64,000 bases of DNA from Natrarchaeobius chitinivorans (GTDB lineage Archaea > Halobacteriota > Halobacteria > Halobacteriales > Natrialbaceae): positions 124,001 to 188,000 of the forward strand of contig NZ_REGA01000006.1 in NCBI RefSeq assembly GCF_003841505.1, in the 5' to 3' direction. Positions 1-64,000 of this stretch are shown in pieces (the stretch's first letter is position 1; the number at the start of each line of letters is the position of its first letter). Position numbers and translations under genes: made by a program. The notes below the pieces were generated by a model that did not search any database, was not told the DNA's origin, and saw only the letters and a program-made list of their open reading frames with translations.

Positions 1-7
1 CGAACTC

Positions 8-2116
8 ATGTCACAACCGATCACTACCCTCGTCGTCGACAACGAACCCGGGTTCGCGGAACTCGCCGGCGAGATGCTCGAGCGCGAACACGACGCGATC
101 GTCGCGGAGCCGGCGACGAGCGCCCCAGAGGCACTCGAGACGTTCGACGACCGGGAGATAGACTGCATCGTCAGCGACTACGAAATGCCCGAGCAAAGCG
201 GGATCGAACTGCTCGAGCGGATTCGTTCGAAGGATCCGGAGTTACCGTTTATTCTCTTTACCGGGAGGGGGTCAGAAGAGGTCGCGAGCGAGGCGATCGC
301 CGCCGGCGTGACCCAGTACCTCCAGAAGGGGACCGGAAACGAACAGTACGCGCTGCTCGCGAATCAGATTACGAACGCCGTCTCACAGTATCGGACGGAG
401 GTCGCACTCCGGGAGAACAAGCGACGGTACGAGCGGACGCTCGCGACGTTACACGAGACGACCCGGAACCTGATGCGCGCCGGAACGAAAGCCGAAATCT
501 ACCGGGAGACGGTCGACAACGCCGCGGACATTCTCGACGTGGCCGTCGCAACGACGTACGTCTTCGACCCCACTGACGGCGTACTCGAGCACGCGTCGTC
601 GTCCGGCTCAGCGCGGAAACTCGTCGATTCGACGTCGACGTTCGAACGCGGAGAGGGCAACGTCTGGAACGCGTTCTCGGCCGGTGAAACCGTCTACTAC
701 GACGATCTGACACACGCTGACGGCATCGCGACGGCCTCGCTCTGTCGGAGCGAGTTGATCGTGCCGCTTGGCTCACACGGCGTGTTGGTCGCCGGAACCG
801 AAGACGGTGACGGGTTCGACGAGACGATGACGGAGCTGTTGCACATCCTGGCGGCGAACACCGAGGCCGCACTGGATCGCGCAGAGCGCGAAGAACTCGT
901 TCGAGAACACGACAGAACGCTCGCCCAGCAAAACGAGGAACTGACTCGCCTGAACCACATCAACGAGATCATTCGCGAGATCAACCACGGCGTCACCCGG
1001 GCTTCGACCAGAGTCGAGATCGAACGAACGGTCTGTGACCGACTCGCCGATACGGAGCGGTACCGATTCGCCTGGGTCGCCACGACCGAGGACGAACCGC
1101 CCGAGCCGTCGGAGTGGGCCGGGGTCGACGCGACGTACGTCGATCAGATCCGGGCCGACGGTGAGCGGGCACCGGAGACGTCGCTGATCCGTGAGACGCT
1201 CGAGACCGAGGACGTACGGATCGTCCAGGACGTCCTGGAGGCCGACGGCTGGGATCGCCGGCGGACGGAGGCGCTGACCTACGGCTATCAGACGGTTCTG
1301 GCGGTCCCGCTCGTCGACGACGAACGGCGATACGGGGTGTTGCTCGTCCACGTCAGTGGCGTGGATTCGATCGGCGAGGGCGAACGCGAGGTGTTCGCCG
1401 AACTGGGAGAGACGATCGGCCACGCGATCGGCACCGTCGAACGGACGCGAGCGATGCTCACCGACAGCCGCCTCGAGATCGAACTCGAGTGTCGGGACTC
1501 GCGATTTCTGTTCAACCGACTCTCGACGGCCACCGGAGCGTCGATCACGCTCGAGGGACTGATCGACAGAGGCGATAACGTGGTGGCGTTCGTCGGCGCT
1601 CCGTCGTCGGCGGCGGTGACCGATCTCGAGGAGCAGGCGTCGATCGAGACGACGTCCGTCGTCTCCGACGGGGACGACGAGTGCCTGTACGAGGTGACGA
1701 TCGGGTCCTCGCCGTTTCTGGACGTGTTGCGCACGTACGACGTCCACGTTCGCGACGTGACCGCCGAGGACGGCGTCTCGACGGTCGTTCTCGAACTGCC
1801 ACAGCAGGTCGAGGCCCGGTCGCTGATCGAGTCCATCAGGGACGTCCACCCGGAGACGAAACTGGTCGCCCGCCGGGAGACGACCAGTACCGGGACCGTC
1901 GGCCGACTCGACGCGCGTCTCGAGGACCGAGTAACCGGCAAACAGTTCGAAGCGCTCCAGGCGGCACACTACAGCGGGTTCTTCGAGTGGCCCCGCGAGA
2001 GCACCGGCGAGGACCTCGCCGAAACGCTCGAGATATCGCCGCCGACGTATCACTATCACCTTCGGGCGGCCGAGCGCGGACTCGTGGAACTGGTGTTCGA
2101 CACTGATTCTAATTAA
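8..2116 (+). CDS. Bat-like response regulator (REC-GAF-GAF-HTH_10)
   Basis: Probable sensory transcription regulator of the haloarchaeal bacterio-opsin-activator class, 702 residues. An N-terminal receiver domain (about 1-120) has the acidic pair near residue 11, a likely phospho-acceptor Asp57 in VSDYEMP and the conserved Lys107 in YLQKG. Two GAF-like sensor regions follow (about 150-290 and 320-475), then a Bat-type linker. The C-terminal HTH_10 domain (about 640-695) includes the motif PPTYHYHLRAAERGLVEL. Proteins of this build couple a phosphorelay or small-molecule signal to transcription. No histidine kinase is adjacent, so its partner is unknown. The ATG at 8 lies almost at the window edge, so the upstream promoter is not visible. 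Confidence 0.85.
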   Translation: MSQPITTLVVDNEPGFAELAGEMLEREHDAIVAEPATSAPEALETFDDREIDCIVSDYEMPEQSGIELLERIRSKDPELPFILFTGRGSEEVASEAIAAGVTQYLQKGTGNEQYALLANQITNAVSQYRTEVALRENKRRYERTLATLHETTRNLMRAGTKAEIYRETVDNAADILDVAVATTYVFDPTDGVLEHASSSGSARKLVDSTSTFERGEGNVWNAFSAGETVYYDDLTHADGIATASLCRSELIVPLGSHGVLVAGTEDGDGFDETMTELLHILAANTEAALDRAEREELVREHDRTLAQQNEELTRLNHINEIIREINHGVTRASTRVEIERTVCDRLADTERYRFAWVATTEDEPPEPSEWAGVDATYVDQIRADGERAPETSLIRETLETEDVRIVQDVLEADGWDRRRTEALTYGYQTVLAVPLVDDERRYGVLLVHVSGVDSIGEGEREVFAELGETIGHAIGTVERTRAMLTDSRLEIELECRDSRFLFNRLSTATGASITLEGLIDRGDNVVAFVGAPSSAAVTDLEEQASIETTSVVSDGDDECLYEVTIGSSPFLDVLRTYDVHVRDVTAEDGVSTVVLELPQQVEARSLIESIRDVHPETKLVARRETTSTGTVGRLDARLEDRVTGKQFEALQAAHYSGFFEWPRESTGEDLAETLEISPPTYHYHLRAAERGLVELVFDTDSN

Positions 2117-2245
2117 TTAGACTTGGATTGAGGAACACTCTAAACAGATAGAAGCCATATTTAATCCCCGTCGGGCAGTACGAATGATTGGCGATCTGCG
2201 TTAGACTGTCGCCACCCCCAATCCCCCACCCCCACTTTCCGTACA
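2117..2245. other. convergent spacer
   Basis: A short spacer between the convergent ends of the Bat-like regulator and the methyltransferase gene. It contains a C-rich run (CCCCCAATCCCCCACCCCC-like, about 2212-2235), which may serve as a 3'-end signal. No reading frame here looks genuine. Confidence 0.4.
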
Positions 2246-2992
2246 CTACCTCTTCAGAGACGTCTCCCACTCGATCCACTCCCGCTCCCAGCCGCGTCGT
2301 GACTGGGCGTTCCGGCGGGCGTGTTCGCGATCCTCGCGAGCCATTCGGTTGCGTTCGACGGCTCCCGGCTGTTCGCCGTCGACCAGCACCGGGTCGAACG
2401 AGACCGCACCGAAGCGATCCCGTTTTCCGTCGGTCGACACCGATTCGAGGTACTGGCGCTTTGCCCCCCTGGGATAGACGAGTTTGCCACCGTCGTTCAG
2501 CTGCTCGAGCAGCGCGGACGGCGGGCTGACCGCGGCGGCCTCGAGCAAGATGCGGTCGAACGGCGCGTACTCCGGCAGTCCGTCGGCACCGTTTCGACAG
2601 TCGACGAGGACGCCCTCGTAGCCGGCCTCGGCGAGGTTCTCTCTGGCTTCGAAGACGAGCGGGCGGGCGATATCGACGGCATGAACGTTACACTCGCCGG
2701 CGAGTTCGGCGGCGAGCGCGGCGGTGTAGCCGACGCCCGCACCGACGATCAACACGTCGTCGCCGTCTCCGAGTTCCAGGGGCTGGAACAGCCGGGCGAC
2801 CGTGCTCGGAGCGAGGGCGCGAGTCCCGAGGACGTCGTGGTCGCGGTCGGCGTACGCCGTCCGCTCGTCGCCGACGAACTCGTGGCGGGGGACCGTACAC
2901 ATGGCGGTGGCGACGGCGTCGTCGGAGAGGACGTCTCTGGGCGGGGACTCGAGGCCGTCGACCATATCCGCTCGCAACACCGCAGGGTCCAT
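2246..2992 (-). CDS. Pcm-like methyltransferase paralogue
   Basis: A 248-residue SAM-dependent methyltransferase related to protein-L-isoaspartate O-methyltransferase. The PRHEFV segment (about residue 35) and a motif I-like glycine loop IVGAGVGYTAAL (about 81) match the family. However, the QTIS.P segment seen in the neighbouring true Pcm is replaced here by TRALAPSTV, so isoaspartyl repair activity is doubtful. It is the last gene of a minus-strand run and lies 126 bp after the canonical pcm, which suggests an old tandem duplication followed by divergence. The substrate is unknown. Confidence 0.8.
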   Translation of the reverse strand: MDPAVLRADMVDGLESPPRDVLSDDAVATAMCTVPRHEFVGDERTAYADRDHDVLGTRALAPSTVARLFQPLELGDGDDVLIVGAGVGYTAALAAELAGECNVHAVDIARPLVFEARENLAEAGYEGVLVDCRNGADGLPEYAPFDRILLEAAAVSPPSALLEQLNDGGKLVYPRGAKRQYLESVSTDGKRDRFGAVSFDPVLVDGEQPGAVERNRMAREDREHARRNAQSRRGWEREWIEWETSLKR

Positions 2993-3118
2993 ACTCGGGG
3001 TATCCGCTCGGCGGATATGAATGGCGCGCTTGCTCGAACCTGCCCGATTTCGCCCGACGGGGACGCCGCTCGAGGATGCTACTCGCGTCCGCGTGAGTAT
3101 CGCTCGTGAACGTCGTCG

Positions 3119-3772
3119 TCAGCCACGCATCTGGACGAACCTGACGCCGCCGTGGTCGCTACGCTCGAGGGTGCCGTCCGCTCGCTTCGTGGCTTTCACC
3201 AGCGTCTGACGGCCGGTTCCGATCGGCGCGAGCAGTTCGCCGACAGGTCGGACCTGTTCGACGACCGGGTCCGGAAACTCGGCGGCCGCGCAGGTGGCGT
3301 ACGCCGCGTCGTAGGGAGCGTGTTCGTCCCAGCCGTCCCGACCGTCCCCGACGCGGACCGAGACGTCGCCGTAGTCGATCTCGGCGAGCGTCTCGCGGGC
3401 TCGCTCCGCGAGATCCTCGCTGTACTCGACGCTGTAGACGTTCTCCGGGCCGACGAGTTCGGCCGTCACGGCCGCGTGGTAGCCACAGCCGGTACCGATC
3501 TCGAGGACCCGATCGCTGGCCTCGAGGGGGAGTCGATCGGCCATGATCGCGACCATGTGCGGCGCGCTGATCGTCTGTCCGTCGCCGATCGGTAGCGGCC
3601 GATCGTCGTAGGCGCTGGCCCGCCGGTCGGACGGAACGAACGCGTGGCGCGGGACGGATTCGAGAGCGGCCACGACGCGGTCGTCGTCGACGTGTGACGC
3701 GACGGTCTGAGCCATCCGCTCGCGAGCGCTCTCGTAGTCGCCGTCGTCGTCGGTGCCGAACCGGTCGAACAT
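3119..3772 (-). CDS. pcm: protein-L-isoaspartate O-methyltransferase
   Basis: A 217-residue enzyme that methylates isoaspartyl residues in damaged proteins using SAM. Visible motifs are PRHAFVP, the catalytic region DGQTISAPHMVAIM, and SAM motif I VLEIGTGCGYHAAV. The frame stays open far upstream, but that extension is low-complexity Ser/Thr/Arg sequence antisense to the next gene. The start was therefore placed at the ATG ending at 3772, which gives the normal family length. It follows the zinc-finger gene and precedes a diverged paralogue. Confidence 0.92.
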   Translation of the reverse strand: MFDRFGTDDDGDYESARERMAQTVASHVDDDRVVAALESVPRHAFVPSDRRASAYDDRPLPIGDGQTISAPHMVAIMADRLPLEASDRVLEIGTGCGYHAAVTAELVGPENVYSVEYSEDLAERARETLAEIDYGDVSVRVGDGRDGWDEHAPYDAAYATCAAAEFPDPVVEQVRPVGELLAPIGTGRQTLVKATKRADGTLERSDHGGVRFVQMRG

Positions 3773-3821
3773 GCTCGAGTGTACACGCTCGAGACAAAAG
3801 ATTACCAGGCCGACCAGGTGA

Positions 3822-4481
3822 CTACCAGGCCGACCAGGCGCTCGTCGTTTCGTCGTAGGCGTAGACGCGTTTGAGGTCCTTGGCGAAGGCGACGTCGCCC
3901 TCGACATCGAACCGGTCCCGCCGATAGCCGGAGGCGTCGTCGCGGACGACGACGGCGTCGATTTCGAACTCGTCGTCGCCGAAGCTCTCGACCGCGCCGA
4001 CCTCGAACTCGTAGTCGCCGGGGACGTAGACGGTAATCGAGCGACTGTCGTCTCTCGAGCCGTCCTGCGGGTGGACGGTGACGTTGACCGCGACGTTGTC
4101 GACCTCGCGGCTCCAGACGGTCTCGACGTCCTCGGCGTCGGCTTCCTCCCTGCGACGTTGTTCGCCGAGTTCGAGGCTGGTGACACGAACCGTCGAGAGC
4201 ACCTCGTCGGTCTCGAGGATGAACTCGTCGCCGACCTCGAGTTCCTCTTCGGCCGGGACGGTGACGTTCGCGGTGAACGACTCCCCCTCCTGGGAGACGA
4301 CGACGTCGAGGGTCACCTCGGGTTCGCTTTCGGGCTGGACCTTGTGGACGTGGCCACACTCGCTACAGCGGACGGTGACCGTCCCGCCACCCTCGCTCGT
4401 CGTCAGCACCTCGTGGACCGTCTCGAGGTCCGGCGAGCACGACGGGCAGGTGGTCGGGACGCGGTCCGGAATGTCAGTCAT
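3822..4481 (-). CDS. HVO_0476-family zinc-finger protein
   Basis: A 219-residue protein with an N-terminal CPSC...CSEC zinc ribbon (residues about 13-43). An acidic region follows, rich in beta strands, with no membrane segment. It resembles the haloarchaeal HVO_0476 zinc-finger family, which in other haloarchaea sits near pcm and pgk/gap, so the neighbourhood looks conserved (from memory). The function is unknown; RNA or protein binding is an inference. The last codons (SAWSAW then stop) arise from a duplicated 17-bp segment that includes the stop codon and recurs 20 bp downstream. Confidence 0.8.
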   Translation of the reverse strand: MTDIPDRVPTTCPSCSPDLETVHEVLTTSEGGGTVTVRCSECGHVHKVQPESEPEVTLDVVVSQEGESFTANVTVPAEEELEVGDEFILETDEVLSTVRVTSLELGEQRRREEADAEDVETVWSREVDNVAVNVTVHPQDGSRDDSRSITVYVPGDYEFEVGAVESFGDDEFEIDAVVVRDDASGYRRDRFDVEGDVAFAKDLKRVYAYDETTSAWSAW

Positions 4482-4559
4482 ACTGCGTCGTAGACGCCAC
4501 GCCCGTAAAAGGAGATTGAAACCGTCACCGACGGTGGTCGGTGGACTCGAGTCCGTCGG

Positions 4560-5507
4560 TCAGGCCGACGGCAACTCGAGTTCCTCGCCGTCGACGATGA
4601 CCGTCGGATCGCGGAGGATACCGTCCGAGTGAATCGGTGCGTCGGTCTCGCCGCCGATTCCCGCGTTGTCGCCGATGGCGATGTGAACCGTCCCGGCGGC
4701 TTTCTCGTCGAGCAACACCGAGCCCACGAGGTCGGTGACGCCGACGTTCGTCCCGATACCGAGTTCCGCGAGGTTGTACGCCGCGTCGCCCGCCTCTTCG
4801 GCCGCTTCTTCGACCTGCGCTCGGATCTCGTCGTCCGATATTTCGGTGACGTAGCCGTCCTCGACGACGAACTCGAGTTCCTGGCCCGCCTCGAGCAGGC
4901 CGTGGGGACGCATCGTGCCGTCGACGACGTAGCGTCCGTCGGCCGACTCGGGGCTGACGAACACCTCGCCGGCCGGCAGGTTCGAGAACGATCCCGACTC
5001 GCTCACGTCGCCGGTGTCGTCGTGCCACTCCCGGTCGCCGATCGTGAACGTGATATCGGTGCCCCGGTCGGTGGTGACCCGCACCTCCTCGGCGTCTCCG
5101 ACGCGCTCGAGGGTGCGTTCACACTCCTCGCGAATTCGGTCGTAGTCGGCGTCGAGGCCGGTGACGAACACCTCCTCGGTGATCCCCGGAAGGGTGGCCC
5201 CGCGCGCCCCGGCGTCGGTGGCGTCCGACCGCGCTCGGGTGTGACTCAGGCTCTTCGTCGTCGGCGCGAGGAAGGCATCTGCACCGCCGAAGGCCGCCGC
5301 GACCGGGGCCGGCGGCTCCGCGCCGTGTTGCTCGCCCGGCGGGTAGCGGACGATCGAGACGTCGCTCGTGATTTCGCGTGCGACCTCGTAGAGCGCTTCG
5401 CCGATCGGCTCGCGCTCGTCGTCGGTGACGACGACGCAGGAGTCGCCTTCCTCGAGTGCGAGACACTGCTGGACGGCCGTCTCGGCGGCGGAACGGAGTT
5501 CGGTCAT
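4560..5507 (-). CDS. aminopeptidase, M29-like
   Basis: A 315-residue cytoplasmic protein resembling the M29 (thermophilic) aminopeptidase family. The C-terminal half carries the segments NLAELGIGTNVGVTD and HIAIGDNAGIGG, typical of the family's metal-binding core. The N-terminal half is a nucleotide-fold-like domain (VVVTDDER). It is encoded between pgk and the zinc-finger gene on the same strand, with a 78-bp gap on the downstream side. A role in peptide turnover is inferred from the family. Substrate and metal use are not visible. Confidence 0.75.
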   Translation of the reverse strand: MTELRSAAETAVQQCLALEEGDSCVVVTDDEREPIGEALYEVAREITSDVSIVRYPPGEQHGAEPPAPVAAAFGGADAFLAPTTKSLSHTRARSDATDAGARGATLPGITEEVFVTGLDADYDRIREECERTLERVGDAEEVRVTTDRGTDITFTIGDREWHDDTGDVSESGSFSNLPAGEVFVSPESADGRYVVDGTMRPHGLLEAGQELEFVVEDGYVTEISDDEIRAQVEEAAEEAGDAAYNLAELGIGTNVGVTDLVGSVLLDEKAAGTVHIAIGDNAGIGGETDAPIHSDGILRDPTVIVDGEELELPSA

Positions 5508-5622
5508 GCGTGCTCTTCCGTGAGACCGACCGAAAGGTCTTGCTATCGGGTGGAGCGATCGCTCCCGATTTGGTCGGCCGACGGCGCTCCGTCGGGTTCG
5601 AGGACAGGCGGCGTCTTCGCGA

Positions 5623-6834
5623 TCAGGCCGCCCGCTCGAGGACGTCGACGCCGATCAGCTCCTCGCCGGTGAGCGCGCGGACGTACGCGCCGCCGGCGAC
5701 GGAGACGTGGGAGAAGTCGCTTTCCTCGAGGCCGTACATGCCGACCGCGCGGGCCGTGTCGCCGCCGCCGACGACCGAGAAACAGTCGGTGTCGGCGATC
5801 GCCGAGAGGACTTCGACGGTGCCGGTCGCGAAGCGCTCGTCCTCGAAGACGCCGAGTGCGCCCTTGACGAAGACCGCTTCCGACTCGCGGACGAGGTCCG
5901 CGTACCGGTCGGCGGTGTCGGAGCCGACGTCGAGGTAGGAGGTGTCCTTCTCGATCTCCTCGACGGCGATTTCGGCACGCTCTCCCGACTCGTCCTCGTA
6001 GGAGAGGTCCTCGGCCAGTAACAGCCGGTCGCCGTACTCCGAGAGAACGCGTTCGATCGTCTCCCGGTGGTCGTCCCACTGGTGGTCGAAAAACGCCGTC
6101 CCGTCGACGTCGTAGCCGACGTCGTGGCCGTCCGCCCGCAAGAAGAGCTCCCCGACGATGCCGCCGAGGCAGAACCGATCGACGGTGTCGTCCACGCGCT
6201 CGATGACGGGGATGAGGTCCTCCGCTTTGGTCCCGCCGAGTACCATCGTGACGGTGCCGTCGAACTCGCGCTCTCGAATCGCGGAGTTCGCGGTGTACTC
6301 CGTCTCCATCACGCGGCCGGCGTAGGCGTCCATGACGAGCGGGAAGCCGACGAGCGAGGCGTGGGATCGGTGGGCGGCCGAGTAGGCGTCGTTGACGTAG
6401 GCGTCGAACTCGGGCGCGAGGGTCCGTACGAACTCCGTCTCAGCTTTGACCTCCGGGTCCGCTTCGGGCAACTCCTCCTCGCACATCCGGGTGTTCTCGA
6501 GGACGAGGACGTCACCCGACTCGAGGTCGCGGACGGCCGCGAGGGCCTCGTCGCCGTAGGTGTCGGGGACGTACTCGACCTCGCGACCGAGGTGGTCGGC
6601 GAGGACCTCCGCGTGACCCTCGAGGGTAACGAACGTGTCCCGGCCCGGCCGCCCCTGGTGGGCGAGGACGGCGACGGCGTGGCCGTCCTCGAGCAGTTCG
6701 GCGATCGTTTCGGCGTGGCGCGCGAACCGCCGGTTGTCCTGGACGACCCCGTCCTCGACGGGGGCGTTGACGTCGATACGAACGAGCAGCCGCTGGGCCG
6801 ACTCGAGGTCGTCGATGGTCTGGAACGTCGTCAT
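5623..6834 (-). CDS. pgk: phosphoglycerate kinase
   Basis: A 403-residue glycolytic/gluconeogenic enzyme interconverting 1,3-bisphosphoglycerate and 3-phosphoglycerate with ADP/ATP. Family segments are RIDVNAPVEDG near the N-terminus, GRPG in the substrate loop, MVLGGTKAEDLIPVI, and the C-terminal VVGGGDTARA nucleotide loop. The length is standard. It follows the type I GAPDH gene by 46 bp on the same strand. A separate TATA-like box lies in that gap (6859-6866), so it may be expressed both with gap and on its own. Confidence 0.97.
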   Translation of the reverse strand: MTTFQTIDDLESAQRLLVRIDVNAPVEDGVVQDNRRFARHAETIAELLEDGHAVAVLAHQGRPGRDTFVTLEGHAEVLADHLGREVEYVPDTYGDEALAAVRDLESGDVLVLENTRMCEEELPEADPEVKAETEFVRTLAPEFDAYVNDAYSAAHRSHASLVGFPLVMDAYAGRVMETEYTANSAIREREFDGTVTMVLGGTKAEDLIPVIERVDDTVDRFCLGGIVGELFLRADGHDVGYDVDGTAFFDHQWDDHRETIERVLSEYGDRLLLAEDLSYEDESGERAEIAVEEIEKDTSYLDVGSDTADRYADLVRESEAVFVKGALGVFEDERFATGTVEVLSAIADTDCFSVVGGGDTARAVGMYGLEESDFSHVSVAGGAYVRALTGEELIGVDVLERAA

Positions 6835-6858
6835 TGTCGATAGTAGGTGTATCGAGGC

Positions 6859-6866
6859 GCTTAAAC
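6859..6866 (-). promoter_or_regulatory. TATA-like box of pgk
   Basis: On the minus strand the sequence GTTTAAGC lies 25-32 nt before the pgk start codon, between the gap stop and the pgk start. The position fits a short-leader archaeal promoter. Confidence 0.55.
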
Positions 6867-6880
6867 GTGATAGGACGGGC

Positions 6881-7954
6881 TCAGTGAGCGAGCGCTTCCT
6901 CGGCGTCGAGGTCCTCCGATTCGGCGGCGACGTATGTCGCGAGGTCGAGCATCCGGTTCGAGAAGCCGTACTCGTTGTCGTACCAGGTGAGCACCTTCAC
7001 GAGGCCGCCCTCGAGCACCATCGTCGACTCGAGGTCGACGTACGAGGAAAACGGAAGCCCGACGATGTCTCTGGAGACGATCTCGTCGTCGGTGTAGCCG
7101 AGAACGCCGGCGAGTTCGCCGTCGGCCGCCTCGCGGATCGCGTCGGCGAGTTCGTCCTTGGTGACGTCGGCTTCGAGGTCGACGGTGAGGTCGGTGATCG
7201 ACCCGTTCGGGACGGGGACGCGCATCGCCATGCCGTCGAGTTTCCCCTCGAGTTCGGGGAGCACTTCGGTGGTGGCGATCGCCGCACCGGTCGAGGTCGG
7301 GATGATGTTCTCGGCGGCGGCGCGGCCGCGGCGGCGCTTGCCGAGGGGGCCGTCGATCAGGTTCTGCGTGCCGGTGTAGGCGTGGACCGTCGTCAGGAGG
7401 CCGGACTCGATGCCGAACGCCTCGTCTAGAACCTTGACGACCGGGGCGACCGAGTTCGTCGTACAGGAGGCGTTCGAGAGGACGTCCGCGCCGTCGTACT
7501 CGTCGTGATTGACGCCGTAGACGATCGTCTGGACGTCCTTTTCGCCTTTCGGTGGCGCGGAGATGATCACCTTTTCGGCCCCGGCCTCTATGTGCTGGGC
7601 GGCGTCGTCGTGGGTGCGAAAGAGGCCGGTCGCCTCGAACGCGACGTCGACGTCGAGGTCGTCCCACGGCAACGCGGCGGGGTCGCGTTCGGAGAGCAGG
7701 CGGATCTCCCGGTCGCCGATCGAGAGGACGTCGCCGTCGCGGGAGACGTCCTCGAGTCGACCGTGAACCGAGTCGTACTGGAGGAGATACTCCATGTCGT
7801 CGTCGGACATGACGTCGTTGATCGCGACGATCTCGACGCCGTCGTACTCGAGCGAGGCCCGCAGGACGTTTCGACCGATCCGCCCGAAGCCGTTGAGGCC
7901 GATGCGTAGCGGTGTGTCCTCCCCGCGGCCGTCGTCGTAGGAATGTTCACTCAT
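6881..7954 (-). CDS. gap: glyceraldehyde-3-phosphate dehydrogenase, type I
   Basis: A 357-residue phosphorylating GAPDH of the bacterial-like type I class. It has the NAD-binding GLNGFGRIGRNVLRA, the catalytic Cys in SNASCTTNSVAP, HAYTGTQNLIDGP, and the C-terminal WYDNEYGFSNRM. It lies directly upstream of pgk, giving a two-step lower-glycolysis unit. A type II GAPDH of unrelated subfamily diverges from it across a shared 260-bp region. This pairing suggests separate catabolic and anabolic enzymes, as described for GAPDH pairs in other haloarchaea. Which enzyme serves which direction here is inferred, not shown. Confidence 0.95.
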   Translation of the reverse strand: MSEHSYDDGRGEDTPLRIGLNGFGRIGRNVLRASLEYDGVEIVAINDVMSDDDMEYLLQYDSVHGRLEDVSRDGDVLSIGDREIRLLSERDPAALPWDDLDVDVAFEATGLFRTHDDAAQHIEAGAEKVIISAPPKGEKDVQTIVYGVNHDEYDGADVLSNASCTTNSVAPVVKVLDEAFGIESGLLTTVHAYTGTQNLIDGPLGKRRRGRAAAENIIPTSTGAAIATTEVLPELEGKLDGMAMRVPVPNGSITDLTVDLEADVTKDELADAIREAADGELAGVLGYTDDEIVSRDIVGLPFSSYVDLESTMVLEGGLVKVLTWYDNEYGFSNRMLDLATYVAAESEDLDAEEALAH

Positions 7955-7978
7955 ATCCGAGTTGTACGTTCCCCGTCG

Positions 7979-7986
7979 TTAAATTT
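7979..7986 (-). promoter_or_regulatory. TATA-like box of type I gap
   Basis: The minus-strand sequence AAATTTAA is centred about 28 nt before the gap start codon, the usual place for a haloarchaeal TATA box with a very short leader. Confidence 0.55.
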
Positions 7987-8098
7987 GTTACCCAATTCAG
8001 AAGAGTGATAACCGTCGCGAACGGACCGCCCACTCGAGAAAGCGGGTGGCGGGGGGAGTCGTTAACCTACCACATTGCTTACATATGAAAATCATTAC

Positions 8099-8111
8099 TA
8101 TATCGGATATA
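8099..8111. promoter_or_regulatory. palindrome between the two GAPDH genes
   Basis: TATATCGGATATA is a perfect dyad with 6-bp arms around one G, midway between the divergent GAPDH genes. It could be an operator or a chance AT-rich palindrome. Confidence 0.3.
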
Positions 8112-8142
8112 CCCCGTTCATGTACGCCGGTTTCTTTCGAGT

Positions 8143-8159
8143 TACTCAATTACGAGTTA
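8143..8159 (+). promoter_or_regulatory. TrmB-like operator upstream of type II GAPDH
   Basis: The sequence TACTCAATTACGAGTTA fits TACT-N7-GAGT. This is one base away from the TACT-N7/8-GAGTA consensus known (from memory) for the Halobacterium sugar regulator TrmB. It ends about 58 nt before the start codon and just upstream of a T-rich candidate TATA region (about 8167-8176). That is the upstream placement expected for activation of gluconeogenic genes such as the type II GAPDH gene. Confidence 0.5.
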
Positions 8160-8216
8160 ACATCTGTAATTTTTTTGCGAAACGGTTATGAGCGTTGACG
8201 GTGGAGTGTGACCCGT

Positions 8217-9284
8217 ATGTTACGGGTCGGAGTCAACGGGTACGGGACCATCGGCAAACGCGTCGCTGATGCGATCCGCGTACAACCCGATATGGAAGTC
8301 AGTGGCGTCGCGAAACGCAGTCCGGATTACGTCGCCATCGGCGCGGAAGAGGCTGGATTCCGCGTCTACGCCGCTGACGAGGACCGAATCGACGAGTTTA
8401 CCGCGGCCGGCATCGATCTCGCGGGAACCGTCGACGAACTCGTCGCCGACAGCGACGTCGTGGTCGACGCGACGCCCTCCGGCGTCGGGGCGCAAAACCG
8501 CCCGCTCTACGAACGCCACGACACGCCTGCACTCTTCCAGGGTGGCGAGGACGCAACCGTCGCCGAAGTCAGTTTCAACGCCCGCGCGAACTACGACGAA
8601 GCCGAAGACGCCGACTACGCCCGCGTCGTCTCGTGTAACACGACCGGGCTCTCCCGGCTCGTTGCCCCGCTTCACGAGAACTACGGCATCGAAAAGGTTC
8701 GCGCGACGCTGGTTCGTCGCGGCGGCGACCCCGACCAGACCGACCGCGGGCCGATAAACGACGCGCTCCCGGACCCGGTTTCGATTCCGTCTCACCACGG
8801 CCCCGACGTCCAGACCGTCTTCCCGGAACTCGACATCGACACGATCGGGCTGAAGGTGCCGACGACGATGATGCACGTCCACACGGTCAACGTCACGCTC
8901 GAGAACGAACCCGACGATGCCACCGACATCCGCGAACGGCTCCGATCCGAAGACCGCATCCTTACGATCCCCGAGTACGCCGGCATCGACGGCGCTGGAA
9001 CGCTGAAGGACTTCGCGCTCGATGCCGGTCGCCCCCGCGGTGACATCTGGGAAAACTGCGTCTGGGAGGAGTCGATCACCCTTCAGGGCCGTGATCTGTA
9101 CCTGATGCAGGCGATCCACCAGGAGGCAGACGTCGTTCCCGAGAACGTCGATGCACTCCGTGCTCTCTCGGGACATCTCACCGGACCCGAGAGTCGGTCA
9201 CTTACGAACGAAACGCTCGGGATCGGATTCAGCCAGTTTGCCGGACGCGACGACCTGACGCTCGACCGACAGACTGCGGACTGA
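8217..9284 (+). CDS. glyceraldehyde-3-phosphate dehydrogenase, type II
   Basis: A 355-residue archaeal type II GAPDH, distinct in sequence from the neighbouring type I enzyme. The nucleotide-binding motif is [16 protein letters not shown], the catalytic Cys lies in [11 protein letters not shown], and [10 protein letters not shown] follows. The ATG at 8217 was chosen over a GTG at 8208. The purine-rich GGTGGAG at 8200-8206 is correctly spaced for 8217 but abuts the GTG. The likely role is NAD(P)H-dependent carbon flux, probably gluconeogenic. The TGA stop is followed immediately by TACGG, the shared end of an intergenic repeat family. Confidence 0.93.
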
Positions 9285-9413
9285 TACGGACCGTCGTCCG
9301 TCACTGCCGTGCGAGCGCGCACGTTCCCGGCCCCGTCGGTCCGTGATCCAGCGGACGGTCTGACTGGTATCGCTCGGGGAAAGTTTTTGCACCTCCCCTC
9401 CTTACGGACACCC

Positions 9414-9815
9414 ATGCGCCGAGACGACCGCGACGAACCGTTCGACGACCTCTTTCGAGAGATCGAACGGATGATGAACGAGATGATGAACGGACCGGAC
9501 GCGAACGTCAACTTCGACTCCTCGAACACCGTCGATAACGGCTTCGGAATGGATACGCACGTCGACATTCACGAGACAGAAAACGAGATTCGCGTCGTCG
9601 CAGACCTCCCCGGCGTCGAGAAAGAACACATCGATCTCGAGTGTGACGGCAAGACGCTGACGATCTCCGCCGGCAGCGACCACCACCAGTACGACGAACG
9701 GATCTCGCTTCCCGAACGGGTCAACGAACACACCGCCTCGGCGACGTACAACAACGGCGTCCTCGAGGTCGTCTTCGAATCCGCAGAGGAATCGTCCGAC
9801 ATCAGTCTCGAGTAA
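9414..9815 (+). CDS. Hsp20/alpha-crystallin small heat-shock protein
   Basis: A 133-residue small chaperone. The alpha-crystallin domain spans about residues 45-125. It includes THVDIHETENEIRVVADLPG near its start and the A.YNNGVLEV signature near its end. A Met-rich helix precedes the domain. These proteins bind unfolding polypeptides as oligomers. The ATG at 9414 follows a T-rich box (AAGTTTTTGC, about 9381-9390). The frame upstream has no family similarity, so the longer start was rejected. Confidence 0.9.
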   Translation: MRRDDRDEPFDDLFREIERMMNEMMNGPDANVNFDSSNTVDNGFGMDTHVDIHETENEIRVVADLPGVEKEHIDLECDGKTLTISAGSDHHQYDERISLPERVNEHTASATYNNGVLEVVFESAEESSDISLE

Positions 9816-9910
9816 CCCGACCGTCGCGGTCTCGTACGGATTGTTGTCGCGTTTTATCGGTGATCGTCCCGTCCCAGCGATCATCGGTACCGACCGACAA
9901 CGATCCGTGT

Positions 9911-9997
9911 TATACGGTTTACTGTACGTCAGTACCAGCGCACCCGCCGCCCGGGTCGCGGGTGCGCCGGTCCATCGGTACAGCAATCCGTATCAGT
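9911..9997. repeat. palindromic intergenic repeat, family A (complete)
   Basis: The outer arms are ATACGGTTTACTGTAC on the left and, as inverted complement, ATACGGATTGCTGTAC on the right. The GC-rich inner stem is GCGCACCCGC/GCGGGTGCGC around CGCCCGGGTC. The right end is CGTATCA, the inverse of TGATACG. A second near-copy lies at 46637-46720. Confidence 0.75.
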
Positions 9998-10038
9998 CGT
10001 TTTCGACGCCACAATCGCGACGAGTTCGGCTCGTCGTC

Positions 10039-10920
10039 TTACCCTTCGCGTGTCGCGTCCGCCGTCGATCGAATCGCATCCGCGAGCCGGTCGTAAAAAT
10101 CCGGTTCGTACTTCGTTTCCTCGTCGATCGTCGGTCGGGCGTTCGTCTCGTTGACGACCAGGCGGTCGTCGGTCTCGAGCACGTCGACGCCCAGAAACGG
10201 AATCTCGAGTACGTCGGCGACGGTCTTTGCAAGCTCTCGGTGTCTCCGGGGCAGATCGACTCCGGTCGCCTCGGCACCGCGGTGGACGTTGTGTTTCCAC
10301 TGGCCGTCCGCGAGTGCGTCCGCGGGGAGTCGGCGCTCGACTGCGCCGACGTACTCGCCCTCGAGAACCATCACCCGGTAATCGACCGCGTCCGACAGAT
10401 ACTCCTGGACGAGAAACGACCGGTCACCGGTCGCCCGGTAGTCGTGGACCAGCGAGAGGTAATCACAGATGCCGAGAAACGAATCGAGATCGCCCGCCTT
10501 CGCGACGCCGACGCCGCGGGTCGTCGAGTTCGGCTTGACGACGACGGGTGGATCGAACCGCTCGAAGACGTCCGTCAGGGCCGCCTCGGCGACGTCGTTC
10601 GAGACGTAGACGGACTGTGGCACCGGCAGATCCGCCCGCTCCAGGCGTGCGAGCACCTCGGCTTTGTTTCGCGAGGTGAGCACCGCCTCGTGGTCGTTGA
10701 GCCACGGAATCTCGAGGAACGCGTCGGCGACGCCGCCCTCCATGAGCCGTCCGGGATAGACGAAGCCGGCGTCGTACTCGTCGGGATCCCACGGCGGGTC
10801 GGTCAGGTCCACTACGCGCTCGCTCGCGGGCACGTGGTGAACCCGGATTCCGCGCTCAGCTAGCGGCTCGCGCATCCGCCCGAACGTTTCCTCGGCGTTT
10901 GCGACCGCCAGATCGATCAT
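10039..10920 (-). CDS. RimK-like ATP-grasp ligase
   Basis: A 293-residue ATP-grasp protein of the RimK/glutathione-synthetase-like superfamily. A pre-ATP-grasp domain covers about residues 1-95. The grasp fold then shows PPVVVKPNSTTRGVGVAKAG, LVQEYL, DYRVMVLEG and the Mg-binding VNETNARPTIDEETKY. Such enzymes join an amine to an acyl phosphate made from ATP. Substrates range from ribosomal S6 and LysW to cofactors, and nothing nearby identifies the one used here. It is transcribed alone on the minus strand. Confidence 0.85.
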   Translation of the reverse strand: MIDLAVANAEETFGRMREPLAERGIRVHHVPASERVVDLTDPPWDPDEYDAGFVYPGRLMEGGVADAFLEIPWLNDHEAVLTSRNKAEVLARLERADLPVPQSVYVSNDVAEAALTDVFERFDPPVVVKPNSTTRGVGVAKAGDLDSFLGICDYLSLVHDYRATGDRSFLVQEYLSDAVDYRVMVLEGEYVGAVERRLPADALADGQWKHNVHRGAEATGVDLPRRHRELAKTVADVLEIPFLGVDVLETDDRLVVNETNARPTIDEETKYEPDFYDRLADAIRSTADATREG

Positions 10921-11152
10921 ACTCGAGAGTACCCACGAAGACGGAATACTGTATCGAACGCTGGGAGAGATACCTGGGCCGGTTCGCTCGACCGGTTACG
11001 CGGAACACGGCACGTATCGGTGAGGCGTCGTCGAACCGTTCTCGAGGAGTTCGTCTCACCCCCGTTTCGGTGGACTGTCCGGACCACCGCCGCTCGTACA
11101 GCACGCAAGTGACTCTATGATTCGTATCAACGAACGGAACTCGCGATTCGTA

Positions 11153-11159
11153 TTTATAT
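11153..11159 (+). promoter_or_regulatory. TATA-like box of the rubredoxin-like gene
   Basis: TTTATAT lies 22-28 nt before the ATG at 11181, consistent with a leaderless or very short-leader transcript. Confidence 0.6.
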
Positions 11160-11180
11160 CTGGAATCCGAAACTGTGGGT

Positions 11181-11336
11181 ATGCCACACGATCAAGACGT
11201 CGAAGACGACACCTCAGAGATCTCATCCGAGTACGAGTGTCTTCAGTGCGGACGGATCGTCGAGGCCGAGACGAACCCCGGCGAGTGTGGGGAGTGTGGC
11301 GGCGACTTCCAGAATCGGGCGAAATCGGTCGAATAA
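11181..11336 (+). CDS. small rubrerythrin/rubredoxin-like protein
   Basis: A 51-residue protein with two CxxC knuckles, YECLQCG (about 18-24) and GECGECGGDFQNR (about 34-46). They are spaced like the rubredoxin domain at the end of rubrerythrins. The first 16 residues are acidic. Haloarchaea commonly encode such stand-alone mini-proteins (often annotated rubrerythrin-like), which bind zinc or iron. The function is not established. A TATA box 25 nt upstream and a GC hairpin downstream support a monocistronic gene. Confidence 0.85.
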   Translation: MPHDQDVEDDTSEISSEYECLQCGRIVEAETNPGECGECGGDFQNRAKSVE

Positions 11337-11370
11337 CGTCTCGAAGCATCGGAAAACGTCTGATACCCAC

Positions 11371-11394
11371 CCGTCGGGGAACCCCGGCGGGTCG
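11371..11394 (+). terminator. candidate hairpin terminator
   Basis: ACCCGTCGGGG-AA-CCCCGGCGGGT-type stem loop about 35 nt after the small rubredoxin-like gene, followed by GTCGTTTG. The stem is strong but the T-tract is weak. Confidence 0.4.
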
Positions 11395-11468
11395 TCGTTT
11401 GACAGCCTCCGGTACGTATCGTCTCCGTACCGAACGCGAGACGGCCAGCTGCTGTAACCGCGTGTACA

Positions 11469-11552
11469 CTGATACGGAGTACACACTGATCGTACAGCTA
11501 TCGTGCGATCAGGTGTGCATCGACGTCCAGTGGCTACTATAGACGCCAGTCC
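11469..11552. repeat. palindromic intergenic repeat, family B (degenerate)
   Basis: It starts with TGATACGGA and ends with CAGTGGCTACTATAG, the family B right end. An imperfect inner stem CACACTGATCG/CGATCAGGTGTG lies between. A second, shorter hairpin (about 11585-11610, CCGATCGC.../...GGGCGATCGG) follows before the L10e stop codon. Confidence 0.55.
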
Positions 11553-11636
11553 GTCTCAAACGGTCTGGGAGGAGTCTGTACCCGCCGATCGCACCACGGT
11601 GGGCGATCGGCCGATAATCAGCGATCGCAATCCGTA

Positions 11637-12167
11637 TCAGGCGATCAACTGCTCTTCGCCTTTCTCGACGACGATGCGACACGGCGGTGTGATCTTGTTG
11701 TACGCGCGACGGAACGCCTCCTTGGCGAAGTCGGCGTCGTCGACGTCACACCAGATCGTGAAGATTCGATCGCCCGCATCGATGCGAGCGGCCGTACCGA
11801 CGATCTTCCCGAACGACTGGCGCATTCCGTCGGAGACACGGTCTGCACCCGCACCGGTCGCCTGCTTGTTCTCCCGGATGACGTGGTGGGGGAACTTGCG
11901 CAGGATCATCTTGTAGTTGCCTTCGCCGGCGTTTTTCAGCATGTGCCGGTTGGCCGACAGCCGCGAAGACTCGAGGCTCCCGTGGCGGATCTGGACCTCT
12001 TCCTCGGTAACGAGGCTGATCTGGATCGGGTAGTCGTCCGGGTCGGCGGCGATGTCGCCCATCTTGTGCTGTGCGATCTTCGATCCGGGGATCCCAGTAA
12101 TGTATTCGCGGCGCGTGTAGGCCGGCTTACTGATCTCCCGGTACATGGAGGCGGGTTTATCGGACAT
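11637..12167 (-). CDS. rpl10e: large-subunit ribosomal protein L10e (uL16)
   Basis: A 176-residue ribosomal protein of the archaeal/eukaryotic L10e (uL16) family, located near the A-site of the large subunit. Diagnostic segments are [16 protein letters not shown] at the N-terminus, [18 protein letters not shown] and [10 protein letters not shown]. The length is typical. It is monocistronic on the minus strand, with a TTTATCC box about 40 nt upstream. Its TGA stop is followed directly by TACGGATTGC, the shared end of the intergenic repeats. Confidence 0.96.
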
Positions 12168-12283
12168 GGTTGTGATTACTTACGAAAACGGAAGCCTACC
12201 GAGCGGATAAAGCCTTCGAACCGAGAATTCGGTCGTGCCGTGGACGACGCCCCTCGAGCGACCGACCTCGAACATTCTATCTG

Positions 12284-12367
12284 TATAGTAGCCATCGAAA
12301 GTCATTGCACACCCGATCGCCGATCCCGTGAGCGATCACCGGTAACGATCGACAACGGTTCGTATCA
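12284..12367. repeat. palindromic intergenic repeat, family B
   Basis: The left end is TATAGTAGCC followed by ATCGAAAGTCATTGCACACC, an imperfect CCGATCGCC/GCGATCACCGG stem lies inside, and the right end is CGTATCA. The final TCA is the stop codon (TGA) of the minus-strand wHTH gene. Confidence 0.6.
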
Positions 12368-12601
12368 GGCGGAGCCGACCACGTACTCAGATCCGTTCTT
12401 CTCGACGAGCCCGCGACTCGAGAGGCTGTCGAGAACGCTCAGGACTCCCATCTTGTTCATCGCCAGCGCCCGATTGAGGTCGTCGACCGTCCCCCCTCCC
12501 GTCGCATCGAGATAGAGATACACCAGTTTCCCCTGTGGGGACCCGAGTTCGGCTGGGAGGTCGTCGATTCGGCCGGTCGTGAGCTGTTGGGCGTCCATCA
12601 T
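12365..12601 (-). CDS. small winged-helix (TrmB/MarR-like) protein
   Basis: A 78-residue stand-alone winged-helix domain. The segment LGSPQGKLVYLYL is followed by DLNRALAMNKMGVLSVLDSLSSRG, a recognition-helix pattern. It is a clear paralogue of the 72-residue protein encoded at 25084-25302 (SPQAKLVYVTL, LGLSKLTILPILSSL). Such short wHTH proteins are numerous in haloarchaea and probably bind DNA. The target is unknown. No sensor domain is present. Confidence 0.75.
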   Translation of the reverse strand: MMDAQQLTTGRIDDLPAELGSPQGKLVYLYLDATGGGTVDDLNRALAMNKMGVLSVLDSLSSRGLVEKNGSEYVVGSA

Positions 12602-12713
12602 ACCGACGTCGATGCGAACGATCCGTATAACTCTGTGGGGTAGACAATTGATACTGGCTAATTTATATTATTGCCATTATCTCTCTCGATACTCGACTAT
12701 CGGTAGGTCCACC

Positions 12714-12741
12714 GCGGAGATTGTGGTAACCGAATCTCCGC
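12714..12741. other. hairpin upstream of the site-2 protease gene
   Basis: Perfect 9-bp inverted repeat GCGGAGATT/AATCTCCGC with a 10-nt loop, in the divergent spacer between the wHTH and protease genes. It may be an operator. It is upstream of the TATA box. Confidence 0.35.
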
Positions 12742-12783
12742 TAGTGGCAGAGAACGGGGCGTCCGACCCAACGTATCGTCGGC

Positions 12784-12792
12784 GTATTTAAG
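12784..12792 (+). promoter_or_regulatory. TATA-like box of the site-2 protease gene
   Basis: GTATTTAAG lies 25-33 nt before the ATG at 12817. Confidence 0.6.
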
Positions 12793-12816
12793 GTCGTCCC
12801 CCCGATATCATACCGC

Positions 12817-14055
12817 ATGATCAGAAGTTTCCGGATCGGGTCTCTCTTCGGGATCCCGATCAAACTCGATCTCACGTTCTTGCTCGTTCTCCCGTTTTTC
12901 GCGTATCTCATCGGGATACAGCTCGAGCCAGTTATCGAACTTCTCAACGTGACCATGAACGCGAGAATCGACGCCGGCGCACTTACTGCCGAGTGGTGGT
13001 TCCCGTTCGTCGTCGGACTGGCCGCGGCGATCGGGTTGTTCGTCGGGGTCGTCTTGCACGAACTGGGCCACTCGCTGACGGCACAACGCTACGGGTTTCC
13101 AATCGACTCGATCACGCTCTGGCTGTTCGGCGGGATCGCGGCGCTCTCGGAGATGCCCGAGGACTGGCGACAGGAGTTTACGATCGCCATCGCCGGGCCG
13201 ATCGTGTCGTTGCTGGTCGGTGCCGTCTCCTACGCGCTCTTTCTGGTGACGCCCGTCGGGCTGGACGGCACGCGGTTCGTCCTCGCGTATCTCGCGATTC
13301 TGAACGTCGCACTCGCCGGGTTCAACATGTTGCCGGCGTTTCCAATGGACGGCGGGCGCGTACTTCGGGCGTTTCTGGCCCGCTCGCGTCCCTACGCCAA
13401 GGCCACCCAGCAGGCAGCGAGCGTCGGGAAGTTCCTCGCGGTCGTCATGGGGATATTCGGGCTCATTCCGCCGGTCAACATCATCCTCATCGGCGTCGCA
13501 TTCTTCGTCTACATCGCCGCCTCGAGCGAGGCCCAGCAGGTGACGATGAAGGCAGCGTTCCAGGACGTCACCGTCGACGACATCATGACGCCGGTCCGTG
13601 ACCTGCACACCGTCGAACCGGAGACGACGGTTGCGGAGTTGATCCAGCGGATGTTCACCGAACGCCACACGGGATACCCGGTCGTCGAAACGAGCGCCGC
13701 AGACGACGGACGGCTGGTCGGACTCGTCACGCTGTCGGACGCTCGCGAGATCGATCCGGTCGAGCGTGACGCCTACGTCGTCGCCGACGTGATGACGACG
13801 GACCTAAAGACGATCACTCCGGAGTCGGACGCGATGACCGCGATCGAGCGCATGCGCGAGGACAACATCGGCCGGTTGCTGGTCGTCGAAGGGGGCCGCG
13901 GAAAACCCGCTGAGGCACCCTACGCTGAACCCTCGTCGGAGCCGGAGGGGGACCTCATCGGCCTCATCTCGCGTTCGGACCTGATGACCGCATTCGACAT
14001 CGTCCAGAAAAGCGGCGCAGTCAACCCCTCGAGTCGGCCACGAACGGCGGACTGA
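12817..14055 (+). CDS. site-2 protease (M50) with CBS pair
   Basis: A 412-residue integral-membrane zinc protease of the SpoIVFB/S2P branch. Hydrophobic segments fill residues 10-240. The catalytic motif HELGHSLTAQRYG sits near residue 82, and the third ligand is in NMLPAFPMDGGRVLRAF (about 175). Two CBS domains follow (about 255-385; DIMTPV and DVMTTD), probably sensing adenine nucleotides. Proteases of this type cut substrates inside the membrane. No substrate or anti-sigma-like partner is nearby. The wHTH gene diverges upstream. Confidence 0.92.
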   Translation: MIRSFRIGSLFGIPIKLDLTFLLVLPFFAYLIGIQLEPVIELLNVTMNARIDAGALTAEWWFPFVVGLAAAIGLFVGVVLHELGHSLTAQRYGFPIDSITLWLFGGIAALSEMPEDWRQEFTIAIAGPIVSLLVGAVSYALFLVTPVGLDGTRFVLAYLAILNVALAGFNMLPAFPMDGGRVLRAFLARSRPYAKATQQAASVGKFLAVVMGIFGLIPPVNIILIGVAFFVYIAASSEAQQVTMKAAFQDVTVDDIMTPVRDLHTVEPETTVAELIQRMFTERHTGYPVVETSAADDGRLVGLVTLSDAREIDPVERDAYVVADVMTTDLKTITPESDAMTAIERMREDNIGRLLVVEGGRGKPAEAPYAEPSSEPEGDLIGLISRSDLMTAFDIVQKSGAVNPSSRPRTAD

Positions 14056-14070
14056 CCCGCTCGATACCTC

Positions 14071-14127
14071 CTCGAGCGTCGGCTGGACTCGCCCTCGAGC
14101 GTCGGCTGGACTCGCCCTCGAGCGTCG
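14071..14127. repeat. 23-bp direct repeats
   Basis: The unit CTCGAGCGTCGGCTGGACTC plus GCC occurs twice with a period of 23 bp (14071-14093, 14094-14116) and a partial third copy, 16 bp after the protease stop codon. Confidence 0.7.
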
Positions 14128-14239
14128 ATCGGGATACGTTTCGCCGACCGGCTGCTTTCGCCGGCAAAACGGACCGAAACGGCCGTCTCGAGTGCCGATA
14201 CCAACATTCTTAACCGCAACCGGGGCCGAGAATCCGGTG

Positions 14240-15316
14240 ATGCCACCGGCCATCGAGACGACGGATCTCGTGAAAGAGTACGGCGATTTGCGCGCCTTAC
14301 AGGAGCTGTCGTTGACCGTCGAGGAAGGGGAGTTCTTCGGACTCCTCGGCCCCAACGGTGCGGGAAAGACGACCTTCATCAACACGCTGGTCGGACTCGT
14401 CCGCAAGACCGCAGGCGAGGCGGCGGTCTTCGGATACGATGTCGAAACGGAGTACCAGCAGGCCCGGGACGCGATCGGTCTCGCTCCCCAGGAGTTCAAC
14501 GTCGATCGCTTCTTCCCGATTCGGGAGGTGTTGATACACAAAGCCGGCTATCACGGGATTCCCGAAGCGGAGGCCGCAGACCGCGCCGACGAGGTGCTCA
14601 AGCGGGTCGGTATCTACGACAAGCGAAACGAGCGCTTCGACTGGCTCTCCGGCGGGATGAAGCGCAGACTTCTACTCGCGCGGGCGCTGGTCACGGATCC
14701 CGACCTCCTGATCCTCGACGAGCCGACGGCCGGGGTCGACGTCCAGCTTCGTCACGACCTCTGGGAACTCGTCACCGAACTCAACGAGGAGGGGACGACG
14801 GTCCTCCTGACGACTCACTACATCGAGGAGGCCGAACGCCTCTGTGATCGCGTTGGGATCATGAACGAAGGCCGGAAGGTAACCGTCGCGACGCCGGAGG
14901 AACTGAAGACCCGCGGGACGGACACGATCAGCGTCCGCCTCGAGACGCCGCTTTCGTCGTCTGCGACAGCCGACCTCGAGACAGGTCTCGGCGCGTACGC
15001 GCGCGAGCTGTCGTCGAACGGAAATCGCCTCGAGGTTCGCGTCGACGACGGCGGTTCGACCGCGCCACAGTTGCTCTCCGATCTCGAAACAGCCGGCTAC
15101 GAGATCGCGGACCTCGAAATCTCGCGGACCTCCCTCGAGGAGATCTTCGTCGATCTGACGCGGAGCGAAGACAGAACGGTCACGCGGTCGTCCGCCTCGA
15201 GTGGCGAAGACGGCAGTGCCACGAGTTCGACGCGTGGGGAGGACGAACGCGAGCGCGGACGATCGCGCGACGAGGCGGATCGGAACACGGAACGAGAACG
15301 GGAGGGGGTCGCCTGA
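14240..15316 (+). CDS. ABC-2 type transporter, ATP-binding subunit
   Basis: A 358-residue ATPase. The Walker A is GPNGAGKTTF (about 37), the signature LSGGMKRRL, the Walker B LLILDEPTAGVD and the H-loop LLTTHY. A family-typical C-terminal domain follows, then a charged Ser/Glu/Arg-rich tail of about 50 residues that looks disordered. The ATG at 14240 gives the usual N-terminus and has CTTAAC about 30 nt upstream. The permease start codon overlaps its stop (TGATG), so the two are translationally coupled. Such pairs export drugs, lipids or polysaccharides; the substrate is unknown. Confidence 0.9.
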   Translation: MPPAIETTDLVKEYGDLRALQELSLTVEEGEFFGLLGPNGAGKTTFINTLVGLVRKTAGEAAVFGYDVETEYQQARDAIGLAPQEFNVDRFFPIREVLIHKAGYHGIPEAEAADRADEVLKRVGIYDKRNERFDWLSGGMKRRLLLARALVTDPDLLILDEPTAGVDVQLRHDLWELVTELNEEGTTVLLTTHYIEEAERLCDRVGIMNEGRKVTVATPEELKTRGTDTISVRLETPLSSSATADLETGLGAYARELSSNGNRLEVRVDDGGSTAPQLLSDLETAGYEIADLEISRTSLEEIFVDLTRSEDRTVTRSSASSGEDGSATSSTRGEDERERGRSRDEADRNTEREREGVA

Positions 15317-16113
15317 TGCTCTCGGTCGGCTTTCGGTCGCTCTTCCGGAGGGAGGTTCTGCGCTTTATCCGTCGGCCAAAAAACACCTTCATGCCGCCGG
15401 CGATCACGAACGTACTCTACTTCGCCGTCTTCGGGATTATCCTCGGCGGCCGAATCGACGAACCCGTGGCCGGAATCGGCTACATCCTCTTTCTCGTCCC
15501 CGGCCTGGTCGTGCTGGGAACGATCTCTAATGCCTTCGAGAACGCGTCGTTTTCGATCTTTCACGGCCGGTGGAACGAGTACATCCACGAGACGTTGACC
15601 TCGCCGCTTTCGTACGCCGAGATGGTGATCGCCTACGTCGGTGCGAGCGCCGTTCGCGGGCTGATCGTCGGCGTCATCATCGCCGTGATCGGCCGGATAT
15701 TCGTTCCGATTACTGTCGAACACGGCCTCTTTCTCGTCGCGACCATGATCGTCATCGCGACCCTCTTTTCGGGACTGGGGATCATCGGCGGTCTCGTCGC
15801 TCGAGACTTCGACGATCTGACCGTGATGAACCAGTTCATCCTCCGCCCGCTGGTCTTTTTCGGTGCGGTTTTCTATTCGCTGACCATGCTCGACCCCGTC
15901 TGGCAGTACGTCTCGTTGTTCAATCCGATGGTCTACATGGTCGACAGCGTTCGCTACGGGTTGCTCGGCCACTCGGACCTGCTCGAGATCGCACCGGCCG
16001 CCTACGCGGAAATCGCACCGCTGCTTTCACTCGCCGTTCTGACGGCGCTCACTGCGATCGTGCTGACGATCGACGTCTACCTGTTCAAGATCGGGTACGG
16101 ACTGACCGATTGA
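15316..16113 (+). CDS. ABC-2 type transporter, permease subunit
   Basis: A 265-residue ABC-2 permease with about six hydrophobic segments (starting near ITNVLYFAVFGIILGG, and including GLVVLGTISNAF and VIIAVIGRIFVPI). Family features are the FENASFSIFHGRWNEY loop and LFNPMVYMVDSVRYG before the last helices. Its ATG overlaps the stop codon of the ATPase gene, so both form one transporter unit in the cytoplasmic membrane. Confidence 0.9.
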   Translation: MLSVGFRSLFRREVLRFIRRPKNTFMPPAITNVLYFAVFGIILGGRIDEPVAGIGYILFLVPGLVVLGTISNAFENASFSIFHGRWNEYIHETLTSPLSYAEMVIAYVGASAVRGLIVGVIIAVIGRIFVPITVEHGLFLVATMIVIATLFSGLGIIGGLVARDFDDLTVMNQFILRPLVFFGAVFYSLTMLDPVWQYVSLFNPMVYMVDSVRYGLLGHSDLLEIAPAAYAEIAPLLSLAVLTALTAIVLTIDVYLFKIGYGLTD

Positions 16114-16166
16114 CTCGGCTCGTCCGTTCGGCACGTTTTTGTGAGCTCCCAACGTGTCAGTAGAGT

Positions 16167-16775
16167 ATGACCGAGGAGTACTGTTGGCACTGCGGTGCGA
16201 CCGTCGATCCCGACGCGAACTACTGCTCGGAGTGTGGGACGGCAGTGAACGACTCCGCGGACGACGACCGGGGATGGCTCGAGGAGGGTGGAACCGACGG
16301 CTACGGCGACGAGACCGCCGACACGCACAGCGACTACGCGAGAGACGATTCCGGGACCGCCGATCGCTACGACACACACGGTGCCAGTAGCGACCAATAC
16401 GACGTACACGGGGACAGCAGCAACCGGCACGGCACACACGGGGACAGCAGCAACCGGTACGACGCTTCCGATGACGACCTGCTCTTTGCCGCCGTTACGC
16501 ACGTCCTCGCGATATTCACGTGGGTGGTCGGCCCCACGATCGTCCTCGTCGCGGCCGACGACCCGTTCGTCCTCGAGAACGCCCGGACCGCGTTGAATTG
16601 GCAGATCGTCTACTCGATTCTGATGCTCGTTTCGATCCTCCTCTCGGTGATCGTGATCGGCGTCGTCTTCCTGGCGATCCTTCCGTTCGTCAACATCGCG
16701 TTCTGTGCCATCGCGGCGGTCAAGGCCTACGGCGGCGAGACGTGGGAGTATCCACTCACGCCCGAATTCGTCTGA
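16167..16775 (+). CDS. zinc-ribbon membrane protein with HGDSSNR repeats (DUF4870-like)
   Basis: A 202-residue protein. It starts with an N-terminal zinc ribbon (CWHCG...CSECG, residues 6-24). A polar Asp/Ser/His-rich linker (25-110) contains a perfect-period 10-residue repeat (HGDSSNRHGT, HGDSSNRYDA), encoded by 30-bp direct repeats at 16407 and 16437. The C-terminal half has two or three membrane segments and the NARTALNWQIVYSI region typical of DUF4870 proteins. The function is unknown. The repeat number is likely to vary between strains. Confidence 0.75.
   Translation: MTEEYCWHCGATVDPDANYCSECGTAVNDSADDDRGWLEEGGTDGYGDETADTHSDYARDDSGTADRYDTHGASSDQYDVHGDSSNRHGTHGDSSNRYDASDDDLLFAAVTHVLAIFTWVVGPTIVLVAADDPFVLENARTALNWQIVYSILMLVSILLSVIVIGVVFLAILPFVNIAFCAIAAVKAYGGETWEYPLTPEFV
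16407..16466 (+). repeat. 30-bp in-frame tandem repeat
   Basis: CACGGGGACAGCAGCAACCG begins at 16407 and again at 16437 inside the zinc-ribbon membrane protein gene, encoding a repeated HGDSSNR peptide. A more diverged copy precedes them. Confidence 0.8.
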
Positions 16776-16833
16776 CACGGGGGATCTCTCGTCAAGAGTA
16801 ACTGTTTTCACCATGGTCCGCGCTCGTTGACGT

Positions 16834-17553
16834 ATGGCTGATGATAGCGATCAGGATCCCGGTCACACCGTGCTCGAGGGATTGCTCGAGGGAAACGAGA
16901 GTCACGTCGACGGACTTCCCTCGGAGCACTTCTCGTCGGTCAAGACCGGCCAGCATCCCGACGTCGTCTCGATCTGTTGTTCGGACTCGCGGGTCCCCCA
17001 GGAGCGGATGTGGGGGGTCGACGATCCTGGCTCGGTGTTCACGCCGAGTAACATCGGGAACCAGGTCTGGGACGACGACGACGGCGACCGTATCGTCGAC
17101 GGCGGGGTACTGTATCCGATCTACCACGCCGAAACCGACGTCGTGACGGTCGTCGGCCACACCGGCTGCGGAGCGGTGACCGCCGCGTACGGGGCCGCCA
17201 TCGGCGGAGACCGACCCGGGCCTCGAGGCGTCGACAAGTGGGTCGAAATGCTCGTTCCCGTCGTCGAAGCGGGACTGGAAAGCGATCTCGTCGACGCCGA
17301 CGCGGACGAGGAGACGGTCGTAAACCAGCTCGTCGAGTACAACGTCGACCACCAGGTCCGGTTCCTTCGGGACTCCGGTGACGTCCCCGACGACGTCGAC
17401 ATCTACGGCTTCGTCTACGACTTTCAGGGCGTCTACGGCAACGAAGACGGTCGGGCCTATCTCGTCAACGTCAACGGCGAAACGGATCCGGACGCGATCG
17501 CCGAGATCCTGCCCGAGGGGTACGAAACGACGACAGAGAGCCTGCTGTACTGA
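16834..17553 (+). CDS. beta-class carbonic anhydrase
   Basis: A 239-residue zinc enzyme interconverting CO2 and bicarbonate. Zinc ligands and the Asp-Arg dyad are visible in SICCSDSRVPQE (about residue 48) and VGHTGCGAVTAAYG (about 106). The C-terminus has the YDFQGVYG strand seen in the family. It is probably cytoplasmic, as no signal peptide is visible. It is preceded by a weak GTTTTCACC box and appears monocistronic. Confidence 0.92.
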   Translation: MADDSDQDPGHTVLEGLLEGNESHVDGLPSEHFSSVKTGQHPDVVSICCSDSRVPQERMWGVDDPGSVFTPSNIGNQVWDDDDGDRIVDGGVLYPIYHAETDVVTVVGHTGCGAVTAAYGAAIGGDRPGPRGVDKWVEMLVPVVEAGLESDLVDADADEETVVNQLVEYNVDHQVRFLRDSGDVPDDVDIYGFVYDFQGVYGNEDGRAYLVNVNGETDPDAIAEILPEGYETTTESLLY

Positions 17554-17663
17554 TCGGTGGATCCGGTGGCAAAACCGTCGGAGGTCTCACCGAACCGTCA
17601 TACAGGCTGTTGTAGCGACCGCATCGGGACCGACGCGGGTTCGACCTCCCGCGTCTCGGTATC

Positions 17664-17671
17664 GTTTTATC
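17664..17671 (+). promoter_or_regulatory. TATA-like box of small membrane gene
   Basis: GTTTTATC lies 25-32 nt before the ATG at 17696. Confidence 0.5.
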
Positions 17672-17695
17672 GGTGGCACGGTAAGACCGGCCACG

Positions 17696-17914
17696 ATGCG
17701 ATCGTTTCTCGAGTCGGATACCGGCTTCTACGTCGCAATCGGTGCGTTCACCGTCGTCGTCTTCGTCGTCGGACTCGTAGCACTCGCATTCGTTTCGCCG
17801 GGGGGGATCGGCACCCGCGAACTCGGTGGGCTGGTCGTGGGATTCGCTCTGTTCATGCTGGTGTATTTCGTCTCGGTTGCTGTCCATCGACTCGAGGAAA
17901 CCGAAGACGTCTGA
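17696..17914 (+). CDS. small two-helix membrane protein
   Basis: A 72-residue hydrophobic protein with two membrane helices (about 11-33 and 43-63) joined by a short SPGGIGTRELGG loop and ended by an acidic tail. A TATA-like box 27 nt upstream supports the ATG at 17696, and the upstream part of the frame has no coding character. No family was recognised. Confidence 0.65.
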   Translation: MRSFLESDTGFYVAIGAFTVVVFVVGLVALAFVSPGGIGTRELGGLVVGFALFMLVYFVSVAVHRLEETEDV

Positions 17915-17986
17915 CCGACGAAACTCGAGTTTTGCCAGTACACGCCTCGGCGGTGGCGAATACGGCATCGAATCGCAAGTCGTAGC

Positions 17987-17994
17987 GTTTATAC
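17987..17994 (+). promoter_or_regulatory. TATA-like box of cspA
   Basis: GTTTATAC lies 27-34 nt before the cold-shock gene ATG. Confidence 0.65.
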
Positions 17995-18020
17995 GTGTTC
18001 GGCATTTCTCTTTAGAAGCA

Positions 18021-18215
18021 ATGGCGAAAGGAACCGTTGATTTCTTCAACGACACTGGCGGCTACGGATTCATCGAGACTGAGGACGCGGACGACGACGT
18101 GTTCTTCCACATGGAAGACATCGGCGGCCCGGACCTGGAAGAAGGACAGGAACTCGAGTTCGAAATCGAGCAGGCCCCCAAAGGCCCGCGCGCGACGAAC
18201 GTCGAGCGCCTGTAA
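18021..18215 (+). CDS. cspA: cold-shock protein
   Basis: A 64-residue single OB-fold RNA/DNA chaperone. RNP1-like KGTVDFFNDTGGYGFIE and RNP2-like DDVFFHMEDI are clear, and the chain ends PKGPRATNVERL. Compared with bacterial CspA it is strongly acidic, as expected in a halophile. It is monocistronic, with a strong TATA box and a T5 run 38 nt after the stop. Confidence 0.95.
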   Translation: MAKGTVDFFNDTGGYGFIETEDADDDVFFHMEDIGGPDLEEGQELEFEIEQAPKGPRATNVERL

Positions 18216-18252
18216 GGCGGATTCGTAACAGTATCGGCACTTGACTGCAGTA

Positions 18253-18257
18253 TTTTT
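18253..18257 (+). terminator. T-run after cspA
   Basis: TATTTTTC, a five-T run 38 nt after the cspA stop, fits the oligo-T terminators of archaea. Confidence 0.4.
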
Positions 18258-18328
18258 CACTGACGAGCGACAGCGCCGTCGATGGACGACGACCGAATTT
18301 TAGTTCCTCGAGCGCCGACGTCGTACCG

Positions 18329-18712
18329 ATGCCCGAATCAGATCCGGAGCCGCTGATCCGTCGCGCCGACGACATCGAGTACGAGCCGGTCGACGCCGCG
18401 GACGGCCTCCAGAAGGGTGTGTTGCTCTCGGACGATCACGGCGCGCCGAACTTCGCGATTCGTCGATTCGTCCTCGAGGCTGGCAGTACCGTCCCGAAAC
18501 ACACCAACGCCGTCGAACACCAGCAGTACGTCCTCGAAGGCGAATACGTCGTCGGGATCGACGGCGACGAACGCGAGGTGAGCGCGGGTGACTCGATTTT
18601 CGTTCCCGCCGACACCGTCCACTGGTACCGCAACGAGAGCGACCGAGACGGGGCGTTCCTCTGTGCCGTGCCGAACGGTGACGACGAAATCGACCTGCTC
18701 GAGGACGACTGA
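18329..18712 (+). CDS. cupin-domain protein
   Basis: A 127-residue single-domain cupin. Metal-binding motif 1 has the residues HTNAVEHQQYVLEGE (about 56-70), and motif 2 is FVPADTVHWYRN (about 95-106). Such beta-barrel proteins bind a metal and serve as isomerases, dioxygenases or sensors, and the substrate here is unknown. A GAATTTTAG box lies about 30 nt upstream. The TGA stop is immediately followed by TACGGATATAG, the start of a palindromic repeat. Confidence 0.85.
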   Translation: MPESDPEPLIRRADDIEYEPVDAADGLQKGVLLSDDHGAPNFAIRRFVLEAGSTVPKHTNAVEHQQYVLEGEYVVGIDGDEREVSAGDSIFVPADTVHWYRNESDRDGAFLCAVPNGDDEIDLLEDD

Positions 18713-18803
18713 TACGGATATAGTAACAACTGAAACGATGTACACACCGATCGCCGATCCGTCTGGCGATCGGTGTGGGATGACTTTCAGTGGCTACTAT
18801 AGC
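18710..18803. repeat. palindromic intergenic repeat, family B (best copy)
   Basis: It starts TGATACGGA within the cupin stop codon. The outer arms are TATAGTAACAACTGAAAC and CTTTCAGTGGCTACTATA. The perfect 13-bp inner arms CACACCGATCGCC (18743-18755) and GGCGATCGGTGTG (18765-18777) flank a 9-nt loop. Confidence 0.8.
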
Positions 18804-18896
18804 TGCCCCGATGTCCCGGTGCACCCGCCGCCCGGTCGCGGATGCGCCGGAACTGACGGACAATAAACCGACGTACAATAAACCGTATGATGCGGA
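18804..18896. repeat. palindromic intergenic repeat, family A (truncated)
   Basis: The inner stem CGGTGCACCCGCCGCCCGG...GGATGCGCCGG and a right end ACAATAAACCGTAT are present, but the left outer arm is missing. The segment is fused directly to the family B copy. Confidence 0.55.
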
Positions 18897-19032
18897 CGGT
18901 GTCCGGTCGATTGACGGGATCGCTGTCCGTCAGTACCGTGGGATACCCGTCCGTGGTTCCTCGAAACCGGACACCGGTCACCAGCCGCATTTTATACCGG
19001 TCGTGTGAACCCATAATTGTTTACCCAAAGGA

Positions 19033-19040
19033 CTTATAAA
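19033..19040 (+). promoter_or_regulatory. TATA-like box of the ParB-fold gene
   Basis: CTTATAAA lies 26-33 nt before the ATG at 19066. It is one of the best promoter matches in the window. Confidence 0.65.
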
Positions 19041-19065
19041 AACACGATAACTTCTAGTATACCGA

Positions 19066-19785
19066 ATGGGTCGTGATAACCGGTTCGAAGAGATCCCGAT
19101 CGATAACGGAGACGTCGTTGTCGACAGAGAGGACGCTGCTCCGAGCGAGGGGGTCGTGGTCAATCTCCCCCCGATGGAAACGACGGAGTGGAAGGTCCAC
19201 GGTAGAGGAACCCTCGCCTCGGACAATCCGACGTATCCGGACGACGATCGAGTCGTCATCGCCGTCTATCGCGAAACCATAGAGCGCGAATATCCGAACT
19301 ACTCGGGTGGATACCCACTGCGGATCGACTGGTTGAACCGCGACGACGCCCGGTTTTACGCGTTCCCGTCACAGCGGCTCCGAAAGATCGGAACGGTCCA
19401 GCCGACGGAGATTTCGCTCACCGAGATCGACCCGTCACCGTATCACGCGCGCAACTTTTCGAAGGCCGAGAACCGAACGTTCATCGAGGAGATTCGCGAC
19501 CGCGGCCACCCCGACCCCGTCCCCCTCGTTCGGGACTGCGACGATCGGTTCGAGGTGTTAAACGGCCACAAACGGATCTGGGCCAGTCACATCGCCGGAC
19601 TCGAGTCGATTCCGTGTCACTGTCTGTACATGGACGACGAGTGGGCGGGGCGGCTGTGGGCTGAGTGGCACCTCGATTCCTACGACGCGGCCGAGCGGGC
19701 GGTTGCACGTCGACGTCTCGAGGCGAACGTCGGATCGAAAGCGGACGAGATCATCACGCAGGCGACGGTCGCACAGGCCCGCTGA
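19066..19785 (+). CDS. ParB/sulfiredoxin-fold domain protein
   Basis: A 239-residue protein. The C-terminal half (about 110-200) has the ParB N-terminal nuclease-like pattern: an ISLTEIDPSPYHARNFS strand-turn, IRDRGHPDPVPLVRD, then FEVLNGHKRIWASHIAG in place of the usual GERR box. The first 100 residues are unrelated to any family I recognise. No HTH of the chromosome-partition type is visible, so it is not a plasmid ParB. It lies 54 bp upstream of a Ski2-like helicase on the same strand and may work with it, which is an inference from position. Confidence 0.7.
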   Translation: MGRDNRFEEIPIDNGDVVVDREDAAPSEGVVVNLPPMETTEWKVHGRGTLASDNPTYPDDDRVVIAVYRETIEREYPNYSGGYPLRIDWLNRDDARFYAFPSQRLRKIGTVQPTEISLTEIDPSPYHARNFSKAENRTFIEEIRDRGHPDPVPLVRDCDDRFEVLNGHKRIWASHIAGLESIPCHCLYMDDEWAGRLWAEWHLDSYDAAERAVARRRLEANVGSKADEIITQATVAQAR

Positions 19786-19839
19786 CAGCCGCCGCACGAG
19801 TCCGAACCGCTCAAGTACGCGACCGGCATATCGAGAACC

Positions 19840-21906
19840 GTGTCGAAGCAGCTCCAGGACGTCGAGACCATCTTCTGTCACGAGACCGGGGAGGATTACC
19901 TCGTCGTCGTCCAGCGTGACGGAACCCGTCTGTTCCGAGCGAAACTCGGACTTTCGGAAACCTCGGCCGGTCCCCGTCCCGCCAAATTTCGCCTGAAACA
20001 GGGCTCGAGCGAGGAGCCGCGCCAGCCCGACGAGTTCGTCGAACTGGCTCGCCGCGCAAAGCGGATTCGGATCTCCGAACAGACGACCCCGGAGAAGCGA
20101 CGCGAACTCACCGAGATGCTCGAGGGCTACCAGCTGGCGGAGAAAGTGAAAGCCGTTCGAACCTGTCGATACTGCGCCTCCGCGGGACGGTACTCTCCGA
20201 TCACGACAGACACCGCGATCAAAGACGACCGCGACTGGATCTGTCGCGACTGCGCCCGCCAGGAACTCGGCCGCCAGCTCTCGTATACCGGCGCAGGAGA
20301 GGTCACAGGGGCGGCAAAGGACCGTCTCGAGGAACTCATGCTCGAGGTGCAGGATCTGGATCGCATCGTCAACCTGCTCGAGGGGCGACTCGATCCCGAC
20401 CTCACGAAGTTCGATACGATCTCCGCGACGGTCGACGAGGTGGATCCGGTTCGGGTCGATTCGTTGGACCTCCATCCCGGCGTTCAGGGACTGCTCGAGG
20501 ATCGGTTCGAGACCCTGTTGCCGGTCCAGAGCCTCTCGGTCGAGAACGGGCTCCTCGACGGCGAGGACCAGCTCGTCGTTTCGGCGACGGCGACGGGGAA
20601 AACCCTCGTCGGCGAGATGGCCGGGATCGACCGCGTGTTACACGGCGAGGGGAAGATGCTCTTTCTCGTTCCGCTCGTCGCGCTCGCGAATCAGAAGTAC
20701 GAGGACTTCGAGGAGGAGTACGGCCACCTGGTCGACGTCACGATCCGTGTCGGCGCGAGCCGAATCAACGACGACGGCAATCGGTTCGACCCCGGCGCGG
20801 ACGTCATCGTCGGTACCTACGAAGGGATCGACCACGCGCTGCGGACCGGCAAGGAGATGGGTGACATCGGAACGGTCGTCATCGACGAGGTGCACACCCT
20901 CAAAGAAGACGACCGCGGCCACCGCCTCGACGGCCTGATCTCCCGGCTGAAATACACGTGCGAGCAGCGTGCTGAACGGCGGGACGAGTACGGCGGCGCC
21001 CAGTGGATCTACCTCTCGGCGACCGTCGGCAATCCCGAACAGCTGGCGGAGGCCCTCGAGTCGACGCTCATCGAGTTCGAAGAGCGGCCGGTACCGATCG
21101 AACGCCACGTCACCTTCGCCGACGGCCAGGAGAAGGTCCGAGTCGAGAACAAACTCGTCAAACGCGAGTTCGACACGGAGTCCTCGAAGGGGTATCACGG
21201 CCAAACGATCATCTTCACGAACTCGCGCCGACGGTGTCACGAGATCTCGAGAAAGCTCGAGTACTCCGCAGCGCCGTACCACGCGGGGCTGGATTACCGG
21301 CGTCGAAAACAGGTCGAACGACAGTTCGGCGAGCAGGAACTCGCGGCGGTCGTCACGACTGCGGCACTCGCCGCTGGCGTGGACTTCCCCGCATCGCAGG
21401 TGGTCTTCGACTCGCTGGCGATGGGGATCGAGTGGCTTTCCGTCCAGGAGTTCTCGCAGATGCTCGGCCGTGCGGGTCGGCCGGATTACCACGACGAGGG
21501 AAAAGTCTACGTCCTCGTCGAACCCGACTGTACGTACCATAACTCGATGGAGATGACTGAAGACGAGGTCGCGTTCACCCTGCTCAAAGGGGAGATGGAG
21601 TCGGTGATGACCCACTACGACGAGGCCAGCGCGGTCGAGGAGACGCTGGCGAACGTCACCGTCGGCGGCAAATCGGCGAAAGCGCTCAACGACCGAATGC
21701 TCGGCGAAGTGCCGACGAAACACGCCATCGGCAAACTGCTGGAGTACGACTTCATCGACGGCTTCGAGCCGACGCCGCTTGGCCGGGTCGTCACGGAACA
21801 CTTCCTCGAGCCCGGCGAGGCGTTTACCCTCATCGACGGCATCCGGAAGGACGCCCACCCGTACGACCTTATCGCGGACATCGAACTCCGCGATGCCGAC
21901 CTGTAA
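19840..21906 (+). CDS. Ski2-like DEAD/DEAH-box helicase with zinc ribbon
   Basis: A 688-residue superfamily 2 helicase. A unique N-terminal region (1-210) holds CRYC...CRDC, a probable zinc ribbon. The helicase core has Walker A SATATGKTLVGE, DEVH (motif II), YLSATVGNPE (motif III) and a C-terminal RecA domain with QMLGRAGRPDY (motif VI). The layout recalls haloarchaeal proteins with DUF5814. The role is probably RNA or DNA unwinding in repair or RNA turnover. It starts with GTG at 19840. Its stop codon lies inside the first of three 31-bp direct repeats. Confidence 0.88.
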   Translation: MSKQLQDVETIFCHETGEDYLVVVQRDGTRLFRAKLGLSETSAGPRPAKFRLKQGSSEEPRQPDEFVELARRAKRIRISEQTTPEKRRELTEMLEGYQLAEKVKAVRTCRYCASAGRYSPITTDTAIKDDRDWICRDCARQELGRQLSYTGAGEVTGAAKDRLEELMLEVQDLDRIVNLLEGRLDPDLTKFDTISATVDEVDPVRVDSLDLHPGVQGLLEDRFETLLPVQSLSVENGLLDGEDQLVVSATATGKTLVGEMAGIDRVLHGEGKMLFLVPLVALANQKYEDFEEEYGHLVDVTIRVGASRINDDGNRFDPGADVIVGTYEGIDHALRTGKEMGDIGTVVIDEVHTLKEDDRGHRLDGLISRLKYTCEQRAERRDEYGGAQWIYLSATVGNPEQLAEALESTLIEFEERPVPIERHVTFADGQEKVRVENKLVKREFDTESSKGYHGQTIIFTNSRRRCHEISRKLEYSAAPYHAGLDYRRRKQVERQFGEQELAAVVTTAALAAGVDFPASQVVFDSLAMGIEWLSVQEFSQMLGRAGRPDYHDEGKVYVLVEPDCTYHNSMEMTEDEVAFTLLKGEMESVMTHYDEASAVEETLANVTVGGKSAKALNDRMLGEVPTKHAIGKLLEYDFIDGFEPTPLGRVVTEHFLEPGEAFTLIDGIRKDAHPYDLIADIELRDADL

Positions 21907-21993
21907 TCCGTCGAGACGGCTTCGGTCGCCACTGTATCCGGTCGAGACGGCCTTGGTTGGTGCTGTATCCGGTCGAGGCGGTTTCGGCCACAA
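21901..21993. repeat. 31-bp direct repeats overlapping a stop codon
   Basis: CTGTATCCGGTCGAGACGGC-like units begin at 21901, 21932 and 21963. The first overlaps the helicase stop (CTG TAA). The period is 31 bp and the last copy is the most diverged. Confidence 0.75.
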
Positions 21994-22055
21994 CGGTAAA
22001 GAGGGCGAGTTCGCTTGGTTGCAGTATCACTTCGGTCGACCTCGAGTGGAGCTCG

Positions 22056-22955
22056 ATGAATCTGAACGTCTCTTCGGACGTCGAATCCCCGACGAATCTC
22101 CTGGTTCTCGACGGCGAGACGGGTGATCGCCGACCGTGTGCGGGGGTGCACTCTGCCAGTGAGGACGCCGCGGTACTCGTCGTCACACTTGGTAGCGACC
22201 CGCCGGACGGATCGCTGTACGGGGAGACGGACAATTTCGCGGGATCGATCGTCGTCGGGCAGGGAGACGCCGTCGACGAATCCGACTTCGACGCGGCCGC
22301 GGTCGTCGATTCGGTACCCGATCCGACCGATCTGTCGGCGATCGGAACCGCCGTTCTTCGAGCCTGCACGCGCCGGTCCGAAGCCGGCAGAGAGACGGCG
22401 ATCTGTTTCGACGCGGTCGACGGCCTGCTCGAGGGCGTTTCCCCGAACGCGGCGTTTCAGTTCGTCCACGCACTGACGGACCGACTGTCGAGACTCGAGG
22501 TACACGCACACTTTCACGTCGATCCGACGCGCCACGGGGACCAACTCGTCACGAACTTGGAAGAACTGTTCGATGCCACGGTAACCGTCGATCACACCAC
22601 CGATATCGACGAACTTCCGGACCCGAAGCCGGATAGCCAGCCATCGGAATCCGGAAACGCGACGGTTTCGGAAGCGACCGATGACGACGTCGCAGCAGCG
22701 TTTTCGGACGGCGGCGAGGCGTCGACCGACGGATCGGAGTCGACGCCGGCGGTCTTCTCCCAGTCGCAGTCGGTGACCGCTTCGCAGTCGGAGTCGCCGA
22801 CCGAGGCGACCGACGAGACGGTCGCGAAGCGGTTCGCCGATGGACTCGAAGGGCCGGACGAGGAGTTCGCGGTTTCAGACGGGGGCCTCGAGTCGGATGC
22901 GTCGACGGAGGGGACGGAATCGTTACGCGGGGACGAACGCGACGCCGAACAGTGA
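22056..22955 (+). CDS. DUF7504-like RecA-fold protein
   Basis: A 299-residue protein resembling the haloarchaeal DUF7504 family. The N-terminal region (1-180) has alternating strands (NLLVLDG, AAVLVVTLG, AAAVVDSVPDPTDLSAIG, TAICFDAVDGLLEG), a RecA-like pattern without an obvious P-loop. The second half is an acidic Ser/Asp/Glu-rich, probably disordered tail with two DD.VA.(A/R)F motifs. Relatives are found near haloarchaeal sensory regulators, and the function is unknown. Its last 33 bp overlap the convergent BofA-like gene. Confidence 0.65.
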   Translation: MNLNVSSDVESPTNLLVLDGETGDRRPCAGVHSASEDAAVLVVTLGSDPPDGSLYGETDNFAGSIVVGQGDAVDESDFDAAAVVDSVPDPTDLSAIGTAVLRACTRRSEAGRETAICFDAVDGLLEGVSPNAAFQFVHALTDRLSRLEVHAHFHVDPTRHGDQLVTNLEELFDATVTVDHTTDIDELPDPKPDSQPSESGNATVSEATDDDVAAAFSDGGEASTDGSESTPAVFSQSQSVTASQSESPTEATDETVAKRFADGLEGPDEEFAVSDGGLESDASTEGTESLRGDERDAEQ

Positions 22956-23183
22956 GAGCATGATAACCAGAATCGACCCGGGAATCCCGCCGATGGCGAC
23001 GACGGCGAGGGCAACCGGTGTGACGGCGACGGGGAGTCCGAAGACGGTCTGTGCGAGAAACAACACTAACAGACCGACGACGGCGTTTACGATCAGTGGT
23101 CGCACCGTTTCGACGAGCGTCGATGCGCCCAGAACGGCCGCGAGGACGAGAACGACCAGGAGGATTTCCAAGCCCGTGACCAT
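22923..23183 (-). CDS. BofA-like membrane protein
   Basis: An 86-residue protein that is almost entirely hydrophobic, with two or three membrane helices. The segments VNAVVGLLVLFLAQTVFG and AIGGIPGSILVIMLSLFGVAF match the BofA family (named for the pro-sigmaK processing inhibitor). In archaea its role is unknown. It overlaps the convergent DUF7504-like gene by 33 bp. A site-2 protease is encoded 10 kb away, so a functional link like the bacterial BofA-SpoIVFB pair would be speculative. Confidence 0.75.
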   Translation of the reverse strand: MVTGLEILLVVLVLAAVLGASTLVETVRPLIVNAVVGLLVLFLAQTVFGLPVAVTPVALAVVAIGGIPGSILVIMLSLFGVAFVPA

Positions 23184-23233
23184 ACACGCAGTACGTGGGC
23201 GGGATGCAAAACCGTTCGGAACGGAACGAAACC

Positions 23234-23241
23234 CTTTATGA
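23234..23241 (+). promoter_or_regulatory. TATA-like box of tRNA-Pro
   Basis: CTTTATGA lies 24-31 nt before the mature 5' end of the tRNA. Confidence 0.5.
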
Positions 23242-23264
23242 TGTGCGGCCAGAAGTGGGTGTAC

Positions 23265-23337
23265 GGGATCGTGGGTTAGCCTGGTATACTTCGGGCCTTG
23301 GGTGCCCGTGACCCCGGTTCAAATCCGGGCGATCCCA
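23265..23337 (+). tRNA. tRNA-Pro (anticodon UGG)
   Basis: A complete cloverleaf of 73 nt. The acceptor stem is GGGATCG/CGATCCC with discriminator A. The anticodon stem CGGGC/GCCCG flanks loop CTTGGGT, giving anticodon TGG at 23299-23301. The T-arm is CCCGG TTCAAAT CCGGG. No intron and no encoded CCA. Confidence 0.95.
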
Positions 23338-23382
23338 TATTTCTGCCGCGAGCAAACTCGAGACAGCGGATCGCACGATCTG

Positions 23383-24006
23383 CTACTCGGTCGCCGGGCG
23401 TTCAGCAGGTGGGAGTTGTACCGCCGCAGTAGTCGGATCGTCGAGCGACAGTCGGGTCCAGAGGTCCGGTTTGCGGTCGACGACCTCGAAACCCAGATTC
23501 TCGAACACCGAAAGGGATCGGCGATTTCTGCAGGAGATCAGCGCTGTCAGTTCGTGGTGTCTCTCGTCGGCGAAAGCGATAGCCTGTTTGATCAGTTCGG
23601 TTCCGATTCCGCGAGTGTGGTACTGTTCGTGGACGAAGACGATGACCTCCGGAGTCGGATCGTCCGCCGGAACGACGCTGACGTGTCCGACGATCCGCTC
23701 GTCGTCCCGGGCGACGAGGTTCCACCCCTTCTCGTGCAGTCCTCCGAGCCAGCGTTCGATTCGCTCGCGTGTAGGTGGCGGTAGTCTGAGCGTGGAGGAT
23801 TCGATGCTCTCGTACATCCCGGCCAGGCGATCCAGGTCCCGCTCTTGTAGCGGTTGAACGAGGATCGGCAGTCCGGTCCGGTCGAAAAATCGCGGGCATC
23901 GCGGCGGACAGTACGGGGTGCCCGTACACTCGGCGGTGTTCCACGCTGTACAGGCACTTCCTCCCTGATCTTCGCCGTCGTTGGTGGTCTGTGATCCACC
24001 GTCCAT
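23383..24006 (-). CDS. GNAT acetyltransferase with Cys-rich N-terminus
   Basis: A 207-residue GNAT-family N-acetyltransferase. An N-terminal Cys motif CTAWNTAECTGTPYCPPRCP (about 19-38) may bind a metal, and the GNAT domain follows (about 48-190). The acetyl-CoA loop is QYHTRGIGTELIKQA, and RRSLSVFENLGFEVV comes near the end. The ATG at 24006 was chosen because GGAGG lies 9 nt upstream of it. Longer starts at 24030 and 24105 lack a ribosome-binding site. The acceptor substrate is unknown. Confidence 0.8.
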   Translation of the reverse strand: MDGGSQTTNDGEDQGGSACTAWNTAECTGTPYCPPRCPRFFDRTGLPILVQPLQERDLDRLAGMYESIESSTLRLPPPTRERIERWLGGLHEKGWNLVARDDERIVGHVSVVPADDPTPEVIVFVHEQYHTRGIGTELIKQAIAFADERHHELTALISCRNRRSLSVFENLGFEVVDRKPDLWTRLSLDDPTTAAVQLPPAERPATE

Positions 24007-24150
24007 ACGGCCGTCCTCCATAGCTGTCATTGCTCGACTGATCGGATAAGATCCGCTGGCAATTCCCACATCGTGGTAATACACACCACGGCGTGACGTT
24101 CTCATTGGGGTGGATGATTGTCGAATTCAGATCATAACCCACGACGGTGA

Positions 24151-24203
24151 TTCGTATCAGATGTTGCTATAGTACCAACTGAAGCGATTCACATACCGAT
24201 CGC
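24151..24203. repeat. palindromic intergenic repeat, family B (left half only)
   Basis: CTATAGTACCAACTGAAGC (24167-24185) and ACATACCGATCGC match the left half of the 18.7-kb copy. The right half is replaced by tandem repeats. Confidence 0.55.
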
Positions 24204-24206
24204 ACA

Positions 24207-24384
24207 GCTCACGGGTCACTGCGTTCCCCGTTCGCTGTTCCGCGGTTCTCGCTCGTTTCACTCGCTCACGGGTCACTGCGTTCCCCGTTCGCTGTTCCGC
24301 GGTTCTCGCTCGGTTCACTCGCTCCGAACCGCGTCCGCTCCGAACCGCGTCCGCTCCGAACCGCGTCCGCTCCGAACCGCGTAC
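24207..24384. repeat. two adjacent tandem repeat arrays
   Basis: A 57-bp unit starting GCTCACGGGTCACTGCG is present twice (24207, 24264). It is followed by four copies of a 16-bp unit GCTCCGAACCGCGTCC (24321-24384; the last ends GTAC). No spacer-repeat structure of the CRISPR type is present. Confidence 0.85.
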
Positions 24385-24465
24385 CTCACCCGCTTTCTGT
24401 GACGATTGTTTCCTGACCGCGAAATAGCAAAATGGATATCAGTTCGTTGTGAGTATGCCTGCTGT

Positions 24466-24954
24466 ATGTCATCTAAAGCGAAGCGGGTCGCTTACTGCTC
24501 TACGTGTGGGAGTGAAATCGATTCAGACGCCGAACTGTGTCCCGAATGTGGCGTTAGACAGGGTACGGCACAGCACCAGCAGAAAGAGCCGACAGATCGG
24601 TACATTGCCGCAGCGATCGGTGCCGTCGTGTCGTTCGTCATCGGCTGGTTCCCGCTGATCGGACCGATCGTTCCGGGGGTCGTCGCCGGGTATCTCCGTG
24701 GCGAGAACACCAAAGAAAGCGCGATTACGGGGACCCTCGCGAACGTCATCGCCTCGATTCCGATCGTTCTCGTACTCGCGCTATTCTTCGGACTCGGCGC
24801 TCTCGGCACCCTCGTGGAGGGGAACGGCGAGGCCGCACTCGGATTCGGAGTGTTGTTGATTATGGTCGTCATCTCGTTCGTCTACTACTTCGGTTTCGGA
24901 GCTCTCGGCGGCGTGATCGGCGCCGAACTGTCCGATCGTGGTGAACCCGAATAG
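24466..24954 (+). CDS. zinc-ribbon membrane protein (DUF5518-like)
   Basis: A 162-residue protein. An N-terminal zinc ribbon (YCSTCG...LCPECG, about 10-29) is followed by four hydrophobic segments, beginning with IAAAIGAVVSFVIGWFPLIG. The GVVAGYLRGENTKESAITG segment resembles DUF5518/DUF5683-type haloarchaeal membrane proteins. The ATG at 24466 gives a start just before the zinc ribbon. The function is unknown. Confidence 0.7.
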   Translation: MSSKAKRVAYCSTCGSEIDSDAELCPECGVRQGTAQHQQKEPTDRYIAAAIGAVVSFVIGWFPLIGPIVPGVVAGYLRGENTKESAITGTLANVIASIPIVLVLALFFGLGALGTLVEGNGEAALGFGVLLIMVVISFVYYFGFGALGGVIGAELSDRGEPE

Positions 24955-25049
24955 CGGCCGTCGTCACTATCGTTCTCGGAGAGAAGGCGAGGATCGCTGT
25001 AACAGAGCGGATCGAGATCGTGTGACACGTATACACCACTCACTGAATC

Positions 25050-25055
25050 TTTAAG
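25050..25055 (+). promoter_or_regulatory. TATA-like box of wHTH gene
   Basis: TTTAAG lies 29-34 nt before the ATG at 25084. It supports that start over a GTG at 25057, which would be too close to the box. Confidence 0.5.
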
Positions 25056-25083
25056 TGTGACGTCGTTGCCATCTTCTGTGGCC

Positions 25084-25302
25084 ATGATGTCCACGAGTAA
25101 ACAAAAACTCGAAGTCCCGGACGATCTCACGTCACCACAGGCGAAACTCGTCTATGTCACTCTTCTCGTTGCCGGGGAGACCACCGTGACGGAACTCCAG
25201 CGCTTGCTCGGGCTCTCCAAACTGACGATCCTCCCGATTCTCTCCTCGCTTGTGTCGAAAGGGTACGCTCGGCGCACCGAGGGTGGATATGCCTGCCAGT
25301 GA
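25084..25302 (+). CDS. small winged-helix protein
   Basis: A 72-residue stand-alone wHTH domain and paralogue of the gene at 12365-12601. The core segments are SPQAKLVYVTLLVAG and LLGLSKLTILPILSSLVSKG, with a winged end (RRTEGGYACQ). It probably binds DNA. Its last 14 bp overlap the start of the next gene on the same strand, so the two are likely co-translated and may act together. Confidence 0.75.
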   Translation: MMSTSKQKLEVPDDLTSPQAKLVYVTLLVAGETTVTELQRLLGLSKLTILPILSSLVSKGYARRTEGGYACQ

Positions 25303-25870
25303 GTCGACAGTGACCGAGTCCGTCGCCGCAAAGCGCGGGGCGGGTCACCACGTCACCTGTTACGTCCGCTCGAGCGTTCCCGGAGCCGTCACCGACGCGC
25401 TCGAGACGATAACTGGGCGACTCCGCCGCCTCGAGGAGAGGAATCGAATTGGGGGGTATCGAGTCGTCCGCTGGCCGCCGGCCCATCGCACGCTTCCCGT
25501 CGACGGAACGCGGACGCGTGAGGACCTGTTCGCCGAGTTCGAACGCTGGGCCGAGCGCACGGACTGTACGCTCGAGCCGGCGTTCCGGCGCCGTCCCTCT
25601 ACGCCGTCGCCGATCGAGTCCGATCGAGAACGCGACGCCGACGAGCAACTTCGCGTTCCGATCGTCGCACTCGTAGTGTACGAGGGCGACGGCAGCCCGG
25701 AAACTGACGACGTTCGCGAAGTCGTTCCGCATACGGAGCGCCGGGGGACGGGTGAACGTCGAACGACGACGGTCGACGACTGGCTCACCGAGGCCGAAAG
25801 TGGACGCACTGGGCCGCCGCCGCGAGCTACCCCGCGGCGGGATCGAGTGTCGACGGTCGACGGGCGGTAG
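25289..25870 (+). CDS. HTH-associated haloarchaeal protein
   Basis: A 193-residue protein resembling a haloarchaeal family often annotated as HTH-domain containing. Residues 20-100 (HVTCYVRSSVPGAVTDALE, then a leucine/arginine helix and GGYRVVRWPP) suggest an alpha/beta domain. The C-terminal 50 residues are polar and probably disordered, with VDDWL near the end. The ATG at 25289 overlaps the stop of the wHTH gene by 14 bp, indicating an operon. The function is unknown. Confidence 0.6.
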   Translation: MPASESTVTESVAAKRGAGHHVTCYVRSSVPGAVTDALETITGRLRRLEERNRIGGYRVVRWPPAHRTLPVDGTRTREDLFAEFERWAERTDCTLEPAFRRRPSTPSPIESDRERDADEQLRVPIVALVVYEGDGSPETDDVREVVPHTERRGTGERRTTTVDDWLTEAESGRTGPPPRATPRRDRVSTVDGR

Positions 25871-26295
25871 ACCGTCGCTGTCGAAATCGGTGCCAGTGGC
25901 AGTCCACGCCTGAACTGTCGAGCGAACGTATACGGTTTACTGTACGTCATTATCGGAGTGACCGATTGGCCGCTCGAGCGGTCGCTGACGGGTGCAGACT
26001 GGTGATCGGATTCGAACCGATCCGCTCGAGCAGGGCCCCGTGTCGCTTCCGACCTGCCTTTCGTGTAAGGGGACTGTCTTCTTTGTACGAACGGACGTAC
26101 CAAAACAAATGGGGGGTACATACATACGTCCGGAAAGAGAACTGATGGGCGAGGCCACACGACAGGGAATACAGGACGGCGTGTCGTCCCCGGACTCCGG
26201 GCGACGGCGACCGGTCGGTTCGACGTGGCCCGATCCGATCAGTTCCGGTCCGCTTTGCCATCATTTATACCCGATGAGAGCCGAACAACACTGCA
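25871..26295. other. 425-bp spacer upstream of mcm
   Basis: It holds a family A half element (25928-25947, TATACGGTTTACTGTACGTC), an 8-bp inverted repeat CGGACGTA/TACGTCCG (26092-26099 and 26125-26132), and the mcm promoter. No convincing gene was seen. Confidence 0.5.
26264..26270 (+). promoter_or_regulatory. TATA-like box of mcm
   Basis: TTTATAC lies 26-32 nt before the mcm ATG, implying a very short leader. Confidence 0.6.
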
Positions 26296-29200
26296 ATGGC
26301 GCAAGCGGGTAACTCCGAACTCGTCGACGCGTTCGAGCAGTTCTTCCGAAACTACTACGACAACGCGATCAAACAGCTTGCCCAGCGGTATCCGAACGAG
26401 CAGCGGTCGCTCTCGATCGACTGGCAGGACCTCTATCGGTTCGACCCGGATCTCGCGGACGACTTTTTGAACCAGCCCGAACAGTTACAGCGCTACGCCG
26501 AGGAGGCGCTTCGCCTGTACGACCTCCCGATCGACGTCAGCCTCGGTCAGGCACACGTCCGGATCCGAAACCTTCCCGAGACGGAGTCACCCGAAATCAG
26601 GGAGATCCGCGCCCGAGACATGAACTCCCTCGTCCAGGTCCGGGGCATCGTCCGAAAAGCGACCGACGTCCGCCCCAAAATCGAGGAGGCCGCCTTCGAG
26701 TGCCAGCTCTGTGGCACCCTCACGCGCGTTCCCCAGTCGAGCGGCGACTTTCAGGAGCCCCACGAGTGTCAGGGCTGTGAACGACAGGGACCGTTTCGCG
26801 TGAACTTCGACCAGTCCGAGTTCGTCGACTCCCAGAAACTCCGCATCCAGGAGAGTCCCGAAGGCCTTCGCGGCGGCGAGACGCCCCAGTCGCTCGACGT
26901 CCACGTCGAGGACGACATCACCGGCGAGGTCACGCCCGGCGACAACGTCTCCGCGACCGGCGTACTCAGACTCGAGCAACAGAGCGACGGCCAAGAGAAA
27001 TCCCCCGTATTCGACTTCTACATGGAGGGGGTCTCCGTCGAAATCGACGAAGAACAGTTCGAGGACATGAACATCACCGACGAGGACAAAAAGAAGATCT
27101 ACGAGATCTCCAATCAGGACGACGTCTACGAGCGGATGGTCGGCTCTATCGCTCCCTCGATCTACGGCTACGAACAGGAGAAACTCGCCATGATCTTCCA
27201 GCTCTTTTCGGGGGTGACGAAGCAGTTACCCGACGGCTCGAGGATCCGCGGGGATCTGCACATGCTCCTTATCGGTGATCCTGGTACTGGTAAGTGTGTC
27301 CGAGGGGACACGAAGATAACCCTCACGGACGGAAAAACCGTTTCGATTCGAGACATCGTCGAGTCGAACCTCGAAGATCCGAAACCGATCGATGACGGCT
27401 GGTGGGACGAGGTCGATCTCGAGGTCCCTTCCCTCCAGACGGACGGTTCGATTGCTCCCCAGCGTGCGACCAAAGTGTGGAAGCGAGAAGCGCCCGCACG
27501 GATGTACCGAATACGGACCTCGAGCGGCCGCGAACTCGAGGTGACGCCGTCGCATCCGCTGTTCGTCGATGCTGCTGGGGGATTTCGAGCGACCCGCGCA
27601 GACGAACTCACCGTCGGTGATTCGATTGCTGTATCCGCGCCGGGCACGGAACCACACAGTCGTTCGGCGGAACGTGCCCGCCCTGACGGCGGAACCTCGG
27701 TTGCGGCCAACGCTGCCGGAACCGACCGGATTGCGTCGATAGAGACGCTCGAACCCGACGACGACTGGGTGTACGACCTCGAGGTCGAGGGTACCCACAA
27801 CTACGTCTCGGACGGTGTGATCTCGCACAACTCCCAGATGCTGGGCTATATCCAGAATATTGCACCTCGATCCGTCTACACCTCGGGGAAAGGTTCGTCC
27901 TCGGCCGGGCTTACCGCGGCTGCTGTCCGAGACGACTTCGGCGACGGACAGCAGTGGACCCTCGAGGCGGGCGCGTTAGTTCTCGCGGATCAGGGGATCG
28001 CGGCAGTCGACGAGCTGGATAAAATGCGATGTGTCACTGGTGACACATTGGTACATGCTGGTAATGGAATCAAACCAATCCGGGAATTAGCACATGATGC
28101 GGTAGCCGACGGTTCGATCGAAGAACTCGAGAACGGCCGGACGATCCGAGACGTGGATTTCTCCGTTCGAACGATGACTGAGACCGGAGCGATCGTCGAC
28201 CGGCCCGTAACTGCTGTCCACCAGTACGAAACACCGACAGAGCTGATCGAAGTTATCACTGAAAGCGGAGAGCGACTCCGATCGACTCCCGACCACCCAT
28301 TTTTCGTCTACCAGAACGGATCGATAGTCGAGCGAGATGCTTCGAGTCTCGAAGTGGGTGACCGAACGCTCGTGCCCTGTGGCACCCCCTCGATTGCCAC
28401 GGACGGCGGTACCGCAACCACTGAGCCAGCGAATCCGGGCCTCCGTGACGTCGAACCCAGAGAAATCGTCAGCGTTCGACGAGTCGATGACCACGACTTC
28501 GACTACGTGTACGACCTCACGGTAGAGGGGACCCACAACTTCATCGCGAACGGCATGGTCGTCCACAACTCCGAAGATCGCTCTGCCATGCACGAGGCCC
28601 TCGAGCAACAGCAGATCTCGGTCTCGAAAGCCGGCATCAACGCCACCCTCAAGTCCCGCTGTTCGCTGCTCGGGGCGGCGAACCCGAAGTACGGTCGGTT
28701 CGACCACTACGAGCCGATCAGCGAGCAGATCGACCTCGAGCCGGCGCTCATCTCGCGGTTCGATCTGATCTTCACGGTGACTGACCAGCCGGACGAGGAA
28801 AAAGACAAGAACCTCGCAGAACACATCCTGACGACCAACTACGCGGGGGAGCTGACGACCCAGCGCGAGGAGATGGCGTCGCTCGACGTGAGCCAGGGTG
28901 AGATCGACGAGATGACGGAGACGGTCGATCCGGACATCGACGCCGAACTCCTCCGGAAGTACGTCGCGTTCGCGAAGCAAAACTGTCACCCGCGGATGAC
29001 CGAGGAAGCGCGCGAGGCGATCCGGGATTTCTACGTCGATCTGCGCTCGAAGGGGACCGACGAGGACGCGCCGATCCCCGTCACTGCACGCAAACTCGAG
29101 GCGCTGGTGCGGCTCTCGGAGGCGAGCGCTCGGATCCGGCTGTCGGATACCGTCGAGCAAACTGACGCCGAACGCGTCATCGAGATCGTTCGGTCGTGTC

Positions 29201-29475
29201 TGCAGGACATCGGCGTCGATCCCGAAACCGGTGAGTTCGATGCCGACATCGTCGAGGCGGGCACGTCGAAGTCCCAGCGCGACCGGATCAAGAACATCAA
29301 GGGTCTCATCGCCGACATCGAGGAGGAGTACGACGACGGTGCGCCGATCGACATCGTCCTGGACCGGGCCGAAGAGATCGGTATGGACCAGTCGAAAGCC
29401 GAACACGAGATCGAGAAGCTCAAACAGAAAGGCGAAGTGTACGAGCCCAGTACCGACTCCTTGCGAACGACGTAG
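26296..29475 (+). CDS. mcm: MCM replicative DNA helicase with two inteins
   Basis: A 1059-residue precursor of the archaeal replicative helicase, which unwinds DNA ahead of the fork as a hexameric ring. After splicing the helicase would be 700 residues, the usual length. The extein shows a CxxC...CxxC zinc finger (about 137-167), Walker A GDPGTGK, Walker B GIAAVDELDKMR, sensor-1 GAANPKYGRF and the arginine-finger segment SRFDLIF. Intein 1 (residues 334-512) splits the P-loop after GTGK. Intein 2 (579-758) sits directly after the Walker B DKMR. Activity therefore requires both to splice. A winged-helix-like C-terminal region ends the protein. It is monocistronic, and TFB converges on it. Confidence 0.97.
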   Translation: MAQAGNSELVDAFEQFFRNYYDNAIKQLAQRYPNEQRSLSIDWQDLYRFDPDLADDFLNQPEQLQRYAEEALRLYDLPIDVSLGQAHVRIRNLPETESPEIREIRARDMNSLVQVRGIVRKATDVRPKIEEAAFECQLCGTLTRVPQSSGDFQEPHECQGCERQGPFRVNFDQSEFVDSQKLRIQESPEGLRGGETPQSLDVHVEDDITGEVTPGDNVSATGVLRLEQQSDGQEKSPVFDFYMEGVSVEIDEEQFEDMNITDEDKKKIYEISNQDDVYERMVGSIAPSIYGYEQEKLAMIFQLFSGVTKQLPDGSRIRGDLHMLLIGDPGTGKCVRGDTKITLTDGKTVSIRDIVESNLEDPKPIDDGWWDEVDLEVPSLQTDGSIAPQRATKVWKREAPARMYRIRTSSGRELEVTPSHPLFVDAAGGFRATRADELTVGDSIAVSAPGTEPHSRSAERARPDGGTSVAANAAGTDRIASIETLEPDDDWVYDLEVEGTHNYVSDGVISHNSQMLGYIQNIAPRSVYTSGKGSSSAGLTAAAVRDDFGDGQQWTLEAGALVLADQGIAAVDELDKMRCVTGDTLVHAGNGIKPIRELAHDAVADGSIEELENGRTIRDVDFSVRTMTETGAIVDRPVTAVHQYETPTELIEVITESGERLRSTPDHPFFVYQNGSIVERDASSLEVGDRTLVPCGTPSIATDGGTATTEPANPGLRDVEPREIVSVRRVDDHDFDYVYDLTVEGTHNFIANGMVVHNSEDRSAMHEALEQQQISVSKAGINATLKSRCSLLGAANPKYGRFDHYEPISEQIDLEPALISRFDLIFTVTDQPDEEKDKNLAEHILTTNYAGELTTQREEMASLDVSQGEIDEMTETVDPDIDAELLRKYVAFAKQNCHPRMTEEAREAIRDFYVDLRSKGTDEDAPIPVTARKLEALVRLSEASARIRLSDTVEQTDAERVIEIVRSCLQDIGVDPETGEFDADIVEAGTSKSQRDRIKNIKGLIADIEEEYDDGAPIDIVLDRAEEIGMDQSKAEHEIEKLKQKGEVYEPSTDSLRTT
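27295..27831 (+). mobile_element. mini-intein 1 in the MCM Walker A loop
   Basis: A 179-residue in-frame intein. It starts with Cys (CVRGDTKITL, block A) and has block B VTPSHPLFV. It ends with block F (VYDLEVEGTHNYVSDG) and block G VISHN, followed by extein Ser. It lacks the LAGLIDADG endonuclease blocks, so it is a splicing-only element. Insertion after GDPGTGK leaves the P-loop non-functional until excision. Confidence 0.93.
28030..28569 (+). mobile_element. mini-intein 2 in the MCM Walker B region
   Basis: A 180-residue in-frame intein. The first residue is Cys (CVTGDTLVHAGNG), block B is STPDHPFFV, block F is YVYDLTVEGTHNF, and it ends MVVHN followed by extein Ser. There are no endonuclease blocks. 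Its first 80 bp are visibly more AT-rich, with codons such as ACA, TTG, GGT, AAT and CCA that are rare in the flanking extein. This suggests separate origin from intein 1. Confidence 0.93.
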
Positions 29476-29497
29476 GAGATCTTGCGTCTCGTCGACG

Positions 29498-30394
29498 TTA
29501 CCGATCTTCGAGTTCAGCGGCAGTCGATCGGATCGTCACCGGAGCGACGTCGGCGACGTCCGCAGCATCGGCCTGGGTGAGCGAGCAACACTCTTCGTGG
29601 TCCCCCGCGGCCTTGTAGAGGCAGGCTGCGGCAACGCCGCTTGGATTACGGCCGCCGATCAAGCCGTTCTCGAGTAACATCCGGACGTGTTCGCGTGCCC
29701 GTCGTTCGACGCTCGTCTCGAGGCCGAGTTTCGACGCGAACCGGGGCAGATACTGAGCGGGATCGATCGGGCCGGTCGGGAGGCCGAGTTCGCGGTTCAA
29801 CGCGTCGTAGGCGGCTTTGAGTTCGTTCTCGTCGGCTCGGGCGACCCCGACGATCTCGTCTACCGTTCTGGCGATCGACCGGATTCGACAGGTCGCATAG
29901 ATCGACGCGGCTGAAAACCCTTCGAGTGAACGGCCCTGAAGGAGTCCCTCGGACTGTGCTGACTCGAACAGGACACACGATTCCTCTCGAACCGAGTCGG
30001 GAAGGGATAGCAACGCGTGGACTCGTCTGATCTCCGCGAAGCCGTAGATCTGATTCCGTTCGGCTTTCGACGAGACGCGTGCACGGTTGTGCTCCCGACG
30101 GAGGCGCGCGATCTGTCGACGCTTTCGCCCGGTTAGACGCGAACTGTACGCATCGGAGCCGGACGCGTAGCCGATTTCCGTCGACAACCCGCGGTCGTGT
30201 CTCGAGCGGGTGAGCGGGGCTCCGGTTCGCCGTCGATCGGTTTCGTCGTCGTCGAACGATCGCCACTCGGGACCGCGATCGATCGCGTCCTCGTCGGCAA
30301 CGAGCCCGCATCCCTCACACACTCTTTCGGTACCACTGTTCCGTAATCGACTCCCGCACTCCGGGCAGTCTATAAACGAATCGGGGTTCGCCAT
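29498..30394 (-). CDS. tfb: transcription initiation factor TFB
   Basis: A 298-residue TFIIB homologue that bridges TBP-bound promoter DNA and RNA polymerase. The N-terminal zinc ribbon is CPECGSRLRNSGTERVCEGCG. A B-reader-like region with GAPLTRSRHDRG follows. Two cyclin repeats come next (about 105-195 and 200-295), with GRSLEGFSAASIYATCR in the first and GGRNPSGVAAACLYKAA in the second. The ATG at 30394 was preferred over a GTG 15 nt upstream. Haloarchaea carry several TFBs, and this one diverges in the linker, so it may be a specialised paralogue. Confidence 0.92.
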   Translation of the reverse strand: MANPDSFIDCPECGSRLRNSGTERVCEGCGLVADEDAIDRGPEWRSFDDDETDRRRTGAPLTRSRHDRGLSTEIGYASGSDAYSSRLTGRKRRQIARLRREHNRARVSSKAERNQIYGFAEIRRVHALLSLPDSVREESCVLFESAQSEGLLQGRSLEGFSAASIYATCRIRSIARTVDEIVGVARADENELKAAYDALNRELGLPTGPIDPAQYLPRFASKLGLETSVERRAREHVRMLLENGLIGGRNPSGVAAACLYKAAGDHEECCSLTQADAADVADVAPVTIRSTAAELEDR

Positions 30395-30662
30395 TGCAGT
30401 TGTCTTCACACATCACTGATTCTATATTTGTACTTAAACTATTGGCCTATATGATTAATTCTAAAATTCTATGAAATATATGGGGGCAGAAAGTCGCGGG
30501 AAACTGGGGTGCTCCCAGCTATCGTGAACCTCGACCCGCTGTGGTGGTGCTTACTGGGGTGTAACAACGCATTTCGGACTATCATCGGATCTAACAGTCG
30601 GCTATCCATTTTATACGCCTGCTCGCCGTAGGCGGGACACACCAGCCGGGTTCATACTCGAA
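30395..30662. other. AT-rich divergent promoter region
   Basis: The spacer between TFB and the DUF2071 gene. The TFB side is AT-rich, with minus-strand CAAATATAG (about 30423-30431) and GTTTAAGTA boxes. On the DUF2071 side TTTTATAC (30609-30616) lies about 50 nt before the start, followed by a small GCCTGCTCGCCGTAGGC hairpin. No gene is seen. Confidence 0.45.
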
Positions 30663-31454
30663 ATGTCTGATCAGCGGATAGATTCGGCTCGAGGAATCGA
30701 CAGGAAAACGCCGCATCAGAGCATGCCCCACGTCGCGTCGATGACGTGGCGACACGGATTGTTCGCCCACTGGCCGGTCGATCCAGAGGCAATCAGATCA
30801 CACCTCCCCCGGGAACTCACGCTGGAGACGCGGGACGGCCACGCCTGGGTGAGCGTGCTCCCGTTCGTCCTCGCGAACGTGGGGCTTCGGTGGTCCCCGT
30901 CGATCCTCAAAACCGCGCTTCCGGAACTCAACGTCCGGACGTACGTTCGATATCGGGGGGAGCCAGGGCTGTTTTTCTTCAGCGTTGATATCGGCGCACC
31001 GCTACTTGCGAGGGTGATCGGTCAGACGACGCGACTTCCGGTCTATCACGCCCGAATGCGGGTTGGAGCCGACGGGAGACAGGTTGGCTTCTCGAGTTCC
31101 AGGACGGACGATGAGTCAGGGTGGGATACTCATGTCGGTGCCCGCGGAGAGTCCGGAGCGAGACCACCCGCCCGATTCGACGCGACGTATCGGCCTGCGG
31201 GCGACGTATTCACTCCGAGGCCGGGAACGCTTGCGTACTGGCTCACCGAACGGCGTCGATTCTACGCCCCCGAAAACGGCGGCGTGTTGACCGGTGAGAT
31301 CGCTCACAATCCGTGGCCCCTCCAGCCAGCGGAGGCGACGATCACCGAGAACACGATGTTCGAAGCGAACGGATTGCCTTCCCCCGACGGGGAGCCGGTC
31401 TGTCACTACTGTGAGGAACTGGCTATGACCGGATCGATCCCTCGACGGCTGTGA
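30663..31454 (+). CDS. YqjF-like DUF2071 protein
   Basis: A 263-residue protein of the DUF2071/YqjF family. Segments are MTWRHGLFAHWPVDPEAIR, WVSVLPFVLANVG, LPELNVRTYVRYRGEPGLFFFSVD and the late GTLAYWLTERRRFYA. The fold is acetoacetate-decarboxylase-like. The enzymatic role is unproven, and no catalytic lysine assignment can be made with confidence. It is monocistronic. A TGATACGG motif follows about 27 bp after its stop codon. Confidence 0.85.
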   Translation: MSDQRIDSARGIDRKTPHQSMPHVASMTWRHGLFAHWPVDPEAIRSHLPRELTLETRDGHAWVSVLPFVLANVGLRWSPSILKTALPELNVRTYVRYRGEPGLFFFSVDIGAPLLARVIGQTTRLPVYHARMRVGADGRQVGFSSSRTDDESGWDTHVGARGESGARPPARFDATYRPAGDVFTPRPGTLAYWLTERRRFYAPENGGVLTGEIAHNPWPLQPAEATITENTMFEANGLPSPDGEPVCHYCEELAMTGSIPRRL

Positions 31455-31594
31455 GTGCCGGCGACGTCTCCTCTCGGTGACTGATACGGATCGGTGGAAG
31501 TCCCCCGGAGCACCCGCGACCGTTCTGTGGTCCCGCCGGTCTGTCGTTACAACGGATCGTCTGAGTCGAGATCTCTTTGGCTAAAAACGACGAG

Positions 31595-32650
31595 TTACGC
31601 CGAGGAGTCACCGACGCCGACGAGGTCGAACTCGAGACCGGCGTCCGTCTCGCTCGCACGTTCGTAGACGACGTGGGCGGCGGCGACGTCCTGGATGGCG
31701 AGGCCGGTCGAATCGAAGACGGTCACACCGGTCTTCGCAGTTCGGGCGTCTTTCGATCCGACGACGAGTTCGCCGATTTCGGCGTGGATGTCGTCGTCCG
31801 TCAGCACTCCCTCGCCGTACGGGACGTTGATCTCGCCGGAGTGGGTGCACTGTTCGTGATCGTCGATGACGATCGTCGCAGCCTCGAGCAGGGCGTCGGT
31901 CAGTTCGTGCTTTCCTTCGGCGTCGGCACCGATCGCGTTTACGTGGGTGTTCTCGCCGACCTCTTCGCGTCCGACGATCGGCTCTTCGACGGGTGTCACC
32001 GTCGAGAGCACGTCGCAGTGGCCAGCTTCGGTTATCGAGCCGGCACGGACATCGAACTCGTCCCCACAGGCGTCGATAAACCGAGCGACGCGCTCGTCGT
32101 CTTTATCCGCGACGACGACCTCTTCGATCGACCGAACCTCGCTGATCGCCTCGAGTTGCGTGTACGCCTGGACGCCCGCTCCGACGATGCCGAGCGACGT
32201 GGCGTCTTCGACCGCGAGGTAGTCGGTCGCGACAGCGGCCGCCGCGCCGGTCCGTTTCATCGTCAGCGTCGTACCGTCCATGATCGCGAGCGGGAACGCG
32301 GTCTCGGGATCGGAGTAGATCATCGTCCCGAGTACGGTCGGGAGGTCGTGATCGACCGGGTTGTCCGGGTGGACGTTGACCCACTTCAGACCCGCTGCGT
32401 CCCAGCGTTCGGCCGTCGACCGGCGTTGTGAGCCCGACCGACTCGAGGAGACGTCGCGTCCGCGAACCTCGAGGTAGGCCGGCATCGATCGGAAGTCGCC
32501 GTTGTACTGTGGGAGGTCGATGTAGGACTTGGCCGGCATCTGGGTATTTCCCCGCTCGAAGGCACCGAACGCCTGCTCGACCGCGTCGATGACGTCGTCC
32601 ATTCGCGCGTACTCGTCGACGTCGGTGCTGTCCAGGAAAAGCGTGTGCAT
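31595..32650 (-). CDS. ornithine cyclodeaminase/alanine dehydrogenase family protein
   Basis: A 351-residue NAD-dependent enzyme of the OCD/mu-crystallin family. It has the substrate-site segment MDGTTLTMKRTGAAAAVATD and the Rossmann motif LGIVGAGVQAYTQLEAI, then NAIGADAEGKHEL. The closest known functions are archaeal alanine dehydrogenase and ornithine cyclodeaminase, which sequence alone does not separate. Between MPAYLEV and DAAGLKWVNVHP there is an extra stretch rich in Ser and Arg (about residues 64-82) that relatives normally lack. A TAAGTATAA box lies 20-28 nt upstream. Confidence 0.85.
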   Translation of the reverse strand: MHTLFLDSTDVDEYARMDDVIDAVEQAFGAFERGNTQMPAKSYIDLPQYNGDFRSMPAYLEVRGRDVSSSRSGSQRRSTAERWDAAGLKWVNVHPDNPVDHDLPTVLGTMIYSDPETAFPLAIMDGTTLTMKRTGAAAAVATDYLAVEDATSLGIVGAGVQAYTQLEAISEVRSIEEVVVADKDDERVARFIDACGDEFDVRAGSITEAGHCDVLSTVTPVEEPIVGREEVGENTHVNAIGADAEGKHELTDALLEAATIVIDDHEQCTHSGEINVPYGEGVLTDDDIHAEIGELVVGSKDARTAKTGVTVFDSTGLAIQDVAAAHVVYERASETDAGLEFDLVGVGDSSA

Positions 32651-32669
32651 ATCGACGGTTATCCCGCGA

Positions 32670-32678
32670 TTATACTTA
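32670..32678 (-). promoter_or_regulatory. TATA-like box of the OCD-family gene
   Basis: TAAGTATAA on the minus strand, 20-28 nt before the start codon. Confidence 0.5.
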
Positions 32679-32761
32679 ATTCATACCGAATATGTCGAAA
32701 CTGCCCGGAAAAATTCACGAGTGTGGTCGAAGGTGAGGCGACTGATCTGGGCGTCCTGCTT

Positions 32762-34438
32762 TCACATCATGCCGCCCATACCGCCGCCCATACCGCCCAT
32801 GCCGCCGCCCATGCCACCGCCTGGGCCGCCAGGCATCTCCTCGTCATCGTCGTCGTCGGAGACCGCGAGGTCGCCGGCGGCGATGACGTCGTCGATGCGA
32901 AGCAGCATAACTGCGGCTTCGGTGGCGGATTCGATCGCCTGCGTCTTCACGCGCAGCGGCTCGTAGACGCCTTCGTCGCCCATGTCGATCGTGTCGCCGG
33001 TGAACGCGTCCAGGCCGGCGGCTTCGTTGCCGCCGTCGTGGTCGGCACGAAGTTCGACGAGCGAGTCGATGGGATCGAGACCGGCGTTCTCGGCGAGCGT
33101 TCGCGGGATGACCTCGAGTGCGTCGGCGAACGCTTCGACTGCGAGCTGTTCGCGGCCGCCGACGGAGTCGGCGTAGTCACGCAGGGCCAGCGAGAGTTCG
33201 ACTTCGGGTGCGCCACCGCCGGCGAGCACCTTGCCGTCCTCGACGGTCGTCCGGACGACGCCGAGCGAGTCCTCGATCGCGCGGTCGACCTCGTCGATGA
33301 CGTGTTCGGTGCCACCGCGGAGAATGAGGGTTACCGCTTTGGCGTCGTCGACGTCCTCGACGAAGATGCGCTGGTCGCCCGCGATGTCCTTCTGGGCCAC
33401 GTTGCCGGCGAATCCGAGGTCGTCCTCGGTCAGATCGTCGACGGTCGACACCGGTCGGGCACCGGTTGCGCGGGCCAGCTGGGTCTTGTCGCTGGATTTG
33501 ACGCGGCGGACGGCGATGATGCCCTCTTGTGCGAGGTAGTGCTGGGCCATGTCGTCGATGCCGCCGTCGACGAAGACGACGTCAGCGCCGACCTCCGAGA
33601 TGGTCTCGGCCATCTCACGGAGCTGGGCTTCTTCCTGCTCGAGGAACTGCTCGAGTTGCTCGGGGTCGGTGACGTTGACCTCGGCGTCGATCTCGGTCTC
33701 TTTGATCTCGAGTGCGCCGTCGATGATCGCGACGTCCGCGTCCTCGGCGAAGTACGGCATGTTCTCGGAGACGCGCTCCTTGTCGACGATGACGCCCTCG
33801 ACGAGTTCGGAGTTTTCGATGGAGCCGCCGACAACTTTCTCGACTTTGATGTTGTCCGTGTCGATGCCGTCGTCGTCGGCGACCGACTGTACGGCGTCGA
33901 CGACGAGTCCGGCGAGAAGGTCGCGTGCGCTCTCTGCGCCCTTGCCGGTCATCGCGGTGGCGGCGATCTGGTGGAGGATTTCGTCGTCGTCCTCTTCGAC
34001 GTCGATCGCGATCTCTTCGAGGACTTCCGTGGCCTCTTCGGCGGCCTGTCGGTACCCCTGTGCGAGGGTCGTCGCGTGAATGTCTTGCTCGAGGAGGTCC
34101 TCGGCCTGACTGAGGAGTTCACCGGCGACGACGACGGCACTGGTGGTTCCATCGCCGACCTCGTCCTCCTGGGTTTCGGCGACTTCGACGATCATGTCGG
34201 CCGCCGGGTGGTCGATGTCCATCTCCGAGAGGAGGGTGACGCCGTCGTTCGTGACGACGACGTTGCCCGTCGAATCGACGAGCATCTTGTCCATGCCTTT
34301 CGGTCCGAGTGTGGTTCGGACGGATTCGGCGACGGCCTTTCCGGCCTGAACGTTCATCGACTGCGCGTCTTTACCGGAGGTCCGCTGGCTGTCCTCCGAG
34401 AGAACGATGAGGGGCTGGTTACCCATCTGTTGTGCCAT
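32762..34438 (-). CDS. thermosome subunit (group II chaperonin)
   Basis: A 558-residue subunit of the double-ring archaeal chaperonin that folds proteins using ATP. It has [13 protein letters not shown], the ATPase loop [15 protein letters not shown], the equatorial [17 protein letters not shown], and the Gly/Met-rich tail GGMGGGMGG. The ATG at 34438 (MAQQMGNQP) was chosen because a strong TATA box is 26-34 nt upstream. An upstream in-frame ATG would place that box inside the gene. It is monocistronic, as usual for heat-shock controlled thermosome genes in haloarchaea. Confidence 0.97.
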
Positions 34439-34463
34439 AGTCAAGGAAAGATTGATTGTTATT

Positions 34464-34472
34464 CTATATAAG
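34464..34472 (-). promoter_or_regulatory. TATA box of the thermosome gene
   Basis: CTTATATAG on the minus strand, 26-34 nt before the ATG, in an AT-rich stretch. It is a strong match to archaeal TATA boxes, fitting a highly expressed heat-shock gene. Confidence 0.7.
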
Positions 34473-34557
34473 TGCTTCGTTATCGGACACACGAAACCGC
34501 AAGACTCGAGTGGAGTGGTGAGCGGTGGGATTGGTCGGGACGAGGGCCGTGCCGATC

Positions 34558-34632
34558 ATACGGATTGCTGTCCCCCTGTCCCGAAGCGACCGGGCGCTGC
34601 CCCGCAGTCCCCGGTAACGACGTACAGTAATA
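34558..34632. repeat. palindromic intergenic repeat, family A (variant)
   Basis: The left end is ATACGGATTGCTGT (34558-34571) and the right end CGTACAGTAAT (34621-34631). The interior is GC-rich but lacks the standard CGCACCCG stem. Its right end runs into the large hairpin at 34630. Confidence 0.55.
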
Positions 34633-34709
34633 CTGCCGGCTGTAAGTCATTCAAGACTCTCGCCGCTCCGGTGTGGCGAGAGTCTTGACACAGTCACAGC
34701 CGGCAGTAT
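34630..34709. repeat. 80-nt near-perfect hairpin after the KH gene
   Basis: The outer arms are ATACTGCCGGCTGT (34630-34643) and ACAGCCGGCAGTAT (34696-34709). The inner arms are TCAAGACTCTCGCC (34651-34664) and GGCGAGAGTCTTGA (34675-34688). The loop is GCTCCGGTGT, and the two 7-nt internal segments do not pair. It begins 7 nt after the TGA of the KH-protein gene (reading minus) and may be a terminator, RNA stability element or miniature mobile element. Confidence 0.85.
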
Positions 34710-34716
34710 AAACGTA

Positions 34717-35274
34717 TCAGGACTGATCGCCAGGGAACCGGTGGTACTCCATCCCCTGGTGTTTCATCTCGTTGTGACGCTCCTCGAGGAACGAGTAGAC
34801 TGCGCCGTGGGGTGCGCCGTCCAGGAGCATCTCCGCGGCGCTTCGGACCGCCTCGACCTGTTCCGGCGTCCCGATCATACCCAGCGTCGACCCGTAGATG
34901 ACGACCGACGCGCCCGAGAGTTCCTCCATCAGTTCGCGGGTTCGACCCGCTTCACCGATGAGCCGCCCTTTCTGGCGTTTCATGTCGTTTTTGTTGCGCG
35001 ACGCGGCGTCGATATCGACGACGTCGAACAACATCATGTCGTCGTCGAGCAATCGGAGGGCATCCTCCGGGGGAAAGCCGCGACCGATCGCCCGGACGAT
35101 TTCGGGGCCTTTGAGTCCGCGGACGGGGTCGCCGACCGTTTCGACCGCGACGGAGCCGTTTTCCGAGTCGATGTCCAGTCGCACTTCGGCTTCTGCTTCG
35201 ATCTCACGCATCGTCTCGCCGCCCTCACCGATGAGCACACCGATTCGGTCCTGCGGAATCTTCACGTGCTGCAT
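34717..35274 (-). CDS. KH-domain RNA-binding protein (Pno1/Dim2-like)
   Basis: A 185-residue protein with two KH domains. The GxxG loops are visible in RIGVLIGEGGETMREIE (about residue 10) and KGRLIGEAGRTRELMEEL (about 102). It matches the archaeal homologue of Pno1/Dim2, which binds pre-rRNA during small-subunit maturation. It begins MQHVKIPQDR, with a TATA-like box 25-32 nt upstream. The kinase and eIF1A genes that often accompany it are not in this window. Its TGA stop is followed by TACG and then an 80-nt hairpin. Confidence 0.92.
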   Translation of the reverse strand: MQHVKIPQDRIGVLIGEGGETMREIEAEAEVRLDIDSENGSVAVETVGDPVRGLKGPEIVRAIGRGFPPEDALRLLDDDMMLFDVVDIDAASRNKNDMKRQKGRLIGEAGRTRELMEELSGASVVIYGSTLGMIGTPEQVEAVRSAAEMLLDGAPHGAVYSFLEERHNEMKHQGMEYHRFPGDQS

Positions 35275-35298
35275 ACGCCACGCTACTCGCTCGGTGAG

Positions 35299-35306
35299 GT
35301 TAAGGG
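35299..35306 (-). promoter_or_regulatory. TATA-like box of the KH gene
   Basis: CCCTTAAC on the minus strand, 25-32 nt before the start codon. Confidence 0.5.
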
Positions 35307-35335
35307 CTTGGTACTCCCGTCGACCACGTCGCTCG

Positions 35336-35842
35336 CTATCGGCCCTCTACCGATCGGAACCGGACCGACTCCGAGAGCGTATCGAGGATCGCGACCGTCC
35401 GGTGATCGGCCGGGATCGACGGGAAGTGCCCACCGGGATTGAGCACCGTGGTCCGTCCCCGCTCGGTGAGATCTCGCTCGTGGTGGTGGCCATAACAGAC
35501 CACGTCGTACCGGTCGGCGTCGGCCAGCGTCTCGACTTCGGCTTTCGACTCCCCGTGTAAGACGGCAAATGAGAGCCCGTCGAACTCGAGGCTCGCGAAC
35601 CGGCCGTGGAGTTCGCTCTCGTCCCCGAGGGCGGCAAACGCCGCCTCGAGGCCGGCGATCTCACCGTCGTTGTTCCCCAACACGCCGTGGAGTTCGAAGC
35701 CGTCGAAGTACTCGATCACCGGCGGCGCGACGAAGTCGCCACAGTGGACGACGACTTCGACCCCCTCCTCCGTGAACAGCTCGGCCGCACGCTCGACCGC
35801 CTCGAGGTTGTCGTGGGTGTCGGCGATGATTCCGATGTTCAT
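35336..35842 (-). CDS. MJ0936/YfcE-type metallophosphoesterase
   Basis: A 168-residue calcineurin-like phosphoesterase. Metal-binding motifs are IGIIADTHDNLEAV (motif I), VVHCGDF (II), VLGNNDGE (III), LHGES (IV) and CYGHHHER (V), all in order. The family hydrolyses phosphodiesters or nucleotides; the physiological substrate in haloarchaea is unknown. The ATG at 35842 begins directly before the first motif, and the longer frame upstream has no family match. It lies 61 bp upstream of the KH gene and may be co-transcribed with it. Confidence 0.9.
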   Translation of the reverse strand: MNIGIIADTHDNLEAVERAAELFTEEGVEVVVHCGDFVAPPVIEYFDGFELHGVLGNNDGEIAGLEAAFAALGDESELHGRFASLEFDGLSFAVLHGESKAEVETLADADRYDVVCYGHHHERDLTERGRTTVLNPGGHFPSIPADHRTVAILDTLSESVRFRSVEGR

Positions 35843-35974
35843 ACGTCCAACGCGTGCGGGCGAGACACAAATGCGTTCGGGAGCGGGGAGTGTAGGGACG
35901 GACAACTTTCCGTCGACCAGTACCGAGCTCCTGCTGTCGAACCCACAGCCGACAGCCGGCGCTGGCCGCTCGAG

Positions 35975-36075
35975 TGTGATGGGTGTGTGAATAGTCGTGG
36001 CTGTCACGACAGGAGCCACTGCACGCCATCCCACACCAGATCGCCAGACTGATCGGCGATGGGTGTGTCAATCGT
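35975..36075. repeat. degenerate family B-like repeat
   Basis: GATGGGTGTGTGAATAGTCG (35978) recurs as GATGGGTGTGTCAATCGTCG (36058). Between them are CCACTGCACGCCATCCCACA and the imperfect stem CACACCAGATCGCC/GGCGATGGGTGTG, related to the family B core. Confidence 0.45.
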
Positions 36076-36133
36076 CGGGATTGGTAAATAGTGTCTGCTC
36101 TCGAGTTACGAATCCACCACACCGGACTGCTTC

Positions 36134-36316
36134 TCACTCGGAAGTGACGAACAAGACGATTAACAGAAGTCCGACTGACATCCCCATCAGCGGTCCCCCA
36201 TTTCCAGTCCGTCCGGTGTAATAGGCGGCAGTCACGACAGCAAAAACACCTGCCAGAAGCATAGCCACCTCTATCTTCTCATCGACGACGAACTCCGGTG
36301 ATGAGGTTTCGCCCAT
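36134..36316 (-). CDS. small membrane protein
   Basis: A 60-residue protein with two hydrophobic helices (AMLLAGVFAVVTAAYYTG and GMSVGLLLIVLFV) joined by a polar RTGNGGP turn, after an acidic N-terminus MGETSSPEFVVDEK. The ATG at 36316 was chosen over a TTG two codons upstream. No family was recognised. It is isolated next to the tRNA-Asp mosaic. Confidence 0.55.
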   Translation of the reverse strand: MGETSSPEFVVDEKIEVAMLLAGVFAVVTAAYYTGRTGNGGPLMGMSVGLLLIVLFVTSE

Positions 36317-36725
36317 GCTCAAACGGTTGAGACGCTAGGTGAAAAACGTCAGTGATCGTTTTACAGCCAGAACCGGACCCGCTACTAATTTTCCGCTCAC
36401 ATGAGCACACGCGAGGCGGTGCTCGTCGAGTTGGTTCGCGGAAAAACACGCCCGGAGCGGGATTTGAACTACCTGAACGTCGCTCGCTGTGCTCGCTCGT
36501 TCCGTCGTTCACATCCCGTCGTTTGCGTTTCGCTGCCGTCGTCGCTCGCTCGTCGCTTCGCTCCTCGCTCACGAGTTGACGGCAGCAGAAGACGCCCGGA
36601 GCGGGATTTGAACCGCGGTCGCAGCAACGCTGCTCCCTGATTCAAATCCCTTGTGGGGTGTTTCCCGCTCACGTGTGACGAGCACACGCGAGGCGGTGCC
36701 CGTCGAGTTGGTTCGCGGAAAAACA

Positions 36726-36798
36726 CGCCCGGAGCGGGATTTGAACCCGCGTCACAACCGTGACAGGGTTGTATGATGGGCCACTACACCATCCGGGC
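36726..36798 (-). tRNA. tRNA-Asp (anticodon GUC), copy 1
   Basis: 73 nt on the minus strand. The acceptor stem is GCCCGGA/TCCGGGC with discriminator G. The anticodon stem CAACC/GGTTG flanks loop CTGTCAC, giving GTC. The T-arm is GCGGGTTCAAATCCCGC. Its sequence is identical to copy 2 at 37140-37212. Confidence 0.96.
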
Positions 36799-36825
36799 TT
36801 CCGACTCAGCGTTTCCCGGTGACAC

Positions 36826-36832
36826 GCTTAAG
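36826..36832 (-). promoter_or_regulatory. TATA-like box of tRNA-Asp copy 1
   Basis: CTTAAGC on the minus strand, 28-34 nt before the tRNA 5' end. Confidence 0.5.
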
Positions 36833-37139
36833 GGTTTTGCTCTCGGTCCTTCCCGTCTTCGGACGTGTTATCCGCCTGCCAGCACAGCTGGCTCGAGGAG
36901 CCGCCTCTCGAGGACCGGCCAGCCGATTCGACATGGTTTCGACGGCTCGAGAGGCGGCGATCGCTCCTCTCCCACGAGTTGACATCGGCAGAAGACGTCC
37001 GGAGCGGGATTTGAACTACCTGAACGTCGCTCGCTGTGCTCGCTCGTTCCGTCGTTCAAATCCCTTGTGGGGTGTTTCCCGCTCACGTGTGACGAGCACA
37101 CGCTACGCGGTGCTCGTCGAATTGGTTCGCGGAAAAATA

Positions 37140-37212
37140 CGCCCGGAGCGGGATTTGAACCCGCGTCACAACCGTGACAGGGTTGTATGATGGGCCACTA
37201 CACCATCCGGGC
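37140..37212 (-). tRNA. tRNA-Asp (anticodon GUC), copy 2
   Basis: 73 nt on the minus strand, identical to copy 1, 341 bp away. It has its own upstream TATA-like box, so both copies may be expressed. Confidence 0.96.
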
Positions 37213-37523
37213 TTACGATTCGATAACCCGGAGGGAGTATTAAGACTTTCCAATCGGCGGCCGTGTGGTACGGTGAATCGAGCCACGAGACCGGCGATTG
37301 CAGGCAGTATCGTGACACGAACTCACACGACCCACAAGGAATATAACCGAGAGTCGGGTATCGACAACTGTGATCGCCTATCCCGGTCAGGGACGCCCCG
37401 GCCGTTAGCTCCGCTTTTCACTCGAGTTAGTAACCGTTAAATGCGTGCCCCCGCTATCAGCCTGTAGTATCTCGTGACAGCCACTTCTCTCCCGGTAGCC
37501 CACACGCACATCGACACTCACAC
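37213..37523. promoter_or_regulatory. 311-bp divergent spacer between tRNA-Asp and rpoH
   Basis: CTTAATA on the minus strand (37238-37244) is 26-32 nt before tRNA-Asp copy 2. On the plus strand GTTAAATGC (about 37436-37444) is the best AT-rich box before rpoH, about 80 nt upstream. No gene is seen. Confidence 0.4.
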
Positions 37524-37751
37524 ATGGTAGACGTAAGCCAACACGAACTCGTTCCGGAGCACACAATCCTCGACGAAGACGTCCTCGAGGACGTGCTTTC
37601 GGAGTACGACATCGACCGTACAGATCTTCCGAAAATCAAGCGAAACGATCCCGCCCTGCCCGACGACGCGGAAATCGGGGACGTCATCAAGATCGTTCGA
37701 AACTCGCGAACGACCGACCAGGCGGTCGTTTATCGACTCGTGGTGGAATAA
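37524..37751 (+). CDS. rpoH: DNA-directed RNA polymerase subunit H
   Basis: A 75-residue small polymerase subunit, the homologue of the eukaryotic Rpb5 C-terminal domain. It contains [31 protein letters not shown] and the terminal [11 protein letters not shown]. It is the first gene of the RNA polymerase operon. Its TAA is followed at once by the rpoB'' ATG (no spacer), so translation is coupled. Confidence 0.97.
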
Positions 37752-39332
37752 ATGGCAATGGAACTCGACCGAGAAAAACGACGAGACATTTCACGCGAAT
37801 ACTTCTCGAGGGAACGGCTCGCAGAACACCACTACCGCTCGTTCAACGCGTTCCTCAACCGAGGGATGCAGGAGGTCGTCGACGAAAAGGAGACGATCGA
37901 TACGGACATCGGCGACAAAGAGGGCGAAGAACCGGTGTACGTCGAACTGGGCGACGTCCGCGTCGTCACTCCCCGCGTTCGCGAGGCCGACGGCTCCGAG
38001 GAACTGCTGTATCCACAGGAGGCCCGGCTTCGTAACATCACCTACTCCGCTCCCGTCTTCATGGAGATGTCCATCGTCAAAGGCGAGGAAGGTGACGAGC
38101 GCGTCGTCGACTCCACGGAGACGAAAATCGGCCGGATGCCGATCATGGTCGGCTCCGAGAAGTGTAACATCGCCGGTTTCTCCGATCAGGAACTGATCGA
38201 GATCGGCGAGGACCCGGCCGACCCCGGCGGCTACTTCGTCGTCAACGGATCCGAGCGCGTGCTGATGACCAGCGAGGACCTGGCACCCAACAAGATCCTC
38301 GCGGAGTACGACACCAAATACGGCGACGAGATCCAGGTTGCAAAGACCTTCTCCCAGCGCCGTGGATACCGCGCGCTCGTCCTCTGTGAGCGCACGCGTG
38401 ACGGCCTGCTCGAGGTCTCGTTCCCCTCCGTTTCGGGATCGATCAACTTCGTCACGCTCGTGCGCGCACTCGGGCTCGAGTCAGACGAGGAGATCGTTCA
38501 CAAGGTTTCGAACGATCCGGAGGTCGTCAAGTACATGCTCGAGAACCTGGAGGAAGCCGACGTCCAGACCGAGGAGGAGGCGATCGAGACGCTCGGCAAA
38601 CGCGTCGCCTCGGGCCAGGGGAAAAACTACCAGCTCAAACGCGCCAACTACGTCATCGATCGCTACCTGCTGCCTCACCTCCACGAGGACGGCGTCGACG
38701 AGGAGGACGTCCGGATCAACAAGGCACACTACCTCTGTCGGATGGCCGAGGCCTGTTTCGAACTCGCGCTCGGCCGGCGCGAGGCCGACGACAAGGACCA
38801 CTACGCCAACAAGCGCCTGAAGGTCTCCGGCGACCTGATGAAAGACCTCTTCCGAACGGCGCTGAACAAGCTCGCACGCGACGTGAAGTACCAGCTCGAG
38901 CGTGCGAACATGCGCAACCGGAACCTGTCGGTGTCGACCGTGGTTCGATCCGACGTGCTGACCGAACGGCTCGAGCATCCGATCGCGACGGGCAACTGGG
39001 TCGGCGGCCGATCCGGCGTCTCACAGCTGGTCGACCGGACGGACTTCATGGGAGTGCTCTCTCACCTCCGGCGACTCAGGAGCCCGCTGTCGCGTTCCCA
39101 GCCACACTTCGAGGCACGGGACCTCCACGCGACGCAGTGGGGGCGCATCTGTCCGTCCGAGACGCCCGAAGGACCGAACTGTGGTCTGGTGAAGAACTTC
39201 GCACAGGCGATGGAACTCTCCCAGAACGTCGAGGACGAGCAGGCGCTCAAGCGCGAACTGGCCTCGATGGGCGTCCAGGGGATTCCGGGTATCGAGGGTA
39301 TCGAGCGAACGACGTCTCCGGCCGACGACTGA
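37752..39332 (+). CDS. rpoB2: DNA-directed RNA polymerase subunit B''
   Basis: A 526-residue N-terminal half of the split beta subunit (Rpb2-like). Family segments are ISREYFSRERLAEHHYRSFN at the N-terminus, GYFVVNGSERVLMTSEDLAP, ATGNWVGGRSGVSQLVDRTD and GRICPSETPEGPNCGLVKN near the end. The gene split before B' is normal for haloarchaea. B' starts 6 bp after its stop. Confidence 0.97.
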   Translation: MAMELDREKRRDISREYFSRERLAEHHYRSFNAFLNRGMQEVVDEKETIDTDIGDKEGEEPVYVELGDVRVVTPRVREADGSEELLYPQEARLRNITYSAPVFMEMSIVKGEEGDERVVDSTETKIGRMPIMVGSEKCNIAGFSDQELIEIGEDPADPGGYFVVNGSERVLMTSEDLAPNKILAEYDTKYGDEIQVAKTFSQRRGYRALVLCERTRDGLLEVSFPSVSGSINFVTLVRALGLESDEEIVHKVSNDPEVVKYMLENLEEADVQTEEEAIETLGKRVASGQGKNYQLKRANYVIDRYLLPHLHEDGVDEEDVRINKAHYLCRMAEACFELALGRREADDKDHYANKRLKVSGDLMKDLFRTALNKLARDVKYQLERANMRNRNLSVSTVVRSDVLTERLEHPIATGNWVGGRSGVSQLVDRTDFMGVLSHLRRLRSPLSRSQPHFEARDLHATQWGRICPSETPEGPNCGLVKNFAQAMELSQNVEDEQALKRELASMGVQGIPGIEGIERTTSPADD

Positions 39333-39338
39333 TCAACA

Positions 39339-41168
39339 ATGAGCAGCCAACAACGAGAAGCCAAAGTCTACGTGAACGGGTCGCTGGTGGGGACCCATCC
39401 CGATCCGCACGAACTCGCAGAACAGATCCGCGAATCCCGTCGCATCGGCGACGTCAGCGAGATGGTCAACGTCTCGGTGAAAGAGCGAACCCGCGAAGTG
39501 ATCGTCAACGCAGACGCCGGCCGCGCACGCCGGCCGCTGCTGGTCGTCGAAGACGGCGAACCACGCATCTCGGAAGGGGAAATCGAGGCGCTGCGCAACG
39601 ACGACCTCGAGTTCGAGGACCTCGTCGATCACGGCTACATCGAGTTCATCGACGCGGAGGAAGAAGAGGACATCTACGTCGCCGTCGACGAGGACGACCT
39701 CGACGAGAACCACACCCACCTGGAGATCGATCCCCAGCTCATCTTCGGCATCGGTGCGGGGATGATTCCCTACCCCGAACACAACGCGAGCCCGCGAATT
39801 ACGATGGGGGCGGGGATGATCAAGCAGTCGCTGGGGCTGCCGTCGGCCAACTACCGCATCCGGCCGGACACGCGCCAGCACCTGCTGCACTACCCGCAGC
39901 TCTCGATGGTCAAGACCCAGACGACCGAGCAGATCGGCTTCGACGACCGACCCGCCGCACAGAACTTCGTCGTCGCCGTGATGAGCTACGAGGGGTTCAA
40001 CATCGAGGACGCGCTGGTCATGAACAAAGCCAGCGTCGAGCGCGCACTCGCTCGTTCGCACTTCTTCCGAACGTACGAGGGTGAGGAACGGCGCTACCCG
40101 GGCGGGCAGGAAGACCGCTTCGAGATTCCGAGCCAGGACGTCCGCGGCGCTCGCGGGGAGGAAGCGTACACCCACCTCGACGAGGATGGTCTCGTCAACC
40201 CAGAGACGCCGGTCGACGAGAACTCCGTCCTCCTCGGAAAGACGAGTCCGCCCCGATTCTTAGAAGAGCCCGACGACATGGGCGGACTCTCACCCCAGAA
40301 GCGCCGGGAGACGTCCGTGACGATGCGATCCGGCGAGAGCGGGGTCGTCGACACGGTCACGCTGATGGAAGGCGAGGACGGCTCGAAGCTCTCGAAGGTT
40401 TCCGTACGCGACGAGCGGATTCCGGAACTCGGGGACAAGTTCGCGAGCCGCCACGGCCAGAAGGGAGTCGTCGGCCACCTCGCACCCCAGGAGGACATGC
40501 CGTTTACCGAGGAGGGCGTCGTTCCCGACCTCGTGCTCAACCCCCACGCCCTGCCCTCGCGGATGACCGTCGGCCACATCCTCGAGATGATCGGCGGCAA
40601 ACTCGGCGCGATGGAGGGTCGCCGCGTCGACGGAACGCCGTTTCTGGGCGAAGACGAGGACGAACTCCGGAAAGGCCTCGAAGAGAACGGGTTCGACTCC
40701 GCCGGCAAGGAGACGATGTACTCGGGTATCACGGGCGAGAAGATCGAGGCAGAGATCTTCGTCGGGATCATCTTCTACCAGAAGCTCTACCACATGGTCT
40801 CGAACAAGCTGCACGCCCGCTCGCGCGGGCCGGTGCAGGTGTTGACCCGCCAGCCGACGGAGGGGCGTGCCCGCGAGGGTGGGCTCCGGATCGGTGAGAT
40901 GGAACGGGACGTGTTCATCGGCCACGGTGCGGCGATGACGCTGAAAGAACGATTGCTCGACGAATCCGACCGCGAGTTCATCCACGTCTGTGGGAACTGT
41001 GGGATGTCCGCGGTCGAGAACGTCGAACAGCGCCGGGTGTACTGTCCGAACTGCGAGGAGGAGACGGACATCCACGAGATCGAGATGAGTTACGCGTTCA
41101 AACTCTTGCTCGACGAGATGAAAGCGCTGGGTATCGCGCCGCGACTGGAACTGGAGGACGCCGTCTAA
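39339..41168 (+). CDS. rpoB1: DNA-directed RNA polymerase subunit B'
   Basis: A 609-residue C-terminal half of the split beta subunit. It contains catalytic-cleft segments such as [36 protein letters not shown] and [13 protein letters not shown]. The C-terminal zinc ribbon is CGNCGMSA...YCPNCEEE. It is part of the continuous rpo operon, and A' starts 8 bp after its stop. Confidence 0.97.
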
Positions 41169-41176
41169 GCCACATC

Positions 41177-44098
41177 ATGCGAAACAGCACACCAAAAGAC
41201 ATCGGATCGATCAACTTCGGGCTCATGGAGCCCGAGGAGTACCGGGAGATGAGCGCGACGAAGATCATCACCGCGGACACCTACGACGACGACGGGTTCC
41301 CCATCGACATGGGGCTCATGGATCCCCGTCTGGGGGTCATCGACCCCGGCCTCGAGTGCAAGACCTGCGGGAAACACTCCGGCTCGTGTAACGGCCACTT
41401 CGGCCACATCGAACTCGCCGCACCGGTGATCCACGTCGGATTCACGAAGCTCATTCGGCGACTCCTTCGCGGGACCTGCCGTGAGTGTTCGCGGCTCCTG
41501 TTGACGGAGGACGAACGCGAGGAGTTCCGCGAGGACATCGACGAGTCGCGAAAGCTCGGCCGAGACTTAAACGACGTGACGAAAGCCGCGATCCGACAGG
41601 CACGAAAGAAGGATCGCTGCCCCTTCTGTGGCGAGGTTCAGTACGATATCGACCACGAGAAGCCGACCACGTACTACGAGGTCCAACAGGTTCTCACGAG
41701 CGAGTACTCCCAGCGCATCGCCGCGGCGATGCAGGGCGGGGAGGACGGCGAACGAATGGGGCCGGACCAGCTCGCCGAGGAGACGGAGATCGAACTGTCG
41801 CGGGTCAACGAGATCCTCTCCGGGTCGTTCAGACCTCGCGAGAATCAGCGAAAGGCGATCGAGAAGGCCCTCGACATCGACCTCACAGAGGAGGACACGA
41901 ACAAGCTGATGCCCTCCGACATTCGGGACTGGTTCGAGGCGATTCCGGACGAGGACATCGAAGTGCTCGGTATCGACCCCGACCGTTCCCGTCCGGAGTG
42001 GATGATACTCACCGTCCTGCCGGTTCCACCGGTTACTGCCCGTCCGTCGATCACGCTCGACAACGGCCAGCGTTCCGAGGACGACCTCACGCACAAGCTA
42101 GTCGACATCATCCGGATAAACCAGCGGTTCATGGAGAACCGCGAGGCCGGTGCGCCGCAACTGATCATCGAGGACCTCTGGGAACTGCTCCAGTACCACG
42201 TCACGACGTTCATGGACAACGAGATTTCGGGTACGCCGCCGGCTCGTCACCGCTCCGGTCGGCCGCTGAAGACTCTCTCCCAGCGCCTGAAGGGCAAGGA
42301 GGGACGATTCCGCGGCTCGCTGTCCGGAAAGCGCGTCAACTTCTCGGCCCGAACCGTCATCTCGCCTGACCCGACACTTAGCCTGAACGAGGTCGGGGTT
42401 CCCGACCGCGTCGCAAAGGAGATGACCCAGACGATGAACGTCACCGAGCGCAACGTCGAGGAAGCTCGACGCTACGTCTCGAACGGTCCGGAAGGCCACC
42501 CCGGCGCGAACTACGTCCGCCGACCCGACGGCCGCCGGCTGAAGGTGACCGAGAAGAACTGCGAGAAACTCGCCGAGAAGGTCGAGGCAGGCTGGGAGGT
42601 CAACCGCCACCTCGTCGACGGCGACATCGTCATCTTCAACCGCCAGCCGTCGCTGCACCGGATGTCGATCATGGCCCACGAAGTCGTCGTGATGCCGTAC
42701 AAGACGTTCCGGCTAAACACCGTCGTCTGCCCGCCGTACAACGCCGACTTCGACGGCGACGAGATGAACATGCACGCCCTCCAGAACGAGGAGGCCCGCG
42801 CCGAAGCACGCGTGCTCATGCGCGTCCAGGAACAGATTCTCTCCCCGCGTTTCGGCGAGAATATCATCGGCGCGATCCAGGACCACATCTCCGGAACGTA
42901 CCTGCTCACCCACGACAACCCGCGGTTCAACGAGACCCAGGCACTCGACCTCCTGCGTGCGACCCGGATCGACGAACTGCCGGAGCCGAGCGGAATCGAC
43001 GACGAGGACGAACCGTTCTGGACCGGCCACGACGTCTTCTCGGAGTTGCTCCCCGACGACCTCGACCTCGAGTTCACCGGGACCGTCGGCGAGGACGTCG
43101 TCGTCGAGGACGGCCAGCTCGTCGAGGGAACCATCGCGGAGGACGAGGTCGGCGAGTTCGGCGGCGAGATCGTCGACACGATCACGAAACGCTACGGTAA
43201 CACGCGCTCGCGAATCTTCATCAACGAGGTGTCGACGCTCGCGATGCGGGCGATCATGCACTTCGGGTTCTCGATCGGGATCGACGACGAAACCATCCCC
43301 GAGGAGGCCCAGACCCGCATCGACGAGACGATCGAGGACGCCAACGATCGCGTCGAGGAACTCATCGAGGCCTACGAACGCGGCGAACTCGAGTCGCTTC
43401 CGGGGCGAACGATCGACGAGACCCTCGAGATGAAGATCATGCAGACGCTCTCGCGTGCGCGAGACAATGCAGGAGACATCGCGGACGAACACTTCACCGA
43501 GGACAACCCCGCCGTGGTCATGGCCAGTTCGGGTGCCCGTGGGTCGATGCTCAACCTGACTCAGATGGCCGGCTGTGTCGGTCAGCAAGCGGTTCGTGGC
43601 GAACGGATCAACCGCGGCTACGAGGACCGGACGCTGTCACACTACGAGCCGAACGACCTCTCGGCGGAAGCACACGGCTTCGTCGAGAACTCCTACACGA
43701 GCGGCCTCACCCCGCGGGAGTTCTTCTTCCACGCGATGGGTGGTCGCGAAGGACTGGTCGACACGGCAGTCCGTACCTCGAAGTCCGGGTACCTGCAGCG
43801 CCGTCTGATCAACGCGCTGTCGGAACTCGAGACGCAGTACGACGGGACGGTTCGAGACACCAGCGATACGATCGTTCAGTTCGAGTTCGGCGAGGACGGC
43901 ACGTCGCCGGTCAAAGTCTCCTCGGGCGACGATAACGCGATCGACGTCGGCGAAATCGCCGATCGCGTCATCGACTCGGAGTTCGCCTCCGAAGAGGAAC
44001 GACGGGAGTTCCTCGGTGAACGACGGGAGGTGACGAACCTCTCGGAACACGCTGACGATCGCCTCGTCGAGGGTGCGGAGGTGACCTCCGATGACTGA
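41177..44098 (+). CDS. rpoA1: DNA-directed RNA polymerase subunit A'
   Basis: A 973-residue N-terminal part of the split beta' subunit. It has the N-terminal zinc site [20 protein letters not shown] and a second CxxC pair (CRECSR, CPFCGE). It also has [18 protein letters not shown], the absolutely conserved Mg-binding [12 protein letters not shown], and the bridge-helix/trigger region [18 protein letters not shown]. No intein is present, although this site is often invaded in archaea. Its last 8 bp overlap rpoA''. Confidence 0.97.
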
Positions 44099-45287
44099 AG
44101 TCGCATACGACGTCGACGACGATACGATCGCGGTCGTCGAGGATACGGATCTTCCCCGCCGACTCAAAGACGACGTTTACGCGGAACTCGAGGAACGCGA
44201 CGGTTCGACCGTCGAGGACGCGGACGAACTGGCGAAAGCCGTCGAGACGCGATACCTGGGAACGCGGGTCGATCCGCTCGACCCCGTCGGCACCGTCTCG
44301 GCCCAGTCGATCGGCGAACCGGGAACGCAGCTGACGATGAACACGTTCCACTACGCGGGGGTCGCAGAGATCGACGTCACGCAGGGGCTTCCACGCCTCA
44401 TCGAGCTGGTCGACGCCCGGAAGACGCCGGACACGCCGATGATGACGGTTCACCTGGAAGACGAGTACGCGACCGAACGGGAGAGCGCCCACGAGGTCGT
44501 CTGGAACATCGAGGCGACGAAGATCCTCGCGCTTGGTGACGTCTCGACGAACGTCGCGGACATGCGCGTCCAGATTTCGCTCAACCGGGATACCCTCGAG
44601 GAGCGAATGATCGCGCCCGAGGAAGTCGCCGAGATCATCGAGGACAACCTCGGCGTGGACACGGTCCAGAACGGGACGGAGATCCAGTTCGGTCCGGAAG
44701 AGCCGTCCTACCGGGACCTGCTCCAGCTGGTCGAGGAACTGCGCGACATCACGTTCAAGGGGATCGAAGAGGTCTCTCGAGTGGTCATCCGGCGCGAAGA
44801 GATGGACGACGGGAGCGAGGAGTTCGTCCTCTACACCGAGGGGTCGGCCTTCGGCGACGCCTTAGAGATCGAAGGTGTCGACGCCTCCCGGACCACGTGT
44901 AACAACATCCACGAAATCCACCGCAACCTCGGCATCGAGGCTGCCCGCGAGGCCATCATCGAGGAGACGAACAACACGCTCGCCGAGCAGGGTCTCGACG
45001 ACGTCAACGTTCGCCACCTGATGCTGGTCGCCGACATGATGACCAACAACGGTGAGATCGAGTCGATCGGTCGCCACGGCATCTCCGGTTCGAAGGAGTC
45101 GGTTCTCGCACGTGCGGCGTTCGAAGTCACGGTCAACCACCTGCTCAACGCCGCGATCCACGGCGAGATCGACGATCTGAACGGCGTCACCGAGAACGTC
45201 ATCGTCGGAAAGCCGATCAAACTCGGTACCGGTGACGTCGACCTCCGCATGGGATCGACGTCGTCGAGCAGTCGACAGGCAGACTGA
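44091..45287 (+). CDS. rpoA2: DNA-directed RNA polymerase subunit A''
   Basis: A 398-residue C-terminal part of the split beta' subunit. It contains [26 protein letters not shown], split here to obey length limits: [15 protein letters not shown] followed by [11 protein letters not shown]. It also has the ITQGLPR-like segment [16 protein letters not shown], and [20 protein letters not shown] and [12 protein letters not shown] near the C-terminus. It overlaps the A' gene by 8 bp (ATGACTGA), so the subunits are co-translated. NusA follows 3 bp after its stop. Confidence 0.96.
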
Positions 45288-45290
45288 TCG

Positions 45291-45743
45291 ATGGGCGTTA
45301 CCCTCGACGACGACGCCCGGCGGTATCTCGCGCTGTTCGAAGACGTCACCGGAGCGGACGGCATCGACTGTCTGCCCGCCGAAAGCGACGAATCCGCTCG
45401 AGGCGAGGCCGGCCAGGACCGGTTGATCGTCGTGGTCTCGAGCGGGCAGATGGGTGAGGCGATCGGGCCCGGCGGGCGGACGATCCAGCGGTACGAAGAC
45501 CGGGTCGACGCGCCGGTCCGACTCGTCGAAAACGCCGTCGATCCGGAGGAGTTCGTCGCGAACGCGCTCGCACCGGCGGCGGTCTACAACGTCACGATCA
45601 GCGAAAACGAAGACACAGTCGCCTACGTCGAGGTTGCCGAAGAAGACCGCGGCGTCGCGATCGGGTCGAACGGCCGGACGATCGAGGCCGCACGGACGCT
45701 GGCGAAACGCCACTGCGATATCGACGACGTGCAGTTGATCTGA
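45291..45743 (+). CDS. nusA: NusA-like transcription factor
   Basis: A 150-residue archaeal NusA homologue made of two KH domains, with the loops SSGQMGEAIGPGGRTIQRYE (about 48-67) and VAIGSNGRTIEAARTLAKRH (about 123-142). It lacks the bacterial NusA N-terminal and S1 domains, as is usual in archaea. It is thought to act in elongation, termination or rRNA processing. It is the last gene of the rpo operon here. The ribosomal genes that normally continue the string start 2.3 kb later. Confidence 0.93.
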   Translation: MGVTLDDDARRYLALFEDVTGADGIDCLPAESDESARGEAGQDRLIVVVSSGQMGEAIGPGGRTIQRYEDRVDAPVRLVENAVDPEEFVANALAPAAVYNVTISENEDTVAYVEVAEEDRGVAIGSNGRTIEAARTLAKRHCDIDDVQLI

Positions 45744-45902
45744 TTATCTATCGCGTTTCGACTGGTCGCTCGCGCAACCCGAATACTCTTCAGGGCCCCA
45801 TTCCTTCGTCCGGATTGGTGTCGCGGTTTCCGGTGACCGCCGACTCCGGCCGACGCGATCACGGTAAAGAACGAGGACAGTCCGTAGCAGGGGTTCGTGG
45901 AG

Positions 45903-46277
45903 TCAGTTACCATGCATCAGGACAAATACCGTCCAGACCTGCGTCAAGAGCCCGTATATTAGGTCGTCGCCATAGAGTGGCGGGACGAACGCAATCCAGA
46001 GAAGTCCAAAGACGAAAATCGCAATTAGTGCCACCACGAGCGGGTACCCTGAAAGATGAACGCTAATCAACCCCCGTTCGGTCGTGGTCGAATATCTCCA
46101 GAAGAGGAATCCAGAACAGAAACCCACCGACACGAGTACCACTGTAACCCACGTGAACGTCGGCAGCACGATTCCGGTCTGTGTTCCACCGAACAACAAC
46201 ACGAGAGACAGGACAACGAGGACGATCACATCGATAGCTAACCGAACGGGATTCGAGGGTGAGACTGTGTTACCCAT
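45903..46277 (-). CDS. four-helix membrane protein
   Basis: A 124-residue hydrophobic protein with four likely membrane helices (starting near LAIDVIVLVVLSLVLLFGG, TFTWVTVVLVSVGFCSG, YPLVVALIAIFVFGLLWIAF and LLTQVWTVFVLM). The ATG at 46277 (MGNTVSPSN) was chosen, although an ATG at 46304 is possible. No family was recognised. It lies on the opposite strand between nusA and rps12, where most haloarchaea have no gene. It uses more A/T-ending codons than its neighbours, which hints at acquisition. Confidence 0.6.
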   Translation of the reverse strand: MGNTVSPSNPVRLAIDVIVLVVLSLVLLFGGTQTGIVLPTFTWVTVVLVSVGFCSGFLFWRYSTTTERGLISVHLSGYPLVVALIAIFVFGLLWIAFVPPLYGDDLIYGLLTQVWTVFVLMHGN

Positions 46278-46717
46278 ATTACCTGGATCGACTCGTGTGA
46301 ACATTCTATAAGATACGCTATAACCGTTTCCAATGCCGAAAGTTAATACTTGTCTGATAGAGAGTGGATAGAGGCCAAGTACTACCCGCGTACTCGAGCG
46401 ATTCGTGCTGCACGAGCGCGACCCGTTCGATACTCGGATCACGAAGCCGATACGATCCGTGGCTGATCGGGATCCGAATCACGCCACGGTTGACGATTCG
46501 ACGATCGGACTCACCGGTGAGCAAGTGGCCGTTTGTAGCGGTCGGTCCCTCTATGTGAGCGAATGGCACTCGTCACGGACGCGCTCGCGACCGCGTACGT
46601 CGCCGACCCGTCCCCGCTCACGTGTTGTGGCCCCTCATACGGTTTACTGTAAATCATTACCGGCGCACCCGTCGCCCGGGTCGCGGGTGCGCCGGTAAAC
46701 AGTTACAGTAATCCGTA
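46278..46717. other. 440-bp spacer with a complete family A repeat
   Basis: No gene is supported; short frames across it lack coding character. The right side (46637-46720) is a full palindromic element that ends in the stop codon of the oxidoreductase gene. Confidence 0.5.
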
Positions 46718-46720
46718 TCA
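46637..46720. repeat. palindromic intergenic repeat, family A (best copy)
   Basis: The outer arms ATACGGTTTACTGTAA and TTACAGTAATCCGTAT pair with one mismatch. The inner arms ACCGGCGCACCCG and CGGGTGCGCCGGT pair perfectly around TCGCCCGGGT. The right end CGTATCA contains the TGA stop of the minus-strand oxidoreductase gene. Confidence 0.85.
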
Positions 46721-47845
46721 CACGTCCGCCAACCGATCGACTGAGAGCGGATCCGGAACGGTCGTCCGCTCACCGCTTACCAGTTCGGCGACGACCCGGC
46801 CGCTGTGGGGCCCGAGCATCAGCCCGCTCGAGCCGTGACCGGTTGCGACGTACGCTCCGTCCGTCTCGGGGACTGCCCCGATAATAGGTAGCCCATCTCC
46901 CGAAATCGGACGGAGACCGACGCGCAGATCGGCGACCGTCGCGTCGGCAAGATCGGGGACAAGACGCTGGGCCTCGGCCAGTACCTCCTCGACGCCGCTG
47001 GCCGTCGGGCGCGGATCGAAGCCAGCGTCCGCCTCGAGGGTCGCCCCGCAGACGAGCGTTCCGTCCGGCAACGGGACGAGATAGTGGTGTCTGAACCCGG
47101 TGACGATCGGCCACGACGACGTGTCAGTATCCGGGACGTTCAGCCGGGCGATCTGGCCGCGCCTGGGTTCGAGAGGGAGTTCGACGCCGAGTTGCCCTTC
47201 GAACGCCGACGACCAGACGCCGCCCGCGAGGACGACGGTTTCGGCGTCGATCCGTTTCCCGCCCGCAGTTTCCACGCCGGTAACCCGTCCCCGGTCGATC
47301 CGGATTCGATCGACGTCCCCGTCGTACGTCGTCAGTCCGTGCGTTCGAGCGGCCGTGAGAAGCGAGTCGGTGAATACGCGTCCGTCGATCCGGGCGGCGT
47401 CGGCGTAGTGAAACGCTCGTTTCGGCTCGGCGAGGGCGGGGAACCGCTCTCGAGCCTCGTCCGGTTCGATCTCGTCGAGTCGATCGAAGTTCCGGGCGGA
47501 AACGCGCTCTAGCCGTTCGTCGTAGGGTTCGATCTCGTCGTCGTCGACCGCAACGCCGACGATACCCACCCGCTCGTAACTCGTCTCTTCGACTCCGTCG
47601 CCCCGGAGCCGATCGACCAGCTCGGGGTAGTAGGCGGCGGCGTTCGTCGCGAACTCGAATTGCTCGTCACCACCGGTCAAGCTGCTCGTCGGCGGCGATA
47701 CGATGCCGGCACCGGCGTCGGTCGCGCGTCCCGCGTCGGCTCGGTCGATCACCGCGGTCTCGACGCCCGCTCGAGCGAGGTGATAGCCCACGGAGGAGCC
47801 GACGATCCCACCACCGACGACGACAGCATCGAACCGTTCGGCCAT
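46718..47845 (-). CDS. FAD-dependent oxidoreductase (DAO family)
   Basis: A 375-residue flavoprotein of the D-amino-acid oxidase/glycine oxidase/DadA group. It has the N-terminal dinucleotide motif [20 protein letters not shown] and then [12 protein letters not shown]. The C-terminal segment is [20 protein letters not shown], with [13 protein letters not shown] just before the end. Likely substrates are amino acids or related amines, and no neighbouring gene narrows this down. The ATG at 47845 (MAERFDAVV) was chosen over an upstream in-frame ATG. Its position inside the transcription/translation cluster is unusual. Confidence 0.88.
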
Positions 47846-48045
47846 TGGTTTCGCTCGTCGAGGTATCCACATCAAGGTACCGAGACGACCGAGTCACTCC
47901 CGATCTCGGTTCGGCGACCTCTCGCCCGCCGAGGCGTGCTAACCTCCGCTCGAGCGGTAACTCGAGGTGCCGAAACGCGCTCAGATTCGGCGAGCGGGGT
48001 ACGTCGGGCTCTCTCGAGACGTTTCGGGGAAGTCGAAAACGGGCC

Positions 48046-48052
48046 GTTTAAG
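48046..48052 (+). promoter_or_regulatory. TATA-like box of rps12
   Basis: GTTTAAG lies 25-31 nt before the rps12 ATG. It shows that rps12-rps7 has its own promoter here, separate from the rpo operon. Confidence 0.6.
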
Positions 48053-48076
48053 TGCCTCCGTCGGATACCGACTTCC

Positions 48077-48505
48077 ATGGCAAACGGCAAGTACGCCGCG
48101 CGCAAGCTCAAGAAGGACCGCCAGAACCAGCGGTGGTCTGACTCGGACTACGCGCGCCGCGCACGGGGCCTCCGCGAGAAGTCTGATCCTCTCGAGGGCG
48201 CTCCCCAGGCTCGAGGTATCGTACTCGAAAAGGTCGGCATCGAAGCGAAACAGCCCAACTCGGCGATCCGAAAGTGCGTTCGGGTTCAGCTGATCAAAAA
48301 CGGCAAACAGGTCACCGCGTTCTGTCCCGGTGACGGCGCGATTTCGTTCATCGACGAACACGACGAAGTCACCATCGCCGGTATCGGTGGGGCGAAGGGT
48401 CGTGCGATGGGCGACCTCTCGGGCGTCAACTACAAAGTCGACAAGGTAAACGGCGTCGCGCTGCTCGAACTCGTCCGCGGAAACGCGGAGAAACCGGTGC
48501 GATAA
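48077..48505 (+). CDS. rps12: small-subunit ribosomal protein S12 (uS12)
   Basis: A 142-residue decoding-centre protein of archaeal type. It contains [40 protein letters not shown] and [17 protein letters not shown]. The ATG at 48077 ([16 protein letters not shown]) matches family N-termini; a longer upstream frame is spurious. S7 follows 2 bp after its stop. Confidence 0.97.
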
Positions 48506-48507
48506 CC

Positions 48508-49116
48508 ATGGCGGCAGAAGACCAACCCGACCCCGACGCACCCGCCGGTGGGGCCGACGTCGGTGCCAAGCTGTTCGGCACCTGGGAGATCGACGAAATC
48601 GCCTACGAGGACCCCTCGACCGAACGCTACATCACGGTAACGCCGGTCGCACACACCGCCGGCCGCCACGCGAGCAAGCAGTTCAAGAAGTCCCAGATCT
48701 CGATCGTCGAGCGTTTCATCAACCGGCTGATGCAGTCCGAGGAGAACACGGGCAAGAAACAGCAGACGCTCAACTTCGTGCGCGAGGCGTTCGAACTCAT
48801 CCACGACCGCACCGAGGAGAACCCGGTCCAGGTGCTCGTCACCGCCGTCGAGAACTCCGCGCCGCGAGAGGAGACCGTCCGCCTGAAGTACGGCGGAATC
48901 TCGGTCCCGAAGGCGGTCGACGTCGCCCCGCAGCGCCGGGTCGACCAGTCCCTGAAGTTCCTCGCGGAAGGCGTCCACAACGCCTCGTTCAAGTCGTCGA
49001 CGTCCGTTCCGGAGGCCATCGCCAGCCAGCTTACCGGCGCGGCCAACTACGACGTCCAGACGTACGCGATCAGCCAGAAAGAAGAAAAAGAGCGCGTCGC
49101 GGCGGCTGCACGCTAA
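48508..49116 (+). CDS. rps7: small-subunit ribosomal protein S7 (uS7)
   Basis: A 202-residue 16S rRNA-binding protein. An acidic N-terminal extension rich in Asp and Pro, common in haloarchaea, precedes the conserved core: RHASKQFKKSQISIVERFIN, NPVQVLVTAVENSAPREETV and YGGISVPKAVDVAPQRRVDQ. It is co-transcribed with rps12. A pyrimidine-rich GTTTTCCTTCTGTTTTC (49121-49137) right after the stop may terminate the unit. Confidence 0.97.
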   Translation: MAAEDQPDPDAPAGGADVGAKLFGTWEIDEIAYEDPSTERYITVTPVAHTAGRHASKQFKKSQISIVERFINRLMQSEENTGKKQQTLNFVREAFELIHDRTEENPVQVLVTAVENSAPREETVRLKYGGISVPKAVDVAPQRRVDQSLKFLAEGVHNASFKSSTSVPEAIASQLTGAANYDVQTYAISQKEEKERVAAAAR

Positions 49117-49120
49117 CGCG

Positions 49121-49137
49121 GTTTTCCTTCTGTTTTC
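49121..49137 (+). terminator. T-rich 3' end after rps7
   Basis: Two four-T runs within 17 nt, directly after the rps7 stop codon, match the oligo-T termination signals of archaea. Confidence 0.45.
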
Positions 49138-49238
49138 GAGTGGTCGATCAGCGACGGCACTGCTGGTCTCGACGAGACGCACCCCTCGAGTAGCTCGCTC
49201 GCTGCCGAGTTCGATAACGAAGCGAAGCGGGTTCCCGT

Positions 49239-49994
49239 TCAGTCCGCCGCCGGCCCGTCGCCGCCGACGTACGCTCGAGTCGCGTCGACGAGCACCTGCC
49301 GGTACCCGCTCGAGTCGGGGTCGCAAGCGAGTTCACGAAAGCGGCGTCTGAACCCCTCGAAGTCGACGCCCGGAGCGTCCATCGCCGCGGCGTGTGCGAG
49401 GTCGTACAGCCGGTGATCGTCGTCGACGAGGTCGTGGCGCTCGGCCAGCGCGAGCGCGAAGGCTGCGTTGACGGCCGTAATCTCGGGGTCGGCACTCGGG
49501 GAGAGTTGCTGCAGCCCAGCCCGCGCCGGCGTCGCCGGTCGATCCGCGACGGCCGTCGCGAGACTCGACTCGAGAAACGAGAGCAGTTTCTCGCCGGGGC
49601 CGACGGTCAGCGTGATGTCGTCGGCGTAGATGTCTTTCATGTGGTTTGCGATCTGGTAACAGTGAGAGAGTTTGCGTCGCTCGACGCTCTTGCCGGCCAG
49701 CGCGAGGTAGAGCACCTCCTCGGTCGACTGGACGTGGGAGGGGTGTTCCTGTTCGTATCTGGCCATGTGGGCGAACTCGTGGAGGGCGAGTTCCCGGGCC
49801 ATCGCACTCGAGGCGGCCTGCCTCGAGATGTTGAGGACGTGGCGGTCGTCGTAGTGGCCGGCCCAGGTTCGCTCGTCGGGGTCGTCCTGGAGGTGGACGT
49901 ACACCGGCAGGGAGAGATCGTGCTCGGTTTCGAAGAGGTCTCGAGCGCTGAGGAACGGAGAAGTCGGACCGGGTCCCTGTACTCGTATATCCAT
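49239..49994 (-). CDS. DUF5781 protein with HEFAH motif
   Basis: A 251-residue protein of the haloarchaeal DUF5781 family. It contains ARELALHEFAHMARYEQEH (about residue 70), a zincin-type HExxH helix. A putative third ligand may lie in SHVQSTEEVLYLALAG. This suggests a metallopeptidase, which is an inference from the motif. The ATG at 49994 (MDIRVQGPG) was chosen because the upstream frame has no family character. It lies antisense between rps7 and the EF-2 gene. Confidence 0.75.
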   Translation of the reverse strand: MDIRVQGPGPTSPFLSARDLFETEHDLSLPVYVHLQDDPDERTWAGHYDDRHVLNISRQAASSAMARELALHEFAHMARYEQEHPSHVQSTEEVLYLALAGKSVERRKLSHCYQIANHMKDIYADDITLTVGPGEKLLSFLESSLATAVADRPATPARAGLQQLSPSADPEITAVNAAFALALAERHDLVDDDHRLYDLAHAAAMDAPGVDFEGFRRRFRELACDPDSSGYRQVLVDATRAYVGGDGPAAD

Positions 49995-50202
49995 GCGTAC
50001 CTGTTCCAGGTGCTGGTTTCGTATGTCTTTTACGCCCGTTTTCGGTGGCCGCGAGACCACCGAATCGGTGTCGTGATCGGCTTGTTGCGTGGCATTCACT
50101 CACGTAAACTGGAGATTCACGCACACGAGCCGGGGTACACGTCGAATCCTCCCGCCGACGAAACACTACCCTTTTGACCCCGCTGGCGGTAACTGGGTGT
50201 AT

Positions 50203-52389
50203 ATGGGCCGACGCAAGAAGATCGTCCAAGAGTGTGAACGGCTGATGGACGAACCGGAGAACATCCGGAACATCGCCATCGCCGCTCACGTCGATCACGG
50301 GAAAACGACCCTTTCTGACAACCTGCTGGCTGGTGCGGGCATGATCTCGGATGAGACTGCCGGCGAACAGCTCGCGATGGACACGGAAGAAGACGAACAG
50401 GAGCGCGGAATCACCATCGACGCGGCGAACGTTTCGATGACCCACGAGTACGAGGACACCAACCACCTCATCAACCTCATCGACACGCCCGGCCACGTCG
50501 ACTTCGGTGGCGACGTGACTCGTGCGATGCGCGCCGTCGACGGTGCGCTGGTCGTCGTCGACGCCGTCGAAGGGGCGATGCCCCAGACCGAGACGGTGCT
50601 GCGACAGGCCCTTCGAGAGGGCGTCAAGCCGACCCTGTTCATCAACAAGGTCGACCGCCTCATCTCCGAACTGCAGGAAGGTCCCGAAGAGATGCAGGAA
50701 CGACTGCTCTCGGTCATCCACGACGTCAACGAGCTCATCCGGGGCATGACCCAGGACATGGACGACGTCGATGACTGGACCGTGAGCGTCGAGGGTGGAA
50801 CCGTCGGCTTCGGCTCCGCGCTGTACAAGTGGGGCGTCTCGATGCCCTCGATGCAGCGTACCGGTATGGACTTCGCCGAGGTCATGGAACTCGAGCGCGC
50901 GGACAAGCGCCAGGAGCTCCACGAGAAGACGCCGCTTTCGGACGTCGTTCTCGACATGGTCTGTGAGCACTTCCCGAACCCGGTCGACGCCCAGCCCCGA
51001 CGTATTCCACGGGTCTGGCGCGGCGACGCCGAGTCCGACCTCGCGGAAGGGATGCGTCTCGTCGACGAGGACGGCGAAGTCGTCTTCATGGTCACCGACA
51101 TCTCGATGGACCCCCACGCCGGCGAGATCGCCTCCGGCCGCGTCTTCTCGGGCTCCCTCGAGAAGGGCCAGGAGCTGTACGTCTCAGGGACTGCGGGCAA
51201 AAACCGCGTCCAGTCCGTCGGCATCTACATGGGCGGTGAACGCGAGGAAGTCGACGAGGTTCCAGCGGGGAACATCGCGGCCGTCACCGGTCTGCGCGAT
51301 GCCATCGCCGGCTCGACCGTCTCGAGCGTCGAGATGACGCCGTTCGAGTCGATCGAGCACATCTCCGAGCCGGTCATCACGAAAAGCGTCGAGGCCCAGA
51401 CGATGGACGACCTCCCGAAGCTCATCGAGACGCTTCGTCAGGTCTCCAAGGAGGATCCGACGATCCAGATCACCATCAACGAGGACACCGGCGAACACCT
51501 GATCTCCGGGCAGGGCGAGCTTCACCTCGAGGTCATCACCCAGCGCATCGAGAAGAACCAGGGCATTCCGGTCAACACCGGCGAACCGATCGTCGTCTAC
51601 CGCGAACAGCCCCAGCGGCCGAGCGACGAGATCGAGGGCATCTCGCCGAACCGCCACAACCGCTTTTACGTCTCCATCGAGCCGATGTCGGACGAACTCG
51701 TCGAGACGATCCAGATGGGCGAGGCCTCGATGGACATGCCCGAGCAGGAACGTCGTGAGGCCTTACAGGAGGCCGGCATGGACAAAGACGACTCCCAGGA
51801 AGTCGAGCACATCCACGGGACCAACATCCTCATCGACGACACGAAGGGGATACAGCACCTAAACGAGACGATGGAACTCGTGATCGAGGGATTCGAGGAC
51901 GCCCTCGACAACGGCCCGCTGGCCAACGAACCGGTCCAGGGGACCCTCATCCGACTGCACGACGCCCGACTCCACGAGGACACCATCCACCGTGGCCCGG
52001 CACAGGTCATCCCGGCAACCCGGAACGCGCTTCACAAGGCGCTGATCGACGGCCAGATCAAGATGCTCGAGCCGATGCAGGACGCTCGTATCGACGTGCC
52101 AAACGACCACATGGGTGCCGCATCCGGCGAGATCCAGGGTCGTCGTGGCCGCGTCGACGACATGTACCAGGAAGGCGACCTCATGGTCGTCGAGGGTATC
52201 GCACCCGTCGGCGAGATGATCGGCTTCGCAAGCGACATCCGGAGCGCGACCGAGGGCCGTGCATCCTGGAACACCGAGAACGCCGGCTTCGAGGTCATGT
52301 CCGATTCCCTCCAGCGCGAGAAGATCATGGAGATCCGCGAGCGCAAGGGCATGAAACTCGAACTGCCGCCGAGTATCGACTACATCTAG
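50203..52389 (+). CDS. fusA: translation elongation factor EF-2
   Basis: A 728-residue GTPase that drives ribosomal translocation. G motifs are [15 protein letters not shown], the switch region [32 protein letters not shown] and the NKVD box FINKVDRLI. The His of [15 protein letters not shown] is the diphthamide site. The C-terminus ends [11 protein letters not shown]. The ATG at 50203 ([15 protein letters not shown]) is the family start. ACCCTTTTGACC, about 30 nt upstream, is a candidate promoter box. It stands alone instead of following rps7 directly. Confidence 0.97.
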
Positions 52390-52772
52390 ACGGCCGTTAC
52401 TCGCCCGCTCCGTTTTTCGATTCGTCCGCCGTCGGAGAGACTCGTCGCCGTCGCTGACGAGTCAGGGCGATCCTCGCGATCGTGATTCGTCGGCGACGCG
52501 ACCGCCGTTCGACGCTCGAAGGTGACTGACCGACACCCGCTCTCGGTTTTCCCGGCTGCTCGAGGGTGTCTCGAGCCGTCGACGGTCAGTCCCTCCGCCT
52601 CGAAGAGCCGCGATTTCCTCGAGCGACGCTCTCCGTCGCTGTTCGTTCGCCTCGAGCAATTCGATCGTACGGGCGTTCCGTTACTACTGACCGGTGGCGG
52701 CCTACGGAACCATGAACTCGCCAATACAGATTAACAATTTTTATTAAGTAACATATCAGTATTGCTATTGTC
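52390..52772. other. 383-bp spacer after EF-2
   Basis: A five-T run (52413-52417) shortly after the EF-2 stop is the probable terminator. The middle has no feature I can name. The last 40 bp are AT-rich and form the promoter of the next small gene. Confidence 0.45.
52739..52749 (+). promoter_or_regulatory. TATA-like box of the small gene at 52773
   Basis: TTTTATTAAGT lies 24-34 nt before a GTG codon, consistent with a leaderless gene starting with GTG. Confidence 0.5.
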
Positions 52773-53198
52773 GTGGAAGACGACCGACCCCGGATTCCGT
52801 CCCGAATCGATCCGCTGCGAGTCGGAGCGAACGCGGCACTCGTCGGCGTCTTTCTCGGTGTCGGAACTGCCGTTGCGATCGGCGGTCCCCACACTTTGCA
52901 ACTTTTCGTCGCTGGAACGATCTCGGTCGCCGTCTGTGTCGTCATCTGGCGAGGGCTGATCGCGCTCGCTCCCTGTACCGGGTTCCCCACCCGACCATGG
53001 CCCCGAGTTCGAGTGACGCAAGCGAACGCCCGTCCGCCGAACACCGCCGACGGCGATCGGTACGCCGATCAGTCGTCGGCGAGCACGGCGCGCTCGGATC
53101 GCTCCTCTCGTGTCAACAGTGGCGATCCGTCCGCTTTCGGCCCCAGTTCGGGGCCGAACGGCGGGTCGTCGGGATCGATCACCCATTGCGAGTCGTAG
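52773..53198 (+). CDS. small membrane protein overlapping cofH
   Basis: A possible 141-residue protein starting with GTG. Residues 20-65 form two membrane helices (ANAALVGVFLGVGTAVAIGG and LFVAGTISVAVCVVIWRG). The rest is polar, low-complexity Ser/Pro/Arg sequence, whose last 130 bp are antisense to the 3' end of cofH. The N-terminal part looks real, with a good TATA box at the right distance. The tail may be read-through after loss of an earlier stop. No family was recognised. Confidence 0.5.
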   Translation: MEDDRPRIPSRIDPLRVGANAALVGVFLGVGTAVAIGGPHTLQLFVAGTISVAVCVVIWRGLIALAPCTGFPTRPWPRVRVTQANARPPNTADGDRYADQSSASTARSDRSSRVNSGDPSAFGPSSGPNGGSSGSITHCES

Positions 53199-54451
53199 TC
53201 GGTCGAGCGTTCGACCGGTGTCCGGCCGATCGAGGTGATCATCTCGACGTAGTCCTCGAACGAGCGGAACTCGCCGTACTCGCCGCCGGCGCGTTTCGTG
53301 ATCTCCTCGGAGAGGATCGTCCCCATGAAGTCGTCGGCACCACACGAGAGCATTTTGAGCCCCTGTTCGTCGCCGTACTTGACCCACGAGGACTGCACGT
53401 GATCGACGTTGTCGAGAAAGAGCCGCGAGACGGCGATGAGGAGTTCGTCCTCGTCCGTGCTCGCGCCGCCGGAGACGACGTCGTGTTCGAAAAGCGGCGT
53501 GTTCTGGTGGACGAACGACAGCGGGACGAACTCCGTGATCGCACCGTCGACCCGCTCTTGCAGGTCACGGATCCGTTTCAGGTGGAGCGCGCGATGTGCC
53601 TCGTTTTCGACGTGTCCGTACATGATCGTCGCCGTCAGACCGAGGCCGACGTTCGCGGCGGCTTCCATCGCCTCGAGCCACCCTCCCGTATCGATCTTGC
53701 CGGGACAGATCACGTCCCGTACTTCGTCGACGAGGATTTCGGCGGCGGTACCGGGGACGGTGTCGAGGCCGGCGTCGGCGAGTCGACCGTAGACCTCCTC
53801 GTACGACCAGTCGGTTCCGCGGCGAGCGTGGTACCCCTCTTCGGGCGTCATCGAGTGGACGTGGACGCCGTCGACGCTCATCGCCCCCATCTGCTCGGCG
53901 TACGTTCCCGGGCTCGTCTCGTACCGTTCCGGTGGAATGTAGTTGACCGCCTTCGGATCCGAATGGGACTCGAGGATCTCGCGGTGTTCGTCGTCCAGCG
54001 CGAACGCGGGGTGGAGACCCGAGACCGAGGTGACCTCGTAGATGCCGCGGGAGACGGCGTCGGAGACGATCTCGCGGGAATCGGCAGGCGTCTTCGTAAA
54101 TCCGGCGGTGTCGACCTCGGATCCCGTCTCGAACGTGTGTGCGGCGTCTTTGAAGTTACAGAACAGACAGCCGACGTTACAGGCCGTCGTGACGTTGTTG
54201 TTCAGGTTCGCGACGAAGGTGACCTCCTCGCCGACGACGTCCGCCCGTCGGCGGTCGGCTGCCTCGAGCACCAGTTCCTTCCGTCGCCGATCGATACCGT
54301 CGGTGGCCGTTCCAGTCGTCAGTAACTCGATCGCGTCGTCGACGGTGAGTCGGTCACCGTCGTTCGCTTTCGCAAGTGCGTTTTCGAAGGACTGGTCGGT
54401 CTCGGGAACGTGATCGAACGCGAGGTCGTCCTTCGTCACCGGTCGCTCCAT
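53069..54451 (-). CDS. cofH: FO synthase subunit 2 (5-amino-6-(D-ribitylamino)uracil:tyrosine transferase)
   Basis: A 460-residue radical-SAM enzyme. With CofG it makes the deazaflavin FO, the chromophore of coenzyme F420, from tyrosine and a riboflavin precursor. The [4Fe-4S]/SAM motif is CNVGCLFCNF (about residue 90). VTSVSGLHPAF, GTAAEILVDEVRDVICPGK and TATIMYGHVE follow, in CofH order. CofG is not in this window. It is monocistronic on the minus strand and converges with a small membrane-protein gene. Confidence 0.93.
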   Translation of the reverse strand: MERPVTKDDLAFDHVPETDQSFENALAKANDGDRLTVDDAIELLTTGTATDGIDRRRKELVLEAADRRRADVVGEEVTFVANLNNNVTTACNVGCLFCNFKDAAHTFETGSEVDTAGFTKTPADSREIVSDAVSRGIYEVTSVSGLHPAFALDDEHREILESHSDPKAVNYIPPERYETSPGTYAEQMGAMSVDGVHVHSMTPEEGYHARRGTDWSYEEVYGRLADAGLDTVPGTAAEILVDEVRDVICPGKIDTGGWLEAMEAAANVGLGLTATIMYGHVENEAHRALHLKRIRDLQERVDGAITEFVPLSFVHQNTPLFEHDVVSGGASTDEDELLIAVSRLFLDNVDHVQSSWVKYGDEQGLKMLSCGADDFMGTILSEEITKRAGGEYGEFRSFEDYVEMITSIGRTPVERSTDYDSQWVIDPDDPPFGPELGPKADGSPLLTREERSERAVLADD

Positions 54452-54692
54452 CGTCGCAACGATGCGGGCACAGTGAGAAAAGGGTGATGGTCCGGCCCTG
54501 TTACGGCCGACAGCGACCGTAACAACCGATATCGGTCTGACAGATGTGTGGCCGGCGTTCGCTCGTCGACCGATGTCGCCACTGCGATTGTCGTGTGGAC
54601 ACGATCGGCGATGAAAACCGGATACGAGCCCTGGTACGCACGTCGAGTCCGCGGTCGTCGTGGAGGTTCAGAGAAACCGCCGACCGTCGCCG

Positions 54693-57464
54693 TTAGGCGT
54701 CCGGATCGACCGCCTCGAGGTCGCTCGAGTCGTGTCTGAGGACGATATCCGTTTCGTCCGAATCCGAATCGGGATCGTCGAACTGGGACAGGTCGTCCGA
54801 ATCCGGGTCCGCGTCCGTGCCAGCGGTATCCGCTCCGTCGGAGGCATCTCCGTCGCCTCCGTCGGCCGATTCGTCACTCTCGCTCGCGTCGTCGGTGTCG
54901 TCGGACCGATCTCCGCTTTCGTTTGCGTCGTCGGCGTCATCGGACCGATTTGCGCTTTCGTTCGTGTCGTCGCTCGATTCGCTGGCGTCGACGTCGAACG
55001 CCTCGAGGGAGACCCGGAGGTCGTCGGCCATCTCGGTCAGCGACTGTGCGCCCGAGGCGACCTCGGAGACGGTCGCGGTCTGTTCTTCGGCGGCGGCGGC
55101 GACGGTTTCGGTTTCGGATTTCGTCTCCTCGCTGATCTCGGTTGCTTCGTCGACCATCTCGACGACGCGCCCGCTGGCGCGGGCCTGTTCGTCGGTGGCG
55201 GCGTTGACCGACTGGATGCTCTCGTTTGCGGTCTCGACCTGTTCGGTGATCGCGTCGATGGCCTCGATCCCCTCGTCGACGACTGCGGCTCCGTCGTCGA
55301 CCTGGTCGCGCATGCGTTCGATCTCGTCGACGGTGTCGTCGACCGACCGCTGGACGCTCGTCACCAGATCGTCGACCTCCTGAGTCGCCTCGCCGGTTTC
55401 CTCCGCGAGGGATTTGACCTCGTTGGCGACGACGGCGAAGCCGTCTCCTTCCTCGCCGGCGCTGGCCGCCTCGATCGAGGCGTTGAGCGCGAGCAGGTTG
55501 GTCTGGTCGGCGATGTCGTCGATGAGGTCGACGATCTCGCTGATCTCGCCCATCTCGTCGTCGAGTTTGCCGACCTGCTCGCTGATCTCTTCGGCTCGCT
55601 GCTCGAGGCGGTCCATCTCCGCTCTGATCTCGCTCGAGGCCTCGCCTGCTTCGTCGGCTCGCTCGGCCGCATTCCCGGAGACGGTAGCGACGTCGTCGGC
55701 GGTGGAGGCGATCTCTTGAACCGTCGCCGAGAGATCGTTCATCTCACCGTAGACGTCCTGGAAGCGGTCGCTCTGGTCGGCGGTGGCCGTGGCGATCTCC
55801 TCGGCCGAGCGGCTCACCTCGCCGCTTGCCTTCTCGATCTCTTCGACGCGAGTTGTGACGTCGCCGCTGATCCGGTCGACGTCCTCGGAGAGATCCTGGA
55901 TGTCGACGATGGTGCGCTCGAGTTCCTCGAGCATCTCGTTGAACGCGGCGGCGATCTCGGCGAGTGCCTCGTTGTCGACGTCCTCGTCGAGGCGCTGGGT
56001 GAGGTCGCCGTCGGCGGCGACCCCCATCACTTCGCCGAACTCGCTCGCCTTGCGCTCGAGGCGATCGGCCAACTGTTCGGCTTCACGCCGGGCCTCGGCC
56101 GCTTCTTCCTGGGACTGTTCGGCGTCGGCTTTGGCGGCCTCGACGTCGGTGATGTAGTTCTCGAGGTCGGTCCCCATCGCTGCGAGTGACTCCCCGAGCG
56201 TGCCGGGAACGTCCTCTTCGAGGGCGGGGTCGTCGAACTGCTGTTGGGCGATTGCGTTCGACTGGGCGGTGGCCGTCTCGAGGTACGCCCGGATGTCGTC
56301 GAAGGAGTCCTGAACCTGGCCGACCTCGTCGATACGGGTGCCGTTTTCGACCTCGATATCGATGTTTCCTTGCGAGAGCGCGGCGGCGTCGTCCGCGAGG
56401 TCCTCGAGGGCTTTGGCGGTCGACTGGCCGATGGTGGCTCCGATGAAGAGGAAGCCGGCGAGTGCGATCGAGATGAGGACGATCAGGGAGTTGGCGACAT
56501 CGTCGACGAGGGCGTAGGCCGTCGACTGCGGGACGTGGGAGACGAGGAGCCAGTCGGTGTCGGGGACCGGGGTGTAGGCGACGACCTCGCCCGTGTCGTC
56601 GAACTCGGTCGTTCCCGACTCGAGTTCGTCGCCGCCCGTAATGTCCTCGGCGCCGTCGCGGTAGGTCGTAAGCACCGATGCCGACTGCTGGCTCATCATG
56701 ACCTCGCCGGTTTCGCTATCTACGACCTCCGTGTAGCTATCCTCGATGGGGTTGTGGATCTCGTGTGCGAGCATGTCGGCGGAGACGACGACCATGATCG
56801 CGTGGCCTTCGTTCGAGCCGCCGACGGGCGTGATGAACGCGATGGCGTTGTGTTCCCCGTACTCGAAGGTATCAGTGTGCGTCGTTTCCAGTTCAGAGAT
56901 GTCTATCTCGTCGTAGTCGTACCCTGTCGCAGTTCCGTCGTAGGTGGCGTGTAGCTGGAGGTCGAACTCCGAGATGTCGGTTCCGCTCCCGCCACGCTCG
57001 GAACTCTGTGCGACGGTGTCCGTCTCGAGGTCGACGTAGTGAAGCGCCAGCACTTCGGTGGGTGATTGACTCTTCTCCATACTCAACCGGCCACCGATCT
57101 CCATGCCGAGTCCGTCAGTTATCCGTTCGTCCGTCGCGAGTCGCTGGGACTGCTGTCTGTGGGCATCCAGTTGCGTCGCGAGTTCCTGTGCTTCGAACTC
57201 GGCCATGTGACCGAGTTCGTCCTGGCTGTTCTCGGTGATCTCTTCGGAGATACCGGCGTAGAAGAAGACGGCGCTCGCTGACGTCACGAGGAGGACGATC
57301 AGGATGACGAGTCCGAACTTCGCCACGTAACTGCGTCGCAACCGATCGGGGGCGCTCTGTTCCCAGAACTGAGTGAGGGTCGTGACGACCCGTCCCCACA
57401 ACTGGGTGAGGGGCGTGACGCCCCGTCGAAATCGGTCTCGAACTGCTTGTGGTACCGATGGCAT
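54693..57464 (-). CDS. halobacterial transducer (methyl-accepting chemotaxis protein), copy 1
   Basis: A 923-residue membrane chemoreceptor. TM1 is [20 protein letters not shown] (about 53-72) and is followed by an extracellular Cache-like sensor (about 75-325). TM2 lies near 328-350, then HAMP regions. The signalling coiled coil has the hairpin tip [20 protein letters not shown] (about 650). An acidic tail of about 95 residues carries repeats such as [15 protein letters not shown]. It would control the CheA kinase and flagellar motor. A tandem near-copy lies upstream with almost identical signalling DNA. The promoter block is shared in sequence too. Confidence 0.92.
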
Positions 57465-57507
57465 TTCCAGAACAGTTCCGTCTCAACTCAAAATCACTTG
57501 TGGCCCA

Positions 57508-57517
57508 GTTTATAAAC
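57508..57517 (-). promoter_or_regulatory. TATA-like box of transducer copy 1
   Basis: GTTTATAAAC lies 44-53 nt before the start codon. The whole region back to the ATG is a near-copy of the block upstream of transducer copy 2. Confidence 0.6.
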
Positions 57518-57599
57518 GGAATGCGCGAAATCGATACTTTCAGTCCGGAATACACTAATACGAGTGTGTCGAATGAAAATTGCCACTCCGTGACCGATC

Positions 57600-60227
57600 T
57601 CAGTGGTTGCTCTCGCGTTCGTCACCGAAAGTTGGCGTTTCGAACTCGTCGTTGGTCACTCCGCGTTCGTCGTACTCGAGAGTGACGTCGGTGTCGTCGG
57701 ACCGATTTGCGCTTTCGCTCGCGTCGTCGGCGTGGTCGGACCGATCTCCGCTTTCGCTCGCGTCGTCGCTCGGTTCGCTGGCGTCGACGTCGAACGCCTC
57801 GAGGGAGACACGGAGGTCGTCGGCCATCTCGGTCAGCGACTGTGCGCCCGAGGCGACCTCGGAGACGGTCGCGGTCTGTTCTTCGGCGGCGGCGGCGACG
57901 GTCTCGGTTTCGGATTTCGTCTCCTCGCTGATCTCGGTCGCTTCGTCGACCATCTCGACGACGCGGCCGCTGGCGCGGGCCTGTTCGTCGGTGGCGGCGT
58001 TAACCGACTGGATGCTCTCGTTTGCGGTCTCGACCTGTTCGGTGATCGCGTCGATGGCCTCGATCCCCTCGTCGACGACTGCGGCTCCGTCGTCGACCTG
58101 GTCGCGCATGCGTTCGATCTCGTCGACGGTGTCGTCGACCGACCGCTGGACGCTCGTCACCAGATCGTCGACCTCCTGGGTGGCCTCGCCGGTTTCTTCT
58201 GCCAGCGACTTCACTTCGCTCGCGACGACCGCGAAGCCGTCTCCTTCCTCGCCGGCGCTGGCCGCTTCGATCGAAGCGTTGAGCGCAAGCAGATTCGTCT
58301 GGTCGGCGATGTCGTCGATGAGGTCGACGATCTCGCTGATCTCGCCCATCTCGTCGTCGAGTTTGCCGACCTGCTCGCTGATCTCTTCGGCTCGCTGCTC
58401 GAGACGGTCCATCTCCGCTCTGATCTCGCTCGAGGCTTCGCCGGCAACTTCCGCTTTCGAAGCGGCCTTGTCGGAGACGGTGGCGACGTCGTCGGCGGTG
58501 GAGGCGATCTCTTGAACCGTCGCCGAGAGATCGTTCATCTCACCGTAGACGTCCTGGAAGCGGTCGCTCTGGTCGGCGGTGGCCGTGGCGATCTCCTCGG
58601 CCGAGCGACTCACCTCGCCGCTTGCCTTCTCGATCTCTTCGACGCGGGTGGTGACGTCGCCGCTGATCCGGTCGACGTCCTCGGAGAGGTCCTGAATGTC
58701 GACGATGGTGCGCTCGAGTTCCTCGAGCATCTCGTTGAACGCGGTGGCGATCTCGGCGAGTGCCTCGTTGTCGACGTTTTCGTCGAGGCGCTGGGTGAGG
58801 TCGCCGTCGGCGGCGACCCCCATCACTTCGCCGAACTCGCTCGCCTTGCGCTCGAGGCGTTCGGCCAGCGCTTCCGCCTCGTGTCGGGCTTCGGTGGCGT
58901 TCCGTCGGGATTGCTCGGCCTCCGCTTTGGCGGCTTCGACGTCGGTGATGTAGTTCTCGAGGTCGGTCCCCATGGTCGCGAGCGAGTCGCCGAGCGTGCC
59001 GGGGACGTTCTCCTCGAGGGCGGAATCGTCGAACTGCTGTTGGGCGATGGCGTTCGACTGGGCGGTGGCCGTCTCGAGGTACGCCCGGATGTCGTCGAAG
59101 GAGTCGCGCACCTGGCCGACCTCGTCGATTCGGCCGTCGTCGTCGATTTCGATGTCGATATCGCCCCTCGAGAGCGCGGCGGCGTCGTCCGCGAGGTTCT
59201 CGAGGGCGTTGGCGGTCGACCGGCCGATGGTGGCTCCGATGAAGAGGAAGCCGGCGAGTGCGATCGAGATGAGGACGATCAGGGAGTTGGCGACGTCGTC
59301 GACGAGGGCGTAGGCCGTCGACTGCGGGACGTGGGAGACGAGGAGCCAGTTCGTATCTGGTACAGGGGTGTAGGCGACGACCTCGCCCGTGTCGTCGAAC
59401 TCGGTTGCGCCCGTCTCGAGTTCGTCGCCGCCCGTAACGTCCTCGGTACCGTCTCGATAGGTCGTGCGGATCGACTCGGAGTCCTGGCTCACCATGACGA
59501 CGCCGGAGTCACCGTCGACGACCTCGGTATAGCTATCCTCGAGTGGGTTCTGGACGCTCTCTGCTAACACGTCGGCTGAGACGACGACCATGATCGCGTG
59601 ACCCTCGTTCGTGCCGCCGACGGGGGAGAAGTACGCGATCGCGTTCTGGCCATCGTACTCGAAGGTCTCCGTGTGTGCGGTATCGACCTCGGTGAGATCG
59701 ACCTCGTCGTAGGCGCTTCTGGCGGTGGTGTCGTCCTCGGCGACGTACATCTGGAGCTCGAGCGCCGAGATATCGGTTCCGCTCCCGCCACGCTCTGAAC
59801 TCTGTGCGACGGTGTCGGTCTCGAGGTCGACGTAGTGAAGCGCCAGCACTTCCTCCGGCGTCTGTCTCGTTTCGACGCTCAACTGGCCACCGATGTCCAT
59901 CCCGTATCCCGACGTGATCCGGTCGTCGGTCGCAAGACGTTGTGAAAGCTGTCTGTGGGCGTCCATCTGGTTCCCGAGTTCCTGTGCTTCGAACTCGGCC
60001 ATGTGACCGAGTTCGTCCTGGCTGTTCTCGGTGATCTCCTCGGAGATACCGGCGTAGAAGAAGACGGCGCTCGCTGACGTCACGAGGAGGACGATCAGGA
60101 TGACGAGTCCGAACTTCGCCACGTAGCTTCGCCGTAGCCGATCCGGAACGAGTCGTCCCCAGACCTGGCTGAGGTCCGTGACGAGTCGGCCGGCGGTGTC
60201 CCGAACTGATTGTGGTACCGATCGCAT
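57600..60227 (-). CDS. halobacterial transducer (methyl-accepting chemotaxis protein), copy 2
   Basis: An 875-residue paralogue of the downstream transducer with the same order: TM1, Cache-like sensor, TM2 (about 325-345), HAMP, and a signalling coiled coil (tip near 650). Its shorter acidic tail ends [14 protein letters not shown]. The sensor differs more (for example [17 protein letters not shown] against [17 protein letters not shown] in copy 1), so the two may detect different ligands. The signalling domains are almost identical in DNA, with a few replaced patches. They are separated by 135 bp. Confidence 0.92.
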
Positions 60228-60270
60228 TTGCAGTACAGTTCCGTTTCAACTCAAAATCAGTTGTGGCCAA

Positions 60271-60280
60271 TTTTATAAAT
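60271..60280 (-). promoter_or_regulatory. TATA-like box of transducer copy 2
   Basis: ATTTATAAAA on the minus strand lies 44-53 nt before the start, the same spacing as in copy 1. The sequence TCAACTCAAAATCA between box and start is shared as well. Confidence 0.6.
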
Positions 60281-60431
60281 AGGATCAATTGCCCCGGTCT
60301 CTTCACCGACGAAACGCGGTATTTCTCGAGTTGGGGTCGATCGATGCAGCCGATACTGAAACCTTCTTGAGGGACGCCCCCGGGAATTCGAGTATGAACG
60401 ACGGCGACCGTACCGGACCGGGGTGGCGTCA

Positions 60432-61502
60432 GTGACGAGCGTCAAGGAGTTCCGAGTCGAAGAAGAACCCACTGCTGACTCGCTCGGCCGTGGCGCGTTC
60501 GTTTTCACCGACGATTATTCGGTGTTCGACTGGGGGAAGATGCCCGACCGCGTGCCGGAGAAGGGTGCGAGCCTCTGTACGATGGGCGCGTACAACTTCG
60601 AACTGCTCGAGGACGCCGGCATTCCGACCCACTACCGCGGGGTCGTCGAACGGGATGCCGGCCGCGACCGGGCCACCTCGAACGCGAACGCCAAAAGCGA
60701 GGACGCCGAGGTCGTCGCCCTCGAGGAGGCCGACGCTCCCCCGATCGAGATGGCGATCGAACTCACGCAGGTTCCCGACCTCCCGAACGACGGCCGGGAG
60801 TACGACTACGACCACTACCACGACGCGGCGGGCGAGAACTACCTGATCCCGCTCGAGATCGTCTTCCGAAACCGGGTTCCCGAGGGGTCGAGTCTCCGGC
60901 GACGGACGGACCCCTCCGATCACGGCCTCGACCGCGATGGGTGGCCCGCCGACGCGGTCGACCTCGAGGAACCCATCGTCGAGTTCTCCACGAAGTACGA
61001 GGAGAGCGACCGCTACCTCGAGTCCGAGGAGACAGATCAGATTGCCGGTCTCGCCGACGTCGGTGAACTCGAGTCGCTGGCTCGAGACGTCAACCGACTC
61101 GTCACCGAGCAGGCGGAGTCCGCCGGACTCGACCACCAGGACGGAAAGATCGAGTGTCTCTACGTCGACGGGGAGATTCGCGTCGCCGACGTCGTCGGCA
61201 CGTTCGACGAGAACCGATTCAGCTACGAGGGAACCCAGCTGTCGAAGGAGGTCCTCCGTCAGTACCACAAACGCACGCAGCCGTCGTGGGTGCAGGCGGT
61301 CGAGGCCGCGAAAGCCGAGGCGAAACGCGAAGGAGTCGCCGACTGGCGATCGCTTTGTGCCGAGGGGCCGGACCCACTCGAGGACGACGTGCTTTCCGTC
61401 GCTCGCGACATGTACTGTGCCGGTACGAACGCGTACACCCAGCGGGAGTTCTTCGACGCGCCGCCGCTCTCGAGCGCCGTGGGAGCGGTCCGCAGACTGT
61501 AA
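60432..61502 (+). CDS. purC: phosphoribosylaminoimidazole-succinocarboxamide synthase
   Basis: A 356-residue SAICAR synthase (purine biosynthesis, joining aspartate to CAIR with ATP) of the long haloarchaeal type. Segments are [54 protein letters not shown] and the ATP-site region [23 protein letters not shown] codons at 60423 and 60432 are both possible; 60432 ([11 protein letters not shown]) fits better by family. Purine enzymes PurC here and PurU 0.8 kb away face each other. Confidence 0.9.
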
Positions 61503-61567
61503 CCGGCGGCTCCGTTCGATTCAGTAACCCTCATATGCCGCGACTGACGATCTGATATCGAGTGCAA

Positions 61568-61774
61568 ATGAGTCTCGACAGTATCGTTGTCTCGAGTATC
61601 GCCCCGTTCGACCCGACTATCGCGATCACTGCCATCGCCAGCGTTGCGCTCGTCGTCTTCGTTGGAATCATGGTGTTTCTCGCGGTCGCACCGATCGTTT
61701 CCTCCACGTGGACCGAGCGCCTCGGCGGAACGACGTCCGCCGGCTCGTCGCTCGAACCGAACGAAGCTGACTGA
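61568..61774 (+). CDS. small single-helix membrane protein
   Basis: A 68-residue protein with one or two hydrophobic helices (AITAIASVALVVFVGIMVFL, about 19-38, continuing through AVAPIVSS) and a polar C-terminus. No family was recognised. Its TGA stop is followed by TTCGGTTTGCTGTACG, one base off the family A repeat end TGATACGGTTTACTGTAC. Confidence 0.55.
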   Translation: MSLDSIVVSSIAPFDPTIAITAIASVALVVFVGIMVFLAVAPIVSSTWTERLGGTTSAGSSLEPNEAD

Positions 61775-61832
61775 TTCGGTTTGCTGTACGATTTTCAGGC
61801 ACAACCACCGTCAGGGTGCGGTCCACCGGAAA
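61772..61832. repeat. degenerate family A repeat
   Basis: TGATTCGGTTTGCTGTACG and the later CAACCACCGTCAGGGTGCGG...CCGG resemble the left arm and inner stem of family A, much decayed. It begins within a stop codon. Confidence 0.4.
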
Positions 61833-61897
61833 TGACTCATAGTGGAGCGTATGCGACGGACAAATACTCCGTATGAGAGAATGGAATCAGGAACACC

Positions 61898-61949
61898 TAC
61901 CGACAGTTCTCGAGGGAGTAGAAGCACTTACCGACAGTTCTCGAGGGAG
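61898..61949. repeat. 21-bp direct repeat over a gene end
   Basis: TACCGACAGTTCTCGAGGGA+G occurs at 61898-61918 and 61929-61949. The second copy contains the stop codon of the small minus-strand gene. The first copy also holds an in-phase stop after the same codons. Confidence 0.75.
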
Positions 61950-62101
61950 ACGGCATCGGCTGTCGCCATCGAGAGCCAGCAGTCGTCTCGCGTGAGGTCC
62001 GCGATGACGAGGTGTGGGGTCCCATTTATTTCGTCGATCGCACCAGCCACGTCCCGACTCGTCGCGGCCCCTTCCTCGACCGGCTGTGGATGTGCCACCA
62101 T
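61928..62101 (-). CDS. small DUF7556-like protein
   Basis: A 57-residue protein, MVAHPQPVEEGAATSRDVAG at the start and LVIADLTRDDCWLSMATADA near the end. It resembles a short haloarchaeal family (tentatively DUF7556). The frame extends to an ATG at 62167 (79 residues), but the added part has no similarity, so the ATG at 62101 is preferred. The function is unknown. The terminal codons LENCR-stop are duplicated downstream in a direct repeat. Confidence 0.55.
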   Translation of the reverse strand: MVAHPQPVEEGAATSRDVAGAIDEINGTPHLVIADLTRDDCWLSMATADAVSLENCR

Positions 62102-62256
62102 GTTCTGCAATTTCTCTCGAGGAAGTATGAATATTCCGGTATTTCTCTCAAAAATGGTCAAACACACACGGTGAACCCGAATAGGAACACATGATGGGGT
62201 TCACCGCACGCTGGGCCGAACGACGAACGTGTCTCCTGGAAACGCGATAGGGCGGG

Positions 62257-63204
62257 TTATTCGTCGCAGACGACGTTACCGAGCCCGTCTACCGGTCGAT
62301 CCGGCGTGATGTCGTCGATCCCGTCGGGAAGACCGAGTTGATACGTTCCGGCGTTCTCTCGAACCGTCGTTCGGCCGCGGTGGACCGAGACGTCGCCGCG
62401 CAAGTGCAGACGAACCGCGTCGAGCAAAGCGTCGGCCTCGAGGGGCTGGCCGCGGCGTTTGAGCTCCTCGAGGTCGGCGTCGTCGGGAACGTCGAACGCG
62501 CGCTGGGTGATGATCGGCCCCTGATCCAGATCGGTCGTCACGTAGTGGGCGGTGACACCGGCGATTCGGACTCCCTCCTCGACGGCCTGTCGGTACGCCT
62601 CCGCACCCGGAAACGCCGGCAGAAGCGAAGGGTGTACGTTGATGATTCGATCCTCGTACCGGAAGACGATGTTCGGGCTCAGAATTCGCATGTACCGGGC
62701 GAGGACGATCAAATCGACGTCGTATTCCTCGAGCAGTTCGAGCAACCGCTCTTCGTTCTGTCGACCGTTTTCGTCGCCGACGTCGTGAAACGGCACGTCG
62801 TAGTGGTTCGCGACCACCGCCAGATCGTCGTAGTTCCCGATGACAACCCCGATGTCGGCTCCCAGTTCGTCGTTCGCCCACGCCTCGAACAGCGCCTCGA
62901 GACAGTGGCTCTCTTTCGTAACGAGGACGGCGATCTGTTGTGTGTCTCGGTCGGCGGGAAACCGAACCTGAACGTCGAGCCCCAGGTCCTCTCCCAGGCC
63001 CCGAAGGTCCTCTCGGAGCGTCGTTTCGGTACAGATCATGTCCGAGGTGTCCACCGCAAGTGACATCCGGAAGACGTCCTCACGGACCGCCTGATCTATG
63101 TCCTCGATGTTTATCCCGCGTTCGAACAGGAGACTCGTCACCCGGGCGACGAGTCCGGTGTCGTCGTCGCCTATCACCGTGATTTCGGTTACGTCTCTCG
63201 TCAT
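62257..63204 (-). CDS. purU: formyltetrahydrofolate deformylase
   Basis: A 315-residue enzyme hydrolysing 10-formyl-THF to formate and THF, supplying formate for purine synthesis. An N-terminal ACT domain (about 5-80; EITVIGDDDTGLVARVTSLL) precedes the formyltransferase fold with the catalytic signature INVHPSLLPAFPGAEAYRQA, GVTAHYVTTDLDQGPII. A C-terminal extension of about 60 residues is unlike bacterial PurU. The ATG at 63204 (MTRDVTEITV) was chosen; upstream frame sequence is not family-like. Confidence 0.9.
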   Translation of the reverse strand: MTRDVTEITVIGDDDTGLVARVTSLLFERGINIEDIDQAVREDVFRMSLAVDTSDMICTETTLREDLRGLGEDLGLDVQVRFPADRDTQQIAVLVTKESHCLEALFEAWANDELGADIGVVIGNYDDLAVVANHYDVPFHDVGDENGRQNEERLLELLEEYDVDLIVLARYMRILSPNIVFRYEDRIINVHPSLLPAFPGAEAYRQAVEEGVRIAGVTAHYVTTDLDQGPIITQRAFDVPDDADLEELKRRGQPLEADALLDAVRLHLRGDVSVHRGRTTVRENAGTYQLGLPDGIDDITPDRPVDGLGNVVCDE

Positions 63205-63562
63205 CGAGGCCACCTCCGCTCGATCGATGTTCGGGACATCGGTATGAGTTCTGACCGGCGATCGTAAAAGATCATCTTTCCAATCTGACTCTGGTATAAC
63301 TATACCTTTGACGTCCGAAACGAAGCGGCGAGTTGCCGAGTACACGGCGTGCTGGGTCGAACCGGGGCCACATAGCGACGTTCCGTGGCGAGCGAATCGG
63401 CTGTATGACAACGGCGTCGATCCGATTCGCCACCCGTCGCCTTCTTTCTTTTATTTTGTCGTACAATCCAGTGAAAGATGTCTGACAGGGTTTTATACTG
63501 GCGTCTGTAGTAGGGATTTCCAGTCACCGGACGTGACAGTCAACAGCCTCTAGGTGAGTACG
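63205..63562. promoter_or_regulatory. 358-bp divergent spacer upstream of purU and the HalOD1 gene
   Basis: It contains the dyads GGTATAACTATACC (63293-63306) and GATCGTAAAAGATC (about 63260-63273) on the purU side. TTTTATAC (63493-63500) on the HalOD1 side lies about 63 nt before its ATG. The short open frames here look non-coding. Confidence 0.4.
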
Positions 63563-63877
63563 ATGACAGCTACAACTGACGACCACGGCGGACACCGGAT
63601 CGACCTCGACGCGAAAACAGCGTTCGTCTCCCACGACTGGGCCGACGACAGATCGCTGGCGGAGACGATCGTCTCGACGGTCGCGGCGCTCTCCGAGACG
63701 GAGCCCGCGGAGATGGAACGACTGTACGACCGGATCGATCCGGACAGCCTCGAGGCGATCTTCGAACCGACGAGCGGCACCGCGAACCGAAACGCGGGGA
63801 CGGTGTCGTTTCGTCTCGAGGGCTACACGATAACCGTCCACGGATCGGGCTCGGTCGTCGTCACGAAAGAATCCTGA
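63563..63877 (+). CDS. HalOD1 output-domain protein
   Basis: A 104-residue protein that is essentially a stand-alone HalOD1 domain. It has SLAETIVSTVAALSETEPAE, LYDRIDPDSLEAIF and a final GTVSFRLEGYTITVHGSGSV. In haloarchaea this domain occurs alone or fused to receiver domains, where it is thought to be an output module. The ATG at 63563 was preferred over a GTG three codons upstream. The function is not known. Confidence 0.85.
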   Translation: MTATTDDHGGHRIDLDAKTAFVSHDWADDRSLAETIVSTVAALSETEPAEMERLYDRIDPDSLEAIFEPTSGTANRNAGTVSFRLEGYTITVHGSGSVVVTKES

Positions 63878-64000
63878 GTTGCCGGCCGGAACGGCTCGAG
63901 ATCGATCGCTCGAACCCGGACGTCACCGATCGGAACGGCCGCCAGTTCGAGATCGACGTCGCAGGAGTGTCGTCGCTCGAGCGGACGGGGTGGGGTTACG
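63878..64000 (-). other. window end, possible 3' end of a minus-strand gene
   Basis: The minus strand is open from the window edge, reading LELAAVPIGDVRVRAIDLEP. It continues to a stop inside the HalOD1 gene (about 63830), so it may be the end of a convergent gene. The overlap makes this uncertain. Confidence 0.25.

Follow-up and report, generated by a model that had tools for sequence, protein, structure and literature searches.

A tRNA-Asp array in Natrarchaeobius chitinivorans and a candidate family of tRNA-directed hairpin cassettes in Halobacteria

Introduction

The tRNA-Asp genes next to an RNA polymerase operon of Natrarchaeobius chitinivorans are accompanied by detached copies of their own 3' end. 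They lie in what is called the window here, the whole stretch of 64,000 nucleotides that was analyzed (contig NZ_REGA01000006.1, positions 124,001 to 188,000), and they raise the question of how such fragments come to lie behind intact tRNA genes. The usual attachment sites in archaea are tRNA 3' ends (PMC8371274), and the first-pass annotation of this DNA read the pattern as a sign of repeated integration and loss, which would make each fragment an attR left behind by a tRNA-targeting element. We think that the array may instead belong to a family of tRNA-directed hairpin cassettes which spans the whole class and whose units are acquired and lost through recombination at the T-loop, a reading that we hold with about even confidence. 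The units suggest a not yet described kind of very small DNA cassette, mobile or recombining, that is aimed at tRNA genes, and a search of the open-access full-text literature found no description of them.

Architecture of the tRNA-Asp array

Read on the minus strand, the array has the order tRNA-Asp, H1, H2, 3'-end copy, decayed H1, tRNA-Asp, H1, H2, copy, H1, H2, copy, truncated H1. The repeating unit of about 85-160 bp consists of the trailer hairpin H1, the hairpin H2 and the last 20 nt of the tRNA (nt 54-73). ARAGORN, Rfam and a comparison of the repeats bear out the two intact tRNA-Asp(gtc) genes and three 3'-end fragments of the first-pass annotation, and its five copies of the 21-nt 3' end GTTCAAATCCCGCTCCGGGCG are likewise present, four of them exact (in the two tRNA genes and at 36449-36469 and 36593-36613) and the fifth, at 36996-37016, with one mismatch. 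It had placed new hairpins behind two of the fragments. Two exact GGGATTTGAA...TTCAAATCCC pairs do exist, at 36603-36650 and 37006-37064, with a chance expectation of 0 in 100 dinucleotide shuffles, but the count has to be corrected to three hairpins, as an imperfect one with a single base change (TTCACATCCC) lies at 36459-36517. In the H2 of this array, the inverted GGGATTTGAA pairs with TTCAAATCCC, which is the beginning of the next 3'-end copy.

All features are encoded on the minus strand. The first tRNA-Asp(gtc) gene (37140-37212; 62.4 bits against the Rfam tRNA model RF00005) ends with the 20 nt TTCAAATCCCGCTCCGGGCG that are repeated in the copies. The H1 of unit 1 (37065-37139, TATTTTTCCGCGAACC...CGTGAGCGG) is a 94% repeat of the H1 of unit 2 and has a relative at tRNA-Gly(gcc), and the H2 that follows (37006-37064) carries between its arms GGGATTTGAA and TTCAAATCCC a core of the family F2 (CGACGGAACGAGCGAGC..GTTCAGGTAG), which is also found at tRNA-Asp genes of other species. 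The first 3'-end copy (36996-37015, one mismatch) is succeeded by a decayed H1 and the region upstream of the second tRNA-Asp(gtc) gene (36726-36798, also 62.4 bits). Behind this gene, unit 2 comprises an H1 (36651-36725), an H2 with a core of the family F1 (36603-36650, TCAGGGAGCAGC..GCTGCGACCGCGG) and an exact copy (36593-36612, 20/20). Unit 3 has an H1 (36518-36592, TCTTCTGCTGCCGTCAACTCGTGAGCG...) that is also found in Natrarchaeobius chitinivorans arrays, an F2-type H2 (36459-36517) that repeats the region 37006-37064 at 94% and whose left arm is decayed by one base (GGGATGTGAA), and another exact copy (36449-36468, 20/20), after which a truncated H1 (about 36403-36448) closes the array. 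Across 174 nt, the tRNA-Asp arrays behind the two genes of the window agree at 94%.

H1 starts with a T-rich run right after the discriminator base, and its stem is closed by C-GA-R/Y-GA-G steps. A kink-turn reading of H1 and H2 was dropped, because the G.A pairs come without an adjoining 3-nt bulge. A coding role of the array was also rejected, as the open reading frames that cross it are overlapping and mechanical. In the region 35900-37600, Rfam 15 recognized the two tRNAs, together with weak sub-threshold matches that overlap them, and no other structured-RNA family. The rpoH-rpoB-rpoA operon (37524 onward, plus strand), which is oriented opposite to the array, starts about 310 bp away from it, and the neighborhood is made up of housekeeping genes (rpo, thermosome, KH, phosphoesterase). 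The link to the RNA polymerase operon that had been drawn for this locus is incidental, since equivalent units are found behind many tRNA types elsewhere.

Units behind other tRNA genes of the genome

A census of the same genome yielded 42 tRNA hits, and the flanks of 41 tRNA genes were examined for the gene's own nt 54-73 within 500 nt. Downstream, the own 3' end recurs at 20 of the 41 genes; upstream it does so at just one, where the copy belongs to a tandem tRNA-Asp neighbor. Wrong-tRNA pairings matched in 48 of 1632 cases. The layout of H1, H2 and copy, with one to three units each, is seen behind tRNAs for Gly, Lys, Met, Phe, Val, Ser, Arg, Leu, Glu, Gln, Asn and Asp, and the repeat measures exactly 20 nt regardless of the tRNA. 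The outer stem of H2 is formed by the T-loop sequence of the tRNA: a stretch of 9-13 nt starting at the T-loop is present in inverted form and pairs with the direct copy. The left arm is tRNA-specific as well, often across 12-13 nt, as exemplified by Met (GGTAGATTTGAA) and Val(tac) (GGGCGGGTTCGAA). When foreign 3' ends were sought in all arrays of this genome, none was found, and no copy fits another tRNA better than its own.

Distribution across Halobacteria

For a class-wide survey, the H2 signature GATTYGAA-N20-50-TTCRAATC was used, with the reversed pattern as control. It is present in 283 of 292 Halobacteria genomes and in 75 of 77 genera, with up to 24 occurrences per genome, and the reversed control gave 0/292. 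In other Halobacteriota the signature stays at chance level (about 10/124 genomes vs 3/124 for the control). When one locus per genome was inspected (n=30), 23 were located downstream of a tRNA gene and on its strand, and the next 20-mer matched that tRNA at 16-20 of 20 nt; the remaining seven comprise two inside tRNA-Ser genes and five chance-like ones that have no tRNA nearby. In a genome from another family (G010), many tRNAs are followed by arrays that have as many as five units and near-perfect copies. Three loci of that genome (L201, L204, L206) also show a second copy type, with a mini-hairpin (CGGGACTCCCG or CGGGAGTCCC) taking the place of the T-loop ahead of the acceptor sequence.

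Turnover at the syntenic tRNA-Asp locus

The comparison of the tRNA-Asp gene beside rpoB covered the window and up to 70 named species and used a quick rpoB tree of 71 rows. The locus of the window, whose host belongs to the Natrialbaceae, is closest to that of Natrarchaeobius chitinivorans. One to five units occur in 40 of the 70 species and none in 30; counts of units are lower bounds because some drafts carry runs of N between tandem tRNA-Asp genes. The array is not shared unchanged among relatives; an unchanged array with no element ever inserted is what the first-pass annotation had named as pointing to simple tandem duplication. Presence or absence of units switched at least 22 times on the tree, in counts that do not separate gain from loss. 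The acceptor stem of tRNA-Asp exists in two versions with at least 11 switches on the same tree, and 62 of 63 copies agree in this respect with the tRNA gene that they accompany.

When close relatives are compared, a filled site has exactly one unit and one 20-nt copy more than an empty one, and the flank resumes at the base behind the tRNA. The clearest pair is Natrinema limicola (filled, L135) and N. hispanicum CDM_6 (empty, L128); weaker pairs are found in Halorubrum (L184/L178) and in Natrinema (L151 or L149 vs L150). In N. hispanicum CDM_6 a unit is located at the second tRNA-Asp gene, and in strain DSM 18328 and N. limicola at the first, and in Natrinema a base that lies 8 nt beyond the unit travels with it. 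These precise sites and the variable unit number support the suggestion, also made for this locus at first sight, of a hotspot at which small cassettes are repeatedly gained and lost.

Core families and their exchange between tRNA genes

The cores enclosed by the arms of H2 fall into recurrent families: F1 (CAGGGA..ACCGTGG), F2 (ACGGAA..TTCAGGTGG), F3 (TAGA..GCGTGG), F4 (CCTGCCAG..CTGGCTCCGG), F5, F6 and F7. A single family occurs behind many tRNAs, and one tRNA can have different families in sister species. In G010, an identical 40-nt core lies behind two different tRNAs (L196, L198) and an identical 28-nt F1 core behind two others (L206, L207), and the arms and 3' ends nonetheless match the local tRNA in each case. 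Other cores of this genome are 88-96% alike, one of its arrays has five units, and at L196 a block of two units is duplicated in tandem.

Ectopic conversion or slippage is the main rival to the cassette reading. It would hold that the arrays arise by local duplication only, through unequal crossing-over, replication slippage and ectopic gene conversion between tRNA flanks, aided by the hairpins and the 20-bp repeats and requiring no dedicated mobility enzyme. This would account well for copies that always match the local tRNA, for the duplicated block at L196, for the likeness of the two tRNA-Asp arrays of the window and for the base that moves along with the Natrinema unit, which is also expected from ectopic gene conversion between two tRNA-Asp genes. 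Likewise, a loss by slippage between 20-bp repeats needs no enzyme. It fits poorly, however, with identical or near-identical cores behind different tRNA genes whose common sequence amounts to only about 9-10 nt on each side, with core families that differ between sister species at a single locus, and with the limitation of the arrangement to one class, as slippage is universal. We regard it as doubtful that local duplication explains the units on its own.

Folding and strand specificity

All of the 91 collected cores share one orientation, and the tip GARCGNAGYGA is found on the tRNA strand in a ratio of 31:0. In the F1 stem, five pairs are changed on both sides, which was reached in 0 of 500 shuffles. 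The H2 of unit 2 in the window gives on the tRNA strand z-scores of -7.8 as RNA and -5.1 as DNA, and the tRNA-sense strand folds better than its complement, particularly as RNA (-29.7 vs -22.1 kcal/mol).

These properties lead to a second alternative, in which H1, H2 and the 3' end would be co-transcribed with the tRNA and act in termination, in 3' processing by tRNase Z or as an RNA resembling tRNA 3' fragments, so that structure and tRNA identity are under selection. The covarying stems, the better fold of the sense strand as RNA, the fixed orientation and the retained discriminator-end sequence in the copies are in line with such a role, and an RNA function would be equally compatible with the strand asymmetry and the tandem G.A pairs. 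Yet units are missing at 30 of the 70 syntenic tRNA-Asp loci and behind many tRNAs, the core families are freely exchanged, and no Rfam family matches. Moreover, the acceptor 3' strand of the copy, as read by eye, has no 5' partner within the unit, so that the copy is not a tRNA-like end. A functional RNA is, in our judgment, rather unlikely to be the basis of the arrangement.

On a Haloarcula halophila plasmid, one member of a tRNA array, a tRNA-Cys gene, is split precisely at the boundary of nt 53 and nt 54 by an F4-type hairpin, and this interruption marks the edge between T-stem and T-loop as the insertion point. That array (L191, NZ_CP119561.1:237657-242714) has at least 22 tRNA genes beside a TROVE (Ro60-like) gene, and tRNAs other than tRNA-Cys may be interrupted there too. 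BLAST searches of plasmids and phages with H2 gave only chance-level matches in phages and none for F1 in plasmids; F4 matched one tRNA-array plasmid and shared a 22-nt tip with an unrelated plasmid element. The latter is a non-coding conserved element of haloarchaeal plasmids, CGTGGCTGCGCGCGCAGCGAAGCGAGCACGGAGCGGAGGGTGGGGCGG (L192, L193, L195 near 2000-2560; L194). Three of the four examples lie next to a gene that carries the annotation DNA-binding protein, and the exact 22-mer of the common hairpin tip is present in 46 plasmids.

Viruses and integrases

In the genome of the window, an SNJ2-like provirus with an integrase 57-61% identical to those of SNJ2 and HHPV4 occupies tRNA-Arg(tct). 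After its attR core CCCATCGTGCCCG come a chromosomal H1, H2 and copy, and past this copy a virus remnant starts. The region (L096/L097, G000:C11:110277-~128300) comprises an SNJ2-like pleolipovirus provirus and a rearranged remnant, about 94% identical, at the hairpin-borne 3'-end copy. Locus L002 had been considered as a viral attP that carries H2, which was rejected because the junction shows a chromosomal unit behind attR. The attP-side regions of SNJ2, HHPV4, Halfgib1, Harhisp1, Humcor2 and pHK2 contain neither H1 nor H2 and have an acceptor-end core of about 13 nt at most, and a search of viral contigs with the F1 pattern gave no match. As a provirus occupies the true tRNA-Arg end and a remnant of a related one its copy, and as the attP regions examined are free of H1 and H2, the units are chromosomal landing sites and not viral att sites. 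Unit-borne copies can serve as extra attachment sites for integrating viruses.

The proposal that the fragments are scars of lost viruses or plasmids can be judged on this basis. Besides the general use of tRNA 3' ends for attachment, the proviruses at tRNA-Arg and its copy are in its favor, and so is a broken tyrosine integrase (G000:C15:105529-105975) directly behind two tRNA-Gly(tcc) units, which suggests that a second element inserted into a unit. The origin from provirus scars is nevertheless rejected because of the missing H1 and H2 in the viral attP regions examined. In addition, the spacers are not variable remnants but constant structured segments of 85-160 bp across many genera, coding remnants are absent, the repeat is exactly 20 nt for every tRNA, and the 15 PF00589 matches of the genome include none on the contig of the window (C6). 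We consider ordinary tyrosine-integrase scars very improbable. Still less credible is the idea that the host keeps the copies as decoys which draw integrating viruses off the true tRNA gene, as the provirus remnant at the tRNA-Arg(tct) copy is the one clear case and the provirus related to it is found in the true tRNA gene. Moreover, the tRNA is restored upon integration in any event, and H2 structure and core families would be left unexplained.

A proposed recombination at the T-loop

For the cassette reading, genome comparison shows that units lie downstream of tRNA genes in fixed orientation with copies that match the local tRNA, that close relatives with and without a unit diverge precisely at the tRNA 3' end, and that a few H2 core families are common to different tRNA genes, with identical cores at two tRNA genes of one genome. 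Units would be gained and lost by recombination at the G53/T54 junction of T-stem and T-loop, and the 20-nt repeat (nt 54-73) would represent a duplicated target or a crossover core. The structure that is recognized may be the hairpin of the tRNA-sense strand, and the left arm could stay complementary to the local copy through fold-back copying or selection. Candidate enzymes are a tyrosine recombinase or a nuclease that acts on single strands.

Freely circulating cassettes that bring their own 3' end would leave foreign ends behind, and the lack of any in the genome of the window argues against such a simple circulation; it favors target duplication or gene conversion over a classical attP x attB exchange. 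It also speaks against the cassette reading that no recombinase is tied to the units. Only tentatively, and with clear reservations, we propose a dedicated cargo-less haloarchaeal system in which a recombinase would act on the folded single-stranded H2 and the T-loop of any tRNA gene, duplicating nt 54-73 in an attC-like manner and using all tRNA genes as integration platforms.

Comparison with known systems

Attachment sites of archaeal tyrosine integrases (SNJ2, pNOB8 and SSV types; PMC8371274) resemble the units in the tRNA 3' end as target, the restored tRNA sequence and the accumulation of arrays at one site. The units differ from them by having no integrase or cargo, by the fixed 20-nt repeat from T54, by two structured hairpins that are missing from the examined viral attP regions, and by their presence behind about half of all tRNA genes. 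With integron attC sites they have in common a strand-specific imperfect hairpin, a bulged base, conserved outer boxes, a variable tip, tandem arrays and a putative crossover edge G|TT. In contrast to integrons, no IntI is shown and cargo genes are absent, and the outer box is the tRNA T-loop GTTCAAAT instead of GTTRRRY. Indeed, the arms GATTTGAA..TTCAAATC do not follow the R''/R' pattern RYYYAAC ... GTTRRRY, as GTTCAAAT has a C at the required R. By analogy, the units seem to work most like an attC-type hairpin cassette array, and membership is not claimed.

The PATEs of Haloquadratum and small mobile repeats (PMC3119063) as well as REP/BIME elements are similarly short, non-coding and palindromic repeats that are scattered over haloarchaeal genomes. 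PATEs, however, make no target duplication and are not bound to tRNAs, whereas every unit described here carries the local tRNA end; being bounded by 20-nt duplicates of that end, the units do not have the form of PATE or IS200-IS605 derivatives. MITEs share the short non-coding nature, the inverted arms and the direct repeats at the borders. The units also have 20-bp direct repeats at precise insertion sites, but arms and repeats are the target's own tRNA sequence, and no parent transposon was found in a search that was not systematic.

If the cassette reading is correct, almost every haloarchaeal genome would hold a fast-turning family of structured repeats at its tRNA genes that is invisible to standard annotation. 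It would provide ready-made duplicate attachment sites for viruses and plasmids, would help to explain the hotspots at haloarchaeal tRNA flanks, and would make it testable whether archaea possess an integron-like recombination based on hairpins. It would also be a caution against taking tRNA 3'-end fragments in haloarchaea for provirus scars.

Two smaller features of the window may be added. Behind tRNA-Pro(tgg), at 23338-23372, stands a truncated H1-like trailer hairpin that is accompanied by neither H2 nor a 3'-end copy and is perhaps the remnant of a unit, and intergenic short tandem repeats, CACGGGTCACTGCGTTCCCCGTTCGCTGTTCCGCGGTTCTCGCTCG and CCGAACCGCGTCCGCT, are located at 24210-24395.
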